Position numbers and translations under genes: made by a program. A stretch of DNA of 64,000 nt from Rhizobium sp. 11515TR (lineage in GTDB: Bacteria; Pseudomonadota; Alphaproteobacteria; Rhizobiales; Rhizobiaceae): positions 1,407,501-1,471,500 of the forward strand of contig NZ_CP022998.1 of the NCBI RefSeq assembly GCF_002277895.1, given 5' to 3'. The stretch's first letter is position 1; every line of letters starts with the position of its first letter. The notes under the pieces were generated by a model. It saw only the letters and a program-made list of their open reading frames with translations, was not told the origin of the DNA and made no database searches. Below are positions 1-64,000 of this stretch, piece after piece.

Positions 1-2
1 CC

Positions 3-773
<771 letters not shown>

Positions 774-812
774 TCGATGGCGGATCGCGCTCGGGATAAC
801 GCCAGGTCCTTA

Positions 813-917
813 CTGCATAATTCCTTAAATCGTGATCGATTTAAGGATAAAATTATGCAGCAGATTAAAAGTGCTCCAGCGACCTTTGCGTGTCACATAT
901 GACACGCGGCGCTGTAG
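813..917. repeat. Composite rhizobial palindromic repeat, copy 1
   Basis: Two adjoining inverted repeats. The first (813-860) starts CTGCATAATTCCTTAAATCG and ends with its complement ATTATGCAG. The second (about 876-917) carries the perfect arms GCGTGTCA (888-895) and TGACACGC (900-907) inside CCAGCG/CGCTGTAG-like outer arms. The same two-part structure recurs at 53393-53490 with the same order and spacing, which identifies it as a dispersed element rather than a gene-specific operator. Its second half overlaps the start of the next gene. Confidence 0.85.
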
Positions 918-1471
918 AGGGCCTGGCGGCGATTCTAGCGGCTCTTTCGCTGGCACTCTTCACCTGGATCTATGCCGGCTTCGTCAGGCCATTCAGTGAT
1001 GCGGCAGCCGGCCAGCAAATGCTCGACGCACGCATCGGCGGCTATGAGCGCGACGACGTCATCGCCATGCTGCGCTATCTCAGGGATCATCCCGATCCGG
1101 CCGCCATCCTGCATTCCATGTATCTCGGGCCGGAGCTCATCTTTCCGCTGGTACTGGGCGGCCTTTTGTTCTGCCTGCTGCGGCTGATCGGCCCCAGCGG
1201 TTTCTTTTTCGGCCGACCGATCCCACCAGGCGCGGCCACTATCATTTTCTATCTGCCGATCTTTTATGCCGCCGTCGACTATGCCGAGAATATCGCCGGC
1301 CTCCTGCTTTATCCCCCGGCGATGCCATCGGGCGAGACCGTGTCGCTTCTTGCAAGCGTACTGCCTGTTCTCGTCAGGCTGAAATTCCTGACGCTGGTGG
1401 TGACGGTTATTCTACTGGCCCGCTTCGCGATTTTTCGTTACCTGTCGCCGGACGGCACGCGGCCGTCCTGA
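890..1471 (+). CDS. Hypothetical inner-membrane protein, about four TM segments
   Basis: A 193-residue protein that I do not recognise. Hydrophobic segments lie near residues 8-28, 80-100, 117-140 and 150-178, so it is almost certainly an integral membrane protein. The reading frame can start at GTG 890 or ATG 899, but both lie inside the second hairpin of the palindromic repeat and neither has a clear Shine-Dalgarno, so the start is uncertain. The stop at 1469-1471 is followed closely by a MAPEG-family gene, so the two may be cotranscribed. No catalytic motif is visible. Confidence 0.6.
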   Translation: MSHMTRGAVEGLAAILAALSLALFTWIYAGFVRPFSDAAAGQQMLDARIGGYERDDVIAMLRYLRDHPDPAAILHSMYLGPELIFPLVLGGLLFCLLRLIGPSGFFFGRPIPPGAATIIFYLPIFYAAVDYAENIAGLLLYPPAMPSGETVSLLASVLPVLVRLKFLTLVVTVILLARFAIFRYLSPDGTRPS

Positions 1472-1513
1472 TTGTCCCTATCGGCTTTCGGAAATTCCAA
1501 AGGAGTTGGCGGC

Positions 1514-1936
1514 GTGACCGGCTATGAAATGTTTTGGCCCATGGTGGCGCATGCGGTATTGGTCTTCATCCTCTATGCGCTCCTCGGATGGCGTCGCCGC
1601 GTGTTGGTAAAGGCCGGCCGCATTCAGCCTGCGAACTTTCGTGAGAACCATTCCGCCAATGAGCCGGCCGAAAGTCTGGTGGTGCGCAATAGCATCGCCA
1701 ACCAGTTCGAAGCCCCGTTGCTCTTTCATGCCTGCTGCATCGTGCTCTACACCACTCAGGCGGATAATCTGGCGGCCGTGATCCTCGCCTGGATTTTCGT
1801 CCTCACACGCTACGCTCATGCCTTCGTGCATGTGACCAGCAACGATCTGCGCTATCGCAGCCCGCTTTTCGCTCTCGGCTTTGCGGCGCTCGTCTTTATG
1901 TGGGCCTGGCTGGCCATCTGGCTCGCCTTCTCCTGA
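1514..1936 (+). CDS. MAPEG-family membrane protein
   Basis: A 140-residue protein of the MAPEG superfamily, whose members include microsomal glutathione transferases and many uncharacterised bacterial proteins. The family pattern is visible: a first TM helix (residues 6-24), a basic loop, the conserved RNSIANQFEAPLLFH stretch that opens the second helix, then two more helices up to the C-terminus. I chose GTG 1514 because AAAGGAG sits at 1499-1505, 8 nt upstream; an in-frame TTG at 1472 would add 14 residues but has no such signal. It lies 42 bp after the previous membrane-protein gene. The substrate is not predictable. Confidence 0.82.
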   Translation: MTGYEMFWPMVAHAVLVFILYALLGWRRRVLVKAGRIQPANFRENHSANEPAESLVVRNSIANQFEAPLLFHACCIVLYTTQADNLAAVILAWIFVLTRYAHAFVHVTSNDLRYRSPLFALGFAALVFMWAWLAIWLAFS

Positions 1937-2082
1937 TGCTGCCTGCGTGACTGTAAGCAGCAACCTGCGGTAACGCATTTGTGTTTTTCCTTTATCGCTA
2001 CGTTTCTACCCGTTGACCTATCTTGTCAGCGGGTGGCCGGTCGTTTGTTGCCTGCTGCCGGGGAAACAGGGAGAACAGGACC

Positions 2083-2964
2083 ATGAGCACGGAAAAGCCC
2101 GTTGTGACGCAGGCGATGATCAACGCCTATGACGAATATACGCATCTGACGCTCGATCGTCGCGGTTTCATGGAAAAGCTGACCAAGCTCGCAGGCTCGG
2201 CCGGGGCCGCCGCTGCCATCGCGCCGCTGCTCGCTGCCAACAGGGCGAGTGCCGAGATCATTGCCGCCGATGACAGCAGGCTGGAAACGAAGGATGTGAC
2301 TTTTGCAGGCAGCAAGGGTGAGATGAAGGGGTATCTCGCCCGCCCGAAGGATACGGCCGGCAAGCTCGGTGGTGTCATCGTCATCCACGAAAACCGAGGT
2401 CTCAACCCGCATATCCGCGATGTCGCCCGCCGCGTGGCGCTGGAAGGTTTCGTGGCGCTGGCGCCGGATTTCCTGTCTCCCCTCGGCGGCACGCCCGAGG
2501 ATGAGGACAAGGCACGCGACATGTTCACCAATCTCGATCCGGCATTGACGGCCGCCAATGCCGAAGCGAGCCTGACTTACCTCGCAAAGACGGATGGTGC
2601 CAACGGCAAGGTCGGCGCCGTCGGCTTCTGCTGGGGTGGTGGCCTCGTCAACCGTTTTGCGACCATCTCGCCGGAGTTGAAGGCGGGCGTCGCCTATTAC
2701 GGCGCGCAGCCGCCCGCGAACGAGGTTCCGAAGATCAAGGCGGCGCTATTGCTACACTATGCCGGCCTCGACGATCGCATCAATGCCGGTATCGATGCCT
2801 ATCGCAAGGAGCTGCAGGCAGGCGGTAAGACCTTCGAAATCTTCGTCTATGACGGCGTCAATCATGCTTTCAACAATGATACCTCGTCCGCCCGTTACGA
2901 CAAGAAGGCAGCCGATCTCGCCTGGGGAAGGACGGTGGAATTTTTGAAGAAATACGTATCCTAA
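2083..2964 (+). CDS. Dienelactone hydrolase family protein, Tat-exported
   Basis: An alpha/beta hydrolase of the carboxymethylenebutenolidase type, 293 residues. The N-terminus carries a twin-arginine-like signal (DRRGFMEKLTKLAG followed by a hydrophobic stretch to about NRASA), so the enzyme is probably periplasmic, unlike classical cytoplasmic ClcD/TfdE. The nucleophile motif is GFCWGG (Cys), with candidate Asp in GLDDRIN and His in GVNHAF completing the triad. ATG 2083 is preferred to an in-frame start at 2023, since it has purine-rich GGGAGAACAGGA before it and gives the usual MSTEK-type beginning. The natural substrate is unknown, and the gene has no catabolic neighbours. Confidence 0.85.
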   Translation: MSTEKPVVTQAMINAYDEYTHLTLDRRGFMEKLTKLAGSAGAAAAIAPLLAANRASAEIIAADDSRLETKDVTFAGSKGEMKGYLARPKDTAGKLGGVIVIHENRGLNPHIRDVARRVALEGFVALAPDFLSPLGGTPEDEDKARDMFTNLDPALTAANAEASLTYLAKTDGANGKVGAVGFCWGGGLVNRFATISPELKAGVAYYGAQPPANEVPKIKAALLLHYAGLDDRINAGIDAYRKELQAGGKTFEIFVYDGVNHAFNNDTSSARYDKKAADLAWGRTVEFLKKYVS

Positions 2965-3173
2965 AACGACACAAATCGCCGATGTCGACGTGTCGGCGAT
3001 CGGTTGGTTACGAGGGCGAAACCATGTTTCGGCCTTGTTTTCCGGAGTCCGGTTACGGCTCCTAAGTGATGATTAAAATTGAGCTTTTCCCGTTTACGCG
3101 CATTGAACGCGTCTGGTGTCATAGCGTCTGCGCGCTTGAGCGCCGTTCAGTATGAGAATGAAACGGGAAGAAA

Positions 3174-3806
3174 ATGAAACCGGCCAGCCCCGATCGCGTC
3201 ACGTTCCGAAAAAGGCCACAGCAGGAGCGAAGCATCCAGCGTGTCGATGCCATCCTCTCGGTTGCGGCAGCGCTGATCGCCGAAAAGGGCGTCAGTGCAA
3301 TGAAGATGACCGAACTGGCTGCGGTCGCCACGGTCCCGATCGGCTCGGTGTATCAATATTTTCCCGACAAGGCTGCGATCGTCAGGGCTTTGCTCGACCG
3401 GCACTCCAGTCGCATCCAGCAAAAGGTCAGCGAAGCCTTTGCCATCGTGACGTCGCTCGATCACGCCATCGAGCTGGTCTGTACCATGATCGATTGGTAT
3501 TATCGCGAGTTTCGCAGCGATCCCGCCTATCTCGGCGTGTGGTTTGGCACGGACATCGACAGGGATATCCTTCAGCTCAACATACAGCACAGCAATCGTG
3601 TCGCCGAAATTTTCCTGGACAGCATTCGGCCTTTTTTGCCGGCTGAAAGCCGCATCGACCTCGAAGCGCGCACGCAGCTGTTCAGCCATCTGATCGGCGC
3701 ATCCGTCCGCTTTGCCATCATGAGCGAGGACGAGATGGCAAAGCGCATGTTGCACGAATGGAAGCAGGTGATCCGCGCCACCCTGCTGGCGGAGCCCGAG
3801 CAGTAA
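3174..3806 (+). CDS. TetR/AcrR-family transcriptional regulator
   Basis: A 210-residue regulator. Residues about 17-63 form the TetR DNA-binding domain (SIQRVDAILSVAAALIAEKG, then the helix-turn-helix around TELAAVATVPIGSVYQYFPDK). The rest is the helical ligand-binding and dimer domain. GGGAAGAAA just before ATG 3174 serves as ribosome-binding site. The gene lies alone between the dienelactone hydrolase and a convergent LysR gene, so its target is not apparent from context; self-regulation through the 200-bp gap upstream is the default guess. Confidence 0.88.
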   Translation: MKPASPDRVTFRKRPQQERSIQRVDAILSVAAALIAEKGVSAMKMTELAAVATVPIGSVYQYFPDKAAIVRALLDRHSSRIQQKVSEAFAIVTSLDHAIELVCTMIDWYYREFRSDPAYLGVWFGTDIDRDILQLNIQHSNRVAEIFLDSIRPFLPAESRIDLEARTQLFSHLIGASVRFAIMSEDEMAKRMLHEWKQVIRATLLAEPEQ

Positions 3807-3839
3807 CCATCGAAGGTGATAGGCTGGTGCGCTTCGATC

Positions 3840-4793
3840 TCACCAGCCCGGCAGAATGTGCCCGGCGCGCAGTCGCGGATAAAAGCGCGTATAGGTTTTC
3901 ACCTCGCCATCAAGATCGTCATCCACCGCAGCCGGCGTGATGTTGTCGAGGCAGGCCGAGATATGCGCGGTGATGGCGTTCATCAGCGATACGGAAAGGC
4001 CGGCCCGCTTCATGATGCCGATCTGCACCGGCGGCAGCGGCGGGAAGCCATCGGCCTGGGTCAGCACCTTCATGCCGGTCCTGAGCGCCGATTCCGGCAT
4101 GACCGAAACCGCCATGCCGGCCAGCACGGCCGCGGCAACGACAGTGCAGGACCAGCTGGTGAACAGGATCTGATAGTCGCGACCGCCGGCATCGAGCGCC
4201 GAGCAGGCGAGCTGGCGCCACTGACAGTCGCGCCGCCCGACGGCGAGCGGAATGGGCGCATCGTCGCGCAGCGGATGATTGGCCGAGCCGACCCAGCAGA
4301 GCGGCTCCGTTCGAACCACGTCCGACATGCGTTCGCGCGGATTGTGGGTGACGAGCGCGATATCGAGCTCGCCGCGATGCATGCGCTCCGCAAGGTCGAC
4401 CGAGGGTTCGCAGACGATATAGAGCTCGACATTCGGATGCGTCTTGGCAAAACGGCCGATGATTTCGGGCATGTAGCGGTCGGCATAATCGTCCGGTGTC
4501 CCGATGCGCAGCGTGCCTTCGAGACGGTTGTCATCGAAAGCGGCGATGGCCTCGTTGTTCAGGCGAATGATGCGGCGGGCATAGTTCAGCAGCTTGTCGC
4601 CTTCCGCCGTCAGTCGATTGCCGCGGCCGTCCTTGATGAAAAGCTGCTTGCCGACGCGCTCTTCCAACCGCCGCATCTGCATGGAGACGGCCGATTGCGT
4701 CTTGAACACGCGGTCGGCCGCCTTGGTGAAGCTTCCGGAATCCACGATTGCGATGAAGGTCTGCAACTGATCGATATCAAGCGGCGCGGACAT
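3840..4793 (-). CDS. LysR-family regulator, LsrB/VtlR-like
   Basis: A 317-residue LysR regulator. The N-terminal winged helix (residues 6-65) contains GSFTKAADRVFKTQSAVSMQM, and the effector domain begins near residue 92 (GTLRIGTPDDYADRYMPEI). The opening MSAPLDIDQLQTFIAI and the TPDDYADR motif remind me of the rhizobial LsrB/VtlR group; this is recollection of family sequence, not a search result. In Brucella, VtlR activates small DUF1127 proteins and an AbcR sRNA. Here the gene is divergent from a DUF1127 gene, with a T-N11-A dyad between them. Start ATG at 4793 follows AGGTGAG on the minus strand. Confidence 0.9.
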   Translation of the reverse strand: MSAPLDIDQLQTFIAIVDSGSFTKAADRVFKTQSAVSMQMRRLEERVGKQLFIKDGRGNRLTAEGDKLLNYARRIIRLNNEAIAAFDDNRLEGTLRIGTPDDYADRYMPEIIGRFAKTHPNVELYIVCEPSVDLAERMHRGELDIALVTHNPRERMSDVVRTEPLCWVGSANHPLRDDAPIPLAVGRRDCQWRQLACSALDAGGRDYQILFTSWSCTVVAAAVLAGMAVSVMPESALRTGMKVLTQADGFPPLPPVQIGIMKRAGLSVSLMNAITAHISACLDNITPAAVDDDLDGEVKTYTRFYPRLRAGHILPGW

Positions 4794-4869
4794 GGGCTCA
4801 CCTATAAAGGAGTTTGATAGTTATCATTAGAAACATTCGTTGGACTGATCAATAGGGCTTTGGCATCTT

Positions 4870-4884
4870 CTGAATGCAATTCAG
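4870..4884. promoter_or_regulatory. LysR-type T-N11-A dyad between LysR and DUF1127 genes
   Basis: CTGAATGCAATTCAG is a perfect dyad (TGAAT-GCA-ATTCA), and 4871-4883 fits the LysR consensus T-N11-A exactly. It lies 77 bp before the LysR start and 111 bp before the DUF1127 start, a normal place for autoregulation and for activation of the divergent gene. Binding by this LysR protein is inferred. Confidence 0.6.
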
Positions 4885-4928
4885 CATACCAATCGAAGAG
4901 AAACACCTGTCGAACTCCTCCCGGCCTA

Positions 4929-4958
4929 CGCCCCTTTTCCGGATCGCCGGAAAGGGGC
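4929..4958 (+). promoter_or_regulatory. Leader hairpin upstream of the DUF1127 gene
   Basis: CCCCTTTTCCGG pairs with CCGGAAAGGGG around a short loop, with one bulge. The hairpin ends 37 nt before the DUF1127 start and is not followed by a T-run, so it looks like a structured 5' leader rather than a finished terminator. Confidence 0.45.
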
Positions 4959-4994
4959 TGGGCTCGCGTGTGCCCAAAGAAAAGGAATACGGAA

Positions 4995-5294
4995 ATGCGC
5001 ACGACAGATCGAACCCTTGACCTCGGCCTAGCAACGCCATCGCTGTCGCTGACGGAACGCGTTGTGCTTGCTTTGAGCAATGTCGCATCGATCTGGCGCG
5101 CAATCCGAAATCGCAAGGAAATCGAATATCTGAATGAGCTGAACGACAGTCAGCTGCACGATATCGGCCTCACCAGGCAGGATCTGAACGCTGCGCTGAC
5201 CACCTCGACCTTCTTCGGGGATCCGTCCGGCCATCTGACCAATTCCGCGCGTCGCTGCGCGCGCCTCTCCGCCTTCAGTAGCTTCAGAGACTGA
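4995..5294 (+). CDS. DUF1127-domain small protein
   Basis: A 99-residue basic protein. The DUF1127 core lies near residues 30-66: IWRAIRNRKEIEYLNELNDSQLHDIGL, then TRQDLNAA. DUF1127 (YjiS-like) proteins are short, Arg-rich and common in rhizobia; several are direct targets of VtlR and some are reported to affect carbon, phosphate or RNA metabolism. AAAGGAATACGGAA precedes ATG 4995. The mRNA probably ends at the hairpin at 5347-5388. This copy is longer than the roughly 47-residue form, with extensions on both sides of the domain. Confidence 0.82.
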   Translation: MRTTDRTLDLGLATPSLSLTERVVLALSNVASIWRAIRNRKEIEYLNELNDSQLHDIGLTRQDLNAALTTSTFFGDPSGHLTNSARRCARLSAFSSFRD

Positions 5295-5346
5295 TGGCGG
5301 ACAATAGTTTCCCCGCAGGGTGATAGCCAATAAGCCCTGCCTCTTT

Positions 5347-5388
5347 CCCGGTGTTCGGCCCAAGGGCCAACACCGGGTTTTTTCTTTC
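5347..5388 (+). terminator. Rho-independent terminator after the DUF1127 gene
   Basis: CCCGGTGTT (5347-5355) pairs with AACACCGGG (5369-5377); inner GGCC/GGCC bases extend the stem, and a T-rich tail TTTTTTCTTTC follows at once. It is one of the best terminators in the window. It lies 53 bp after the DUF1127 stop and 99 bp before the next gene. Confidence 0.85.
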
Positions 5389-5486
5389 TGAAGACCGTGT
5401 TTCCGCCATAGATCATGCGCGGGCAAGTTGCCTCCGGCGGCAACTGTCTTATCTAACGACTAGATCCGAACAATAGGGAAGCAACG

Positions 5487-6068
5487 ATGGCAACGGTGAT
5501 CTTCTTTCACTCCGTCTATGGTCTGCGCTCGCTCGAGCATGAGGCCGTCGAGCGTGTGCAGGCGGCAGGCCACAAGGCTTTCGCGCCGGATCTCTATGAC
5601 GGCCTGATCGCTCGGTCGATCGAAGAAGGGTTCGAATTCAAGGACGAGATCGGCTGGGAAACGATCTGCGAGCGTGCCGAATGGGCGCTGGCCGGGCTGC
5701 CGGCCTCGACCGTATTGGCCGGGTTTTCAATGGGGGCCGGCGTTATCTCCAACCTGTGGCCAAAGCGGCAAAAGACGGCCGGCATCCTTTTGCTGCACGG
5801 CATCGCCCCGATCGCCGAGAACGCGCGCAAGGGTCTGCCCCTGCAGCTTCATCTGGCAGATCCCGATCCGTTCGAACCAGAGGAAGACGTTGCCGCCTGG
5901 CGGCAGGCTGTCACCAAGTCCGGCGTCGCGGCAGAGATCTTTCGGTATCCGGGCGGTGGCGGCCATCTCTACACCGATGCCAGCCTGCCCGATTATAACG
6001 CCAAGGCCGCCGATCTCACCTGGAAGCGTGTCATCGACTTCCTTGACGCCATCGATGCCAATGCGTGA
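5487..6068 (+). CDS. Dienelactone hydrolase family alpha/beta hydrolase
   Basis: A 193-residue cytoplasmic alpha/beta hydrolase. The nucleophile elbow is AGFSMGAGV, so serine replaces the cysteine of classical dienelactone hydrolase. A candidate acid lies in LADPDPFEPEED and the His in GGGGHLYTD. There is no signal peptide. AGGGAAG lies 8 nt before ATG 5487. It is the second DLH-fold enzyme within 4 kb, but the two are too different in length, localisation and nucleophile to be a recent duplication. The substrate is unknown. Confidence 0.82.
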   Translation: MATVIFFHSVYGLRSLEHEAVERVQAAGHKAFAPDLYDGLIARSIEEGFEFKDEIGWETICERAEWALAGLPASTVLAGFSMGAGVISNLWPKRQKTAGILLLHGIAPIAENARKGLPLQLHLADPDPFEPEEDVAAWRQAVTKSGVAAEIFRYPGGGGHLYTDASLPDYNAKAADLTWKRVIDFLDAIDANA

Positions 6069-6217
6069 AATGCCTGCATCTTCACTCGCGGGACTTGAAC
6101 TGAAGATGCCGCTCGCTTAGTTTATGAGCATCGTTGATACCAACAGGATGTGTGCAGCAATGGATTCCACCTCGACCGCAATGCCGTTCAGCCTTGCCAT
6201 CGAGGACATTCTTGCTC

Positions 6218-7816
6218 ATGCCCATATCCATCGTTCTATCCAATCTTTCGTGGTCCACGCCTGACGGCCGGCCGCTTCTTTCAAATCTCGATCTGAGTTT
6301 CGGTGCCGAGCGCACCGGCCTTGTCGGACGCAACGGCGTCGGCAAGACGACGCTGATCAAGCTCATCTCCGGCGAGCTGCAGCCGCAATCCGGCAGCATC
6401 TCGTTCAACGGCCGATTGGGGATCCTGCGCCAGAGCGTGCAGGTGGAGGCGGACGAAACCGTTGCCGATCTCTTCGGTGCAAGCGGAGCCCTTGCCGTGT
6501 TGAAACGGGCGGAGGCCGGCAAGGCGACCAATGATGAACTCGCTTCAACGGACTGGACGCTCGAGGCGCGCATCGCCGCGGCCCTTGATCGCGTCGGGCT
6601 TGACGTCACCCCGGAAACGCCTCTCGTGACACTGTCGGGAGGACAGCGCACCCGTTGTGGTCTCGCTGCCCTTATCGTCGACGATCCTGATTTCCTGATC
6701 CTCGACGAACCCACAAACAATCTCGATCGCGACGGCCGCGCAGCAGTCATCGATCTGCTTGCCGGCTGGAGGGCAGGCGCCATCGTCATCAGCCACGATC
6801 GGGAGTTGCTCGACACCATGGATGCGATCGTCGAACTGACCTCGCTCGGCACCTCCCGTTATGGCGGCAACTGGACACAGTATCGCGAACGCAAGGCGCT
6901 GGAGCTTTCCGCGGCCGAACATGATTTTACCGAGGCAGAGAAGCGTGTCGCCGAAGTGGAAAGAAGCGCCCAGGCGGCCGTCGAACGGCAGGCACGGCGA
7001 GACAAGGCAGGCCGGAAGATGGCTGCCAAGGGCGGTATTCCACGCATCATGCTCGGTGGATTGAAGGAGCGGGCCGAGATGACGAGCGCCGAAAATACAC
7101 GGCTTGCCGAGCGCCGCCGCGCCCAGGCCTTGCAGGATGCTGCCGCCGCTCGCGAGAAGATCGAAATCCTTCAGCCCCTGACCGTGAAGCTGCCGACATC
7201 AGGATTGCCGACAAACAGGATCGTCCTCAAGATGGAAGGCGTCACCGCTGGCTACGAGCCAGAACGGCCAATCCTGCGCGACTTCAATTTCATCATGACG
7301 GGGCCGGAACGCGTTGCCGTCACCGGGCCGAACGGCTCGGGCAAAACGACACTGCTGGCGCTGGTCTCCGGCGCGCTAAAACCCTGGAGCGGCACGATGC
7401 GGGTCGTCCATTCCGCCCTGTTGGACCAAAGGGTCAGCCTTCTCGATCCATCGATTTCGATCCGCGACAATTTCCGCAGGATCAACCCGGATGCGGACGA
7501 AAATGCCTGCCGGGCGGCTTTGGCGCGCTTCATGTTCCGGGCTGATGCCGCGCTGCAGATCGTCTCCAGTCTGAGCGGCGGGCAGCTTCTGCGCGCCGGG
7601 CTTGCCTGCGTGCTCGGCAGTACGGTGCCGCCATCGCTGCTGATCCTCGACGAGCCGACCAACCATCTCGATATCGACTCCATCACCGCGGTTGAAGCCG
7701 GGCTGCGGGCCTATGACGGCGCGCTTCTGGTCGTCAGCCACGACGAGGTATTTCTCGACAATATCGGCATAGAGAGACGGCTCGAGCTCTCTGCCCCAGC
7801 CGTCTCGGATCGGTGA
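6218..7816 (+). CDS. ABC-F family ATPase
   Basis: A 532-residue soluble twin ABC protein. Domain 1 has Walker A GRNGVGKTT, signature LSGGQRTR and Walker B FLILDEPTNNLD; a charged linker follows (about residues 230-330); domain 2 has GPNGSGKTT, LSGGQLLR and LLILDEPTNHLD. ABC-F proteins lack membrane domains and act on ribosomes, as translation factors or antibiotic-protection proteins. I start at ATG 6218, which has GAGGA 11 nt upstream and begins directly with the first beta strand; an upstream in-frame ATG at 6134 would add 28 unlikely residues. Which ABC-F subfamily it belongs to cannot be settled by eye. Confidence 0.9.
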   Translation: MPISIVLSNLSWSTPDGRPLLSNLDLSFGAERTGLVGRNGVGKTTLIKLISGELQPQSGSISFNGRLGILRQSVQVEADETVADLFGASGALAVLKRAEAGKATNDELASTDWTLEARIAAALDRVGLDVTPETPLVTLSGGQRTRCGLAALIVDDPDFLILDEPTNNLDRDGRAAVIDLLAGWRAGAIVISHDRELLDTMDAIVELTSLGTSRYGGNWTQYRERKALELSAAEHDFTEAEKRVAEVERSAQAAVERQARRDKAGRKMAAKGGIPRIMLGGLKERAEMTSAENTRLAERRRAQALQDAAAAREKIEILQPLTVKLPTSGLPTNRIVLKMEGVTAGYEPERPILRDFNFIMTGPERVAVTGPNGSGKTTLLALVSGALKPWSGTMRVVHSALLDQRVSLLDPSISIRDNFRRINPDADENACRAALARFMFRADAALQIVSSLSGGQLLRAGLACVLGSTVPPSLLILDEPTNHLDIDSITAVEAGLRAYDGALLVVSHDEVFLDNIGIERRLELSAPAVSDR

Positions 7817-7822
7817 GGGGCG

Positions 7823-8701
7823 TCAGGCTTGGCTCGTGCTGGCGATGCGATCGAGTTCCGCGATCGCATCCTCCGGCAGCTTGAGTTCCGCTGCCGCGAT
7901 ATTCTCCCTGAGATGGGCAAGCGACGAGGTACCTGGAATGAGCAGGATGTTCGGCGCACGCTGCAGCAGCCAAGTGAGCGCTACCTGCATGGGCGTCGCA
8001 TTCAGCCGGGCAGCGACATCGGAAAGCGCCGAGGATTGCAGCGGCGTGAAGCCGCCGAGCGGGAAGAAGGGCACATAGGCGATCCCGTCGCGCTCCAACT
8101 CGTCGACCAGCGCGTCGTCCGCGCGCTGAGCCAGATTGTAGAGGTTCTGCACGCAGGCGATATCGGTAATCCTACGGCCTTCGGCGATCTGGCTTCGTGT
8201 GACGTTGCTGAGCCCGATATGGCGCACCAGACCCTGCTGTTTGAGCTCGGCAAGGGCGGTCAGCGGTGCCTCGATCGAACCCTCGATCGGGTGATGCGGA
8301 TTGATCATGACGCGAAGGTTGACGACATCGAGCACGTCGAGTCCCAGGTTGCGCAGATTGTCATGAACCGCCTGCGTCAGCTCCTCGCGCGAAAAGGCCG
8401 GCAGCCAGGAAGCATCCGCGCCGCGCCGCGCGCCGATTTTGGTTACGATGACAAGATCGTCGCGATAGGGATGGAGCGCTTCCCGGATCAGCCGGTTGGT
8501 CACATGCGGACCGTAGAAATCGCTGGTGTCGATATGGTCGACGCCGGAGGCGATGGCTTCGCGCAGAACCGCGAGTGCCGTCTCGTGATCCTTCGGCGGG
8601 CCGAACACGCCGGGGCCAGCAAGCTGCATGGCGCCGTAGCCGAGCCGTTTGACCTTGAGGTTGCCGAGGGTGAAGCTTCCGGATTGATCGATGCTGGACA
8701 T
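7823..8701 (-). CDS. Aldo/keto reductase family oxidoreductase
   Basis: A 292-residue NADPH-dependent oxidoreductase with the AKR barrel. Asp and Tyr of the catalytic tetrad are in DTSDFYGPHVTNRLIREAL and Lys in VIVTKIGARRG. The position of the usual catalytic His (as in DLYQIH) reads VVNLRVMIN, so His is replaced; this is seen in a subgroup of bacterial AKRs and may alter substrate range. AAAAGGAGATAGCC precedes the ATG at 8701. It converges on the ABC-F gene with 6 bp between stops. Confidence 0.87.
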   Translation of the reverse strand: MSSIDQSGSFTLGNLKVKRLGYGAMQLAGPGVFGPPKDHETALAVLREAIASGVDHIDTSDFYGPHVTNRLIREALHPYRDDLVIVTKIGARRGADASWLPAFSREELTQAVHDNLRNLGLDVLDVVNLRVMINPHHPIEGSIEAPLTALAELKQQGLVRHIGLSNVTRSQIAEGRRITDIACVQNLYNLAQRADDALVDELERDGIAYVPFFPLGGFTPLQSSALSDVAARLNATPMQVALTWLLQRAPNILLIPGTSSLAHLRENIAAAELKLPEDAIAELDRIASTSQA

Positions 8702-8828
8702 GGCTATCTCCTTTTCAAGATGAAAGCAGAAATAGGCTCAGTCGCAGTGTATGATAACCGGGTGCAATGTGTACGGGCTGTACGGAATTGCGAACAGTGA
8801 GCAGGAATCGAAAGCGAGTAGCCAAGCG

Positions 8829-9698
8829 TCACTTCTGTTTCGGAGCAGGCTTGTCCTCGCTCTTCAAATAGCTGTCGAAGATCGCTTCCATGTTTTTCTG
8901 ATAGGTCTTCTGCACTTCGAGGCCGCTGTCGAACATGGCGTTGAACATCTCGGTATAGGCCGCCATGTCGACGCCGGCGGCAGGCTTGGCCTTCGGCTCT
9001 TCCTTCGGCGGCTCCGCCGGCATCGGGAAGTTCTTCATCATGTCCTGAAACGCCTTGGCGAAGGGATTGTCGAGGAACGGATTGGTCGGCGCCGGCTTCT
9101 CGCGCTTGACCGAATCGGCGCCGAACATCAGCTCCATCGCCTGGGTGAAGGGATTGTCGAAGATGCTCGCCTGCGGCGTCGGCTGCTGCTTGGGCGCAAA
9201 GCCGATGCTCTGCAGCCAGCCCTGCATCATTTCGCCCATATCGGTGTTGAGGAAGGGATTGGCCATCTGCGGGATCTGGCCGCTGGTTTCCTTGAAGAGA
9301 CCGCCCATCAGCGTATCGGCCATGGCCGGCAGCATGCGCTTGTAGATCTCCTGGCCAATGCCGGTCATCTGGGCGGCCTGGGCCGCGACCGCGCGGGAAA
9401 CCTCCTTCGAGCCGAACAGCCGTCCGAGCACGGCATTGCCGTCGGCAATGCCCTCGGGCGTAAAGGCCTTGGTCATGTCCTCGAAATATTTGGCATAATT
9501 GCCGGAAGAGATATCCCGCATGACGCCGACGAAATTATAGGGGTCGGTTGCGCTGCGCTTGAAGCCGGAGGAAAAGGCCGGCATCAGCGCGGCCATGGCC
9601 TTCGTCGCCTGCTCCTGCGCCAGATTGAACTGCTTGGCCATGGCCTCCGTGGCGGCGCCATTCTGTGCCTGCATCATCATGTCGAAGAGTGGCAGCAT
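8829..9698 (-). CDS. DUF937-domain protein
   Basis: A 289-residue protein with a DUF937 region at about residues 60-150 (GNAVLGRLFGSKEVSRAVAAQ, then TGIGQEIYKRMLPAMADTLMGG). The remainder is rich in Met, Gln and Pro, with a Pro/Lys-rich segment (PPKEEPKAKPAAG) and repeated NPFL/NPFAKA/NPFTQA elements. No signal peptide or TM segment is evident. Function is unknown; the family includes YidB-like proteins. AAAGGGA precedes ATG 9698. Two RIME-like palindromes lie just upstream. Confidence 0.78.
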   Translation of the reverse strand: MLPLFDMMMQAQNGAATEAMAKQFNLAQEQATKAMAALMPAFSSGFKRSATDPYNFVGVMRDISSGNYAKYFEDMTKAFTPEGIADGNAVLGRLFGSKEVSRAVAAQAAQMTGIGQEIYKRMLPAMADTLMGGLFKETSGQIPQMANPFLNTDMGEMMQGWLQSIGFAPKQQPTPQASIFDNPFTQAMELMFGADSVKREKPAPTNPFLDNPFAKAFQDMMKNFPMPAEPPKEEPKAKPAAGVDMAAYTEMFNAMFDSGLEVQKTYQKNMEAIFDSYLKSEDKPAPKQK

Positions 9699-9716
9699 CG
9701 AAGTCCCTTTCCCCGC

Positions 9717-9768
9717 TAGAGCGTGATGCCGAAAAGTGTAGGCGATTTTCGGATGACATCACGCTCTA
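9717..9768. repeat. RIME-like palindromic repeat A
   Basis: Outer arms TAGAGCGTGATG (9717-9728) and CATCACGCTCTA (9757-9768) are perfect complements, and inner arms CCGAAAA (9729-9735) and TTTTCGG (9746-9752) continue the stem. This type of dispersed intergenic palindrome is characteristic of rhizobia. It lies in the leader region of the DUF937 gene. Confidence 0.85.
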
Positions 9769-9780
9769 CTTCTTTGATTC

Positions 9781-9831
9781 TAGAGCGGATTCAGATTTTA
9801 GGTCGATTCGACCTAAAATCATCCGGCTCTA
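9781..9831. repeat. RIME-like palindromic repeat B
   Basis: The inner perfect palindrome has 13-nt arms, GATTTTAGGTCGA (9794-9806) and TCGACCTAAAATC (9808-9820), around one base. Outer TAGAGC (9781-9786) and GCTCTA (9826-9831) match the ends of repeat A 12 bp away, so the two form a mosaic pair. Confidence 0.82.
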
Positions 9832-9945
9832 GGAGGCCGCTTCGGAATCAGGCGGCGCTTGATTCCGATAGTATAGCGGAAAAGGGAGGGCGCATACCGG
9901 TTTCTGCCGTGAACTCGCCAGGCAATGACGGCAGGCAATCGCCTA

Positions 9946-11319
9946 TCAGTACTGATATTCCTCGAAGATCGGCTCGACCGACTGGTTCCAGCGGCCGTTG
10001 TAGAGCATCAAGAAATCGTCGGCGAGCGTGCCCTTCTTGGCGAGCACTTCGTCGAGCGGTGCGAGGAAGACGGTTTCATCCTGCCCGTCGCCATTCAAGC
10101 GATTGCGGTTCTTCAGCCCGAGACGGGAAATGCCGACCACTTCGCGTGCCACGTCGAGCAGGCCATGACCCTTGATCGCCGCCTTCAGGCCCTGTGCCGG
10201 CACGACATCACGCAGCGCGTTGACCTCTTGGAAGTCCCAGTCCTTGGTCAGCTCGTCGGCGGCAGTCAGCGCCTCGTCATCATAAAGCAGGCCGACCCAG
10301 AAGGCCGGCAGCGCACAGATGCGGCGCCAGGGGCCGCCGTCCGCGCCGCGCATTTCGAGGAAGCGCTTGAGGCGGACATCGGGGAACAGCGTCGAGAGAT
10401 GGTTCGTCCAGTCGCCCATCGTCGGTTCCCAATCGGCGATTTCGCCCTTCAGCGCTCCATCCATGAACTGGCGGAAAGTGACATGCGTACAGTCGTGGTA
10501 ACGGCCGTCGCGAACGACGAAATACATGGGAACATCGAGCGCCCACTTCACATAATCTTCAAAGCCGAAGTCTTCGCGGAAGGTGAAGTCGAGCAGGCCG
10601 CCGCGGCGGTTATCGGTATCTTTCCAGATCTCGCCGCGCCAGGAGGAAAGCCCGTTCGGCTTGCCATCCGTGAAGGGCGAGGAGGCGAAAAGCGCCGTTG
10701 CCAGCGACTGCAGTTTCATCGAGACGCGCATCTTGCGGCGCATATCCGCTTCCGAGGAGAAGTCGAGGTTCACCTGGATGGTGCAGGTGCGGTACATCAT
10801 GTCGAGACCCATGGTGCCGACCTTCGGCATGTAGCGTGTCATGATCTCGTAGCGCGATTTCGGCATGCGCGGCGTTTCGGCGAGCGTCCATTTCGGGCTG
10901 CCGCCGATGCCGAGGAAGCGGATACCCATCGGCTCGGCGATTTCGCGCACCGTCGCGAGATGGGCATTCGATTCCTTGCAGGTCTGGTGAATGGTTTCGA
11001 GCGGCGCGCCGGAGAGTTCGAACTGCCCGCCCGGTTCGATCGAGATCGCGCCCATGCCCGAGGGTTCACCGAGCCCGATGATGTTGTCACCGTCCATGAT
11101 CGGATCCCAGCCGCTCTTCTTCTGCAGCTCCGTGAGAAGCGCGGAAATGCTGGCCTCGCCGAAATAGGGCACAGGGCTGTTGTCGGCGCGGAAGAACACG
11201 AATTTCTCGTGCTCCGTGCCGATGCGAAATTTCCCCTTCGGCTTGCTGCCCGCGGCCAGATAGGCCGTCATTTCCGAGACCGAGGAGAGCGGAGTCTGGT
11301 CGGTAGTATCGCGCGCCAT
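9946..11319 (-). CDS. gshA: Glutamate-cysteine ligase
   Basis: Makes gamma-glutamylcysteine from Glu, Cys and ATP, the first step of glutathione synthesis. The 457-residue protein has the plant/alphaproteobacterial class features: FRIGTEHEKFVFF near residue 32, EPGGQFELSGAPLETIH near 95, and RTCTIQVNLDFSSEADM near 175, which line the substrate and metal sites. It is unlike the 518-residue E. coli class. TAAGGTAATACC precedes ATG 11319. The gene stands alone; gshB is not in the window. Glutathione made here would supply the GST encoded at 39250. Confidence 0.95.
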   Translation of the reverse strand: MARDTTDQTPLSSVSEMTAYLAAGSKPKGKFRIGTEHEKFVFFRADNSPVPYFGEASISALLTELQKKSGWDPIMDGDNIIGLGEPSGMGAISIEPGGQFELSGAPLETIHQTCKESNAHLATVREIAEPMGIRFLGIGGSPKWTLAETPRMPKSRYEIMTRYMPKVGTMGLDMMYRTCTIQVNLDFSSEADMRRKMRVSMKLQSLATALFASSPFTDGKPNGLSSWRGEIWKDTDNRRGGLLDFTFREDFGFEDYVKWALDVPMYFVVRDGRYHDCTHVTFRQFMDGALKGEIADWEPTMGDWTNHLSTLFPDVRLKRFLEMRGADGGPWRRICALPAFWVGLLYDDEALTAADELTKDWDFQEVNALRDVVPAQGLKAAIKGHGLLDVAREVVGISRLGLKNRNRLNGDGQDETVFLAPLDEVLAKKGTLADDFLMLYNGRWNQSVEPIFEEYQY

Positions 11320-11560
11320 GGTATTACCTTAGATCTCGGAGGAGAACCCGCGCAAGCCGCAGGTCAATAGGAGGGTGATTGACGCGGATTGACGTACGGT
11401 GCAAGTGAATTTCTTTCAAGGGTCGTTCAAAAAAATAGGATTTTATGTCTCGGAAGTGCATCACACCAGTGGCAGGCACAAGCATTTGCACAAGCGTTCA
11501 AGACGTCTCGCTATTCACGCCGATAGTTTTGCTTTCACTGACATCAAGCGGAGCATATCG

Positions 11561-12175
11561 ATGAACGGCCCGAACGCCCTTTACTATTCCATACTCACAT
11601 TGCTGTTGGCTTCGGTGGTCATCATGGGCAGCCCAGGCCCGTCAACGATCAGCGCGACCGCAATGGGCGCGGCCTACGGTTTCCGGCGATCGCTGGCCTA
11701 TGTCTTCGGCCTCATTGCAGGCACTGTGGCGGTCTTACTGGCCGTTGCCGCCGGCGTCGTTGCTGTTCTCTTGTCCGTGCCGCACGGCGCATTGCTGCTG
11801 ACGGTGATTTCCGCCGTCTATATCCTCTATCTCGCCTTCAAGATCGCCACCGCGCCGCCGCTGTCTCGCCGCGAGGATCAGGTCGGGGCGCCTGCCTTTT
11901 CCGGTGGGTTCCTGCTGGCCGTTGCCAATCCGAAGGCCTATCTCGCGATCGCCGCCGTCTTTGCCGGTGTCAGCCTGTTTCAGGATCAGAGGCTGCTCGA
12001 CACTGCCGCCAAGATCGCGCTGCTCACGACCATGATCGTCGCCATCCATATGGCCTGGCTTCTCGTTGGTGCTTCCCTATCCCGTTTCCTTCAAGATCCG
12101 AAGATCTCGCGGATCGTCAACGTATCGCTGGCGATCCTGCTGATCGTTGCGACCGTAACTGCTATTCTTGAGTGA
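11561..12175 (+). CDS. LysE/RhtB-family exporter
   Basis: A 204-residue inner-membrane protein of the LysE amino-acid exporter superfamily. The first helix ends in the family motif MGSPGPSTISATAMGAAYG (residues 21-39), followed by helices near 41-70, 75-90, 115-135, 148-170 and 182-204. ATG 11561 is chosen because it starts directly before the first helix; the frame stays open to 11399, but that region encodes a basic, hydrophilic stretch without family character. The exported solute cannot be predicted. It converges on rsmE, with 4 bp between stops. Confidence 0.87.
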   Translation: MNGPNALYYSILTLLLASVVIMGSPGPSTISATAMGAAYGFRRSLAYVFGLIAGTVAVLLAVAAGVVAVLLSVPHGALLLTVISAVYILYLAFKIATAPPLSRREDQVGAPAFSGGFLLAVANPKAYLAIAAVFAGVSLFQDQRLLDTAAKIALLTTMIVAIHMAWLLVGASLSRFLQDPKISRIVNVSLAILLIVATVTAILE

Positions 12176-12179
12176 AGCC

Positions 12180-12917
12180 TCAGTTCCAGTCGCCGATCGC
12201 GGCCTGGATCACCGCCATGGCGGCCACAGCCGCCGTATCGGCACGCAGAATGCGCGGGCCAAGCGGAATGGCGGTGACGAAATCGAGGCTGCGCAAGAGG
12301 GAGCGCTCTTCTTCGGAAAAGCCGCCTTCGGGGCCGACCAGCAGCGCCAGATGCTTCTCCTTTACTTGCGTCAAAAGCGGCAGCGGATTTTGCCCAGCAT
12401 CGCCCTCGTCGCAATAGATGATGCGGCGCTCGCGCGGCCAGCGGGCGAGCAGGTCGGCAAGCTTTACCGGCTCGGCCACGTCGGGAATGCCGAGGATGCC
12501 GCATTGCTCCGCCGCCTCGATGACATTGGCCCTGACCTTGTCGAGGTTGGTGATTTTACCCTGCACATGCTGTGTCATGACCGGCTGCAGGAGGCCGGCG
12601 CCCATTTCGACCGCCTTCTGCACGAGATAATCCAGTCGCCCGACTTTCAGCGGCGCGAAAAGGTAGTGCAGGTCGGAGGGGGCCGGCTGCGGGCGTGTCT
12701 CCTCGACCGGCGTCAGCAGGATGCGCTTGCGGGTCGGGAAGGAGATACTGACTTTCCACTCTCCGTCGCGGCCGTTGAAGGCAAGAAGTTCGGCACCATC
12801 CTCCATGCGCAGCACGTTGGCGAGATAGTTGAATTGATCCTGGTCAACCTCGATGGCGGTACCAGCCTTGATGTCTGACGTCACGTACAGCCGCTGCATG
12901 CGAAAATTGGCGCGCAT
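12180..12917 (-). CDS. rsmE: 16S rRNA (uracil-1498-N3)-methyltransferase
   Basis: Methylates N3 of U1498 in 16S rRNA with SAM. The 245-residue SPOUT-class enzyme has an N-terminal PUA-like part and the C-terminal trefoil-knot motifs [13 protein letters not shown] and [17 protein letters not shown] that bind SAM. The QKAVEMG element near residue 100 is also typical. The start is ATG 12917 or possibly the inner ATG at 12899 (MQRLYVT), which is the more usual beginning. The gene lies downstream of pit on the same strand, with a palindrome between. Confidence 0.94.
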
Positions 12918-12953
12918 GGATTATCCCCGGAATTAACTGGAACACTGAGACGG

Positions 12954-12991
12954 AGCGGCTCGAAGATCCGGCGAGAAGCCGAACCGCTCTA
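12954..12991. repeat. GAGCGG...CCGCTCTA palindrome at the end of the pit gene
   Basis: GAGCGGCTCG at 12954-12963 is complementary, with mismatches, to CGAACCGCTC ending at 12989. The TA that follows (12990-12991) completes the minus-strand end TAGAGCGG, which contains the TAG stop codon of the phosphate transporter gene. The sequence resembles the TAGAGC-ended repeats elsewhere in the window. Confidence 0.6.
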
Positions 12992-14524
12992 AATGAAGAG
13001 CGCGACCATAACCCAATATACGGCGGCGGCAAGCAGGGCAGCGACCGGCACGGTGATCGCCCAGGCGGCGATGATGGTCATGAAATGCGAGCGGCGCACG
13101 AGCCGGCGGCGATGAACCTCATCAGGATTGCGCTCATCAGCAGTCTCCGGCTCTTGCCAGGGTACGCCCGCCGCCTCGGCCTTCTTGCGCATATAGTCAA
13201 ATCGCCGCCTGGAACGGACGGTGGACCACTCGCGAAAGAAGCCGACGCCGAAGACCGCGCCAACGGTAATGTGGGTCGAGCTCACCGGGAAACCGAACCA
13301 GGCGGCGACGATGACGGTGAGGGCCGCAGACACGGCGACGCAATAGGCACGCATCGGATTGAGCTTGGTGATCTGTTCGCCAAGCAGGCGGATGAGTCGC
13401 GGCCCATAGAGCAGAACGCCAACGGAGATGCCGCAGCCGCCGATCATGACGACCCAGAAGGGCGCCTTCTGCGTGGTTGTCTCGGCCAGCACGGTGAGCG
13501 AGCCGCCAAGCCCGATATCGCGAACGATCGCGGCGAGGGGGCCGATGGCGTTGGCGACGTCGTTGGCGCCATGCGCGAAGGACATCAGGGCTGCCGAACA
13601 GATCAGCGGCAGGCGGAAAAGCTTGCGCAATGAGCTGTTCTTGTTTTCCAATCCCGCCGATTGCGCCGCCACAAGCGGCCATGCGCCGAGCCAGGCGATG
13701 ATGCCGACACTGAGGCCGATCGCAAGATTGAGGATATTGGGTATCGTACCTTTGGGTTCGAGCTGGACCACGAGATAGCCCGAGAAGGCGCCGGCCATCA
13801 GTCCGATCAGGATCGGAATCCAATATCTGGCGGCGGCAATCTTGTCGTCGCGATAGATGATGAAGGTCTCTATGAAGTAGAGGATGCTGGCCGCGATGGT
13901 GCCGCCGAGAAAGGGTGTTATCACCCAGCCGGCCGAGATGGCCGCCAGCGTGTTCCAGTTCACCAGTTCCGGGCCGACGGCGGCAAAGCCTGCACCCACG
14001 ACGGCGCCGACGATCGTATGGGTAGTCGAGACGGGGGCTTTCAGCCAGGTGGCGAAATTGATCCAGAGTGCTGCGGCAAGCAGGGCCGCCATCATCAGCC
14101 AGGCAAGTTTGCCGATGCTGACGATGCGATTGGTGTCGACGATATGCGTCGAGATCGTATTGATGACGGGGCCGCCGGCAATCGTCGCGCCGAGGATCTC
14201 GAAGATGGCGGCCATGACGAGGGCCTGCGTCATAGTGATCGCACGCGCACCGACCGCCGCGCCGACATTGTTGGCGACGTCTTTCGCGCCGATGTTCATG
14301 GCCATGTAGCCGGCAAGGGCTACGGCGGCAAAGATCAGCATCGCGCGCGGCTGGTCGAAAACGTAGATGCCGGCGAAGACCATGGCGAGACCGAGGAAGA
14401 TCAGGCCGATACCCGGCGCCACCAGACGCCTCGTGACGTGATGCGTCGCGTCCTCGACATAGGTGAATTTGTCGAGGTCCTTGTCGAGCGTCCTTTTTAC
14501 AGGTGTGGCCGGTCGGTCGGGCAT
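12989..14524 (-). CDS. PiT-family inorganic phosphate transporter
   Basis: A 511-residue inner-membrane transporter of the PiT family, which moves metal-phosphate or phosphate with a cation. The duplicated family signature is clear: NIGAKDVANNVGAAVG in the N-terminal half and SFAHGANDVANAIGP in the C-terminal half. About eleven hydrophobic segments are present, and the N-terminal 45 residues are hydrophilic. ATG 14524 (MPDRPATP) follows AGAGAATTGC and is preferred to an in-frame start 22 codons upstream. No DUF47/PhoU-like partner gene lies next to it, unlike the orfA-pit arrangement. Confidence 0.92.
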   Translation of the reverse strand: MPDRPATPVKRTLDKDLDKFTYVEDATHHVTRRLVAPGIGLIFLGLAMVFAGIYVFDQPRAMLIFAAVALAGYMAMNIGAKDVANNVGAAVGARAITMTQALVMAAIFEILGATIAGGPVINTISTHIVDTNRIVSIGKLAWLMMAALLAAALWINFATWLKAPVSTTHTIVGAVVGAGFAAVGPELVNWNTLAAISAGWVITPFLGGTIAASILYFIETFIIYRDDKIAAARYWIPILIGLMAGAFSGYLVVQLEPKGTIPNILNLAIGLSVGIIAWLGAWPLVAAQSAGLENKNSSLRKLFRLPLICSAALMSFAHGANDVANAIGPLAAIVRDIGLGGSLTVLAETTTQKAPFWVVMIGGCGISVGVLLYGPRLIRLLGEQITKLNPMRAYCVAVSAALTVIVAAWFGFPVSSTHITVGAVFGVGFFREWSTVRSRRRFDYMRKKAEAAGVPWQEPETADERNPDEVHRRRLVRRSHFMTIIAAWAITVPVAALLAAAVYWVMVALFI

Positions 14525-14620
14525 GCAATTCTCTAGATCAAAACTCTCGTATTGCGCTGACCGATAAGGCTCGCAATATCTACCGAGCATACTGGCACAG
14601 TTTTTTGTGAGTAATGTGGC

Positions 14621-15130
14621 TTACTCGCCCTGCGAAACCACCGGAGCGGCCGGCATCCGGCGCGGGAAGGCGAGAATGAGATCGCGCAGTTCCGGTTCGC
14701 GAACGCGTTCGGCTGCTTCCTCGAAGGAGACCCACTCCATGGAGCGCTCGCCCTTTTCCTTGAAGTTCTTGACGAGTTCGCTGACTTCGAGGGCATACAC
14801 CTGCACGCGGCATGGCACCTGGATGCCGTCCTTCAGCACCTTGTCGTAGCCGAACGAGCCGAGCGGCTCAGTTTCCACCACGCCGCGCACGCCTGCCTCT
14901 TCATAGGCTTCGCGGGCAGCGACTTCATGGGAGAGCTTGCCGGGCATAGGCCATCCCTTGGGGATGACCCAGCGACCGGTGTCACGGCTGGTCAGCAACA
15001 ACATCTCAAGATGACCGGTTTTCTTTTTCACCCGATAACAAAGCGCAGCATATTGCTGTCGCGGCGGACGCCGAAACATGAGTTGCACATCATTTGCTAT
15101 GCGGCTGAGAAAGGCCAATTGTCGGTTCAC
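14621..15130 (-). CDS. Nudix hydrolase
   Basis: A 169-residue pyrophosphohydrolase, probably cytoplasmic. The Nudix box G-x5-E-x7-RE-x2-EE-x-G is intact as GKLSHEVAAREAYEEAGV near residues 63-80, and WVIPKGWP precedes it. Such proteins cleave nucleoside diphosphates linked to other groups; the size and the upstream KxG pattern resemble diphosphoinositol/diadenosine polyphosphate-type enzymes, but that is only a guess. The start is GTG 15130 (MNRQLAF); an ATG at 15076 is a possible alternative, and neither has a strong ribosome-binding site. Confidence 0.88.
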   Translation of the reverse strand: MNRQLAFLSRIANDVQLMFRRPPRQQYAALCYRVKKKTGHLEMLLLTSRDTGRWVIPKGWPMPGKLSHEVAAREAYEEAGVRGVVETEPLGSFGYDKVLKDGIQVPCRVQVYALEVSELVKNFKEKGERSMEWVSFEEAAERVREPELRDLILAFPRRMPAAPVVSQGE

Positions 15131-15191
15131 CTTTGAGAGTTGGAGTGAAGGCTGGAATCTATATTATCACGGTGCGGAAAATTTTTGCGCT

Positions 15192-15209
15192 CCATATAAG
15201 GCTATATGG
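15192..15209. promoter_or_regulatory. Dyad in the Nudix/LysR divergent gap
   Basis: CCATATA-AGGC-TATATGG has perfect 7-nt arms in an AT-rich intergenic region, 62 bp before the Nudix start and 172 bp before the LysR start. It could be an operator; the spacing is T-N10-A rather than T-N11-A. The remainder of 15131-15380 shows no gene. Confidence 0.35.
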
Positions 15210-15380
15210 TATTTCCCCACAAAATTATTGAGTGTTGCGTAGATAAAAATGCAAAGATTTGTCTTCTGATATTCGCCAGCGATTATGCTGAAACCGACAT
15301 TCAACAGCATTTTCGTGCCGCAGGTGGCGCAATCGCATGGATCTGGCTGCTATCGTTTGGAAAGAAAGAAAAAACTTATT

Positions 15381-16289
15381 ATGTCCGGACGCATCCCGCC
15401 TCGACGCCTGCCGCCCTTGAATGCGCTGCGTGCCTTCGATGCGGTTGCGCGCTGCGGTAGCATCCTGAAGGCGGCCGATGAGCTTGGCGTCGTGCGCGGG
15501 GCCATCAGGCAGCAGCTGAACCTACTGGAGGTACATTTTGGCGTACCCCTGTTCGACCGGGAGAATGGCCGGCTGGTGCTGACAGCGAAGGGCCGGGCAT
15601 TCGCCGATTCCGTTGGCGTCGCCTTTGGCATCCTGACACGGGCCTCCGCCGAACTTTCCGTCGGCGAACGGCCGTCGATCCGGCTCGGCGTTCCCTCGGC
15701 CTTTGCCGTCTGGTGGCTGATGCCGCGCGTCGCCACGCTTCAGACGGCGCTTCAGGATATCGATATCGACATCGTACCGATGGCAATCGTTGAGCCGCTT
15801 GCCAAGCGCGCCGACCTAGAAGCGGTCATCATGGGCGGCGAATACCGGCCGATGCGCGATATCACGGCCATTCGTTTCATGGAGGATGAGTTCGGCCCCG
15901 TCGCAACACCCGACGTCGCCGATCGCCTCGGGCTTGCCAATGGTGTTCCGGCGCTTGCCGGAGCCGTTGCCCTTGCAAGCCGTTCCGCCCCGAGCCTGTG
16001 GGAGGATTGGTTTGCCGAAAGCGGCCATGCCCCCATCCGCTTTGCCGGCAATCGCGAATTCGAAGACCTGCTGCTTGCGATCGGCGCTGCCCGCTCGGGC
16101 CTCGGCGTCGCCATCGCCCCACGCACCGCCATTGGCGAGGAAATCGATCGCGGTACTCTGGTCGCTCCCTTCGGCTTTATCCGGAGGCCGGCGGGCTACA
16201 GCCTCAGCATTCGCAGCAGCGACGTGAAGGACCCGGCGTTGGTACGATTGGCGGATTGGCTAAGCGAGGCAGGGGCCGAACCGGCTTAG
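15381..16289 (+). CDS. LysR-family regulator, GcvA-like
   Basis: A 302-residue LysR regulator. LPPLNALRAFDAVARCGSI opens the winged helix, with LKAADELGVVRGAIRQQLNLLE as recognition region; this opening is typical of the GcvA-like subgroup. ATG 15381 after GGAAAGAAAG gives the standard start; 32 further codons upstream are open but unlike the family. The effector domain begins near residue 90. It is transcribed in the same direction as the adenosylhomocysteinase-like gene 127 bp downstream, which is its most obvious target. Confidence 0.9.
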   Translation: MSGRIPPRRLPPLNALRAFDAVARCGSILKAADELGVVRGAIRQQLNLLEVHFGVPLFDRENGRLVLTAKGRAFADSVGVAFGILTRASAELSVGERPSIRLGVPSAFAVWWLMPRVATLQTALQDIDIDIVPMAIVEPLAKRADLEAVIMGGEYRPMRDITAIRFMEDEFGPVATPDVADRLGLANGVPALAGAVALASRSAPSLWEDWFAESGHAPIRFAGNREFEDLLLAIGAARSGLGVAIAPRTAIGEEIDRGTLVAPFGFIRRPAGYSLSIRSSDVKDPALVRLADWLSEAGAEPA

Positions 16290-16315
16290 CAAAACATCAA
16301 AACGAAGCGCATTGA

Positions 16316-16336
16316 CATGGCAGATTTTCTGCCATG
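16316..16336. promoter_or_regulatory. Perfect palindrome before the SAHH-like gene
   Basis: The 9-nt arms CATGGCAGA and TCTGCCATG are perfect complements around TTT. It lies 26 bp after the LysR stop and 80 bp before the SAHH-like start. There is no T-run, so an operator is more likely than a terminator. The octamer GCGCATTG flanks it on both sides (16308-16315 and 16339-16346). Confidence 0.5.
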
Positions 16337-16416
16337 CAGCGCATTGCAATGTCCATCGACACCTCCTTTGCGATCATGCCAGATCGCGGCATCGAACCAA
16401 CCGGCAGGAGCGCATC

Positions 16417-17580
16417 ATGGATCAGCCTTCTTCTCTTTCGCGTATCGACTGGGTGGCGCGCAGCTGTCGTCTGCTGGCGGCCACAGCAGCGGAATTTCGC
16501 GACACAATACCCTTTGCCGGCCTCACAATCGGCACCGGCATTCACCTCGAGCCAAAGACCGTTGCGCTGCTGATGACGCTGCGTGCCGGCGGCGCGGATC
16601 TCGTCTGCACCGGCAATCTCAACAGCACCCAGCCGGAAACGGTGGGCTATCTGCGCGCTCAGGGGATCAAGGTCTTTGCGACACAGACCCGCGACGCGGA
16701 GAAGCATGGTGCGAGCCTCGATGCGATCCTGGCGGAAAAGCCGGACCTGCTGCTCGACAATGGCGGCGATCTCTTCGCTCGCGCGGCCGGCAGGCCCTAT
16801 GCCAATCTGCTTGGCGGCACCGAGGAAACCACATCCGGCCGCACCCGGCTGATGCCGATGCGCGACAAGCTCAACATGCCGATCCTCGTCATCAATGACA
16901 GCCCGATCAAGCAGTTCGCCGAAAACCGGCATGCCGTCGGGCAAAGCCTATTCGAGAGCTATCTGCGCTTCACCAACCGCTCCACCAATGGCAAACATGT
17001 GACCGTCTTCGGCTACGGCGCCTGTGGCAAGGGCACGGCTACATGCTTCCGCAATGCATTCTCCACCGTCAGCGTCGTCGATATCGATCCGGTCACGACG
17101 CTTGAAGCACATCTCGACGGCTTCTCGACGCCGCTGCGTGAATCGGCGATCCGCTCCGCCGATATCTTGATCACTGTGACAGGCTATCCAGACATCATCA
17201 CGGCTGCTGATCTGCCCTTGATCAAGGACGGCGCGATCCTGATGAACGGCGGCCACTTCCCGCATGAGATCGATGTCGAAGGTTTCCGCGACAGTCCCGA
17301 TGTCGTCGGCGTCGATCGGTACGAAGCTGAGCAGATCGAGACCGTCCGCATTCGAGATGGCCGTGCCTTCCACATTCTCGGCGGCGGTCACATGGCCAAT
17401 CTGGCCGGTCCGCGCCCGCTGGGGAATACTGTCGAATCCATGGATCTCGGCTTTGCCCTGCAGGCGCGATGCCTGGAGAGGGTCGCCAAGGGCAGCCTCG
17501 GCAAGGAGGCCTGCGTCATCCCCGTTCCCACGGACATCGATGCGCTGGTCGCCTCCGCCTATCTCGATCTGGCGCGATAG
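16417..17580 (+). CDS. Divergent adenosylhomocysteinase-like protein
   Basis: A 387-residue homologue of S-adenosylhomocysteine hydrolase. Family elements that I can align: IGTGIHLEPKT (His), CTGNLNSTQPE (in place of NPLSTQD), LLLDNGGDL (Asp), GGTEETTSGRTRL (Glu), INDSPIKQFAEN (Lys, Asn; the usual Asp is Glu) and the NAD-binding FGYGACGKGTA. It ends at DALVASAYLDLAR and lacks the C-terminal Lys/Tyr tail (KPDHYRY) that closes the NAD site of the neighbouring subunit in true AhcY. AGGAG precedes ATG 16417. It is therefore probably not the housekeeping enzyme; it might act on a related nucleoside thioether or have another role. Confidence 0.75.
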   Translation: MDQPSSLSRIDWVARSCRLLAATAAEFRDTIPFAGLTIGTGIHLEPKTVALLMTLRAGGADLVCTGNLNSTQPETVGYLRAQGIKVFATQTRDAEKHGASLDAILAEKPDLLLDNGGDLFARAAGRPYANLLGGTEETTSGRTRLMPMRDKLNMPILVINDSPIKQFAENRHAVGQSLFESYLRFTNRSTNGKHVTVFGYGACGKGTATCFRNAFSTVSVVDIDPVTTLEAHLDGFSTPLRESAIRSADILITVTGYPDIITAADLPLIKDGAILMNGGHFPHEIDVEGFRDSPDVVGVDRYEAEQIETVRIRDGRAFHILGGGHMANLAGPRPLGNTVESMDLGFALQARCLERVAKGSLGKEACVIPVPTDIDALVASAYLDLAR

Positions 17581-17583
17581 GCA

Positions 17584-18147
17584 TCAGGCTCCGGACAGCG
17601 CCTGCGGCAGCAATCGGACGTAGAGTGCGGCCATCTCGTCGCCGAAGCAGCAGAAGATGATCTCATCGAAGGCGCCATCCTTGCTTTCGGCAAGGCTAGT
17701 GCGGATCGCGATCCTCGCCGCCTGCTCGGCGGGAAAGCGATAGACGCCGGTGGAAATGGCAGGAAAGGCGATGGTATTCAGATCGTGTTGCCGGGCAAGG
17801 TTGAGGCTGTTGCGATAGCAGTCGGCAAGCAGCTCTTCTTCGCCATGGTTTCCGCCATTCCAGACGGGGCCAACCGTATGGATTACATGTTTTGCCGGCA
17901 GGCGATATCCGCCCGTTATCTTTGCCTGCCCGGTCTTGCAACCATTCAGCGTCCGGCATTCCGCCAGGAGATCCGGCCCGGCGGTGCGATGGATTGCCCC
18001 GTCCACGCCACCGCCGCCGAGCAGGCTGCTATTGGCCGCATTGACGATCGCATCGACCTTGAGCGTCGTGATATCGCCAAGCGTCACGGTGAAGCGGGTC
18101 TTCGAATTCGGAGCGAGATCGGAACGGATGGTCTCAAGTGCGGACAT
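17584..18147 (-). CDS. Macro-domain protein (O-acetyl-ADP-ribose deacetylase-like)
   Basis: A 187-residue single macro domain. Features: [31 protein letters not shown] (binding of the ADP-ribose, with the Asn-Gly pattern in [15 protein letters not shown]), [11 protein letters not shown] and [13 protein letters not shown] for the pyrophosphate loop. Such proteins remove ADP-ribose from proteins or deacetylate O-acetyl-ADP-ribose. GAGGAGACCGTCATC precedes ATG 18147. It converges on the SAHH-like gene with 3 bp between stops. Confidence 0.92.
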
Positions 18148-18178
18148 GATGACGGTCTCCTCAAGCCTCCAGGTGGCT

Positions 18179-19075
18179 CTATCGCTCCCAATAGGGAACA
18201 GGGCCGTAAAGTTCCGCGAGAAAATCGATGAAGACGCGCACTTTCGCCGGCAGGAACTGCCGGCTGGGGTAAACGGCCGACAACGTCACATTGTGCGATC
18301 CTTCATAGGCCGGCAGCACCTGAACGAGGCGGCCGTCCCGCAATTCCCCCCCGATATCCCAGGTCGAGCGCAGCGCAATGCCGAGGCCGGCGATGACGGC
18401 TTCGCGCACGACCTCGCTGGAATTGGTGATGAGCCTGCCCTCGGGACGAAAGATCAGGCTGCCTTTCGGTCCCTCCAGCCGCCAGGGATCGAGATTATGC
18501 GCAGGTAGGCAGATATGCCGGCGCAGATCGTCGATATCCTCGGGCATGCCATGGGCGTCGATATAGGCAGGGGAGGCACAGAGCACGCGGCGTACTGGCG
18601 CGAGCCTGCGTGCGACAAGACTGGAATCCGTCAGTTCGGCAATGCGGATGGCAAGATCGAAGCCGCCGCCGACGATATCCACGAATTCGTCGCTGAGCAC
18701 GAGGTTGAGTGCCAGTTCGGGATGGGCCTGCATGAAGGATTTCAGATGCGGCGCGATGTGCAGGCGGCCGAAGGAGGTTGGGGCCGAGATTTTCAGCGTG
18801 CCGTGCATCTGCGAGGAGCGGCCGGCAATATAGGCTTCCGCCTCTTCCAGCCCGGCGAGAATGGCAAGCACGCGGTCGTAGAAGCCCTGGCCCGCTTCCG
18901 TCAGCGAAATCTGCCGCGTCGTGCGCTGCAGGAGCCGTGTGCCGAGCCTGTCTTCCAGGCGCTTGATGCGCTTCGAAATGACGGCGGGCGAAAAACCGAG
19001 AGCACGGCCCGTCAGCGACATGCTACCGGTCGCGACGACGCTGGCGAAGATCTCGAGATCTCCTAAATTGGTCAT
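18179..19075 (-). CDS. LysR-family regulator next to glcDEF
   Basis: A 298-residue LysR regulator of the CrgA/AaeR-like subgroup: [21 protein letters not shown] opens the protein and [20 protein letters not shown] is the recognition helix region. The effector domain begins near residue 93 ([20 protein letters not shown]). It is divergent from glcD across 119 bp that contain a dyad (19098-19109), so control of glycolate oxidation is the natural inference. E. coli uses the GntR-type GlcC for this job. Confidence 0.88.
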
Positions 19076-19097
19076 GCAGAATTGTTCCTGTTTTGGA

Positions 19098-19109
19098 ATA
19101 AGTGCTTAT
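19098..19109. promoter_or_regulatory. Candidate operator in the LysR/glcD gap
   Basis: ATAAGTGCTTAT is a near-perfect dyad centred 22 to 34 bp before the LysR start and 86 bp before the glcD start; TTGGA and TCCAA flank it as a wider inverted repeat (about 19093-19120). No experimental basis; offered because LysR regulators normally bind in such gaps. Confidence 0.4.
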
Positions 19110-19194
19110 CATTTGCTCCAAACTTGGGAAAGCGCTAAGCCTGTAATGCGCTAAAAGGGGCTGTATCCGCAAAGGGATGCAGGAGGAGGACGGC

Positions 19195-20634
19195 ATGGCC
19201 GAGGCCATTTCATTTCTGGAGCCGCGTGCGGATGTTCTGGCTCGCCGCAGCGCGATCGTTGCCGATCTAGCCGATCTTCTCGCGCCGGAATGCCTGATCC
19301 ACGAGCCGCGCGAACTCGTACCCTTCGAAACCGATGCCTTCGTCTCCTATCGCCGCCTGCCGCTTGCCGTCGCTCTGCCGCGCTCGACGGCGGAAGTGGC
19401 AGCCGTCATGAAATATTGCCATCGCTACGGCATTCCCGTCGTGCCGCGCGGCGCCGGCACTTCGCTCTCCGGCGGCGCGATACCGCAGGAAGATGCCGTC
19501 GTCCTCGGCCTCTCCAAGATGAACCGCATCCTCGATATCGATTATGCCAACCGCACCGCGACGGTGCAGGCGGGTGTGACGAACCTCCATGTCTCCGAAA
19601 GTGTTTCGGCCGACGGCTTCTTTTATGCACCCGACCCGAGTTCGCAGCTTGCCTGCACCATCGGCGGCAATATCGGCATGAATTCTGGCGGCGCCCACTG
19701 TCTGAAATACGGTGTCACGACGAACAATCTGCTCGGCGTCAAGCTTGTCCTCACCGACGGCACCATCATCGATCTCGGCGGCAAGGCACTGGATGCGGCG
19801 GGCTACGATCTGCTCGGTCTCGTCTGCGGCTCCGAAGGTCAGCTCGGCATCGTTACCGAGGCGACGGTGCGGCTCATCGCCAAGCCGGAAGGCGCCCGGC
19901 CGGTGCTCTTCGGCTTCGACAGTTCCGAGGAGGCCGGCGCCTGTGTGGCCGATGTGATTGCCGCCGGCATCGTGCCCGTCGCGATCGAATTCATGGACAA
20001 GCCGGCAATCGAAATCTGTGAAGCTTTTGCCAAAGCCGGCTATCCCCTCGATGTAGGGGCCTTGCTGATCGTCGAGGTTGAAGGTTCGGAGGCTGAAATG
20101 GATGATATGCTGGCTAGCATCGTCGCCATCGCCCGTACTCATAAGGTCAAGACGGTGCGCGAATGCCAGTCGGCAACCGAGGCGGCCCTGATCTGGAAGG
20201 GCCGGAAATCCGCCTTCGGCGCCACTGGCCGCATCGCCGATTATATTTGCATGGACGGCACCGTGCCGCTCAGCCAGCTTTCCTATGTGCTGCAGAAGAC
20301 GACGGAGATTGTCGATCGCTATGGCCTGCGCGTCGCCAATGTTTTCCATGCAGGCGATGGCAACATGCATCCACTGATCCTCTTCAATGCCAACGACCCC
20401 GATGAGGCGGCCAAGGCGGAAGCGGCCGGCAATGATATCCTGCGGCTCTGTGTCGATGCCGGCGGTTGCCTCACAGGCGAGCACGGTGTGGGCATCGAGA
20501 AGCGCGACCTGATGCGGCACCAATATGCCGATGTCGATCTCGCCCAGATGATGTCGGTGCGCGGGGCCTTCGATCCCGGCTGGATCCTCAATCCTTCCAA
20601 AGTCTTCCCGCTCGACGGACGCAACGCCGCATGA
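19195..20634 (+). CDS. glcD: Glycolate oxidase FAD-linked subunit
   Basis: Catalytic flavoprotein subunit of glycolate dehydrogenase, which oxidises glycolate to glyoxylate at the membrane side. The 479-residue protein has the FAD-binding PCMH domain (VPRGAGTSLSGGAIPQEDAVV, then GGNIGMNSGGAHCLKYGVT) and the C-terminal FAD-oxidase domain ending HAGDGNMHPLILF and GGCLTGEHGVGIEKR. AGGAGGAGG lies 5 nt before ATG 19195, so this is preferred to an ATG at 19177. Its stop overlaps the glcE start (ATGA), so the subunits are translationally coupled. Confidence 0.95.
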   Translation: MAEAISFLEPRADVLARRSAIVADLADLLAPECLIHEPRELVPFETDAFVSYRRLPLAVALPRSTAEVAAVMKYCHRYGIPVVPRGAGTSLSGGAIPQEDAVVLGLSKMNRILDIDYANRTATVQAGVTNLHVSESVSADGFFYAPDPSSQLACTIGGNIGMNSGGAHCLKYGVTTNNLLGVKLVLTDGTIIDLGGKALDAAGYDLLGLVCGSEGQLGIVTEATVRLIAKPEGARPVLFGFDSSEEAGACVADVIAAGIVPVAIEFMDKPAIEICEAFAKAGYPLDVGALLIVEVEGSEAEMDDMLASIVAIARTHKVKTVRECQSATEAALIWKGRKSAFGATGRIADYICMDGTVPLSQLSYVLQKTTEIVDRYGLRVANVFHAGDGNMHPLILFNANDPDEAAKAEAAGNDILRLCVDAGGCLTGEHGVGIEKRDLMRHQYADVDLAQMMSVRGAFDPGWILNPSKVFPLDGRNAA

Positions 20635-21830
20635 CCGAATTTCGTCCCAGGACCGAGGAGGAAGCCGCCTCAATCATCGGCGATCATGCGACACGCGGCG
20701 CGGCTCTCGCGATCGTCGGCGGCAATACGCGATCCGGCTTCGGCAACGCGGTGGCGTCCGAAGCGGTGCTCTCGTCACGTGGCCTGACCGGCATTGTCGC
20801 CTACAATCCGGGTGAGATGGTGATGACGGTCCGCGCCGGCACGCCGGCGGCCGAGATCGAGGCCGCTCTTGCTGAGGCCGGCCAGATGATGGCCTTCGAG
20901 CCCATGGATCATAGGCCGCTGATGACGACCGAAGGCGAGCCGACGATCGGCGGTATTTTTGCAGCTAACGTCTCAGGCCCGCGCCGTTTCGTCAGCGGTG
21001 CCGCGCGCGACAGCCTGCTCGGCGTCCGCTTCGTCAACGGCAGGGGTGAGATCGTCAAGGCCGGCGGGCGGGTGATGAAGAACGTCACTGGTCTCGATCT
21101 GGTCAAGCTGATGGCCGGCTCACACGGTACGCTCGGCCTGTTGACGGAGGTGACATTCCGCGTACCGCCGAGGCCGAAGACGGAGGAAACGATCGTCGTC
21201 TCCGGCCTCAACGATGCGGAGGCGGCCAACGCGATGGCCGCGGCCATGGCTCTGCCGCTCGAAGTTTCGGGCGCCGCGCATCTACCCCTGACGGTCGCAT
21301 GGTCCTTCATCGACGGCACCATGCCGCCAGGGGAGGCGACGGTGCTGCGTATCGAGGGCCTTCCCGGCTCCGTCACGGTGAGGGCCGAAAAGCTGGCCGC
21401 AGCGATGGGTCGGCTCGGCTCCGTGAGGCGCCTTGAAGAGGATGTCAGCCGCAGGCTCTGGCGCGAGATCCGCAATGTGAAGCCTTATGCGGATGGCACG
21501 ATGCGTCCGATCTGGCGGGTATCCGTCGCCCCTAGCATAGGCCATCAGCTCGTTGCAGCTCTTCGCCTGGAGGAGGGCGTCGATGCCTATTACGATTGGC
21601 AGGGCGGGCTCGTCTGGATGCGCATGGAAGCCGAGCCCGAGGGCGACATGCTGAGGCGCTACATTCATGCGCTTGGCGGCGGGCACGCCACTTTGATGCG
21701 TGCCACCCCAGCCCACCGTGCAATGACGGCGGCCTTCCAGCCGCAACCCGAAGCGGTGGCGCTGCTGTCTGCGCGCGTGAAGGAAAAATTCGATCCGGCT
21801 GGGATTTTCAATCCGGGGAAGATGGGGTGA
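20631..21830 (+). CDS. glcE: Glycolate oxidase FAD-binding subunit
   Basis: Second flavin subunit of glycolate oxidase, 399 residues. It contains one PCMH-type FAD-binding half-domain (ALAIVGGNTRSGFG, EGEPTIGGIFAANVSGPRRFVSG, MKNVTGLDLVKLMAGSHGTLG) and lacks most of the C-terminal catalytic domain of GlcD, as GlcE normally does. ATG 20631 overlaps the glcD stop by four bases. A REPIN-like repeat pair separates it from glcF. Confidence 0.94.
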   Translation: MTEFRPRTEEEAASIIGDHATRGAALAIVGGNTRSGFGNAVASEAVLSSRGLTGIVAYNPGEMVMTVRAGTPAAEIEAALAEAGQMMAFEPMDHRPLMTTEGEPTIGGIFAANVSGPRRFVSGAARDSLLGVRFVNGRGEIVKAGGRVMKNVTGLDLVKLMAGSHGTLGLLTEVTFRVPPRPKTEETIVVSGLNDAEAANAMAAAMALPLEVSGAAHLPLTVAWSFIDGTMPPGEATVLRIEGLPGSVTVRAEKLAAAMGRLGSVRRLEEDVSRRLWREIRNVKPYADGTMRPIWRVSVAPSIGHQLVAALRLEEGVDAYYDWQGGLVWMRMEAEPEGDMLRRYIHALGGGHATLMRATPAHRAMTAAFQPQPEAVALLSARVKEKFDPAGIFNPGKMG

Positions 21831-21855
21831 TGCGGATGGCATCTTTGGCTGGTTA

Positions 21856-22003
21856 CCCCCTCACCCTAGCCCTCTCCCCGCGGGGGAGAGGGGATGACCT
21901 TGTTTGCTGCGATTCCACGATTTTCTTTCCGGCAAGGGAAGAGGAAGATGAATTCCCCCTTCTCCCCTTGGGGAGAAGGTGCCCGACAGGGCGGATGAGG
22001 GGG
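21856..22003. repeat. REPIN-like inverted pair of REP elements between glcE and glcF
   Basis: Left unit 21856-21894 begins CCCCTCACCCTAGCCCTC and folds CCTCTCCCCG against CGGGGGAGAGG. Right unit 21955-22003 folds CCTTCTCCCC against GGGGAGAAGG and ends GGGCGGATGAGGGGG. The two units face each other in inverse orientation, the arrangement known as REPIN. A similar pair lies between hisS and hisZ. Confidence 0.85.
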
Positions 22004-22061
22004 CTAGACGGGATATGATGGGCGCCTTTGTTCTGGTAGGCAAGAATCGAGGGCTCGGCTG

Positions 22062-23381
22062 ATGCAAACCAATTTCACGCCCGAACAGCTTACCGATCCG
22101 CACGTGGCTGAATCAGAGGCGATCCTGCGCAAATGCGTGCATTGCGGCTTCTGCACCGCCACCTGTCCTACCTATGTGACGCTCGGCAATGAGCTCGACA
22201 GCCCGCGCGGCCGCATTTATCTCATTAAGGACATGCTGGAAAACGGCCGGGCCGCCGATGCCGAGGTGGTAACGCACATCGATCGCTGCCTGTCCTGCCT
22301 CGCCTGCACCACGACCTGTCCGTCCGGCGTAGACTATATGCATCTGGTCGATCACGCCCGCGCCCATATCGAGAATACCTACAAGCGCCCGCTGATGGAC
22401 CGGCTGACCCGCAATGTACTGGCAGCCGTGCTGCCCTATCCCAGCCGTTTCCGGCTGGCCTTGCGGCTTGCGAACTTTGGGCGACCGTTCAAGGGTCTGT
22501 TGAAGCGCATCCCGGCATTGAAGGCTTTCGCCGCCATGCTCGATCTCGCGCCACGCAGCATTCCCGCGCCGTCGCCCCTTGCAAAGCCGGGGCTGCATGT
22601 AGCGCAGGCCGAGCGGCGCGGTCGTGTGGCGATCCTGACGGGCTGCGCCCAGCTGGTGCTCGATCCCGAGATCAATGCGGCGACCATCCGCCTGCTGACG
22701 CGCCTCGGTGTCGAGGTTGTCGGACCGGAAGGGGAGGTCTGCTGCGGCTCGCTGGTTCATCATATGGGGCGCGAGGAACAGGCGCTTGCCGCCGCCCGCG
22801 CCAATGTCGATGTGTGGCTGCGCGAGATCGAGGCCGGAGGGCTCGACGCCATCATCATCACCGCGTCGGGCTGCGGCACGACGATCAAGGATTATGGCCA
22901 TATGCTGCGCCTCGATCCGGCCTATGCCGACAAGGCGGCAAGGGTCTCGGCGCTCGCCAAAGACATCACCGAATATCTCGCAGGTCTCGACCTTCCCTCG
23001 CATATGCCGCGTGGCATCGTAGTCGCCTATCATTCCGCCTGCTCCATGCAGCATGGGCAGAAGATTACTATGGCGCCGAAGCAGCTTTTGAAGGCGGCCG
23101 GTTTCACGGTGCGCGACCCGGCGGAGGGGCATCTCTGTTGCGGCTCGGCCGGCACCTACAACATCATGCAGCCGGAGATCTCGGCCGAGCTGAAAGCGCG
23201 CAAGGTCAGGAACATCGAGGCAACAAAGGCCGATATTATCGCCACAGGCAATATCGGCTGCATCACGCAGATCGCCACGGGAACCGGCATTCCCATTCTG
23301 CATACGGTGGAATTGCTGGATTGGGCCTATGGTGGCGAAATGCCCGCGAAACTGAAGGGCCTGCAACCGGCGGCTGCTTAG
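22062..23381 (+). CDS. glcF: Glycolate oxidase iron-sulfur subunit
   Basis: The 439-residue electron-transfer subunit. Two [4Fe-4S] ferredoxin motifs lie near residues 24-36 (CVHCGFCTATCPT) and 77-89 (CLSCLACTTTCPS). Two C-terminal cysteine-rich CCG domains follow (GEVCCGSLVHHMG; GHLCCGSAGTYN). It passes electrons from the flavins of GlcDE to quinone. It is separated from glcE by 231 bp that hold a REPIN-like element, but orientation and function place it in the same operon. Its TAG stop is provided by the arm of a palindrome. Confidence 0.95.
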   Translation: MQTNFTPEQLTDPHVAESEAILRKCVHCGFCTATCPTYVTLGNELDSPRGRIYLIKDMLENGRAADAEVVTHIDRCLSCLACTTTCPSGVDYMHLVDHARAHIENTYKRPLMDRLTRNVLAAVLPYPSRFRLALRLANFGRPFKGLLKRIPALKAFAAMLDLAPRSIPAPSPLAKPGLHVAQAERRGRVAILTGCAQLVLDPEINAATIRLLTRLGVEVVGPEGEVCCGSLVHHMGREEQALAAARANVDVWLREIEAGGLDAIIITASGCGTTIKDYGHMLRLDPAYADKAARVSALAKDITEYLAGLDLPSHMPRGIVVAYHSACSMQHGQKITMAPKQLLKAAGFTVRDPAEGHLCCGSAGTYNIMQPEISAELKARKVRNIEATKADIIATGNIGCITQIATGTGIPILHTVELLDWAYGGEMPAKLKGLQPAAA

Positions 23382-23432
23382 AGCAATTCCTGGAAAGTGC
23401 GCAGCGGTTTTCCGTCCGGAATTGCGCTCTAA
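23378..23432. repeat. TAGAGC-ended palindrome at the glcF 3' end
   Basis: TTAGAGCAATTCC (23378-23390) and GGAATTGCGCTCTAA (23418-23432) are complementary but for a few bases, with an inner GGAAAGTG/GGTTTTCC stem. The left TAG is the stop codon of glcF and the right CTA is, on the other strand, the TAG stop of the convergent gene. It probably also acts as a two-way transcription stop. Confidence 0.85.
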
Positions 23433-23776
23433 TGCAGTTTGTCCGGTGTGGGCAGGCGATGAGCCTGCCACTCGACTTCGAACCGGTCGGCGGCAATCTG
23501 CGTCATGCTGATGCGATCCTGCCCTTCTTCAAAGAATAGGCCATCGACCAGGCCGGCGATGCCGTCATAGAACGAGCCTTCGACAAGGCTGGTGAGCCGC
23601 CGCATCTCACGGCCCAATGCAGCATAGTCGGCAACCGACATGCAATGCCGGCGGCCGTCCGCGAACACGTCGATCAGTCGCGGAACATCGCCGTCGACAT
23701 CGACCTCGTAATAAACGATGACTGGCTCCTCGCTTTCCGGATGGATCCAGTCACATCGGTAGTAGAAAAAGCTCAT
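23429..23776 (-). CDS. Conserved hypothetical protein, possibly DUF6881-like
   Basis: A 115-residue soluble protein that I recognise only tentatively. Residues 1-50 (YYRCDWIHPESEEPVIVYYEVDVDGDVPRL, then IDVFADGRRH) have the strand-rich pattern, with a paired-acid turn and FADGR, of the DUF6881 group of small immunity-like proteins; this is from memory. The C-terminal half is helical. No signal peptide. It converges on glcF and takes its TAG stop from the shared palindrome. Function unknown. Confidence 0.65.
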   Translation of the reverse strand: MSFFYYRCDWIHPESEEPVIVYYEVDVDGDVPRLIDVFADGRRHCMSVADYAALGREMRRLTSLVEGSFYDGIAGLVDGLFFEEGQDRISMTQIAADRFEVEWQAHRLPTPDKLH

Positions 23777-23851
23777 GGCTGAAATATAGCACAGGATCCC
23801 CCAAGCCTGAACTGGTTTGAAGGATCGATTGCGACTTCAGCCGGAAGGGCG

Positions 23852-24523
23852 TCAGAAGTTGAACGAAACGCCAAAGTTGAGAGCGTGAGTGAAAACCCTG
23901 GTCTTCAGCGTATCGCCGCTGTCGATCGAGACATTGTTCACGAAGTTGTAGTTGCCCTTGTATTCGACGAAGGTCGACCAGTGCTTGGCGAACTGGTAGC
24001 TGACGCCCGCCTGCGCCTGCAGCGAAGCGCCGCCGAACTGGTAGTTGAAGGTCGTGCCGGAAGCGCGCGTGACTTCGACGTGCGGCACGTTGATGCCGGC
24101 GCCGAGACCGACATAGGGCGTCCAGTTGCGGCTCGGGTCCTGAAAGCGGTAGAGCGCATTCAGCGTCAGCATGTTCAGGCCATCGGTGAACTCGAAATGC
24201 GACCAGCCGGGCGTATTGCCGAGATCGCCATAGACCTTCGCATGGGTGTAGTCGAGCGACACGCCCCAGTTCGGCTTGTCGAACTGGTCAAGCCACCAGA
24301 TGCCGCGGAAGCCGAAATAGGGCGGCATCTTGAAGGATTTTCCGGACCAGTTGGGGTCGAAATCAGCGCCGTCCGACGTGGTCACATTGCTGCCTGTCGC
24401 GCCTTGTATGCCACCGTAAGCGGAAAATTGCATCTCCGCCGAGGCAGAGCTTGCGGCCAATATGAATGCGGAAGTCGCAAGCGCGGCGAATGCCGGCTGC
24501 TTGATGCGAAATGCACGATGCAT
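23852..24523 (-). CDS. Outer-membrane beta-barrel protein
   Basis: A 223-residue precursor with a signal peptide ending near ASSASA (residue 29). The mature part is an alternating-strand barrel: repeated aromatic-ended strands such as WGVSLDYTHAKVYG, LTLNALYRFQ, YVGLGAGINVPHVEV and the C-terminal LNFGVSFNF, ending in Phe as outer-membrane proteins do. It belongs to the OmpW/OmpA-like small-barrel group. The length is close to that of rhizobial lipid A oxidase LpxQ, a small barrel too, but I cannot confirm that identity. GGGGATTTCAT precedes ATG 24523. Confidence 0.8.
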   Translation of the reverse strand: MHRAFRIKQPAFAALATSAFILAASSASAEMQFSAYGGIQGATGSNVTTSDGADFDPNWSGKSFKMPPYFGFRGIWWLDQFDKPNWGVSLDYTHAKVYGDLGNTPGWSHFEFTDGLNMLTLNALYRFQDPSRNWTPYVGLGAGINVPHVEVTRASGTTFNYQFGGASLQAQAGVSYQFAKHWSTFVEYKGNYNFVNNVSIDSGDTLKTRVFTHALNFGVSFNF

Positions 24524-24823
24524 ATGAAATCCCCGGATGCCAAAGTGCCGCCATCTAAACGCGCTTCCATGACACTTCTATTGCAGTCATGGGTAGGCAA
24601 GTACGGCTTAGGTGGGAAAACTGACGGCAAACTGAAGCCGACGCGCCGTTTCTCAGCGGTGCGGCGCGATAAATTTCAGGCTGTAACGCCGGCGCCACAG
24701 TGTCTCCATCCGCGCCTGCACACGATAAGCTATTGCAAGCGATACGGGCGTCCTTCCGTGGTGTGAACGATGCGATGCCAGGAAAGGACGTCCGTTATCT
24801 TGATGCCTGATTCGGGTCGGCTG
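24524..24823. other. Intergenic region, no gene seen
   Basis: 300 bp between two minus-strand genes. It must hold the promoter of the barrel gene. I find no convincing reading frame, strong hairpin with a T-run, or repeat. Confidence 0.5.
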
Positions 24824-25522
24824 TCAGCCGCCGAACAGGGTTCTCAGCACATCGACGCCGCGATCCTGATAGCTGACCTCGCCCTGTTTGTTGCCGGGGC
24901 CAACGACGATGACCTTCGTGCCGACCGGAACGCGGTCATAGAGATCGATCACATCCTTGTTCATCATGCGGATGCAACCCGAGGACATGTTGAGGCCGAT
25001 GCTCCAGGGCTGATTGGTCCCGTGGATGCGGAAGGCGGTATCGTTGCCGTTACGATAGAGATACATGGCGCGCGCGCCGAGCGGATTGTCCTCGCCGCCT
25101 TCCTGATAGGCCGGCAGCTTGTGGCCCTTCTTGGCTTCGCGAACAATCATTTCCGGCGGCGGCGTCCAGCCCGGCCATTCCGCCTTGCGGCCGACCTTGA
25201 CGACGCCCGACCAGCCGAAACCGTCGCGGCCGACGCCGATGCCGTAGCGTCTTGCGCGGTTATTGCCTTCGACGAGGTAGAGATACTTGTTATTGGTGTC
25301 GACGATCACCGTGCCCGGCTCTTCATTGGTCGCCAGCCGCACCATGCGCCGCTGGAATTGCGGCTTCACCTGGCCCTGTGGCTCCACCGCAACCCGGATC
25401 ACGTCGCCGCGTGTCGCCGGTGCCGCATAGGGTGCGGAGGTGGTGAAGGCTGCTGCGTTCGATGCTGCAAGAAGACACGCCGCAACGACACCTGTCGTCA
25501 CGATCGACAATGCTGCTTTCAT
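24824..25522 (-). CDS. L,D-transpeptidase (YkuD family), copy 1
   Basis: A 232-residue exported enzyme that forms 3-3 peptidoglycan crosslinks or attaches proteins to peptidoglycan. A signal peptide spans residues 1-25 (to SNAAA). The YkuD domain runs from about residue 72 ([19 protein letters not shown]) to 210; the catalytic motif is [20 protein letters not shown], with His and Cys as catalytic residues. AACGAGGGGAATGCC precedes the ATG. A paralogue lies immediately upstream on the same strand. Confidence 0.94.
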
Positions 25523-25739
25523 AATGGCATTCCCCTCGTTTAATCCGGTAGGAAATTACCGGAACCAACGAAGGGATCAAGATCAAAATGCCCGAGGAGG
25601 AGAATGGCCTGGAAGAACCGGCCTCTCTTCTATCGCGGATCAGACTATAGTCTGAATTATAGTGGAGGGCTTTCCGGTGCGGCGAATACTGCCCTTCGAT
25701 GGAATAGTATCGCCGCACAGGTCTCGCGGTCGTTCAAGA

Positions 25740-26522
25740 TTACATGACGGTGACGCGGGTGCCGACCTTGACGCGGTTGTAGAGGTCGATGACATCCTCG
25801 TTGCGAAGCCGGATGCAGCCGGAGGAGACGGCACTGCCGATCGTCCAGGGCGCGTTGGTGCCATGGATGCGATAAAGGGTAGAGCCAAGATACATGGCGC
25901 GGGCGCCGAGCGGATTGCCTTCACCGCCTTCCATGTGCGCAGGCAGATAATGGCCCTTGGCGGCTTCGCGGGAGATCATTTCGGCCGGCGGCGTCCAGTC
26001 CGGCCATTCCTGCTTGCGGGTCACGGTGTGGGCGCCGGCCCATTCGAAACCCGGCTTGCCGACGCCGACGCCATAGCGCCGCGCCTTGCCGCCATCCATC
26101 ACCAGATAAAGGAAGCGGTTGTTGGTATCGATGACGATGCTGCCGGGCTTTTCCTTGGTCTGATAGTCGACGATCTGCGGCAGGAACTGCGGGTCGATCT
26201 GGCCGCGGATTGCCGGATATTGCGGACGGGCCATGGCGACCTGCTGCACGGCCGGACGTGCAAACAGGCCGCGCGGCTGCACGACCTGACGCAGCTGCGG
26301 ATTGGCCTGCTGCTCCATTCTGGGATCGGCGGCGCGGCGCGCCATCGGGCGGGGATAGACGACCGGCTGCACGTTGCCGCCGCCAAGCTGCATCACCCAG
26401 GGGGCGGTCAGATCGGGACTGACGATGACGGGCGGGCGCGACTGATAGCGATCGTCGGCAAAGGCGGTGGAGGTAAGCAGGCTCAGGGCGCCGGCGGCGC
26501 ATAGAACGGCATGTTTCATCAT
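25740..26522 (-). CDS. L,D-transpeptidase (YkuD family), copy 2
   Basis: A 260-residue paralogue of the neighbouring enzyme, with a signal peptide (to STAFA, residue 22), a Pro/Gln/Arg-rich spacer of about 100 residues and the YkuD domain (PGSIVIDTNNRFLYLVMDGG; catalytic HGTNAPWTIGSAVSSGCIRL). The two domains share long identical or near-identical runs, so they arose by tandem duplication, but the spacers differ, which suggests different placement in the periplasm. The start is ATG 26522 or the adjacent ATG. The gap between the copies is 217 bp and holds no gene. Confidence 0.94.
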   Translation of the reverse strand: MMKHAVLCAAGALSLLTSTAFADDRYQSRPPVIVSPDLTAPWVMQLGGGNVQPVVYPRPMARRAADPRMEQQANPQLRQVVQPRGLFARPAVQQVAMARPQYPAIRGQIDPQFLPQIVDYQTKEKPGSIVIDTNNRFLYLVMDGGKARRYGVGVGKPGFEWAGAHTVTRKQEWPDWTPPAEMISREAAKGHYLPAHMEGGEGNPLGARAMYLGSTLYRIHGTNAPWTIGSAVSSGCIRLRNEDVIDLYNRVKVGTRVTVM

Positions 26523-26824
26523 CGGACAAACTCTCTACACATGGGCCGAAGATGGGCGCGAAAGCACCCGGTCGAAACAATGGTGCCACTTGCACGCGAG
26601 CGAATGGTAAACATCTATTCATCAAAATGCCGCGAAGCCGATAAAGCTTTGTCAGGGTTACCGCTTGGTTTGGAAAGATGGTTTGTAAGTGGTAAATCAT
26701 GAATCGGAATGCGCGGTCGTCGAAGTCAGCCTATGAATTTAAGCATTTGATTGATCTCAATTTATCCGATAGTGGCTTACCGGTTTCCGGTAGCGAACGC
26801 TGAAATAGGGGACGAATCGCGAAA
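26523..26824. other. Divergent intergenic region with a dyad before tag
   Basis: 302 bp between the LDT start and tag. The one structured element is the perfect dyad TACCGG-TTT-CCGGTA at 26778-26792, 32 bp before the tag start. No reading frame of interest. Confidence 0.45.
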
Positions 26825-27454
26825 ATGGCCGAAACGGGCATTATCACCGGCGAAGATGGCAAGGACCGCTGCTTCTGGCACGGCAATCTGCCGGAATATC
26901 AGCGCTATCACGACGAGGAATGGGGTCGGCCTGTTGTCAATGACATCAGGCTCTTCGAGAAGATCTGCCTCGAAGGCTTCCAGTCAGGCCTGTCCTGGCT
27001 GACGATCCTGCGCAAGCGCGAGAATTTCCGCGCTGCTTTTGCGGGCTTCGATTTCGAGAAAGTCGCCAAGTTTGGCGAGGCGGATATCGAGCGCTGCCTC
27101 GCCGATGCCGGCATCATCCGCCATCGCGGCAAGATCGTTTCCACCATCAACAACGCTCGCCGCGCCATTGAGCTGCGCGACGAATTCGGTTCGCTCGCCC
27201 GCTATTTCTGGACCCATGAGCCGACCGCTGCCGAGCGCCCGGAGATCTTCGACCTTGCCCATCTTCGCGCCAATCCGACGACGGCGGCTTCGGTGCGGAT
27301 TTCGAAGGATCTGAAGAAACGCGGCTGGACCTTTGTCGGCCCGACCACAGTTTATGCCTTCATGCAGGCTATGGGCCTGGTCAACGACCACATCGAGGGC
27401 TGCTATTGCCGGAAAGAGGTGGAGGCGATGCGTTGCGCATTGGTGCGGCCGTGA
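26825..27454 (+). CDS. tag: DNA-3-methyladenine glycosylase I
   Basis: Removes 3-methyladenine from alkylated DNA in base-excision repair. The 209-residue protein has the Tag zinc-site residues near both ends (CFWHGNLPEYQRYHDEEWG, and NDHIEGCYC at the C-terminus) and the helix-hairpin core FEKICLEGFQSGLSWLTILRK with the purine-recognition Glu. The start is ATG 26825. The stop overlaps the next, exported gene, so the two are probably coexpressed. Confidence 0.94.
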   Translation: MAETGIITGEDGKDRCFWHGNLPEYQRYHDEEWGRPVVNDIRLFEKICLEGFQSGLSWLTILRKRENFRAAFAGFDFEKVAKFGEADIERCLADAGIIRHRGKIVSTINNARRAIELRDEFGSLARYFWTHEPTAAERPEIFDLAHLRANPTTAASVRISKDLKKRGWTFVGPTTVYAFMQAMGLVNDHIEGCYCRKEVEAMRCALVRP

Positions 27455-27978
27455 GAGGCGCAGCTTTCGGCCTTTCCCTCGCGATGCTTGCGTTCTTCGG
27501 TGGTGTCGTCGCCTATGCCCAATCCGACACCCAACAGCAGCAGCTGCCGCAGCTTGATCGCGGCGAAAAGATCGAGAAGCTCGGCTTTCCCGCCGTGCTC
27601 GAGAAGTTGACGGGCTGGACGAAGTTCGGCAAGGGCAAGGTCTACACACTGCCGCTGAAGAAGGGCCAGCATGTGCGGATCACCTTCAGTTCGAAAAGCA
27701 AATATGCCTATATGGCGATCTTCGACCTCTCGTCGAGCGAGGACGAATCCTTCTTCGGCACGGATGAAGACGGCAACACCGCCGACGTCACCGTCAATGA
27801 GGATACGACCTGGCTGATCAAGCCCTATTATTCGCGCGTCACGCGCCGGCGCGGTCTCGGTGCGCCATACGAGATCCTCATCGACCCCAATCCGCCGGCC
27901 GCCCAGCAGGCGCCGGCTGATCAGCAGAAGGATCAGGGACCGATGCTGTTTCCGCCGCGCTCGAAGCAGGGACAGTAA
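27433..27978 (+). CDS. Exported hypothetical protein overlapping tag
   Basis: A 181-residue protein with a signal peptide (LRIGAAVRGAAFGLSLAMLA to about VAYAQS) and a mature part of beta type (KVYTLPLKKGQHVRITF, then VNEDTTWLIKPYYS), ending in a Pro/Gln-rich tail. I do not recognise the family. I start at TTG 27433 because GGTGGAGG lies 7 nt before it; GTG 27451 would shorten the signal peptide and has no ribosome-binding site. The start lies inside the 3' end of tag, so translation is probably coupled. Confidence 0.7.
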   Translation: MRIGAAVRGAAFGLSLAMLAFFGGVVAYAQSDTQQQQLPQLDRGEKIEKLGFPAVLEKLTGWTKFGKGKVYTLPLKKGQHVRITFSSKSKYAYMAIFDLSSSEDESFFGTDEDGNTADVTVNEDTTWLIKPYYSRVTRRRGLGAPYEILIDPNPPAAQQAPADQQKDQGPMLFPPRSKQGQ

Positions 27979-27981
27979 GGG

Positions 27982-28686
27982 TTACTGCAACATTTCGATC
28001 ACGCCATGCAGCTCGCCGAGATGACCGATCTTGCGAAAACGCGGCGCTTCGGTCGGCTCCTCGACATGCTCGAACGACCATGTAAGCTCGTGCGGCACGA
28101 AGACGCCGTAGCTGCCGGCGGCAAGCGCCGGCACGATGTCCGATTTCAGCGAATTGCCGATCATCATCGCCCGTTCCGGTCCATCGCCCACCTTGGAAAA
28201 AATGCGGCGATAGGTCGACGCGTTCTTGTCCGAAACGATCTCGACCGCATCGAAGAGATCGCCGAGCCCGGATTGCGCAAGCTTGCGCTCTTGATCGAAA
28301 AGATCACCCTTCGTAATCAGTACCAGCAGGTATTTCCCCGATAGAGCTTCCAGCGTCTGACGCACATGCGGCAATGTTTCAACGGGATGGGCGAGGAGAT
28401 CGCGGCCGATATCGAGAATCTGCGCGATGACGGTCGATGGCACTTCGCCCTCCGTGATCTCGATGGCTGTTTCGATCATCGAGAGGGTAAAGCCTTTGAT
28501 GCCGAAGCCGTAGTGGCGAAGATTGCGCTTCTCCGCCTCCAACAGGCGTGCGGAGATGACGTCACGTGGGGCGTGATCGGCGAGTAGCTCGGTAAACTGC
28601 AGTTCGGTTAGCCGGTAGAACTGTTCGTTCTGCCAGAGCGTGTCGTCGGCATCGAAGCCGATCGTGGTTAGGGGACGTTGCGTCAT
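27982..28686 (-). CDS. HAD-superfamily hydrolase
   Basis: A 234-residue haloacid dehalogenase-fold phosphatase. Motif I is GFDADDTLW (nucleophile and acid Asp), motif II LVLITKGD, motif III the Lys in VEIVSDK, and motif IV MIGNSLKSDIVPA. The helical cap lies between residues 20 and 100. Start ATG 28686 (MTQRPLT) is my choice; ATG 28707 is possible. The substrate is unknown. It converges on the exported gene with 3 bp between stops. Confidence 0.86.
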   Translation of the reverse strand: MTQRPLTTIGFDADDTLWQNEQFYRLTELQFTELLADHAPRDVISARLLEAEKRNLRHYGFGIKGFTLSMIETAIEITEGEVPSTVIAQILDIGRDLLAHPVETLPHVRQTLEALSGKYLLVLITKGDLFDQERKLAQSGLGDLFDAVEIVSDKNASTYRRIFSKVGDGPERAMMIGNSLKSDIVPALAAGSYGVFVPHELTWSFEHVEEPTEAPRFRKIGHLGELHGVIEMLQ

Positions 28687-28989
28687 CGGTATGTCCGTTT
28701 TGCGCATCAAATAAAAACTGGAGTCTAATCCGCGTCCGGCCGGACGCAAGAGCTTGCGTCGGTCACCGCATCGTGATCGGTCGCAGGTCTCGCGTTGAAA
28801 TCGGTTTCCGGTGCATTATGTGCTTGTTGTCTCGATTGCCGCGGAGCTTGAGTCCGGCCTCGACGACCGTCTTATGACCTCCCCAGGGCAGCCCCGACTG
28901 CGGCTGTCGTGCCGAGGCCAATTCATAGCGAAAAGATAGCGTTCACCGGTCGGAAGAGTCTTCCGGCTGACCACAAGGGAATTTCTCCT
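28687..28989. other. Divergent intergenic region with overlapping palindromes
   Basis: 303 bp between the HAD gene and an aldo/keto reductase. Two perfect palindromes overlap: CGTCCGGCCGGACG (28733-28746) and GACGCAAG-AG-CTTGCGTC (28743-28760). They lie about 50-75 bp before the HAD start and may be an operator or a hairpin. No gene is seen. Confidence 0.45.
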
Positions 28990-30039
28990 ATGCGTTATAA
29001 CCAACTCGGCAATACCGGCCTGTTCGTCTCCGAACTTTGCTTGGGCACGATGACCTTCGGCGAAGCCAATCCCAACACTCCCTGGGGCTCGATCGCCGAT
29101 GTCGACCAGGCGCTGGCCGACAAGATCGTCGAAGGCTCGCTTGCCGCCGGCGTCAATTTCATCGACACCGCCGACGTCTATTCCTTCGGCAATTCCGAAA
29201 AGCTGCTCGGCCAGGCCCTGAAAAACCTCGGCATCCCCCGCAAGGATGTCGTTATCGCCACCAAGGTTTATGGCGTCATGGGCGAGAAGCCCAACGATCG
29301 CGGCGCCTCGCGTGGCCACATCATGGACTCGGTGCAGGCCAGCCTGGATCGTCTTCAGACCGATCATATCGATCTCTATCAGATCCATGGCACGGATATC
29401 GTGACACCGATCGACGAGACGCTGCGGGCGCTGGACGATCTCGTTTCGCGCGGTCTTGTGCGTTATGTCGGCGTTTCCAACTGGCAGGCCTGGCGCATCG
29501 CCAAGGCGCTCGGCATTTCCGAACGTCGCGGCTTTGCCCGCTTCGAGACGGTGCAGGCCTATTATTCCATCGCTGGCCGCGATCTGGAGCGTGAAATCGT
29601 GCCTGTCATGACCGAGGAAAAGCTCGGGCTCATGGTCTGGTCGCCGCTCGCCGGGGGCCTGCTCTCGGGCAAGTATGGTCCGGGCGCTCCCGGCAATGGC
29701 GAGGGGCGGCGTGCGAGCTTCGATTTTCCGCCCGTTGACAAGGACCGCGCCTGGGCCTGCGTTGCCGCCATGCGCGAAGTGGCGGAGAAGCACGGCTCCA
29801 GTGTCGCTACGGTGGCGCTTGCCTGGATCCTGGCAAAGCCCTTTGTCACCAGCATCATCATCGGCGCCAAGCGTCTCGACCAGCTGGATCAGAATCTGGC
29901 CGCCGTCCAGCTGAAGCTCGATGCCGACGATATGGCCAAGCTCGATGACGTCAGCGCGCTTGCGCCCGAATATCCCGGCTGGATGCTGGCCCGCCAGAGC
30001 GTCCAGCGCGTGCCGCAGCCCTTCGAGCCGAAGGCCTGA
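28990..30039 (+). CDS. Aldo/keto reductase
   Basis: A 349-residue NADPH-dependent AKR of the YajO/Tas-like group. The whole catalytic tetrad is visible: Asp and Tyr in FIDTADVYSFGNSE, Lys in VIATKVYG and His in DLYQIHGTD. The phosphate-binding C-terminal part (TSIIIGAKRLDQLDQNLAAV) is present. ATG 28990 follows AAGGGAATTTCTCC. The physiological substrate is unknown. The other AKR in the window (7823-8701) lacks the His. Confidence 0.9.
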   Translation: MRYNQLGNTGLFVSELCLGTMTFGEANPNTPWGSIADVDQALADKIVEGSLAAGVNFIDTADVYSFGNSEKLLGQALKNLGIPRKDVVIATKVYGVMGEKPNDRGASRGHIMDSVQASLDRLQTDHIDLYQIHGTDIVTPIDETLRALDDLVSRGLVRYVGVSNWQAWRIAKALGISERRGFARFETVQAYYSIAGRDLEREIVPVMTEEKLGLMVWSPLAGGLLSGKYGPGAPGNGEGRRASFDFPPVDKDRAWACVAAMREVAEKHGSSVATVALAWILAKPFVTSIIIGAKRLDQLDQNLAAVQLKLDADDMAKLDDVSALAPEYPGWMLARQSVQRVPQPFEPKA

Positions 30040-30087
30040 TATCCTGCAAAGCCGGGCCGCAGCTTCTAGCGGCGGCCCAGCTTTACG

Positions 30088-31113
30088 TCAAAGCTCGATG
30101 ACGATCTTGCCGAAGGGGCCGCGATCGAGGTGATCGAAGGCGGCGGACACCTCGTCGAGTGCATAGCGATGATCGATGACGGGCTTCAGTCCGATGCTGT
30201 CGACCGCATGCACGAAATCTTCAAGCGAGCGGCGATGGCCGACGCCGATGCCCTGTACCGTGGGGGACTTCAGCAGCAGCGGTGCCACCGGACCGGAGAT
30301 GTCGAAGCCCTCGATGACGCCGATGACGGATATTCGGCCATGCGGCGCCACTGCCTTCAGGGACTGGCCGAAATTCGGCCCGCCGGCGATTTCGATGATA
30401 TGGTCTATGCCTCGATCGTTGGTGAGGCGATAGACTTCCTCTACCCAATCGCCTTTGTTGCGGTCGATGCCATGATGAGCGCCGAGAGCCTTGGCCCGCT
30501 CGAGCTTTTCCGGTCCCGAGGAGGTCACGAAGACCTCGGCTCCCTGGGCCGCGGCGATCTGCAGGCCGAATAGCGCAACCCCGCCCGTTCCCTGCACCAA
30601 TACGCTATCACCGGGCTTGACCTTGCCGCGTTCCACCAGCGCGAACCATGCCGTGAGACCGGCGCAGGGCAGGGTGCTTGCCTCGGCATAATCAAGACTG
30701 TTCGGCGCGGATACGAGCCAATCTTGCGGCACGGAGATATATTCGGAGAGGACGCCGGCATAGAAACCGCCAAGCGTCTTGTAGGGAGGATTGCGGGCAT
30801 CGCCGAGCGGCTTGCCGTCGATCCAGCCGGGATGGAAGGTCGAAATGACCCGATCGCCCACGGAGAATCTGGTCACGTCGTCTCCGACCGCTTCGATCAC
30901 ACCTGCCATATCTGAGGCCGGCACGAAGGGAAATTGGATCGGCAGCCCCATGCCGGTCTCGCGCACAAGCTTGTCGCGATAGTTCAGCGAAACGGCTTTG
31001 ACTCGCACCAGCACTTCGCCGCGCGCCGGCTTGGGTACTGCCGTTTCCGTCAGATTCAAGGGAGCGCCGACGGCGATCGTCTCGAGGGTCCAACGCTTCA
31101 TGGTCTTCGTCAT
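30088..31113 (-). CDS. Zinc-independent MDR-family oxidoreductase
   Basis: A 341-residue medium-chain dehydrogenase/reductase. The GroES-like N-terminal domain has SLNYRDKLVRETGMG where zinc alcohol dehydrogenases have the catalytic Cys, so the catalytic zinc is absent; GDSVLVQGTGGVALFGLQIA binds NAD(P). It resembles quinone-oxidoreductase-like MDR enzymes. CAGGAGATC lies before two adjacent ATGs; the second (31113) has the better spacing. It is divergent from a LysR gene with a T-N11-A dyad between. Confidence 0.87.
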   Translation of the reverse strand: MTKTMKRWTLETIAVGAPLNLTETAVPKPARGEVLVRVKAVSLNYRDKLVRETGMGLPIQFPFVPASDMAGVIEAVGDDVTRFSVGDRVISTFHPGWIDGKPLGDARNPPYKTLGGFYAGVLSEYISVPQDWLVSAPNSLDYAEASTLPCAGLTAWFALVERGKVKPGDSVLVQGTGGVALFGLQIAAAQGAEVFVTSSGPEKLERAKALGAHHGIDRNKGDWVEEVYRLTNDRGIDHIIEIAGGPNFGQSLKAVAPHGRISVIGVIEGFDISGPVAPLLLKSPTVQGIGVGHRRSLEDFVHAVDSIGLKPVIDHRYALDEVSAAFDHLDRGPFGKIVIEL

Positions 31114-31168
31114 CATGATCTCCTGAGAGAAATTGGAAGCAATGGACCGAGCATATCGTTGCTTTCTG

Positions 31169-31183
31169 ATCGCCAGTGGCGAT
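31169..31183. promoter_or_regulatory. LysR-type T-N11-A dyad between MDR and LysR genes
   Basis: ATCGCCAGTGGCGAT is a perfect dyad with 7-nt arms, and 31170-31182 fits T-N11-A. It is 40 bp before the LysR start and 55 bp before the MDR start, as expected of a shared operator. Confidence 0.6.
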
Positions 31184-31223
31184 ATTATTTCCGCGTACTG
31201 GTTCCCCAAAGGAAGCAATCGTC

Positions 31224-32123
31224 ATGAATGACATGCTCAACGGCATTCCCGAATTCGTGGAGGCGGTCGAAGCCGGCGGCTTTTCGGCCGCGGCGACGCG
31301 CATGAATCTCTCCCGCTCGGCGATCGGCAAGACCATCGCCAAACTGGAGCGGCGCCTGAATGTGCGCCTGTTTCACCGCACCACCCGCATGCAGAGCCTC
31401 ACCGACGAGGGGCAAGCTTTTTACGAGCGCTGCCGCCGGGCGCTGGACGAGATACAGTCCGGCGAAGCCATGCTGGAATCGGGTAAGCGTGAGGTTATCG
31501 GACGTCTGCGCATCTCGATGCCTGTCCTTTTCGGTCGTCGCTGCTCTGCTCCGCTGCTGCTGGAATTGGCGCGTATCCACCCCAAACTCGAACTGGATCT
31601 TTCCTTCAGTGATCGCGTGGTCGATCTCTTCGACGAGGGCTTCGATCTCGCCATTCGCAACGGCGTGTTGCGGGACGAAACCGGCCTTGCCGCGCGCAAG
31701 ATCGCCCTCCATCGCATGACGCTATGTGCCTCGCCGGATTATCTTGCTGCAAGAGGTACGCCACAGATCATCGCCGATCTCGATAGCCACGATCTCGTCG
31801 TCTATGCGAGATCGGGGGAAGTCAAGCGATGGACCTTCCTGCAGGGCGATGGAGCGGCCGTCGACTATTTTCCGCAGACGCGGTTGCGTCTTGATGACCT
31901 GGAGGTCATTGCGGATGCGGCCACCGCGGGAATGGGCATTGCGTGGCTGCCCTGCTGGCTGGTGCGGGATTATGTGCGCGCCGGCAAGCTCATGCAGGTG
32001 CTCAATGTTTCCAGCCGGCCCGTCAACGTCTATGCCGTCTGGCCGCAGGTGCCGCAGCTTTCGCTCAAAATGCGCGTGGTCATCGACCTGCTCGCCGCGC
32101 GCCTGCCTGCAATCATGGACTGA
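31224..32123 (+). CDS. LysR-family regulator divergent from MDR oxidoreductase
   Basis: A 299-residue LysR regulator of the CrgA-like subgroup (MNDMLNGIPEFVEAVEAGGF; recognition helix MNLSRSAIGKTIAKLERRL). The effector domain begins near residue 92. AAAGGAAG precedes ATG 31224. The divergent oxidoreductase gene and the T-N11-A dyad make it the likely local regulator. The inducer is unknown. Confidence 0.9.
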   Translation: MNDMLNGIPEFVEAVEAGGFSAAATRMNLSRSAIGKTIAKLERRLNVRLFHRTTRMQSLTDEGQAFYERCRRALDEIQSGEAMLESGKREVIGRLRISMPVLFGRRCSAPLLLELARIHPKLELDLSFSDRVVDLFDEGFDLAIRNGVLRDETGLAARKIALHRMTLCASPDYLAARGTPQIIADLDSHDLVVYARSGEVKRWTFLQGDGAAVDYFPQTRLRLDDLEVIADAATAGMGIAWLPCWLVRDYVRAGKLMQVLNVSSRPVNVYAVWPQVPQLSLKMRVVIDLLAARLPAIMD

Positions 32124-32143
32124 GCATGTGACGATGCCTTCGG

Positions 32144-32440
32144 TTAGAGGAGCGCGCCCTCGGCAAATACCCGGTTCCAACGAAAGACCTTGACGGATTT
32201 GCGCAGGCCTGCTGCCGAGAATGGATCGTCCTTCACCAGACGATCGACGGCATCGGCGCTCTCCGCTTCCACGAGCCACAGGCCGCCGGCAAAAGCATCG
32301 CCTTCCCGGCTGAGTGGTCCTGCCGTCCTGATGGAAGCGGCATTCGCCTCCAGGAAGGCGAAGTGGCGCGGCAGATATTCCTTGCGGATCGCGGCGGCGT
32401 TTTGTTGATCGTCCTCGAACAGGACTGCGAATAGAGTCAT
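32144..32440 (-). CDS. YciI-family protein
   Basis: A 98-residue protein of the YciI/YCII dimeric alpha+beta barrel family: MTLFAVLFEDD, then HFAFLEANAASIRTAGPLS with the conserved His, and GGLWLVEAESADAVDRLVKDDPF. Such proteins are enzymes of uncertain function or stress-related. AAGGAG lies 6 nt before the second of two ATGs (32440), which I take as start. It is divergent from a LysR gene. Confidence 0.87.
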   Translation of the reverse strand: MTLFAVLFEDDQQNAAAIRKEYLPRHFAFLEANAASIRTAGPLSREGDAFAGGLWLVEAESADAVDRLVKDDPFSAAGLRKSVKVFRWNRVFAEGALL

Positions 32441-32453
32441 CGTCATCTCCTTG

Positions 32454-32467
32454 CTGGATATTTCCAG
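32454..32467. promoter_or_regulatory. Dyad in the YciI/LysR gap
   Basis: CTGGA-TATT-TCCAG has perfect 5-nt arms 13 bp before the YciI start. With the LysR start placed at 32525, it lies in an 84-bp shared regulatory region. Candidate only. Confidence 0.35.
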
Positions 32468-32524
32468 TCTATGACTGCAATAATGCCGACACACGCGGTA
32501 AGTTTGCCGTCAGGAGCTGCAAAA

Positions 32525-33409
32525 TTGCACGACGTCGATTGGAATGACCTGCGCCATCTTCTGACGCTCGCGCGGGGTGGATCCTTTGCAGCTGCCGGCA
32601 GGATGCTTGGCACGGATGCGACGACGGTCGGTCGCCGCCTGCGCGTCCTGGAGAAACGCCTCGGCACGACGCTGTTTGCGCGCGATGGAGGCGGCGCCCT
32701 ATCGCCGACGCCAGCGGGCGAGATCGCGGTGGCGAAGGCCGAGATGATCGAGGCCGAAGTCATGGCACTGTCGGGCGCGTTGGATGCGGCCGATCCCATG
32801 GCACTCGGCAAGGTACGCCTCACGGCGGCGCCATCCTTCATCAGCCGGCTGTTGATCCCCGCGCTGCCCAGCCTGCTGGCGCAACGTTCCGGCCTGCAAT
32901 TGGAACTTATCGGCGATTCCAGAAATCTCAATCTGACGCGGCGTGAGGCAGATATGGCGCTGCGCCTTGCAAGACCTGCCGATATGACAAACGGCAAAGT
33001 CCTCGCCAGGCGGATCGCGACACTTGACTATGCCGTCTATGTCGCTGCTGGGCAGGAGAGGCATGCGGAAGATTTGCCGTGGATCATCTATGAAGAGGCG
33101 ATGACGCATCTGCCGCATGCCCGCTGGATTGCCGCACAAGCGGAAAAGTCAGATCGTTCCAGCCCGCTTGCGGTCAACGATGCCGAGGCTCTACTGCAGG
33201 CCGCGGCTGCAGGACTAGGGCGTGCACTGCTGCCGAAAATCCTGGCCGAGAATGTGGGAGGTCTTTGCCACGTCGATAGCGGCGACAGCAATTTGCCGGT
33301 GCGAGAGATGTGGCTGCTGATGCATGCCGAGCTTCGTCCGCTCGTGCGCATTCGTGCCGTTTCCAATTGGTTGGATGGGATCTTCCGCCGTCCGCATCCG
33401 GAGCGTTGA
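32525..33409 (+). CDS. LysR-family regulator divergent from yciI
   Basis: A 294-residue LysR regulator, HDVDWNDLRHLLTLARGGSF at the start and GRMLGTDATTVGRRLRVLEKRLG as recognition region. I choose TTG 32525: AGGAG lies 8 nt upstream and the protein then begins as family members do. An ATG at 32471 would add 18 residues without a ribosome-binding site and leave only 30 bp to the divergent gene. The effector domain follows from about residue 85. Confidence 0.85.
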   Translation: MHDVDWNDLRHLLTLARGGSFAAAGRMLGTDATTVGRRLRVLEKRLGTTLFARDGGGALSPTPAGEIAVAKAEMIEAEVMALSGALDAADPMALGKVRLTAAPSFISRLLIPALPSLLAQRSGLQLELIGDSRNLNLTRREADMALRLARPADMTNGKVLARRIATLDYAVYVAAGQERHAEDLPWIIYEEAMTHLPHARWIAAQAEKSDRSSPLAVNDAEALLQAAAAGLGRALLPKILAENVGGLCHVDSGDSNLPVREMWLLMHAELRPLVRIRAVSNWLDGIFRRPHPER

Positions 33410-33448
33410 GAGAGGCGGCATGGATACCGCCTCTCATTATGGGGCGAA

Positions 33449-33817
33449 TTACTTTCCGTGCTTCTGCAGCCAGGCTTTCATTTCCTTGATCTCGGCTTCC
33501 TGCGCGGTAATGACGGCCTCCGCCAGTTTGCGCAGTTCGGAGTCCTTGCCATATTTCAGCTCCACCTTGGCCATGTCGATCGCACCCTGATGATGCGGGA
33601 TCATGCCGCGGACGAAATCCGCATCGACGTCGCCGCTGTAGTGGATCATCATGTCTTTGTGCATCTTGCCCATGGCATCGTTGAACGCCTTGCTGGAGGC
33701 GCTCTGGTCACCCATCGGCTTGCTCATGTCCATGCCCTTCATGTTGTCGGCAAAGGCTGGAAGGGTGAGGGCAAAAGCAAATACGCTGGCGAGGATCAGC
33801 GATCTTGAAGTAGTCAT
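33449..33817 (-). CDS. Exported DUF305 protein
   Basis: A 122-residue periplasmic protein: a signal peptide (to LPAFA, residue 23), then a Met-rich stretch ([12 protein letters not shown]) and the DUF305 core, [21 protein letters not shown] followed by [18 protein letters not shown]305 proteins are four-helix, ferritin-like in fold, and members such as CopM bind copper. The Met/His content fits metal binding. GGAGAGAATACCT precedes the ATG. It lies 71 bp after another exported Cys/Met-rich gene. Confidence 0.88.
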
Positions 33818-33888
33818 AGGTATTCTCTCCGTTTCAGGACGGTATCAGATTTGAGCGGCAACGCTCGTCGATTGAATGCAGGAGATCG

Positions 33889-34260
33889 TCAGATGAAACG
33901 GGGAGGAGGTGCTGTCGGCTGCGGCATGGAACCAGCAAGACGCTGTCCGGGCTCCGGCGCCGGATAGGAGAAGGCGTGTTTGCCACCTTCGACCGCAAGG
34001 GTCGGCATCAAGGCAAAGCAGGCGGCGCAGGACGCCACATGCGCCATACCGCCGGCGCAAGGATTTTCCGGCTTCGTTTGCTGGGGCTCGCCCATGTTGC
34101 CGTGACCGGCCATGCCAGGCATATCGGTGATGCCATCATGTATGCTGGTGGTCGCCGGCAGGGACATGGCGGAAGCACAGACAGGGCAATTCGCCAGCGT
34201 CGGCATGGCACCATAGAGCAACCAGGCAATCAGCATTGTCAGGATCGCAAGCACACGCAT
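33889..34260 (-). CDS. Exported Cys/Met-rich hypothetical protein
   Basis: A 123-residue protein: signal peptide to about PTLA, then CPVCASAM, MPGMAGHGNMG, and CAGGMAHVASCAACFALMP. The cysteine pairs and Met/His clusters suggest metal (copper) handling or a DUF2946-like role; I am not sure of the family. ATG 34260 gives the proper signal peptide; the open frame upstream to 34485 is not family-like. It is upstream of the DUF305 gene on the same strand, probably in one operon. Confidence 0.65.
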   Translation of the reverse strand: MRVLAILTMLIAWLLYGAMPTLANCPVCASAMSLPATTSIHDGITDMPGMAGHGNMGEPQQTKPENPCAGGMAHVASCAACFALMPTLAVEGGKHAFSYPAPEPGQRLAGSMPQPTAPPPRFI

Positions 34261-34328
34261 GAACAGTAACCTAGCCGTGCAATCCGTGAAGGCAAGCGCG
34301 AATTGCATCCCAGGACACTGGAGGGCGA

Positions 34329-34856
34329 TCAAAGCAGCAGTTTGACTTCCCTGATGATTTCGATCGGCGGAAAGCGGATGCAATCCACCACATCGAAGGT
34401 GAGCGTAAACTGGGCTGGCGTTGCGGCCGCCCATCTCAGAGCCTCTGCCGCCGCGTTCGCCGGGATCTTCATCGCAATGGTGCAATGCGGCTGCCAGCGA
34501 TCCGGTCGGGAATGCTCATGACAAAGGGCAGGGTTGATCTCGTTATGAATGGCCCGGTGTATCCGTCTGAGCACATGATCATCGACAGGACGTGCCCAGA
34601 GCACCAGCATCTCGTTGGGGAAATGGCCGATCTCCGAAAACTCGACCGATAGCGGTGGCACCTTTGCAAAGGCCTTTTGAGCGGCGGCGACGAGCGAGGA
34701 AACGGGAATGTCTTCATAGACCACAAACGTCAGATGCGGCGGGTAGTTTAGCGCCTGCATCGATGGCGCGGTTTCGAACCGGCTCGCCTCCCGCCAGAGA
34801 TCGAGAACCGGAGCGGCGCTATTATCCGTGCATTTCAAAACGATTGCGTGTGGCAT
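34329..34856 (-). CDS. 2H phosphoesterase (2'-5' RNA ligase-like)
   Basis: A 175-residue protein of the 2H phosphoesterase superfamily. Both His-x-Thr motifs are present: HLTF near residue 41 and HCTI near 126. Members act on 2',3'-cyclic phosphates or 2'-5' bonds, but substrates are mostly unknown. The start is ATG 34856. The gene is monocistronic, facing away from hisS. Confidence 0.85.
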   Translation of the reverse strand: MPHAIVLKCTDNSAAPVLDLWREASRFETAPSMQALNYPPHLTFVVYEDIPVSSLVAAAQKAFAKVPPLSVEFSEIGHFPNEMLVLWARPVDDHVLRRIHRAIHNEINPALCHEHSRPDRWQPHCTIAMKIPANAAAEALRWAAATPAQFTLTFDVVDCIRFPPIEIIREVKLLL

Positions 34857-34982
34857 GGTTCCCTATGCTGCCTTCTCCGGCTTTTCTCGGTTTTGTCGGC
34901 CGCTAACATATAACAATCCTTGCCGCATTCGGCCCAATCCGCTAGTTAACCGCGACTGTTCCCATACCGGATTACCCTAGAG

Positions 34983-36506
34983 ATGAGCGACAAACAAAAG
35001 AAACCGCAGAAGCTCAAGGCCCGCCTGCCGCGCGGCTTTGTCGATCGTTCGGCCAGCGACATTCGTGCCGTCAACGAGATGACCTCCAAGATCCGGGCAG
35101 TTTATGAGCATTATGGTTTCGATCCTGTCGAAACGCCGCTGTTCGAATATACCGATGCGCTGGGCAAGTTCCTGCCCGATAGCGACCGGCCGAATGAGGG
35201 CGTGTTCTCGCTTCAGGATGACGACGAGCAGTGGATGTCGCTGCGTTACGATCTGACGGCGCCGCTCGCCCGTCATGTCGCGGAGAATTTCAACGAGATC
35301 CAGCTTCCCTACCGCACCTATCGCGCCGGCTACGTCTTCCGCAACGAGAAGCCGGGTCCGGGCCGTTTCCGCCAGTTCATGCAGTTCGACGCCGATACCG
35401 TCGGCGCGCCGGGCGTGCAGGCGGATGCCGAGATGTGCATGATGATGGCCGACACGCTGGAGGCCTTGGGCATCAAACGTGGCGACTATGTGGTCCGCGT
35501 CAACAACCGCAAGGTTCTTGATGGCGTCCTGGAAGCGATCGGCCTTGGCGGCGATGACAAGGCTACCCAGCGGCTGAACGTGCTGCGTGCCATCGACAAG
35601 CTCGACAAGTTCGGCCCGGAAGGTGTCGCACTCTTGCTCGGCGCCGGCCGCAAGGATGAGTCCGGCGACTTCACCAAGGGCGCCGGCCTCAACAGCGACC
35701 AGATCGAGAAGGTGCTCTTCTTCGTCGGCATCAAGGACTATGCCCAAAGTGCCGCCCAGCTTGCCGAGCTTGTCGCCGGCACGTCCAAAGGCGGCGAAGG
35801 CGTCGAAGAGCTGAATTTCATCGGCAGCCTTGTCACCAGCGCCGGCTATCAGTCGGATCGGATCAAGATCGACCCGTCCGTCGTGCGCGGGCTCGAATAT
35901 TATACTGGCCCCGTCTACGAGGCCGAACTGCTGTTCGACGTCACCAACGAGAAGGGCGAGAAGGTCGTCTTCGGCTCGGTCGGCGGCGGCGGCCGTTATG
36001 ACGGGCTCGTCTCGCGCTTCATGGGCCAGCCGGTGCCGGCCACCGGCTTCTCCATCGGCGTGTCGCGCCTGATGACGGCGCTGAAGAATCTCGGCAAGCT
36101 CGGCATGGACGAGGTGATCGAGCCCGTGCTTGTCACCGTCATGGATGGCGATGTCGATGCCATGGGGCGCTACCAGCGCTTCACGCAGCAGCTGCGTGCT
36201 GCCGGCATCCGCGCCGAGATGTTCCAAGGCAATTGGAAGAAGTTCGGCAACCAGCTGAAATATGCAGATCGCCGCGGCTGCCCCATCGCCGTCATCCAGG
36301 GCGGCGACGAGCGCGCCCAGGGCGTTGTCCAGCTCAAGGATCTGATCGAGGGCAAGCGCCTCTCCGGCGAGATCGAGGACAATGCCAGCTGGCGTGAGGC
36401 TCGTGTGGCCCAGGAAACCGTGCCGGAAGCGGAGTTGATCGAGAAGGTCAAGGCGATGCTCGCTGCGCAGGCGGAAGACCGGAAGAGGGCACTCGGCAAT
36501 GTCTGA
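34983..36506 (+). CDS. hisS: Histidyl-tRNA synthetase
   Basis: Charges tRNA-His. The 507-residue class II synthetase has motif 1 near residues 28-65, motif 2 [21 protein letters not shown] near 114, and motif 3-like [18 protein letters not shown], followed by the anticodon-binding domain from about residue 375. It is longer than the roughly 424-residue E. coli enzyme, as alphaproteobacterial HisRS often is; in parts of this class HisRS recognises a tRNA-His lacking the extra G-1. It heads the hisS-hisZ-hisG cluster. Confidence 0.96.
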
Positions 36507-36530
36507 GTGTGTCGAGCAGTCTCGTTTTCT

Positions 36531-36690
36531 CCTTCTCCCCTCGGGGAGAAGGTGGCCCGAAGGGCCGGATGAGGGGGGCTCTGGGCTCACGCGAGCTATT
36601 CGTACGTTGGCGCTCAGAATCCTCGTCCCTTCGTTCCTCTGCCCCCTCATCCGCCCTGTCGGGCACCTTCTCCCCGTCGGGGAGAAGGGG
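36531..36690. repeat. REPIN-like inverted pair of REP elements between hisS and hisZ
   Basis: Left unit 36531-36578 folds CCTTCTCCCC against GGGGAGAAGG, continues GGCCCGAAGGGCC and ends GGATGAGGGGGG. Right unit 36641-36690 is its inverse, starting CCCCCTCATCCGCCCTGTC and ending in the CCTTCTCCCC/GGGGAGAAGG hairpin (36666-36688). The last bases of the right unit provide the only evident Shine-Dalgarno for hisZ. Confidence 0.87.
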
Positions 36691-36701
36691 AGAATAGCCC
36701 C

Positions 36702-37820
36702 ATGCCCCTGATCAACCTCCCGAATTTTGCCAGCGACCTGCTGGACGAATTTTCCGTTCGCGGAACGGAGAGGGTGGATACGCCCATCATCCAGCCGGCC
36801 GAACCCTTTCTCGATATGGCCGGCGAGGATCTTCGCCGGCGCATCTTCATGACTGAAAGCGAAACCGGCGCCAGCCTTTGCCTGCGCCCGGAATTCACCA
36901 TTCCCGTCTGCCTGCGCCATATCGAGACCGCTACCGGCACGCCGAAACGTTATTCCTATCTCGGTGAAATCTTCCGCCAGCGCCGCGAAGGCGGCCATGA
37001 GTTCTATCAGGCCGGCATCGAGGATTTGGGTGATGGCAATACGGCGAATGCCGATGCTCGCGCCATCAGCGATGCCATCGGTATCCTGGATCGCGTGGTG
37101 CCCGGCCAGCCGCTCTCCGTGACGCTTGGCGATCAGGCCGTGTTCGAGGCCGTGGTGCAGGCGCTCGGCCTGCCATCCGGCTGGCAGAAGCGGCTGATCC
37201 ACGCTTTCGGCAACATGATGCAGCTCGAAACCTTGCTGGCGCATCTTGCAAGCCCGCAGCCGGTCACAGGGCTCGATGCCCATGTGCTCGATTTCCTGAG
37301 TCGTGGCGATGAGCAGGGGCTGGTCAGGCATATCGATGCCACCATGCACGCAACCGGCTATTCCACCAATGCCAGCCGCTCGCCACAGGAGATTGCCCGC
37401 CGCCTTCGTGAGAAGCTGGTTCTATCGGAAACGCGGCTCGACGATGCGGCCTTCCGCGTGCTGGAGGAGTTCTTGTCCCTGAGCGTACCGCTCTCGGATG
37501 CTTCTGCGGCACTGGCGGGTTTTGCCGACGCAGCAGGTCTGAAGCTGGGTAGGGCCCTGGAAAGCTTCGACGCGCGCGTTGCGGCATTGGCCCGCGCCGG
37601 TGTCGATGCTTCCAAGATTGACTATCGTGCCGCCTTCGGTCGGCCGCTCGACTACTATACCGGCCTCGTCTTCGAGGTGACGGTGCAAGGGTCGAGCGCG
37701 GTGCTCGCCGGCGGCGGCCGCTTCGACCGGTTGATGACCCTGCTCGGTGCCAAGAACCACATCCCGGCTGTCGGCTTCGCGCTTTGGCTCGATCGCATCG
37801 AAACCGTGAGGGCAGCCTGA
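36702..37820 (+). CDS. hisZ: ATP phosphoribosyltransferase regulatory subunit
   Basis: HisRS-like protein that forms the hetero-octamer with short-form HisG and is needed for its activity and histidine feedback. The 372-residue protein has the class II core ([21 protein letters not shown], then [12 protein letters not shown] and [21 protein letters not shown]) but lacks the anticodon domain, as HisZ does. GGAG at 36689-36692 lies 9 nt before ATG 36702, within the edge of a REP hairpin. The stop overlaps the hisG start (TGATG). Confidence 0.95.
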
Positions 37821-38515
37821 TGACCATTACGATAGCGATTCCTTCCAAGGGTCGGATGAAGGACGATTGCGCCGCGATCTTCGAGCGTGCCGGCATGCCG
37901 ATCGTCGCCGTCGGCAATGACCGCTCCTATCGCGGCCGTGTCGAAGGTTGGGATGGCGTCGAGATCGCCTTCCTGTCGGCCTCGGAAATCTCGCGAGAGA
38001 TCGGCAATGGCAGCGTCGATTTCGGCATTACCGGCGAAGACCTCGTGCGCGAGGGCATGGCGGAGGCCGATCGTCGGGTCGAATTCTGCGCTAGGCTCGG
38101 CTTCGGTCACGCCGATGTCGTCGTCGCTGTGCCGGAAATCTGGCTCGATGTCGATAGCATGGCTGATCTTGGCGATGTCGCAGCCGATTTCCGTGCCCGT
38201 CATGGTCACAGGCTGACGGTCGCGACGAAATATTGGCGGCTGACGCAGCAATTCTTCTCCAGCCAACACGGCATCCAACTCTACCGTATCGTCGAAAGCC
38301 TGGGTGCGACGGAAGGTGCTCCGGCAGCCGGGTCGGCCGATATCATCGTCGACATCACCTCCACCGGCTCGACGCTTAGGGCGAACCATCTGAAGATCCT
38401 GTCTGATGGCATCATCCTGCGCTCGGAGGCGTGTCTGGTGCGCGCCCGCAAGGAAAGCCACAATGGCGATCCGATGGTTGAGCGCATCATCTCGGCCGTG
38501 CGCAGCGCGCTCTGA
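37820..38515 (+). CDS. hisG: ATP phosphoribosyltransferase, short form, catalytic subunit
   Basis: First step of histidine synthesis: ATP and PRPP give phosphoribosyl-ATP. The 231-residue length marks the short form, which lacks the C-terminal regulatory domain and needs HisZ, encoded immediately upstream. Motifs: [12 protein letters not shown] at the N-terminus, [12 protein letters not shown] near residue 70 and [16 protein letters not shown] (PRPP loop) near 173. ATG 37820 shares a base with the hisZ stop, so the subunits are translationally coupled. Confidence 0.96.
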
Positions 38516-38538
38516 CTTTCCAATTTCCTATTCATGCG

Positions 38539-38570
38539 AAAAGGCCCGCCGGAATTCCGGCGGGCCTTTT
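38539..38570. terminator. Bidirectional terminator between hisG and the DoxX gene
   Basis: A perfect 32-nt palindrome: AAAAGGCCCGCCGGAA followed by its complement TTCCGGCGGGCCTTTT. The GC-rich stem with A-run before and T-run after serves both convergent genes. Its position, 23 bp after hisG and 21 bp after the DoxX stop, fits. Confidence 0.9.
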
Positions 38571-38591
38571 GTCTTGGGAAGCCTCTGGCAA

Positions 38592-39035
38592 TCAGGCAGC
38601 CGCGTAGGCACCGCGGCGTGCGTCGAGCGAGTAGACGCCTGCGCCGTTGGTGGCGAGCATGATGTAGGCGCCTGCAAGCGTGATGTTCTTCAGGAAGTTC
38701 ACGAAGTTCAGGCCGTTGATCCAGCCGTTGGCGGCAGCCGGGAAGTCCGGAACATTGACGGTCGGCAGGTGAAATACGATGCCGGTAAAGACACAGAAGA
38801 GGGCGAGCAGCCAGCCGACGATACGGATCTGGAAGCCGATGAGGACGCAGACGCCGGTGACGAATTCAAACGCGCCGGCAAGATAGGTGAGCAGCGTTGC
38901 AGCAGGCATACCGGCGCCGGCAATCATGCCCGCCGTGCCGGCCGGATCGGTCAGCTTGCCGAAGCCGGCAAAGATGAACATGAAGGCGAGCAGGATGCGC
39001 GCCACGAGAATGATGATGTTGTTGGTGTTGGACAT
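38592..39035 (-). CDS. DoxX-family membrane protein
   Basis: A 147-residue inner-membrane protein with four hydrophobic helices (residues 7-25, 45-65, 70-90, 110-130) and the DoxX pattern VARILLAFMFIFAGFGKLTDP and YLAGAFEFVTGVCVLIGF. DoxX-type proteins act in thiol and redox stress or as subunits of quinone reductases. ATG 39035 follows CCGGAGACTGTC. It is divergent from a glutathione transferase gene; both would fit an oxidative-stress role. Confidence 0.87.
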   Translation of the reverse strand: MSNTNNIIILVARILLAFMFIFAGFGKLTDPAGTAGMIAGAGMPAATLLTYLAGAFEFVTGVCVLIGFQIRIVGWLLALFCVFTGIVFHLPTVNVPDFPAAANGWINGLNFVNFLKNITLAGAYIMLATNGAGVYSLDARRGAYAAA

Positions 39036-39249
39036 GACAGTCTCCGGTAAATTCACTTGGGATCGGGTGGCGACAATTTCTGGAGACAGATATTCGTGAT
39101 TTTCGGGAAGTTGAAAAGATAAACAACTGCGCACAATTAGTTCACAATCATTGAACAATGATCAGCTTAGATCACTCTTCCCATACGAGCCGTATCGGCT
39201 ATTGTGGCGCCAAATCAGTTGTCAAATCATGGTTTTCAGGAGCTAGCCC

Positions 39250-39957
39250 ATGGCCGATCTATCGTCCTTTCCGATCACGAAGCGCTGGCCTGCCAGCAAT
39301 CCGGACATCATCCAGCTCTACTCCTTGCCGACGCCGAACGGCGTAAAGGTCTCGATCGCGCTGGAGGAACTCGGTCTGGCCTATGAGCCGCATCTCATCT
39401 CCTTCGGCACCAACGACCAGAAATCCCCGGAATTCGTTTCGCTGAATCCGAACGGCCGCATTCCTGCGATCATTGATCCCAATGGTCCCGACGGCAAGCC
39501 GATTGGTCTGTTCGAATCCGGCGCGATCCTGGTCTATCTGGCGGAGAAGACTGGCAAGCTCATGCCGAGTGACGCAGGCAGGCGCTACGAAACGCTGGAA
39601 TGGGTTTTCTTCCAGATGGCCGGCATCGGCCCGATGTTCGGCCAATTCGGCCACTTCTTCAAATTCGCCGCCGAAAAGGTCGCCAATAACTCCTATCCGG
39701 TCGAGCGTTATCGCGATGAGGCCAAGCGCCTGCTCGGCGTTCTGGAGAGCCGCCTGCAGGGGCGCGAATGGATTATGGGCGATGAATACACCATCGCCGA
39801 CATCACCACGTTCCCCTGGGTTCGCGGCGTCGACGTCTTCTATGGCGGCCGCGAGGTTCTGGAGTTCGAAAGTTTCCCCTCGGTCATGGCCTGGCTGGAG
39901 CGAGCCCTTGTGCGCCCGGCAAGCCAGCGTGGTCTCAGCATTCCCAAGCGGGATTGA
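39250..39957 (+). CDS. Glutathione S-transferase, YghU/Nu-class-like
   Basis: A 235-residue cytoplasmic GST. The thioredoxin-like N-terminal domain has LPTPNGVKVSIALEELGL and NPNGRIPAIIDPN, the pattern of the Ure2p/YghU group that shows disulfide-bond reductase or peroxidase activity and binds glutathione without the classical Tyr/Ser. The helical domain follows from residue 105 (WVFFQMAGIGPMFGQFGHFF). AGGAG precedes ATG 39250. It is divergent from DoxX. Confidence 0.9.
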   Translation: MADLSSFPITKRWPASNPDIIQLYSLPTPNGVKVSIALEELGLAYEPHLISFGTNDQKSPEFVSLNPNGRIPAIIDPNGPDGKPIGLFESGAILVYLAEKTGKLMPSDAGRRYETLEWVFFQMAGIGPMFGQFGHFFKFAAEKVANNSYPVERYRDEAKRLLGVLESRLQGREWIMGDEYTIADITTFPWVRGVDVFYGGREVLEFESFPSVMAWLERALVRPASQRGLSIPKRD

Positions 39958-40014
39958 TCAGGTTGAATCAAGTAACTGGTCAGGCGAACTTGCCTGGCCA
40001 TCATCGACAGCCGT

Positions 40015-40473
40015 TTACTGCCGGGCAGCGAGCTGGCTACCCGGTTCCAGCTTAAAGCGTGGAAACAGGAAGACGCCGACCATGCTGCCGGCACGTTGCT
40101 TGTCGGCAGCAACGGATTCGCCAACGCAAAAGACCGGCTGGCGATGGCCGCCGGTGCCGAGCGTCGTCGTGGAATAACAGAAAGAAGAGTTTGCGGTTGC
40201 CGCCTGCTCGAAGAGATCGAGGATACGCGCTCGATCGTGCGGATCATAGCAATGCATGAGGCTCAGCAGGCCACATTCCGAGGAGCTCAGCCCGTGCAGC
40301 ATCGTGCTCCACTGCCCAAGTTTGATGATGCCGCTTGAAAGATCGCCCGTCCATCCCTCGGAAACACAGAATTGTGCCAGAAGATCGGGATTATGCCCTT
40401 CGAACCCCAGCGAGCCGGCAGCAAATGGTACGGAAAAATTGGCTTTGGCAATCTTGAACAAGATGATCCCCAT
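40015..40473 (-). CDS. Hypothetical protein, PAS-like
   Basis: A 152-residue protein that I do not recognise. Residues 40-140 have alternating strands and helices (KLGQWSTMLHGLSSSECGLLSLMHCYDPHDR and FVFCVGES-like segments) that recall a PAS fold, the hallmark of sensor domains; this is weak. The N-terminal start is uncertain, because the upstream region continues with open frames and a hairpin. Composition is a little less biased than in neighbouring genes, and it may be a partial or decaying gene. Confidence 0.45.
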   Translation of the reverse strand: MGIILFKIAKANFSVPFAAGSLGFEGHNPDLLAQFCVSEGWTGDLSSGIIKLGQWSTMLHGLSSSECGLLSLMHCYDPHDRARILDLFEQAATANSSFCYSTTTLGTGGHRQPVFCVGESVAADKQRAGSMVGVFLFPRFKLEPGSQLAARQ

Positions 40474-40858
40474 TTGAGCGCCAGGTCCCCTTGCGCTTCA
40501 TCCAAGTTCCCATGCGTCTTTCGGATGGGATGTCTTCCCGCATGCCACGCTCAATGAAAAGCAGAGCATTCCGCTCTGCTGCTTTCATTTTCCGCCATGC
40601 TTCTTCCGGCTTGCCGATCTCGATTATGAAGTCATTTCGAGTAAAAAATTCGGACGACCATCAACTCGGAAGATTATAACCATGCATGGGCGCCGGTTAA
40701 TCGTGCCGAAAATAAGTAAAATTTACGTGCATTGCAGCTAACACTCTCAAATCGCTGCGCTGCGATTTATAAGAGCTTTTTTGAAAACGGCAATGGGGCA
40801 ATTTGCGTAAATTTGCGCTACCGCAAAACTTGCCGGCCTTGATCGAAAGCATGAATGC

Positions 40859-40893
40859 TAAAAACAAAAAGGGCGACCCGAGGGCCGCCCTTC
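40859..40893 (-). terminator. Rho-independent terminator of groESL
   Basis: On the minus strand AAGGGCGGCCCTCGGGTCGC forms a stem with the following CCCTT and runs into TTTTTGTTTTT. It is the first strong terminator after groEL, 157 bp beyond the stop; the added distance is due to the 107-bp duplication insert. Confidence 0.8.
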
Positions 40894-40936
40894 ATCAATT
40901 CCGGATGTCGGATTGAACAATCGCAACAGGCCTTTT

Positions 40937-40963
40937 GGCCTATCACATCATGTCCATGCCGCC
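40937..40963 (-). repeat. Duplicate of the groEL 3' end (distal copy)
   Basis: 27 bases identical to 41044-41070, which encode the last residues of GroEL (GGMDMM), its TGA stop and following TAGGCC. The copies are direct repeats 107 bp apart. The distal copy is next to the terminator, so it may represent the original position of the groEL end. Confidence 0.9.
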
Positions 40964-41043
40964 ACTTCAGGCCGCTCGGCGACCTGAAGCACTAAAGTGC
41001 ATGGGCGAAACGTTATGAACATTCCTGCGATAAGGCCTATGTC
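40964..41043. repeat. 80-bp insert between the two groEL tail copies
   Basis: Contains the inverted repeat CTTCAGG (40965-40971) / CCTGAAG with GC-rich loop, then GCACTAAAGTGC, a perfect small dyad, and a third partial GGCCTAT. The palindromic design suggests a dispersed element flanked by a 27-bp duplication; which came first is inferred. Confidence 0.6.
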
Positions 41044-41049
41044 GGCCTA

Positions 41050-42723
<1,674 letters not shown>

Positions 42724-42764
42724 TTAAGGCCCGTCAGCTGTATCGGAAAAGGGAACCGGCCGGA

Positions 42765-43061
42765 TTAGCCGATGATGCCCATGATGTCGGCTTCCTTCAT
42801 GATCAGAAGATCTTCGCCGTTGAGCTTGACTTCGGTGCCGGACCACTTGCCGAAGAGAACGCGATCGCCAACCTTGACGTCGAGTGCTACGACCTTGCCG
42901 GATTCATCGCGAGCACCGGAACCGACGGCGACGATTTCGCCTTCCTGCGGCTTTTCCTTGGCGGTGTCGGGAATGATGATGCCACCCTTGGTCTTTTCTT
43001 CCGACTCGACGCGACGAACGACGACGCGGTCATGAAGGGGGCGGAAATTGGTGCTTGCCAT
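42765..43061 (-). CDS. groES: Co-chaperonin GroES
   Basis: The 98-residue lid of the GroEL cage. [18 protein letters not shown], the mobile loop near [18 protein letters not shown] and the roof and C-terminal [19 protein letters not shown] are all typical. AGGGATTAGACA precedes ATG 43061. First gene of the heat-shock operon. Confidence 0.98.
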
Positions 43062-43119
43062 TGTCTAATCCCTCGATCAAATGACATTCACGGATCAGCG
43101 GAGATCCGTATGGATTTTG

Positions 43120-43146
43120 TTAGCACTCATCCTCGGAGAGTGCTAG
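43120..43146. promoter_or_regulatory. CIRCE element upstream of groESL
   Basis: TTAGCACTC-N9-GAGTGCTAG, differing from the consensus TTAGCACTC-N9-GAGTGCTAA only in the last base. HrcA repressor binds CIRCE and releases it on heat shock. It lies just inside the transcribed side of the promoter. Confidence 0.95.
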
Positions 43147-43153
43147 CGAGGGT

Positions 43154-43182
43154 GATTTAGGGGTGGCTTCCGGACGAGTCAA
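43154..43182 (-). promoter_or_regulatory. groESL promoter
   Basis: On the minus strand TTGACT (43177-43182) and TAAATC (43154-43159) are separated by 17 bp, close to the vegetative -35/-10 pattern, and the CIRCE element starts 7 bp after the -10. The arrangement fits HrcA repression of a housekeeping-sigma promoter. Confidence 0.7.
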
Positions 43183-43486
43183 GAACAGCACTGTGAATTT
43201 TTTACGGCGTGTAACGGCTTGTTTTGAGGATGATTAACGCCCACGGCGATGCTGCATAGCACGTCGTTGCGAATGTTCTCTCATTTTGTCCCCGTGACCA
43301 CGGGGTCGGATCACGCCTTTTCCAGAGCGCCATGCTGTTGCTTGCGCTGCGTAATCTTGCCGCTCGCCGACTTTGCGCATGTCTGCTTCTTAGGCCTTGT
43401 GCGACGCAAAAACCTTGCAGGCCGCTCTTGTAATTTGCCGGCCGGTTTGCGATGTCAGCCCGTGATTTATTTGATGTGAGGACGGC
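43183..43486. other. Intergenic region between groESL promoter and the HAD gene
   Basis: About 300 bp with no convincing gene. One hairpin, CCCCGTG-AC-CACGGGG (43290-43305), lies 180 bp before the HAD gene, with no T-run after it. Confidence 0.45.
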
Positions 43487-44335
43487 ATGGGCAAACGGAT
43501 CGAGAGCTTTCGCGACATCGGCGGACTTTATGATGTTGCGCTCTGCGATGTTTGGGGCGTGCTCCATAACGGCGTCACTGCCTACAAGGAGGCCTCCATC
43601 GCGCTCGAAGCGGCCCGCGGCGAAGGCCTCGCGGTCGTCCTCATCACCAATTCTCCGCGTGTCGCTCCGAAGGTTGTCGAGCAGCTGCGTGCGATCGGTG
43701 TTCCCGACAGCGTTTACGACCGCATCATCACCTCAGGCGACGTGACGCGCAAGCTGATCGCCGAGGGACCGAAGAAAGTATTTCTGCTTGGCCCGGAGCG
43801 CGACATCGGCATCCTGGAAGGTCTGGACGTGCAGCGCGTCGAAGCCAGCGAGGCGGAAAGCATCGTCTGCACCGGCTTCTTCAATGACGAGACCGAAACG
43901 CCTGACGATTACACCGAGATGCTGACGGCCTGGTCGGCCCGCAAGGTGCCGCTGATTTGCGCCAATCCGGATCTCGTCGTCGAGCGCGGCCATCGCATGA
44001 TCCCCTGCGCCGGTGCCATGGCCGCCTATTACGAGCGGCTCGGCGGCCAGACGCGCATCGCCGGCAAACCGCATCAGCCGATCTATGATGCGGCAATTGC
44101 GGCGGCGCGCGAGGTAAAGAGCGAATTTCCGCTGTCGCGCGTCGTGGCGATCGGCGACGGCATGCCGACCGACGTGCGTGGCGCACTCGATTACGGCCTC
44201 GATCTTCTTTATATCAGCCATGGCATCCACGCCCGCGAATATGTCGTCGAGGGGCATACGGATGAGGCCGCACTTGGCGCCTTTCTGGCGCGTGAGCAGG
44301 CTTCGCCGAAGTGGTGGATGCCGCGCCTTGTCTGA
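43487..44335 (+). CDS. HAD-superfamily IIA hydrolase
   Basis: A 282-residue phosphatase of HAD subfamily IIA. Motif I DVWGVLHNGVTAY, motif II VLITNSPR, motif III Lys in AGKPHQPIYDAA and motif IV VVAIGDGMPTDVRGA; the cap lies between II and III, as in NagD-like proteins. The first Asp pair reads DVW rather than DxD, a known variant of this rhizobial group. GAGGACGGC precedes the ATG. It is followed after 15 bp by ribF, so FMN/FAD or a related metabolite is a possible but unproven substrate. Confidence 0.88.
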   Translation: MGKRIESFRDIGGLYDVALCDVWGVLHNGVTAYKEASIALEAARGEGLAVVLITNSPRVAPKVVEQLRAIGVPDSVYDRIITSGDVTRKLIAEGPKKVFLLGPERDIGILEGLDVQRVEASEAESIVCTGFFNDETETPDDYTEMLTAWSARKVPLICANPDLVVERGHRMIPCAGAMAAYYERLGGQTRIAGKPHQPIYDAAIAAAREVKSEFPLSRVVAIGDGMPTDVRGALDYGLDLLYISHGIHAREYVVEGHTDEAALGAFLAREQASPKWWMPRLV

Positions 44336-44350
44336 GGAGAGTGGCAGTCG

Positions 44351-45334
44351 ATGACCGTTTTCCACCGCAACGAAACCCGCGAGCCGCTTCCCGATGCCTT
44401 GAAGGGCGGCGTGGTCGCCATCGGCAATTTCGACGGCGTGCACCGCGGCCATCAATCGGTGCTGACGCGTGCGCTGGAGATCGCCAGGGAGCGCGGCATT
44501 CCGGCTCTGGTGCTGACTTTCGAGCCGCATCCGCGCACCGTTTTCAAGCCGGATCATCCCGTCTTCCGGCTGACGCCTGCGCCTTTGCGAGCGCGGCTGC
44601 TGGAGGCGCTCGGCTTCAACGCCGTTATCGAATATCCTTTCGATCGTACTTTCTCGCAGCGTTCTGCGGATGAATTCGTGCATTCGATCCTGATCGACTG
44701 GCTGCACGCATCGGAAGTCGTCACCGGCTTCGATTTTCATTTCGGCCATGATCGCCAGGGAGGCCCCGCCTTCCTGATGAATGCCGGCAGCCACAACGGC
44801 TTCGGTGTGACGCTGATCGATGCCTTCCGCGACGAAAACACGGAGGTCATCTCGTCGAGCCGCATTCGTACGCTGCTCGCAGAGGGCGATGTCGCCCAAG
44901 CCGCCGGTCTGCTCGGCTATCGTTATACCGTTCAGGCGCCTGTCATCGGTGGCGAAAAGCTCGGCCGCACGCTCGGCTTCCCGACGGCAAACATGCAGCT
45001 GCCGCCGGAGTCATCGCTGAGGGCAGGCATCTATGCTGTCCGCTTCCGGACGGCCGATGGCACCATCCGCGATGGCGTCGCCAGCTACGGCCGGCGCCCG
45101 ACGGTGACGGACAATGGCGCGCCGCTGCTGGAGACCTTCGTCTTCGATTTCAGCGGCGATCTCTACGGACAGGTCTGTTCGGTCTCCTTCTTCGGCTATC
45201 TCCGCCCCGAACTGAAGTTCGACGGTCTCGACCCGCTGGTCGCGCAGATCCGCAAGGATGACGACGAAGCACGCGCGCTGCTTGCCGGTGTCCAGCCGCT
45301 CAGCGAGCTTGATCGCGTCATCGCCTTCGATTGA
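44351..45334 (+). CDS. ribF: Bifunctional riboflavin kinase / FAD synthetase
   Basis: Converts riboflavin to FMN and FMN to FAD. The 327-residue protein has the N-terminal nucleotidyltransferase domain (VVAIGNFDGVHRGHQSVL, and ISSSRIRTLLAEGDV near residue 165) and the C-terminal riboflavin kinase domain (GRTLGFPTANMQLP near residue 207). GAGGAGAGTGGCAGTCG precedes ATG 44351. It follows a HAD gene closely. Confidence 0.96.
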   Translation: MTVFHRNETREPLPDALKGGVVAIGNFDGVHRGHQSVLTRALEIARERGIPALVLTFEPHPRTVFKPDHPVFRLTPAPLRARLLEALGFNAVIEYPFDRTFSQRSADEFVHSILIDWLHASEVVTGFDFHFGHDRQGGPAFLMNAGSHNGFGVTLIDAFRDENTEVISSSRIRTLLAEGDVAQAAGLLGYRYTVQAPVIGGEKLGRTLGFPTANMQLPPESSLRAGIYAVRFRTADGTIRDGVASYGRRPTVTDNGAPLLETFVFDFSGDLYGQVCSVSFFGYLRPELKFDGLDPLVAQIRKDDDEARALLAGVQPLSELDRVIAFD

Positions 45335-45479
45335 TGTTCCCGAAGTGATGGGGTGGAAAAGGTTTTCCGCCTTGTATCATCGCTCCGATTTCGGGCTGAC
45401 ATCAACGCCGCCGAGAGACTGTTGAATTCATACCCGACAAGGGTCATTGTTCCGCGCCGGTTCTTGGGAGGAGCAATCG

Positions 45480-46856
45480 TTGACACTACGCAACCAGATT
45501 ATTGCGCTCGCGCTCGCGCCTCTCGTCATCTCGATCCTGGCAATCACTGCCTTCATTACCTGGCAGTCGACCAATCTTACCAAGAGCAATATCGAGACCT
45601 TCGAACAGAACATGCTGAGGGCCAAGGAAACGGAGATCGTCAACCTTACAAATCTTGCCGTGTCGGCCATTCAGGCGATCTATCGGGACGCAGCCCCGGA
45701 CGATCAGGCCGCGAAGGACAAGGTAGCCGCGATCTTGACGTCGCTTGATTATGGACCGGACGGATACTTCTTTGTCTACGACTATGATGGCAACAACATC
45801 GTTCATCCGCGCGAGAGATTTCGCAACGGGCGCAATTGGATCGATTTGACCGATCCGGACGGCGACAGGGTCATCGCGGAGCTCATCAAGACCGCAAAAG
45901 CTGGCGGAGGCCTGCACCAGTACAAATGGGAGAAGCCTTCCACCGGCCGTGTCGCCGATAAGCTCTCATTCGCTGTCGGCCTTGATAAATGGCACTGGGT
46001 TGTCGGAACCGGCGTCTATCTGGACGATATTTTCACCCAGACTGCGGCGGCCAATGCCGCCATGCGGGCAAACATAAAAGGAACCTTTGTCGTCGTCACA
46101 CTCATTGCCGTCCCAGCTGTTCTGGTCGTCTTCACGACCTGCATGCTCTTGACTTTCCGTGAGCGACGCATGGCCGATGGTCGGCTGAAGGAGCTGACGC
46201 AAAGAGTGATCGACACGCAGGAGGAGGAACGCGCCCGCCTTGCTCGTGAACTGCATGACGGCGTATCGCAGAATCTCCTTGGGGTGCGCTATGTCATGGA
46301 CCTTGCCAACCGCAAGGTACGAAACCAGGTCGATGATGCCGCCACGACGATCGAGAAGGGGATTGATACCCTGAACAGCGCAATCAAGGATATCAGGCGG
46401 CTCTCGCATGATCTGCGTCCCCGCGTGCTCGATGATCTCGGCTTGACGGCGGCGCTGACGGCGCTCGCGAACAATTTCGCCGAGCGGACCGGGATCGCAA
46501 CCGAGATCGAGGCTTCCGGCTTCACCAGCATGCTGAAGCCGGAAGCCAATACCGCGCTCTACCGTGTCGCGCAGGAGGCCTTGAACAACGTGGAGCGCCA
46601 TTCCGGGGCGACGGCTCTTGCGATCAAACTCTGGAGTGATCGCGGGCGCGCACGCTTGAGAATTTCGGACAACGGCATTGGTTTCGACGGCACCGGCGAC
46701 GGCAAGGGCGGACTTGGGCTCAGGAACATGCAGGAGCGGATGGCACATTTCCGCGGTCTGCTTCTCGTCCAAAGCACGGCGGATGGTACCACACTGATTG
46801 CGATGCTGCCGAAATCGGCCAACGCCTCGCCAAGAGCAAAGGTGGATGCAGCATGA
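45480..46856 (+). CDS. mctS: Sensor histidine kinase of the MctS type
   Basis: Membrane sensor for the monocarboxylate permease. The 458-residue protein has a TM helix at 8-30, an extracytoplasmic Cache-like domain (about 35-195; YGPDGYFFVYDYDGNNIVHP), a second TM at 205-230, then a HisKA_3 dimerisation helix with phospho-acceptor His in ARLARELHDGVSQNLLGV and a HATPase (EALNNVERH; DNGIGFD; GLGLRNMQER). I start at TTG 45480, because GGGAGGAG lies 5 nt before it. It overlaps the response regulator by four bases. The gene order with mctR and mctP, as described for R. leguminosarum, supports the name. Confidence 0.88.
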   Translation: MTLRNQIIALALAPLVISILAITAFITWQSTNLTKSNIETFEQNMLRAKETEIVNLTNLAVSAIQAIYRDAAPDDQAAKDKVAAILTSLDYGPDGYFFVYDYDGNNIVHPRERFRNGRNWIDLTDPDGDRVIAELIKTAKAGGGLHQYKWEKPSTGRVADKLSFAVGLDKWHWVVGTGVYLDDIFTQTAAANAAMRANIKGTFVVVTLIAVPAVLVVFTTCMLLTFRERRMADGRLKELTQRVIDTQEEERARLARELHDGVSQNLLGVRYVMDLANRKVRNQVDDAATTIEKGIDTLNSAIKDIRRLSHDLRPRVLDDLGLTAALTALANNFAERTGIATEIEASGFTSMLKPEANTALYRVAQEALNNVERHSGATALAIKLWSDRGRARLRISDNGIGFDGTGDGKGGLGLRNMQERMAHFRGLLLVQSTADGTTLIAMLPKSANASPRAKVDAA

Positions 46857-47494
46857 AAAGCGACAGGATCAGTGTTCTGTTGATCGACAATCATCCCGTG
46901 GTGTTGGACGGACTGAAAGCCGTGCTGGAGACGTTCGACCACATAGAGGTGGTCGGAACGGCAAACCTTGCGCAGATCGGCTTGGAGGTCGGGCGACGGA
47001 CGCTCCCGCAGGTTACCTTGATGGACATCAATATGCCGAAGCTGAGCGGTATCGAGGCGATCGAGCTCTTTCGCCGGGAGCTTCCGGAGACGCGGATCGT
47101 GATGCTGTCCATGCATGACAGCCGCGAGTACATCTCCTCATCGATCATGCGCGGTGCGGTCGGATATATCCTCAAGGATGTTTCGACGGATGAAGTCGTC
47201 TGCGCCATCGAGACGGTAGCAGCCGGCGGGACTTATTTCTCGTCCGGCGTTCGAGACATACTGGTGGCAGACGCGGCGCAAAATGAAGCTGACCCTCTGA
47301 CCCCGCGCGAGCGGCGCATTCTGGGCTTGATCGTTACCGGCAGGAGTAATCGCGAGATTGCCGAAGAACTTCAGATCACGCCTGCGACGGCGGAAACGCA
47401 CCGCAAGAATTTGAAGAAGAAGCTTGGCATCGCAACGACCGCCGGCCTGATCCGCTACGCGCTTGACCACGGCGTCGCAACCGCGGCGGGCTAA
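46853..47494 (+). CDS. mctR: NarL/FixJ-family response regulator of the MctR type
   Basis: A 213-residue response regulator. Receiver residues 7-125: acidic pocket at LLIDNHP, phospho-Asp in VTLMDINMPKLSG, Ser/Thr in VMLSMHD and Lys in YILKDVS. The C-terminal LuxR-type helix-turn-helix is LTPRERRILGLIVTGRSNREI, followed by AEELQITPATAETHRKNLKKKLG. It is translationally coupled to mctS (overlap of ATGA type) and lies upstream of the permease, which it most likely activates. Confidence 0.9.
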   Translation: MKSDRISVLLIDNHPVVLDGLKAVLETFDHIEVVGTANLAQIGLEVGRRTLPQVTLMDINMPKLSGIEAIELFRRELPETRIVMLSMHDSREYISSSIMRGAVGYILKDVSTDEVVCAIETVAAGGTYFSSGVRDILVADAAQNEADPLTPRERRILGLIVTGRSNREIAEELQITPATAETHRKNLKKKLGIATTAGLIRYALDHGVATAAG

Positions 47495-47500
47495 CGTCCG

Positions 47501-47520
47501 CCTACCCACTTCTGGGTAGG
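47501..47520. promoter_or_regulatory. Perfect dyad after mctR, candidate MctR site or terminator
   Basis: CCTACCCA-CTTC-TGGGTAGG has perfect 8-nt arms and starts 6 bp after the mctR stop, 242 bp before the DUF3311 gene. TACCC/GGGTA resembles half-sites of NarL-type regulators. There is no T-run, so regulator binding is as likely as termination. Confidence 0.45.
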
Positions 47521-47761
47521 TTCGGCGATTTCGCATCAGCTAATATCTTGTTCGGCCGGCAGACTCGCCGTAGGACTTTATCAGCGGCTGCCCGCAGGCG
47601 GGACGTTGGGAGGAATTCACATTCGCTGGTCTGGCTCTGCATAGCCAAAGCTCCTCGGCTTCGGTCCCGGGGCGTACATTGCAATCGCAGACTGATGCAC
47701 CCCTTCCACTCTGACAACTGCAACAAGGTGGCGCGCAGACACCGCGTGAGAGGTATCGGAT

Positions 47762-47959
47762 ATGGACAAACGTTTCGGGACGGCGGCCTGCTGGCTGCTC
47801 GTCATTCCTTATATTGGTTTGCTTTGGGTTCCCTTCTACAACAGCCACGATCCGGTGCTGTTGGGTTTTCCCTTCTTCTACTGGTATCAGCTGGCCTGGG
47901 TGCCGATCACCGCTATCCTGACCTGGATCGCCTATCGGAGCATGCGCCATGATGACTGA
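47762..47959 (+). CDS. DUF3311 small membrane protein
   Basis: A 65-residue protein with two TM helices (residues 8-28 and 38-58), DUF3311: VIPYIGLLWVPFYNSHDPVLL, then GFPFFYWYQLAWVPITAILTW. Such proteins are regularly encoded just before MctP-type sodium/solute symporters and may be small subunits of the permease. Its end overlaps the start of mctP by 11 nt. Confidence 0.88.
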   Translation: MDKRFGTAACWLLVIPYIGLLWVPFYNSHDPVLLGFPFFYWYQLAWVPITAILTWIAYRSMRHDD

Positions 47960-49424
47960 GATCGATCCGACAGCTCTTGCCGTCTTCATCTTCTTCCTGG
48001 CCCTCGTGACCGTCATGGGCTTTGTCGCTGCCCGCTGGCGCAGGCCGAAGACTCTTGCTCATATCGATGAATGGGGCCTTGGCGGCCGCACCTTCGGCAC
48101 ATGGATCACCTGGTTCCTCGTCGGTGGCGACTTTTACACCGCCTATACGGTCATTGCCGTTCCGGCGCTGGTCTACACGGTTGGCGCCTATGGCTTCTTC
48201 GCGCTGCCCTATACAATCGTCGTCTACCCGTTCGTCTTCATGGTCATGCCTCTTCTTTGGAGGCGGGCGAAGGACTATGGCTATGTCACGGCGGGCGATG
48301 TCGTTCACGGGCAATATGGCTCGCGGGCGCTGGAACTGGCGGTCGCTCTGACGGGCGTCATTGCCACCATGCCCTACATTGCCCTGCAGCTCGTCGGCAT
48401 GACGGCGGTGTTCAAGGCACTCGGACTTCATGGCGAATTGCCGCTCGCCGTCGCCTTCATCATTCTGGCGCTCTATACCTATTCGGCCGGTCTTCGCGCT
48501 CCGGCGCTGATCGCCTTCGTCAAGGACATCATGATCTATATCGTGGTGATCGCGGCGATTGCGCTCATTCCGGCCAAGCTCGGTGGTTACGCCAATGTCT
48601 TTGCGGCGGCCGATGCGGATTTCAAGGCCAAGGGAGCAGGTAGCCTGCTGCTTGGCGGCAACCAGTACGTCGCCTACGCGACTTTGGCGCTCGGCTCGGC
48701 GCTGGCGGCCTTCATGTATCCGCATACGCTGACCGGCATCTTCGCCTCCAACAGCGGCAATACCATCCGCAAGAATGCGGTGCTGCTGCCGGCCTATACG
48801 CTGCTGCTCGGCCTGTTGGCACTGCTGGGCTATATGGGCCATGCCGCGCAACTGAAGCTGGACAGCCCGAACGATGTCGTTCCGGCACTGTTCCAGACCC
48901 TGTTCTCGAGCTGGTTTGCTGGCTTCGCCTTCGCGGCCATCGCCATCGGCGCGCTTGTTCCCGCGGCCGTGATGAGCATTGGCGCTGCTAATCTCTTCAC
49001 CCGCAACTTCTGGAAGGCCTATGTCGATCCGCAGGTTTCCGATGCCGGCGAGGCAAAGGTTGCCAAGATGACCTCGCTCGTCGTCAAGGTCGGCGCGCTT
49101 CTGGTCATCATTTTCCTGCCGACGCAGTTCGCGCTCGATCTTCAGCTGCTCGGCGGCATCTGGATCCTGCAGACGCTGCCGGCCTTGGTCTTCGGCCTCT
49201 ATACCAAGTGGTTCCGCGCGCCAGGTCTGCTCGCCGGCTGGTTCGTCGGCTTCTTCGGCGGCACCTATCTCGTATGGGATGCCGGCTGGAAGCCGTTGCA
49301 CATGGTTCCGCTCGGCGAAACCGGCTTCACCGTCTACACGGGGCTGCTGGCGCTTCTTGCCAATATCGTCGTGGCGATCATCGTCAACGCGCTGGTGCCG
49401 GCGCGGGCAGAAGCGCGGGCCTGA
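47949..49424 (+). CDS. mctP: Monocarboxylate permease, SSS family
   Basis: Takes up lactate, pyruvate, alanine, acetate and related monocarboxylates; MctP of R. leguminosarum is the reference. The 491-residue inner-membrane protein has the sodium/solute symporter fold, about 13 TM segments, and typical sequences WGLGGRTFGTWITWFLVGGDFY near residue 38 and YPHTLTGIFASNSGNTIRKNAV near 256. The start is ATG 47949 or 47952, inside DUF3311. Regulation by MctSR is known in R. leguminosarum and is expected here. Confidence 0.93.
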   Translation: MMTEIDPTALAVFIFFLALVTVMGFVAARWRRPKTLAHIDEWGLGGRTFGTWITWFLVGGDFYTAYTVIAVPALVYTVGAYGFFALPYTIVVYPFVFMVMPLLWRRAKDYGYVTAGDVVHGQYGSRALELAVALTGVIATMPYIALQLVGMTAVFKALGLHGELPLAVAFIILALYTYSAGLRAPALIAFVKDIMIYIVVIAAIALIPAKLGGYANVFAAADADFKAKGAGSLLLGGNQYVAYATLALGSALAAFMYPHTLTGIFASNSGNTIRKNAVLLPAYTLLLGLLALLGYMGHAAQLKLDSPNDVVPALFQTLFSSWFAGFAFAAIAIGALVPAAVMSIGAANLFTRNFWKAYVDPQVSDAGEAKVAKMTSLVVKVGALLVIIFLPTQFALDLQLLGGIWILQTLPALVFGLYTKWFRAPGLLAGWFVGFFGGTYLVWDAGWKPLHMVPLGETGFTVYTGLLALLANIVVAIIVNALVPARAEARA

Positions 49425-49723
49425 TCCGAAACAACGCCTAATAGCCGCGGGTGGAAACGTCCGCGGCCATTCTCTATGCCGGCTGCGTTGTTTCCTCTTC
49501 CTTTCCGTGGAAAAAACGCCTATGAACCGGCGACCATGACCCAATTTCGGCTGAGCCACTCGATACGAATTATTGGCCCGGCCTTCCGTGCGCTGTAAGC
49601 TGCCGGAAGGTCCGGGTTTTTGGCGTCTCGTTCAAGAGGCGCTTTCCGCCGCCGAAAAATCCCCATATGGCTGCGCCAGTTCCGGCGCAAGACGCCCGAG
49701 ACACCGAGGCAATTGTCACGACT
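49425..49723. other. Intergenic region between mctP and ileS
   Basis: 299 bp. A hairpin GCCGCGG/CCGCGGC (49444-49467) 20 bp after mctP may help stop the permease transcript, but has a 10-nt loop and no T-run. The rest must contain the ileS promoter. The leader shows no T-box, as expected for this class. Confidence 0.45.
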
Positions 49724-52606
49724 ATGACCGATACCGCTGAAAAGATGGATTACTCCAAGACCCTTTACCTGCCGGAAACCGATTTTCCGATGCGCGCCGG
49801 ACTGCCGCAGAAGGAGCCGGAGCTGGTGAGGCGCTGGGAGGAGATGAACCTCTATAAGAAGCTGCGCTCTTCCGCCGCCGGCCGCGAGAAATTCGTCCTG
49901 CACGACGGCCCTCCTTACGCCAACGGCCATATCCACATCGGCCATGCGCTCAACAAGATCCTCAAGGACGTTATCACCCGCTCATTCCAGATGCGCGGCT
50001 ATGACAGCAACTACGTCCCCGGCTGGGATTGCCACGGTCTGCCGATCGAGTGGAAGATCGAGGAAAAGTACCGCGAGAAGGGTAAGAACAAGGACGAGGT
50101 TCCGGTGAACGAGTTTCGCCAGGAATGCCGTGACTTTGCCGCCGGCTGGATCAAGATCCAATCCGAGGAGTTCAAGCGCTTGGGCATCACGGGCGATTTC
50201 GACAATCCCTATCTGACCATGAACTTCCATGCGGAATCCCGCATCGCCGGCGAGCTTCTGAAGATCGCCCGCACGGGTCAGCTTTACCGCGGCTCCAAGC
50301 CGGTCATGTGGTCGGTGGTCGAGCGTACGGCTCTGGCCGAAGCCGAAGTCGAATATGCGGATGTCGAGAGCGACATGATCTGGGTCAAGTTCCCGGTGGC
50401 CGAAGGTCCGGCTCATCTTGCCGACGCCTTTGTCGTCATCTGGACGACCACTCCCTGGACGATCCCCGGCAATCGCGCGATCGCCTATTCCTCGCGCGTG
50501 TCCTACGGTCTCTATGAGGTCACGGAAGCCGCCAATGATTTTGGCCCGCGCCCGGGCGAGAAGCTTGTTTTCGCCGACAAGCTCGCCGCGGAATCCTTCG
50601 CCAAGGCAAAGCTGCAGTACAAACGCGTTGGCGATGTGACCGCTGCCGATCTGGCCGCGCTCACCTGCGCTCATCCGCTCGCCTCGCTTGGCTACGATTT
50701 CAAGGTGCCGCTGCTCGATGGCGATCACGTCACCGACGATGCCGGTACGGGTTTCGTGCACACCGCACCCAGCCACGGCCGCGAGGACTTTGACGCCTGG
50801 ATGTCGCATGCACGCGATCTCGAAAAGCGCGGTATCTCCTCCGCCATCCCGTTCCCGGTCGATGATGCAGGCTTCTACACCGCCGATGCCCCGGGCTTCG
50901 AAGGTGGCCGCGTCATGGACGATAACGGCAAGAAGGGTAATGCCAACGATCTCGTCATCAAGGCGCTGATCGAGACGAACACGCTCTTTGCTCGCGGCAG
51001 GCTGAAGCATTCCTATCCGCACTCCTGGCGCTCGAAGAAGCCGGTTATCTTCCGCAACACGCCGCAATGGTTCGTCTATATGGACAAGGACTTTGCGGAC
51101 GGTTCGACGCTGCGGTCTCGTGCCCTGAAGGCGATCGACGATACCCGCTTCGTGCCATCAGCCGGCCAGAACCGCCTGCGCGCCATGATCGAGCAGCGCC
51201 CGGATTGGGTGCTGTCGCGCCAGCGCGCCTGGGGTGTGCCGATCGCGATCTTCGTCGACGAGCAGGGCAACATCCTGCAGGACGATGGCGTCAACGCCCG
51301 CATCCTCGAGGCTTTCGAGCAGGAGGGCGCCGATGCCTGGTTCGCGGAAGGCGCGCGCGAGCGCTTCCTCGGCGAGAAGGCCAACGAGCCCTGGACGCAG
51401 GTCATGGACATCCTTGATGTCTGGTTCGATTCCGGTTCGACCCACACCTTCACGCTGGAGGACCGCCCGGACCTGAAGTGGCCGGCCGACCTCTATCTCG
51501 AAGGCTCCGACCAGCATCGCGGCTGGTTCCATTCGTCGTTGCTCGAAAGTGCTGCGACGCGTGGCCGTGCGCCATACGATGCCGTCCTTACCCATGGCTT
51601 CACCATGGACGAGAAGGGCGAGAAGATGTCGAAATCCAAGGGTAACGTCACCTCGCCGCAAGAAGTGATGAAGGATGCGGGCGCCGACATCCTCCGCCTC
51701 TGGGTTATGACCTCGGACTATTCTGAGGACCTGCGCGTCGGCAAGGCCATCATCCAGACCAATGTCGATGCCTATCGCAAGCTGCGCAACACCATCCGCT
51801 GGATGTTGGGTACGCTGGCGCACGACAAGGGCGAAGTGTTCGCCTATGCCGACATGCCGGAGCTGGAACAGCTGATGCTGCACCGTCTCGCCGAGCTCGA
51901 CGAGCTGGTGCGCGAAAGCTACGACGCCTTCGATTTCAAGCGCATTGCCCGCGCTCTGATCGATTTCGCCAATGTCGAGCTGTCGGCCTTCTATTTCGAC
52001 GTTCGCAAGGATGCGCTCTACTGCGATGCGCCGTCGAGCCTGCGCCGCCGTGCCGCCCTCGCCGTCATCCGCACGATCTTCGACTGCATGGTGACGTGGC
52101 TGGCGCCGATGCTGCCTTTCACCACGGAAGAGGCGTGGCTCTCCCGCAATCCCTCCGCGGTCTCCGTTCATCTCGAGCAGTTCGTCACCGTTCCGGCCGA
52201 GTGGAAGAACGAGGGGCTGGCCGAGAAGTGGAAGAAGATCCGCGCCGTGCGCAGCGTCGTCACTGGCGCGCTGGAAATCGAGCGCAAGGACAAGCGCATC
52301 GGCTCGTCGCTGGAAGCTGCCCCGGTCGTTTACATCGCCGATCCAGAGCTGCTGAAGGTGCTCGAAGGCCAGGACTTCTCGGAAATCTGCATCACCTCCG
52401 GTATCACCGTCCTTGGCGAACAGGGGCCTGCGGATGCCTTCCGCCTTGATGACGATGCCAAGGTCAGCGTCGTTCCGAAGCTCGCGGAAGGCCGAAAGTG
52501 CGCCCGTTCCTGGCGCATCACGACGGATGTCGGCTCCGATCCGGAATATCCGGATGTCTCGGCGCGCGACGCTGCGGCGCTGCGCGAACTTGCCGCTGTC
52601 AACTGA
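49724..52606 (+). CDS. ileS: Isoleucyl-tRNA synthetase
   Basis: Charges tRNA-Ile with isoleucine. The 960-residue class I synthetase has HIGH as [11 protein letters not shown] near residue 74, the editing (CP1) domain in the middle ([17 protein letters not shown]), and KMSKS as [10 protein letters not shown] near 630, followed by the helical anticodon domain. It lacks the C-terminal zinc finger of the E. coli enzyme. I start at ATG 49724 ([17 protein letters not shown]), the family's usual beginning; ATG 49667 is the alternative. Confidence 0.96.
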
Positions 52607-52740
52607 AGAAAATTGCCGGGTGAATTGCCTTTGCGGCGTTCATCCGGTAAAAGCTGCCTGAAAATGGCCCGATTTTTACGGCAGTTGCCGTGAAATGGGG
52701 TCCTGTTACGTTTATTCCGGCATGGCTGGGAAGGGTTTTC

Positions 52741-53370
52741 ATGAGAGCGATGCATAAGGTTCGTGTCGGCGTCAGCTTGGCGGCACTTGTGGTTGGCTGC
52801 GGCGCGATGTCCGGTTGCCTTAGCAGCCCGACTTACGGCACCGACAAGACGGCCGGCGTTCAGCTCCTCGATGACCTCGGCGATATCGCCTCCGTTTCTG
52901 CCGCGACGCCGAAGGACAAGGGTGTAAAATACCCGAACAGACCCGGCTTGGTTGTCGCTGGTGACAAGAACACCCTGACTCAGCCGCAGCAGTCGCTGGC
53001 CAGCAAGGACAACCCGGCCTGGCTGGAATCGCCGGAAGATGCCCGCAAGCGCCTTGCCGCAGAAGCCGACGAGAAGAAGAACGATGTCAACTATCGCTCG
53101 CCGCTGGCTCAGGCCGACAGCGCCAAGAACCATCTGAGCGAAGCGCAGCAGACGGCTGCCTATCGCGCCGCCCGTCAGGACCAGGCCGGCACCTATATCG
53201 ATCAACGTCGCTATCTGATCGACCCGCCTCAGCAATATCGCCAGGTATCCGATCAGGCTGCTTTGAACGATCTCGGCACGCCTGAGTCGAAGAAGGAAAA
53301 GAAGCGCAAGAAGGATGCCGAGGCTGCGCAGCAGACCAACAACAGCAGCTGGTGGAAGCCTTTCCAGTAA
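52741..53370 (+). CDS. Predicted lipoprotein
   Basis: A 209-residue lipoprotein precursor. The signal peptide has a lipobox-like ending (AALVVGCGAMSGC), with two candidate cysteines; the second, preceded by AMSG, is the more usual position. The mature part is hydrophilic and Lys/Gln-rich, with a Lys-rich tail (ESKKEKKRKKDAEAAQQ) ending WWKPFQ. I recognise the type (conserved in Rhizobiaceae) but not a function. ATG 52741 follows GGGAAGGG. It is followed by the palindromic repeat and the convergent tadA gene. Confidence 0.78.
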   Translation: MRAMHKVRVGVSLAALVVGCGAMSGCLSSPTYGTDKTAGVQLLDDLGDIASVSAATPKDKGVKYPNRPGLVVAGDKNTLTQPQQSLASKDNPAWLESPEDARKRLAAEADEKKNDVNYRSPLAQADSAKNHLSEAQQTAAYRAARQDQAGTYIDQRRYLIDPPQQYRQVSDQAALNDLGTPESKKEKKRKKDAEAAQQTNNSSWWKPFQ

Positions 53371-53392
53371 AAAGATTTCAAGGCGGCGGCAG

Positions 53393-53490
53393 CTGCATAA
53401 TTCCTTAAATCGGAATCGATTTAAGGGAAAATTATGCAGAATTTTAAAGTGTTACAGCGTCGCGTGTCTTGAAAGACGCGCGACGCTGTA
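53393..53490. repeat. Composite rhizobial palindromic repeat, copy 2
   Basis: Matches copy 1 (813-917): first dyad 53393-53439 (CTGCATAATTCCTTAAATCG to ATTATGCAG), then a second dyad 53454-53489, with arms ACAGCGTCGCGTGTCTT and AAGACGCGCGACGCTGT. It fills the gap between two convergent genes and may stop both transcripts. Confidence 0.87.
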
Positions 53491-53502
53491 AACCGCCGCT
53501 TT

Positions 53503-53961
53503 TCAGTCTTCGGAGCGTTTCGCTTGGAAGAAGCCTCTGAGGATGTCGGCGGATGCGGTTTCGCCGAGGCCGGAATAGACCTCCGGCGCATGGTGGCAGG
53601 TTGGCTGACGATAGAAGCGCACGCCATTGTCGACACCGCCGCCCTTCGGATCTTCGGCACCATAATAGAGCCGGCGGATGCGCGCGAAGGAAATGGCAGC
53701 GGCGCACATGGTGCAGGGTTCCAGCGTCACATAGAGATCGGCGCCCGCAAGACGTTCCTGGCCCAGCTCCTCGCAGGCCAGGCGGATGGCGACGATTTCG
53801 GCATGTGCGGTGACGTCGTTGAGCTCACGGGTGCGGTTGCTGGCAGTGGCGATGACCTTGTTGTCGAGCACGACTACGGCGCCGATCGGCACTTCGCCAC
53901 GCTCTCCGGCACGGCGCGCTTCGGCCAAAGCAAGCTCCATGAATTGATTTGTAGCCGCCAT
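53503..53961 (-). CDS. tadA: tRNA-specific adenosine deaminase
   Basis: Deaminates A34 to inosine in the wobble position of tRNA-Arg(ACG). The 152-residue enzyme has the zinc motifs HAEIVAI (catalytic Glu) near residue 52 and EPCTMCAA near 82, and the tRNA-binding C-terminal helix. The start is ATG 53961. It is divergent from the pseudouridine synthase gene; the pair is conserved near rsmD in rhizobia, so a translation cluster forms (tadA, rluB, rsmD). Confidence 0.95.
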   Translation of the reverse strand: MAATNQFMELALAEARRAGERGEVPIGAVVVLDNKVIATASNRTRELNDVTAHAEIVAIRLACEELGQERLAGADLYVTLEPCTMCAAAISFARIRRLYYGAEDPKGGGVDNGVRFYRQPTCHHAPEVYSGLGETASADILRGFFQAKRSED

Positions 53962-54032
53962 TCAAGTTTTCCACTTAACCGCAAGGGCGTGACCTGATAG
54001 GAACACGCGTTAAAAATTCAGGCAAACAACAA

Positions 54033-56027
54033 ATGACGATGAATGACAAGCCCAAGCGGCCTGGGTCTAAACCCTTTGCTGGCGACAAGAAGACGGTAAA
54101 ACGAGATGGCGCGAAGCCTGCGAAGGTCGCAGCCGTCAAAGCTGCGGACGAGAGCGCGGTCGAGGATGGAAAGGCCGAGCGCATTTCCAAGGTGATGGCG
54201 CGCGCCGGCGTGGCCTCGCGCCGCGATATCGAGCGCATGATCCTCGATGGCCGCGTCAAGCTGAATGGCGTGCTGCTCGATACGCCCGTGGTCAACGTGA
54301 CCCTTACGGACAAGATCGAGGTCGACGGCGTGCCGATCCGCGGCATCGAGCGCACGCGCTTGTGGCTCTATCACAAGCCGGCCGGCCTAGTGACCACCAA
54401 TGCCGATCCGGAAGGACGCCCGACCGTCTTCGACAATCTGCCGGAAGAGCTGCCGCGCGTCATGTCGATCGGCCGCCTGGACATTAACACCGAAGGTCTG
54501 TTGCTGCTGACCAATGACGGCGGCCTTGCCCGCGTTTTGGAACTGCCGACGACCGGCTGGCTGCGCCGTTATCGCGTGCGCGCTCATGGTGAGATCGATC
54601 AGGAAGCGCTGGACAAGCTGAAGGAAGGCATTGCCGTCGAGGGACTGCTCTATGGCTCGATCGATGCGACGCTCGACCGCACGCAAGGATCCAACGTCTG
54701 GATCACTATGGGCCTGCGCGAAGGCAAGAACCGCGAAATCAAGAACGTGCTCGGCGCGCTCGGCCTCGAGGTCAACCGCCTGATCCGCATCTCCTATGGC
54801 CCGTTCCAGCTCGGCGAGCTGCCGGAAGGCCATGTGCTCGAGGTGCGCCGCCGCACGCTGCGCGACCAGCTCGGCCCGCGCCTGGTCGAGGATGCCAAGG
54901 CGAACTTCGATGCGCCGCTCTATAACGCCCCGGCCGTTGCCGAGCCCGAAGAGGCGGATGCCAAGCCGGCTCGGACGGCCCCGGTTCGCGCGGGCAAGGA
55001 AGAGCGCCCGCGTCGGGAGCGTCCCGAGGATAAGCGCGAACGTGCGCTGAGCCGCCTCGACACCAAACGCGATTCCAAGCGTGACGATCGCCGCGAAGGC
55101 GGCCGCGATGGTGGCCACAAGGATGATGATCGCGCGAAGCGCCAGCCGCTTGGCCCGCGCCGCAGCGCCAATGTCTGGATGGCGCCTGGTGCCCGCCCGC
55201 TCGGCGAAAAGGCAGCCGCAAAGGCGGCCAAGAATGCAAAGACCGCCTCCCGGCGCGGCGAGCCCGAACGCCCGCAGCGCAGCGGCTTCGACCGTCCGGA
55301 CGAAGGCCCACGCGTCCGCATCAATCGTGTCGACGAGGGCGATGGCGAATGGATCCGTTCGAGCGAAGAAGCTCCGCGCAAGTCGCGCGGCGATGACGAG
55401 GGGTTTGATCGCAAGCGTTCGCGCGGCGACCGCCCGCAAGGTGATCGTCCCGCTCGTGGGGACCGTCCGTTCGGCGACCGTCCCCGCGGCGATCGAGCAT
55501 TTAGCGATCGTCCGCGTGGCGAACGTGGTTCGCGGTCGGAGGGTGGCGATCGTCCCCGCGCGAAATCCTTCCAAGGTGAAGCCCGCTCCGAACGCTCCTT
55601 CGGAGATGGGCCCGCGCGTGGCGACCGGCCTTTCGGTGATAAGCCCCGTGGTGACCGGCGTCCGCGCGCCGAGGGAGATGAGCGTCCGCGCAGCAAGTCG
55701 TTCGGCGGTGAGCAGCGCTCAGAACGCCCCCGCGGCGCTCGCCCGCAGGGGGATCGTCCGTTTGGTGATCGTCCACCACGTGGTGACCGACCCTTCGGGG
55801 ATCGCCCGCAAGGCGAGCGTTCTTTCGGCGATCGGCCGGCCGGCAAGCCCTTTGGCAAGAAGCCCGGCGGCGGTAAATCCTTTGGCGGCAAGCCGGGCGG
55901 AAAACCCGGTGGTTCGCGCGGCTTTGGCGGCAAGCCCGGCGGCGCAGGTCGCCCCTCTGGCGGTCCGCGCGGCGGCTCCGGTCGGGGTGGCCCCGGCAGG
56001 GGCGGTCCCAAGGGCGGCAGGGGCTGA
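54033..56027 (+). CDS. rluB: RluB-type pseudouridine synthase with very long basic tail
   Basis: Isomerises uridine to pseudouridine in 23S rRNA (U2605 in E. coli). Residues about 45-95 are an S4 domain (ERISKVMARAGVASRRDIERM), residues 105-275 the catalytic domain with GRLDINTEGLLLLTNDGG (catalytic Asp). The last 370 residues (from about 290 of 664) are disordered, rich in Arg, Gly, Asp, Pro and Lys, with dozens of GDRPFGDRP-type units. E. coli RluB has 291 residues. ATG 54033 or 54039 may be the start. A cleft of clear function and unusual length. Confidence 0.93.
   Translation: MTMNDKPKRPGSKPFAGDKKTVKRDGAKPAKVAAVKAADESAVEDGKAERISKVMARAGVASRRDIERMILDGRVKLNGVLLDTPVVNVTLTDKIEVDGVPIRGIERTRLWLYHKPAGLVTTNADPEGRPTVFDNLPEELPRVMSIGRLDINTEGLLLLTNDGGLARVLELPTTGWLRRYRVRAHGEIDQEALDKLKEGIAVEGLLYGSIDATLDRTQGSNVWITMGLREGKNREIKNVLGALGLEVNRLIRISYGPFQLGELPEGHVLEVRRRTLRDQLGPRLVEDAKANFDAPLYNAPAVAEPEEADAKPARTAPVRAGKEERPRRERPEDKRERALSRLDTKRDSKRDDRREGGRDGGHKDDDRAKRQPLGPRRSANVWMAPGARPLGEKAAAKAAKNAKTASRRGEPERPQRSGFDRPDEGPRVRINRVDEGDGEWIRSSEEAPRKSRGDDEGFDRKRSRGDRPQGDRPARGDRPFGDRPRGDRAFSDRPRGERGSRSEGGDRPRAKSFQGEARSERSFGDGPARGDRPFGDKPRGDRRPRAEGDERPRSKSFGGEQRSERPRGARPQGDRPFGDRPPRGDRPFGDRPQGERSFGDRPAGKPFGKKPGGGKSFGGKPGGKPGGSRGFGGKPGGAGRPSGGPRGGSGRGGPGRGGPKGGRG
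55410..56020 (+). repeat. Degenerate tandem repeat coding the RluB tail
   Basis: The coding DNA consists of imperfect units around CGTCCGTTCGGCGACCG and GGCGGCAAGCCGGGCG, translating to GDRPFGDRPRGDRP-like and GGKPGG-like runs. In the opposite strand it also leaves long open frames, which are compositional shadows. Confidence 0.85.
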
Positions 56028-56033
56028 CGCGCG

Positions 56034-56600
56034 GTGAGGATCGTCGGCGGTGAGTTTCGCGGTCGCTCGCTTGCAACGCCGAAGTCGAACGATATTCGTC
56101 CGACGGCGGATCGCACGCGCGAAAGCCTGTTCAACATTCTGAACCACGCCTATCCGGAAGCCATCGATGGAACCCGGATGATGGATGTGTTTGCCGGCAC
56201 CGGCGCCGTCGGGCTGGAGGCAGCTTCACGGGGCTGCCGCCATGTGCTCTTCGTGGAAAGCAGCGTCGAGGGCAGGGGCCTTCTTTGGGAAAACATCGAT
56301 GCGCTCGGCCTGCACGGCCGCACGCGCATGCTGCGCCGTGATGCGACGGATCTCGGCAGTGTCGGCAATCTCGAGCCCTTCGATTTTCTCTTCGCCGACC
56401 CGCCATACGGCAAGGGGCTGGGCGAGAAGGCTTTCGCGGCCGCTGCCGCCGGTGGCTGGCTGGTGCCGGGCGCTCTGGCGATCCTCGAGGAGCGCGCCGA
56501 TGTCACCGTTGCCGCGCCGTCGGATTTCCTGTTTCTGGAGGAGCGAACCTTCGGCGACAGCAAGATGCATTTCTTCCGTTACCAGCCGTTGGCGGCCTGA
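56034..56600 (+). CDS. rsmD: 16S rRNA (guanine-966-N2)-methyltransferase
   Basis: Methylates N2 of G966 in 16S rRNA with SAM. The 188-residue Rossmann enzyme has MRIVGGEFRGRSL at the start, SAM-binding DVFAGTGAVGLEAASRG near residue 49 and catalytic DPPYGKGLG near 121. Start GTG 56034, 6 bp after the pseudouridine synthase stop, so the two are one operon; translation is probably coupled. Confidence 0.95.
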   Translation: MRIVGGEFRGRSLATPKSNDIRPTADRTRESLFNILNHAYPEAIDGTRMMDVFAGTGAVGLEAASRGCRHVLFVESSVEGRGLLWENIDALGLHGRTRMLRRDATDLGSVGNLEPFDFLFADPPYGKGLGEKAFAAAAAGGWLVPGALAILEERADVTVAAPSDFLFLEERTFGDSKMHFFRYQPLAA

Positions 56601-56618
56601 CGGAGGAAGGAGAACAAT

Positions 56619-57485
56619 ATGGGCGATTATGCTGATTTCGTCGGCAGCGACTATCCGCTCGCCGCTTCCGGCACGCCGAGCGTCGCAGTCGCCTTCGGCT
56701 GCGGCGGTGCGCGCGGTCTCGCCCATATTCATATCATCGAGGCGCTGGACGAGCTTGGCATTCGCCCCGTCGCCATAGCAGGTTCCTCCATCGGCTCGAT
56801 CATGGGCGCGGCCATGGCCGTCGGCATGAGTGGCGCTGAGATCCGCGACTATACGCTGGCAACGGTCGGCAATCGCCCGGCCGTTCTCAACAAGATCTGG
56901 AGCCTGCGGCCGGTCAGCATGCGCAGCATCCGCTTCGGTCAGTTCAATCTCGAACGCATTCTGCGCACCTTCCTGCCGCCGGCCATCCCGGAAAGCTTTT
57001 CCGAGCTGCACATCCCGCTGAAGGTGGTCACGACCGATTATTACGACCAGGCGGAGGTCGTCATCGAGAAGGGCGAGCTCTTCCCTGTGCTTGCCGCCTC
57101 TGCCGCGATTCCCGCCGTGTTCATGCCGGTCAAGCTCGGAGACCGCGTGATGATCGACGGCGGCATCATGAACCCGGTTCCTTACGAGCATCTGGCCGGT
57201 CTTGCCGATATCATCATCGGCATCGACGTCGTCGGCGGGCCGGAAGGCAGCGGCCGACAGGTTCCGAACCGCATCGAGAGCCTGTTCGGCGCCGGTCAGC
57301 TGACCATGCAGTCCAACATTGCCCTGAAGCTGCGCCTGCAGGCGCCACAAATCTTCCTGCGCCCCGCCGTCGGCCGCACCGGCGTCCTCGATTTTCTGAA
57401 GGCGCGCGATATCCTCGCCATGTCGGCCGGCGTCAAGGACGAGCTGAAATTCGCCCTCGACCGGGTGATAACCGCGAAGAATTAG
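56619..57485 (+). CDS. Patatin-like phospholipase
   Basis: A 288-residue acyl hydrolase of the patatin/RssA group. The catalytic dyad is visible: Ser in AGSSIGSIMGA (residue about 50) and Asp in DGGIMNPVP (about 178); the oxyanion loop is GCGGARGLAH. No signal peptide. GGAGGAAGGAGAAC precedes ATG 56619. It follows rsmD by 18 bp and is probably cotranscribed. Lipid substrate unknown. Confidence 0.9.
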   Translation: MGDYADFVGSDYPLAASGTPSVAVAFGCGGARGLAHIHIIEALDELGIRPVAIAGSSIGSIMGAAMAVGMSGAEIRDYTLATVGNRPAVLNKIWSLRPVSMRSIRFGQFNLERILRTFLPPAIPESFSELHIPLKVVTTDYYDQAEVVIEKGELFPVLAASAAIPAVFMPVKLGDRVMIDGGIMNPVPYEHLAGLADIIIGIDVVGGPEGSGRQVPNRIESLFGAGQLTMQSNIALKLRLQAPQIFLRPAVGRTGVLDFLKARDILAMSAGVKDELKFALDRVITAKN

Positions 57486-57540
57486 TATCCGCCTATAAGC
57501 TGCTGGCTGTGCTTACTCCAGGACCGCGCAAACGAAGCGA

Positions 57541-59361
57541 CTAAGCCCGCTCCGGCTCCTCCTGCGGCAGAGCGACGAGATCGTCTGCGTCGCTGTAGCT
57601 CTCGGCGGCACGCTTCGGCTTGACCAGCGGTTCTGGCTTGACCGGGCGCGAATAGAGCATGTCTGTCCCGGCCTGCAGGCCTTCGCTCACCTGCAGTACG
57701 AGCCTTTGCTCGTCGCGCTTGCGGATATCCTCGCCGATTTCATAGGCCTCGGCTTCGCTGACGCCAAGTGCTTCCAGGGTGCGGCGGCCGAAGAGCAGGC
57801 CGGATTCCAGCGTCTCGCGCAGCTCATAATCCACGCCCTTGTGACGCAGTTCGATCGAGTGAATACGATCATAAGAGCGGACGAAAAGGCGCGCATGCGG
57901 ATAATCCGTCTGCACGAGTTCGACGATCTTGTCGGTCACCTCGCGCAGATGCGTGCTGACGACGACGATTTTGGCGCGGTCGATGCCGGCGGAGCGCAGC
58001 ACGTCCTTGCGGGTGCCGTCGCCGAAATAGATGCGGAAACCGAAGCTCGATGCCTGGCGGATGCGGTCGGCGGAGAAATCGATGACAGTGACATCGCGGC
58101 CGCCGGCAAGCAGGATCTGTGCGGCGATCTGGCCGAAACGCGAAAAGCCGATCATCAGCACATCGGAACCGGCGCCCTCGAAATCCTCGTCCAGCTCTTC
58201 CCGCGTATCGCCCTTCACCAGCCGTTTCGCCAGCGCGGAACTGAGCGGTGTCAGCGCCATCGATAGCGTCACGATGGCGATCAGCATCGATGCCGTGTTC
58301 GCCGAGAAAAGATTGCCGCTGGCGCTGGCCGCGCTGAAGAGCACGAAGCCGAATTCGCCGCCTTGCGGCAGCAGTCCGGCGATACGGACAGCATCATTAT
58401 GCGGCGAGCCTGCTATGCGGCAGAGCGCATAGATTACGACCGCCTTGATGACCATCATCACCGGGACAGCGAGCACGATCATCACCCAGTTGTTGAGGAT
58501 GACGTCGAGTTTCAGCGACAGGCCGACGGCGATGAAGAAAATGGCGAGCAGCACGCCGCGGAAGGGTTCGATATCCGCTTCCAGCTCATGCCGATAGGAG
58601 GATTCCGCCAGCATCACGCCGGAGAGAAAGGCACCCATCGCCATCGAAAGGCCGGCAAGCTGCATCAGCGTTGCCGATCCCATGACCACGAACAGGGCTG
58701 CGGCAATCATCGCCTCGCGTGCGCCGGTGCGAGCGATCACCTGGAATAGCGGCGTCAATAGGTAGCGGCCGGCGATGATCATCGCCGCGACCGCGCCGAT
58801 GGCAATGGCGAGACTCGGCAGGGGATTGGCGGTTTCCTGCGCGCCGTCGAGCACGGTGATCAGCGCCAGCAGCGGCACGATGGCAAGATCCTGCAGCAGC
58901 AGCATCGAGAAGGAGCGCTGGCCGTATTTCGTATTGACGTCACCCTGCTGTTCGAGGATCTGCATCGCGAAGGCGGTCGAGGAAAGCGCCAGGCCGAAGC
59001 CGATGATGATGCTGCCCTTCCAGCCGGCAATGCCGCCGACATAGGCGGCCACCATCAATGCAAGTCCGCTGAGAACAACCTGCGCCGTGCCGAGGCCGAA
59101 AATATCCCGGCGCATCTGCCAGAGGCGGGACGGCTTCAGTTCCAGCCCGATGATGAAGAGCAGGAAGACGACGCCGAGTTCGGCGACGGCGAGCACGGCC
59201 TCGCTGTCGCTGATGCTGTGGAGAATAGGCCCGATCACAACGCCTGCGGCGAGATAGCCGAGCACCGTGCCAAGCCCTAGTTTCTTGAAGATCGGCGCCG
59301 TGACGACGGCGCCGCCGAGCAGCAGCAGGGTTTCGGTGAAAAGCGTATTGGGGGCGGACAT
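57541..59361 (-). CDS. Kef-type K+/H+ antiporter (CPA2 family)
   Basis: A 606-residue CPA2 monovalent cation/proton antiporter. The N-terminal 390 residues are about 12 TM segments (TETLLLLGGAVVTAPIFKKLG, LGYLAAGVVIGP, ALSSTAFAMQIL with functional Asp/Ser region). A cytoplasmic TrkA-N domain begins at VLMIGFSRFGQIAAQILLAGG with NAD-binding GxSxxG and ends near 540. The length and KTN domain match KefB/KefC; glutathione regulation is possible but not shown. ATG 59361 follows CACGGAAAGAAACAGACG. An open frame running 300 codons upstream is opposite pmbA and is not part of it. Confidence 0.9.
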   Translation of the reverse strand: MSAPNTLFTETLLLLGGAVVTAPIFKKLGLGTVLGYLAAGVVIGPILHSISDSEAVLAVAELGVVFLLFIIGLELKPSRLWQMRRDIFGLGTAQVVLSGLALMVAAYVGGIAGWKGSIIIGFGLALSSTAFAMQILEQQGDVNTKYGQRSFSMLLLQDLAIVPLLALITVLDGAQETANPLPSLAIAIGAVAAMIIAGRYLLTPLFQVIARTGAREAMIAAALFVVMGSATLMQLAGLSMAMGAFLSGVMLAESSYRHELEADIEPFRGVLLAIFFIAVGLSLKLDVILNNWVMIVLAVPVMMVIKAVVIYALCRIAGSPHNDAVRIAGLLPQGGEFGFVLFSAASASGNLFSANTASMLIAIVTLSMALTPLSSALAKRLVKGDTREELDEDFEGAGSDVLMIGFSRFGQIAAQILLAGGRDVTVIDFSADRIRQASSFGFRIYFGDGTRKDVLRSAGIDRAKIVVVSTHLREVTDKIVELVQTDYPHARLFVRSYDRIHSIELRHKGVDYELRETLESGLLFGRRTLEALGVSEAEAYEIGEDIRKRDEQRLVLQVSEGLQAGTDMLYSRPVKPEPLVKPKRAAESYSDADDLVALPQEEPERA

Positions 59362-59511
59362 CGTCTGTTTCTTTCCGTGGGGCAGGCGGTGTTGCGGCGC
59401 TTGGTCATGATAAACAACCATGCGTGAAGGGATTAGAACAAGAATCGGCTTTGCCGCCCTTGATGCTTTATGTAGTGCACAATAAATGGAACGCGAAGGA
59501 AAGGCCAAGTC

Positions 59512-60864
59512 ATGACCTCTGAAATCGATTCCGCCACTCTGCTTTCCCGTGCCAGCCAGCTGATCGACCTCGCCCGGAAAGCCGGTGCGGAAGCGGCCGA
59601 TGCCGTTGTTGTGCGGTCGAGAGCCCATTCCGTCAGCGTCCGCCTCGGCAAGGTCGAAGGTACGGAATCCTCCGAGAGCGATGACTTTTCCTTGCGGGTG
59701 TTTGTCGGCAACCGTGTTGCCAACGTTTCCGCCAATCCAGGCTTCGATCTGAATGCGCTTGCCGAGCGCGCAGTCGCAATGGCCAAGGTTTCGCCGGAAG
59801 ACCCCTTCGCCTGCCTTGCTGACGATGCCGATCTTGCCAAGAGCTACCCGGATCTCGAACTGTTCGATCCGACCGAAGTTTCCACGGAGCAACTGCGCGA
59901 AGCTGCGCTTGCGACCGAAGCCGCGGCGCTCGCTGTTCCGGGCGTCACCAATTCTTCCGGGGCTGGCGCCTCGGCTGGTATGGGCGGCCTCGTGCTCGTC
60001 ACCTCGCATGGTTTTGCCGGCCACTATATGGGCTCGCGCTTCGGGCGCTCCGTCAGCGTCATTGCTGGTGAAGGCACCGGCATGGAGCGCGACTATGATT
60101 TCGACAGCCGCCTCTATTTCACCGATCTTGATGCGGCCGAGGAGATCGGCCGCCGCGCCGGCGAACGAGTCGTCAAACGGCTCAATCCGCGTCAGGTCCC
60201 GACGGGCAAGAACGTCACCGTCGTTTTCGATCCGCGCGTCGCCCGCGGCTTCGTCGGCCATATTGCCGGCGCCATCAACGGCGCTTCCGTCGCCCGCAAG
60301 ACCAGTTTCCTGCGCGACAAGATGGGGCAGCAGGTGCTGAAATCAGGCCTCTCGATCACGGACGATCCGCTGATCGTGCGCGGTCCGTCCTCGCGCCCCT
60401 TCGACGGCGAAGGTGTGTCCGGCAAGCGGCTCGTCATGATCGAGGACGGCGTGCTGAAGTCCTGGTTCCTCTCAACAGCGACGGCGCGGGAAATCGGTGG
60501 CGGCCTGAAGACCAACGGCCGCGGCGTGCGCGGCGGCACCTCCGTATCGCCAGCCTCCACCAACTTGGCACTGGAGCCCGGCGATATTTCACCCGAGGAA
60601 CTGATCCGCAATGTCGGAACCGGTTTCTATGTCACCGAGCTGATCGGCCAGGGTGTCAACATGATAACAGGCGAATACAGCCGTGGCGCCACCGGTTTCT
60701 GGATCGAGAATGGCGAATTGACCTTCGCGGTTTCGGAGGTGACGATCGCTTCCAACCTGAAGGACATGTTCATGCGTGTGACGCCGGCAAACGACATCGA
60801 CCGCGATTTCGGTATCGCTGCTCCGACGCTTGCCATTGAGGGCTTGACGCTGGCGGGCCGCTGA
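59512..60864 (+). CDS. pmbA: TldD/PmbA-family metallopeptidase-like protein
   Basis: The 450-residue TldE/PmbA partner of TldD, which together process peptides such as microcins and the CcdA antitoxin. Family pattern: GAEAADAVVVRSRAHSVSVRLG at the N-terminus, GKNVTVVFDPRVARGFVGHI in the middle, and the C-terminal block VRGGTSVSPASTNLALEPGD with GVNMITGEYSRGATGFWIEN. PmbA itself lacks the HExxxH zinc motif, as here. AAGGAAAGGCCAAGTC precedes the ATG. tldD is not in the window. Confidence 0.94.
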   Translation: MTSEIDSATLLSRASQLIDLARKAGAEAADAVVVRSRAHSVSVRLGKVEGTESSESDDFSLRVFVGNRVANVSANPGFDLNALAERAVAMAKVSPEDPFACLADDADLAKSYPDLELFDPTEVSTEQLREAALATEAAALAVPGVTNSSGAGASAGMGGLVLVTSHGFAGHYMGSRFGRSVSVIAGEGTGMERDYDFDSRLYFTDLDAAEEIGRRAGERVVKRLNPRQVPTGKNVTVVFDPRVARGFVGHIAGAINGASVARKTSFLRDKMGQQVLKSGLSITDDPLIVRGPSSRPFDGEGVSGKRLVMIEDGVLKSWFLSTATAREIGGGLKTNGRGVRGGTSVSPASTNLALEPGDISPEELIRNVGTGFYVTELIGQGVNMITGEYSRGATGFWIENGELTFAVSEVTIASNLKDMFMRVTPANDIDRDFGIAAPTLAIEGLTLAGR

Positions 60865-60891
60865 GAAACGAGCGGAGATTGGAATTAGTCA

Positions 60892-61698
60892 ATGATCGAT
60901 AGCAAGGCCGGCCGATTGAGCGACGTGGACCTGATCGTGGGTGCCGCGCTCGAGGCGGGCAAGATCGCTCTCGGTTTCTTCCGGCAATCGCCGGAGGTCT
61001 GGTGGAAGAACAACGGCCAGTCCCCTGTCAGTGCCGCCGATTTTGCCGCCAACGAAAGCCTTGCCGCCACATTGCGCTCGGCGCGTCCGGACTATGGCTG
61101 GCTTTCCGAGGAAACCGATGACGATGCCGAGCGGCTGAAGCACGCGACCGTCTTCGTCGTCGATCCGATCGATGGCACAAGGGGCTTTCTCTCCGGCCTC
61201 GATCTTTGGTGCGTCAGCGTCGCTGTCGTCACCGATGGGCGGCCCGTGGCGGGCGTTCTCTATGCGCCGGCACTGGACGAGCTCTTCGTGGCGACGGCCG
61301 ACGGTGAGGCCCTGAAGAACGGCAAGCCGATCCGCGTGTCTCGGAGAGTCGGTGATGACATCCATCGGCTGGCGACCGGCGAGGATATGCTGAAGGGCGT
61401 CGATCCGGATTTCCGCAAGATGGTCGAGCGAGTGAAGCACGTGCCGTCGCTCGCCTATCGCCTCGCCATGGTGGCGGACGGCAGGCTGGAGGGAACGATC
61501 GTCAAGCGCAACTCGCATGACTGGGATCTCGCCGCCGCCGATCTCATTCTGGAACGGGCCGGGGGCGCGCTTGTGGACCTTTCGGGCAATACCCTCAGCT
61601 ACAACCGCGCCGAAGTATCGCATGAAGAGCTTTGCGGTGCATCGGCATCGCAATTACCTGAGTTTCTCCGCCAGCTTTCACATCGACGAGACGGTTGA
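60892..61698 (+). CDS. Inositol monophosphatase family protein, CysQ-like
   Basis: A 268-residue Mg-dependent phosphatase: metal-binding motifs near residue 72 (LSEETDDDAERL), 90 (FVVDPIDGTRGFLSG) and 212 (SHDWDLAAADLILERAGG). It may be a 3'(2'),5'-bisphosphate nucleotidase (CysQ), removing PAP in sulfur assimilation, or an inositol phosphatase. It is 27 bp after pmbA and upstream of DUF4170, in a conserved rhizobial run. Confidence 0.88.
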   Translation: MIDSKAGRLSDVDLIVGAALEAGKIALGFFRQSPEVWWKNNGQSPVSAADFAANESLAATLRSARPDYGWLSEETDDDAERLKHATVFVVDPIDGTRGFLSGLDLWCVSVAVVTDGRPVAGVLYAPALDELFVATADGEALKNGKPIRVSRRVGDDIHRLATGEDMLKGVDPDFRKMVERVKHVPSLAYRLAMVADGRLEGTIVKRNSHDWDLAAADLILERAGGALVDLSGNTLSYNRAEVSHEELCGASASQLPEFLRQLSHRRDG

Positions 61699-61759
61699 CC
61701 TTTCGGTCAAAATCCCGCAGATGAAGGGCGGAGGGGGACGATAGCAGAAAGAGACGAAA

Positions 61760-62005
61760 ATGACTGATACCAGCGGCAAAAAGCAGCTCCTGCACCTTGT
61801 CTTCGGCGGTGAATTGGAAAGCCTCGAAGAGGTCCAGTTCCGCAACCTCAATGAGCTCGATATCGTCGGCATGTATCCCGATTATGCAAGCGCGTTGACA
61901 GCGTGGAAGTCCAAGGCGCAGCAGACCGTTGACAACGCGCATATGCGTTATTTCATCGTCCATCTGCATCGCTTGCTCGATCCGCAGGAAAAAGCGGCAT
62001 CCTAA
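61760..62005 (+). CDS. DUF4170 protein
   Basis: An 81-residue protein of family DUF4170, common in alphaproteobacteria: LLHLVFGGELESLEEVQF, then DIVGMYPDYASALTAWKSKAQQTVDNA and MRYFIVHLHRLLDP. It is small and acidic, no signal. It is regularly next to waaA in rhizobia, which suggests a role in lipopolysaccharide core or an accident of operon; function unknown. AGAAAGAGACGAAA precedes the ATG. Confidence 0.9.
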   Translation: MTDTSGKKQLLHLVFGGELESLEEVQFRNLNELDIVGMYPDYASALTAWKSKAQQTVDNAHMRYFIVHLHRLLDPQEKAAS

Positions 62006-62185
62006 GATCGCCTCGCACCAAATTTTGCATTTGATATCTCTATCCGGTACAGCCCCGTCGCTTTAAATCCGGTCATGAAGCAGTATCTTTGACACAATAA
62101 GAACGAAAATTCGGCTGTTTATTCGGCCGGTTGACAATCGGGATTTGGCATTGATGGTGATCAGCTGGGATAGGAGGCGAACGAA

Positions 62186-63505
62186 ATGAGTAGCCTCAGG
62201 GCGCGTCTTGCCTTGAGCGCCTATCGCTTTGGTGGAATCGCCGTCTATCCGTTCATCGGGCCTTATCTCGCGGTCCGCGCAGCCAAGGGCAAGGAAGATA
62301 GCTCCCGCAGGCTGGAGCGCTCGGGTTATGCGAGCGCCAACCGTCCGCAGGGGCCGTTAATCTGGTTCCATGCCGCGAGCGTGGGGGAAACCTCGGCCGT
62401 CATTCCGTTGATCCGCGAGATCCGTCGCCGCGACATACACGTCATCCTGACGACGGGCACGATGACCTCGGCCAAGGTTGCGCAGCAACGTCTCGGCGAC
62501 GAGGTCATCCATCAATACGTGCCGCTCGATCTCAAGCCCGCCATCAAGCGCTTCCTCGACTACTGGCAGCCCGATTGCGCCATTTTTGCCGAATCCGAGA
62601 TCTGGCCGACGACGATCATGGAGCTTGGCCGCAAGCGAATCCCGCAGATCCTCGTCAATGCCCGCATGTCGGATCGATCCTTTGAACGCTGGAGCCGGCA
62701 TCTCTCGCTTGCCGAGGCGTTGTTTGAAAATCTGGCGCTTGTCGTGGCCCAGTCCGACCTCGACGCCGAACGCTTCCGCGATCTCGGCGCTTTGCAGGTT
62801 CTCAAATCGGGCAATCTCAAAGTGGATACGGACGCGCCGTCCTATGACGCGCCGACGCTTGCCAGCTACATGAAACAGATCGGCGACCGCAAGACCTGGG
62901 CCGCGGTCTCCACTTTCGAGGGCGAGGAGGGTGCTGCAGCCTCCGTCCATTCGATGCTCAAGGAGCATAACGGCCAGCTCACCATCATCGTGCCGCGCCA
63001 CCCGGAGCGCTGTGACGCAATCGAGGCGATGCTGGTCGAGCAGGGCCTGAAAGTGGCGCGCCGCACCCGAAACGACATCCTTTCGCCCGATGTCGATGTC
63101 TTCCTTGGCGATACGATCGGCGAGATGGGGCTTTATCTGCGGATGACCGAAGTCGCCTTCATGGGCAAATCGCTGTTCAACGAAGGCGGTCAGAATCCGC
63201 TTGAACCGGCTATGCTCGGCTGCGCGATTCTGACGGGCGGCCACGTCCAGAATTTCCGCGACTCCTATCAATTGCTCGCCCGCCGCGGCAGCGCCCGCAT
63301 GGTGCGGGACACCGAGATGCTGGCGCGGGGCGTCCATTATTTGCTCACCAACGACACGGCACGACGCAGCATGATCGACGCCGGCTTTGCTGCCGTGCAT
63401 GAAATGCGTGGTGCACTGGCAGCAACGGTGAAAGGGCTGGAGCCCTATATCAATCCGCTTTCGGTCAAGGCGCGGCTGATGCCGAAGACGATAGCGAACG
63501 GATAA
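62186..63505 (+). CDS. waaA: 3-deoxy-D-manno-octulosonic acid (Kdo) transferase
   Basis: Adds Kdo to the lipid A precursor at the inner face of the inner membrane. The 439-residue GT30 enzyme has an N-terminal membrane anchor (residues 5-25), WFHAASVGETSAVIPLIREI with catalytic Glu near 65, and NEGGQNPLEPAMLGCAILTG near 335. ATG 62186 follows AGGAGGCGAACGAA. It is followed by a HAD gene, where lpxK is common in related genomes. Confidence 0.94.
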   Translation: MSSLRARLALSAYRFGGIAVYPFIGPYLAVRAAKGKEDSSRRLERSGYASANRPQGPLIWFHAASVGETSAVIPLIREIRRRDIHVILTTGTMTSAKVAQQRLGDEVIHQYVPLDLKPAIKRFLDYWQPDCAIFAESEIWPTTIMELGRKRIPQILVNARMSDRSFERWSRHLSLAEALFENLALVVAQSDLDAERFRDLGALQVLKSGNLKVDTDAPSYDAPTLASYMKQIGDRKTWAAVSTFEGEEGAAASVHSMLKEHNGQLTIIVPRHPERCDAIEAMLVEQGLKVARRTRNDILSPDVDVFLGDTIGEMGLYLRMTEVAFMGKSLFNEGGQNPLEPAMLGCAILTGGHVQNFRDSYQLLARRGSARMVRDTEMLARGVHYLLTNDTARRSMIDAGFAAVHEMRGALAATVKGLEPYINPLSVKARLMPKTIANG

Positions 63506-63517
63506 GAAGGGAAGGGC

Positions 63518-64000
63518 ATGACGGCGGCCAAGCTGGGAGCGATTGCGGGCATTCTTTTCGACAAGGACGGCACGTTGCTCGACTATGACCAGAGCTGGCT
63601 GCCGGTCAATCGCGAGCTTGCCAGGATCGCCGCTCAAGACGATCCTATCCTTGCCGATCATCTTCTCTCCGCCTGCGGCATGGATCCGATCACCGGCCAC
63701 ATAGTCCCGGACAGCTTGCTCGCTGCCGGCAACACCCGGCAGATTTCCGAAGGACTGGTGGCTGCCGGCTCGAAAGTAGGTGTCGCGGAACTGGTGGAAA
63801 AACTCGATGCGCTTTTTGCGCATGCGGCCGATTTCTCCTCGCCTGTCACCGATCTTTCGGCCTTCTTTCGGCGTCTGCATGAGCGCGGCTACAAGCTCGG
63901 CGTTGCCTCCAGCGACAATGAGCGCTCCATCCGCCAGACGGCGCGCCGCTTCGGTTTCATCGACTATCTCGATTATATCGCCGGCTATGACAGTGGTTTC
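63518..64000 (+). CDS. HAD-family phosphatase, 5' part (cut by window end)
   Basis: 161 codons are visible. Motif I is ILFDKDGTLLDYDQSW, motif II LGVASSDNERS; the cap between is about 90 residues. This matches phosphoglycolate phosphatase-type (Gph) HAD proteins. GAAGGGAAGGGC precedes ATG 63518, 12 bp after waaA. If it is a glycolate-producing phosphatase it would tie to glcDEF, but the fold is shared by many enzymes. The 3' end is beyond the window. Confidence 0.85.
   Translation, partial: MTAAKLGAIAGILFDKDGTLLDYDQSWLPVNRELARIAAQDDPILADHLLSACGMDPITGHIVPDSLLAAGNTRQISEGLVAAGSKVGVAELVEKLDALFAHAADFSSPVTDLSAFFRRLHERGYKLGVASSDNERSIRQTARRFGFIDYLDYIAGYDSGF

Follow-up and report, generated by a model that had tools for sequence, protein, structure and literature searches.

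An SAHH-like protein clade of Rhizobium with altered active-site residues and a linked LysR gene, a candidate for inducible nucleoside catabolism

The window analysed here, a stretch of 64,000 nucleotides from Rhizobium sp. 11515TR, carries a gene for a protein resembling S-adenosylhomocysteine hydrolase (SAHH), P0002 (16417..17580, + strand), which opens with an ATG at 16417 behind an AGGAG at 16406-16410, closes with a stop at 17580 and encodes 387 aa. An earlier note on this DNA had described an open frame on this strand ending at 17580 with the motifs NLNSTQPE and GYGACGKG, and both are present in the translation, together with HLEPKT, GGTEETTSG and INDSPIKQFAEN; the start given there, 16316, has to be moved, as positions 16316-16416 lie between genes and contain a conserved inverted repeat. 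P0002 belongs to the SAHH superfamily (PF05221 and PF00670), with both Pfam domains above their gathering scores (AdoHcyase_NAD, 103.4 bits against a cut-off of 27; AdoHcyase, 52.8 bits against 25), an SAHH fold and a place in the clade described below. It just passes the NCBIfam model NF004005 “adenosylhomocysteinase” (293.1 versus a cut-off of 275 bits) but falls below the cut-off in the four other NCBIfam models listed, among them TIGR00936 (AhcY; 259.5 versus 497.6 bits, short by 238). At another place in the source genome, which comprises 3 contigs and 7.07 Mb, lies an ordinary ahcY (G000:C1:627665-629044), so that the reservation that P0002 might be its only ahcY falls away. Converging on the P0002 gene from the opposite strand is a macro-domain gene (O-acetyl-ADP-ribose deacetylase-like, 17584-18147, − strand), a homologue of which sits at the same place in locus L061, while L099 and L133, the latter the locus of Rhizobium strain 3841, have a different gene there. 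No known RNA or riboswitch matched Rfam at the gathering threshold in 14000-24000, and no sigma-70-like promoter or terminator pattern was found in 15130-17700, where 0.8 and 2.4 were expected from shuffles.

Directly upstream lies P0001, a LysR regulator gene of the GcvA type (15381..16289, + strand; Pfam HTH_1 and LysR_substrate), whose reading frame stays open back to another ATG at 15285 and which scores 172 bits against the NCBIfam GcvA model, under its cut-off of 288. Between the two genes stands an unstranded, fully complementary inverted repeat, CATGGCAGA-TTT-TCTGCCATG (16316..16336), made of two 9-nt arms 3 nt apart, with its core GGCAGATTTTCTGCC at 16319-16333, of which the 7.07 Mb genome has a single exact copy. 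The 80 nearest loci used for comparison are named loci, the top-ranking 80 among 360 relatives. A P0001-type LysR gene was located upstream on the same strand within 600 bp in 67 of these 80, and the core at up to 3 mismatches within 450 bp upstream was likewise present in 67, versus 4 of 1600 mononucleotide-shuffled sequences. Both features were found at 65 loci, the LysR gene alone at 2, the repeat alone at 2 and neither at 11, so that the repeat accompanies 65/67 loci with the LysR gene versus 2/13 without it (Fisher p 5.5e-10, which overstates the evidence because the loci are related by descent). The repeat is thus a candidate operator, likely that of the P0001 LysR protein as predicted from this co-occurrence, and the earlier proposal that a specialised paralogue, controlled by a LysR gene of its own, exists alongside a normal ahcY is upheld, the link to the LysR gene being strengthened by a repeat that is mostly absent where this gene is absent. 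A wider LysR regulon in the genome was considered and rejected, the search yielding, beyond the exact copy, a single one-mismatch site on contig C2, by eye inside a coding region. Other sub-clades adjoin other regulators, namely LacI in 4/4 loci of one genus, IclR in 5/5 and another LysR in 7/7 Vibrionaceae; L149, L150, L152, L161, L164 and L195-L198 gave no match to the reference regulators searched, in a search that covered homologues of 16 reference neighbours and could miss other regulators. On the whole, the regulator pattern suggests that the substrate of the enzyme acts as its inducer.

The dN/dS of P0002 against six relatives is 0.06-0.22, its altered active-site residues are identical in 80/80 nearest loci, and the length from the aligned start is 387 aa in 71 of these loci, 385 in 6 and 389, 398 and 404 in one each. 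A sequencing error at the 3' end, which the earlier note had allowed for, is ruled out by these residues and lengths. A maximum-likelihood tree was built from 63 sequences, whose rows had beforehand been assigned to the family or outside it by residues; in it 32 members stand on one side of a branch and 31 other sequences on the other (support 97/87); the branch recurs in 98% of 200 bootstrap trees, and in this unrooted tree the clade is separate from both the ordinary AhcY and the archaeal-type SAHH sets, so that P0002 does not group within AhcY as had been feared. L150 and L157, although their genes are present, are not among the rows of the residue table and tree, nor is L045 (same genus as L155 and L158) among those of the final versions; two loci, L048 and L188, are partial, L170 is a duplicate of L162, and the gene calls at the relatives' loci are crude, with some starts too early. 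L168 (L168:9391-10506, genome G531), a very divergent SAHH-like protein with 29% identity and other residues (Met at 131, His at 190 and Asp at 353 in human SAHH numbering), was handled as an outgroup, and its branch is extremely long. That P0002 represents a distinct, selected and separately regulated clade is close to certain.

Within the genus Rhizobium the gene is found in 119/148 genomes, the source included, whereas beyond it the distribution is scattered, with several genomes of the order that belong to different genera and families, 2/385 in the class sample (one of them the source), 7/398 in the phylum sample (including the source and two of its genus), 7/150 in Vibrionaceae, the family of the Vibrio fortis genome, and 6/29, one partial, in another family of Alphaproteobacteria. 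When 25 member-bearing genomes were tested for an ordinary SAHH alongside, all 18 outside Vibrionaceae had one, and the 7/7 from Vibrionaceae showed no other convincing SAHH. The clade gene is an accessory gene. Some matches were discarded as ordinary archaeal-type SAHH, namely four viral loci from IMG/VR, each with Asp131, Asp190, His353 and an end segment, and 14 of the 15 gammaproteobacterial matches (all but Vibrio fortis). As a separate observation, a Rubrobacter radiotolerans plasmid (NZ_CP007516.1; L173:7962-9227) encodes an SAHH-like protein with His55 changed to Pro and His301 to Gly and with ordinary Asp131, Asp190 and His353.

The residues that set the clade apart lie in the active site and are given here in human SAHH numbering unless P0002 is named. 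Asn115 of P0002 (16759..16761, + strand) occupies the position of the C4' acid/base Asp131 and is Asn in 80/80 nearest loci and 32/32 diverse members; Glu169 (16921..16923, + strand) occupies that of Asp190, a 2'-OH contact, and is Glu in 32/32 and 80/80; and Asn337 (17425..17427, + strand) occupies that of His353 in the hinge and is Asn in 80/80 nearest loci and 31/32 diverse members, the exception being Asp in the Vibrio nigripulchritudo member. Cys195 is replaced by Val in both sets throughout (32/32 and 80/80), while His55, Glu156, Thr157, Lys186, Asn191, His301 and Asn346 are retained in 32/32 diverse members. P0002 thereby keeps 5/7 of the AhcY catalytic set (His55, Asp131, Glu156, Lys186, Asp190, Asn191, His301), with Asp131 changed to Asn and Asp190 to Glu; among the comparison proteins both aspartates are kept in 30/31, the exception being L168. 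The earlier note had called the active-site Asp positions recognisable with one Asp replaced by Glu; the replacement is real (Asp190 to Glu169), but the loss of the C4' Asp131 and of His353 had been overlooked. The cut-off of NF004005 (275 bits) lets in both P0002 (293) and the Vibrio nigripulchritudo member (323), neither of which has Asp131 or Asp190.

In the account of PMC4647836, the C4' proton of the SAHH reaction is delivered by Asp131, the 2'-OH is held by Glu156 and Asp190, the 3'-OH by Thr157 and Lys186, and the 5' position is handled by His55, Asp131 and His301. Set against these roles, the clade alignment keeps the residues that handle the 3'-OH and has lost the C4'-proton residue needed for C5' elimination; the loss of Asp131 argues against plain SAH hydrolysis. 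The base-reading motif HxExK (H43-x-E45-x-K47 in P0002) is present in 80/80 nearest loci and 32/32 diverse members; the same motif contacts the hypoxanthine of inosine in the SAHH of Pyrococcus furiosus and Methanococcus maripaludis, as described in PMC10978960, and by this motif the clade is of the predicted inosine-preferring type.

P0002 ends in ...VASAYLDLAR and lacks KPDHYRY, as the earlier note had observed. A tail of this type completes the NAD site of the neighbouring subunit in AhcY, but the use of the missing tail as a sign of altered function is a poor argument: archaeal-type SAHHs are described as lacking the last 8-11 tail residues (PMC7765604) and as active (PMC10978960), so the missing tail alone is unremarkable in P0002. 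The shortening itself is real and exceeds what had been supposed, with 14-24 residues past human position 390 in the clade versus 35-39 in 14 archaeal-type bacterial SAHHs (L204-L217), counts made on these bacterial proteins only, as the PDB segments used had been cut at that position. An end segment that is mostly IDTLTxEQxxYLSSWQEGT-like in the archaeal type is absent from the clade. The C-terminal domain of mouse SAHH is a helix-loop-helix according to PMC4647836, and the part missing from the clade would correspond to its second helix.

The AlphaFold model of P0002 is of moderate quality (mean pLDDT 74.2, pTM 0.62, hinge segments below 50) and was built on a shallow alignment of 54 sequences that are 78-98% identical to P0002; it confirms the fold only. 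The 50 Foldseek matches listed for the model are all SAHHs or SAHH-like, with TM-scores of 0.56-0.65 and an rmsd near 7, values that probably reflect the uncertain hinges.

Gene neighbourhoods offer a clue to function. On a Vibrio nigripulchritudo plasmid, the annotation gives a run of nucleoside hydrolase, adenosylhomocysteinase (the SAHH-like gene, whose product is a clade member in the tree), adenosine deaminase and ribokinase, in which neighbouring genes overlap or are separated by 3 bp; a DeoR gene on the opposite strand comes next and, further down, a NupC-type transporter. The deaminase and the transporter score above the cut-offs of their NCBIfam models, while the nucleoside hydrolase and ribokinase match their families below the equivalog cut-offs. 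Since the other genes of this run are already enough for adenosine itself, the SAHH-like protein presumably opens the pathway to a modified nucleoside, yielding inosine or similar. The Vibrio nigripulchritudo protein is the most divergent member (end branch 1.97; Asp at 353, Asp for Gln85, Leu at 302), and its pathway may therefore not transfer to Rhizobium. CNT nucleoside transporters adjoin the gene in L193 (same strand) and in L195 and L196 (divergent), which makes three lineages including Vibrio, and no nucleoside gene was seen beside the member in most of the neighbourhoods inspected, that of the window included, where the annotation of neighbours was partial. A Gfo/Idh/MocA oxidoreductase gene follows the SAHH-like gene at 3-12 bp in L174 and L175; in L164 the downstream homologue shows its C-terminal part alone in one frame, so that this copy may be broken or the gene call wrong. 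The Gfo/Idh/MocA family includes sugar 3-dehydrogenases, to one of which a weak match was obtained, and the adjacency is therefore suggestive only. A tandem pair of distant SAHH-like genes was also observed on a plasmid of Roseateles sp. XES5 (NZ_CP084754.1; L171:8947-11459), the second with His55 changed to Val and His301 to Gly; the pair adjoins a LacI gene and is co-directional with an ABC transporter, an amidohydrolase and a nucleoside hydrolase.

Taken together, we propose, with a probability of about one half, that P0002 is an accessory, inducible, NAD-dependent enzyme of nucleoside catabolism from the SAHH superfamily that makes a sugar-modified hypoxanthine nucleoside catabolisable. 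From the clade, its residues, the association of LysR gene and repeat, and the Vibrio gene run, all read from sequence, we infer the following course. The LysR protein would bind the intergenic inverted repeat and switch the enzyme on in response to a nucleoside-like inducer. The enzyme would retain a tightly bound NAD+, hold a hypoxanthine-type nucleoside through Glu45 and Lys47 of HxExK, and oxidise the sugar 3'-OH with the help of Lys165, Asn170, Glu137 and Thr138 (P0002 numbering). The resulting 3'-keto sugar could then be altered at an activated neighbouring position, a 5'-substituent being removed or a sugar centre corrected, and the reaction would run towards renewed reduction of the sugar to a plain ribonucleoside, e.g., inosine, for nucleoside hydrolase and ribokinase. 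The parts of this proposal differ in strength, in that P0002 is very probably an enzyme, probably acts by 3'-oxidation and somewhat probably works in nucleoside catabolism. A 5'-substituted (thio)nucleoside as its substrate is a tentative suggestion; an enzyme acting on another nucleoside thioether had been envisaged before and is still possible, but the clade-wide change of Asp131 to Asn removes the C4'-proton residue.

An activity so far undescribed on the SAHH fold would follow if P0002, having oxidised the 3'-OH, acted at C2' instead of C4'. It would then be either a nucleoside 2'-epimerase, converting for instance arabinosyl-hypoxanthine into its ribosyl counterpart, or a nucleosidase of oxidoreductive type that frees the base once the 3'-keto form has arisen, in an inducible catabolism of non-standard nucleosides in rhizobia and marine bacteria; this reading arises because Asp131 is Asn clade-wide and Asp190, beside the 2'-OH, is lengthened to Glu, and we regard such epimerisation or base release as unlikely. 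Several other readings compete with the proposal. One, improbable too, is a hydrolase of S-inosyl- or S-adenosylhomocysteine with ordinary chemistry, a second, inducible SAH-salvage enzyme in which Glu169 or water replaces Asp131. Its HxExK motif, as in the S-inosylhomocysteine-preferring enzymes of PMC10978960, the passing of NF004005 (293 versus 275 bits) and the closest solved relatives, which are Thermotoga and archaeal SAHH/SIHH, would all suit such a hydrolase, and the adenosine deaminase and nucleoside hydrolase of the Vibrio run would also fit a route from SAH through SIH to inosine. However, all members examined have Asn for the C4' proton donor Asp131 (PMC4647836), and an ordinary SAHH is already present in the 18/18 non-Vibrionaceae genomes tested. 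Two points of background weigh in the same direction: a CNT transporter is not expected to import an amino-acid-bearing nucleoside, and in work from 2002 attributed to Takata, the rat SAHH variant D130N reportedly had ~1% of normal kcat.

A non-catalytic NAD-binding sensor or partner protein, as AHCYL1 (IRBIT) may be in animals, possibly working with the LysR protein, would accord with two changed catalytic carboxylates, a shortened tail and a tightly linked regulator gene, and human SAHH-like proteins already offer examples of this fold lacking SAHH activity. The earlier note had offered a non-catalytic regulator as one of its options, and we consider it quite improbable, for the 3'-OH-handling residues together with His55 and His301 are invariant in 32/32 members, which a pure sensor need not retain, and the NAD loop is kept, while the adjoining regulator type varies by sub-clade (LysR, LacI, IclR, DeoR), which speaks against a fixed protein partner, and one member sits within a run of nucleoside-catabolic enzyme genes. 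At first sight, the missing tail and the changed residues might also mark a degenerating paralogue, a pseudogene in the making, and among the members of the genus Rhizobium there is an internal stop in G063 and there are shortened matches in G022 and G085. This reading is nonetheless strongly contradicted for Rhizobium by the dN/dS values and the active-site residues common to all 80 nearest loci, besides the retention of the upstream repeat together with the LysR gene, and it can be given hardly any weight.

What is already known is the SAHH fold and the existence of SAHH paralogues that act on other nucleosides (AgmF); the clade is a variant with a possible new activity, and no literature on it or on its residues was found among the openly licensed papers listed. 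Plasmid records with an annotated match (two of Vibrio nigripulchritudo, one of Vibrio fortis) all read “adenosylhomocysteinase.” Because both annotation and the passing of NF004005 give members this name, annotation-built models of methyl metabolism would credit them with a role that the active-site residues speak against. The clade also provides a natural set of the changes Asp131 to Asn, Asp190 to Glu and His353 to Asn for probing the SAHH scaffold beyond SAH, and, because the genome holds just one exact copy of the operator-like site, the inducer and thereby the substrate can be searched for directly.

Compared with the canonical AhcY of its own genome (L001; 33% identity), P0002 shares the fold, the NAD loop and several catalytic residues but differs in the insert, the KSDHYRY tail, HxTxQ, Asp131, Asp190 and His353, all of which L001 has. 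The animal proteins AHCYL1/IRBIT and AHCYL2 (3MTG, 3GVP), which have an SAHH-like fold without ordinary SAHH function, are matched by the P0002 model in Foldseek, and P0002 retains the NAD loop GYGACGKG. The best structural and sequence relatives are the archaeal-type SAHH/SIHH of Thermotoga maritima (5TOV/3X2E), Pyrococcus furiosus (7R37) and Methanococcus maripaludis (7R3A), and the closest solved relatives of the Vibrio fortis member are likewise Thermotoga and archaeal SAHH. Archaeal-type SAHH and the clade have in common the absence of the 40-residue insert and of KPDHYRY and the presence of HxExK, His55, Glu156, Lys186, Asn191 and His301, whereas the archaeal type keeps Asp131, Asp190, Thr195, His353 and an IDxLTxEQxxYLxSW-like end segment that the clade does not have, and the two form separate branches in the unrooted tree. 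AgmF, the angustmycin C dehydratase described in PMC8599513, is also an SAHH paralogue that has moved off SAH onto another nucleoside and recycles its own NAD+; it belongs to a biosynthetic cluster, a setting that P0002 does not share. Matched by residue role and not by alignment, its His56, Lys184 and His299 are the counterparts of His43, Lys165 and His280 of P0002, whereas the essential Asp129 and Asp188 correspond by position to Asn115 and Glu169, so that P0002 does not have the AgmF-type residue set as PMC8599513 describes it. Changing the matching aspartates of AgmF to Ala abolishes activity in that account (PMC8599513), and an enzyme without both may consequently have little of the usual activity. 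With AgmF, the P0002 clade would be a further case of the SAHH fold leaving SAH for other nucleosides.
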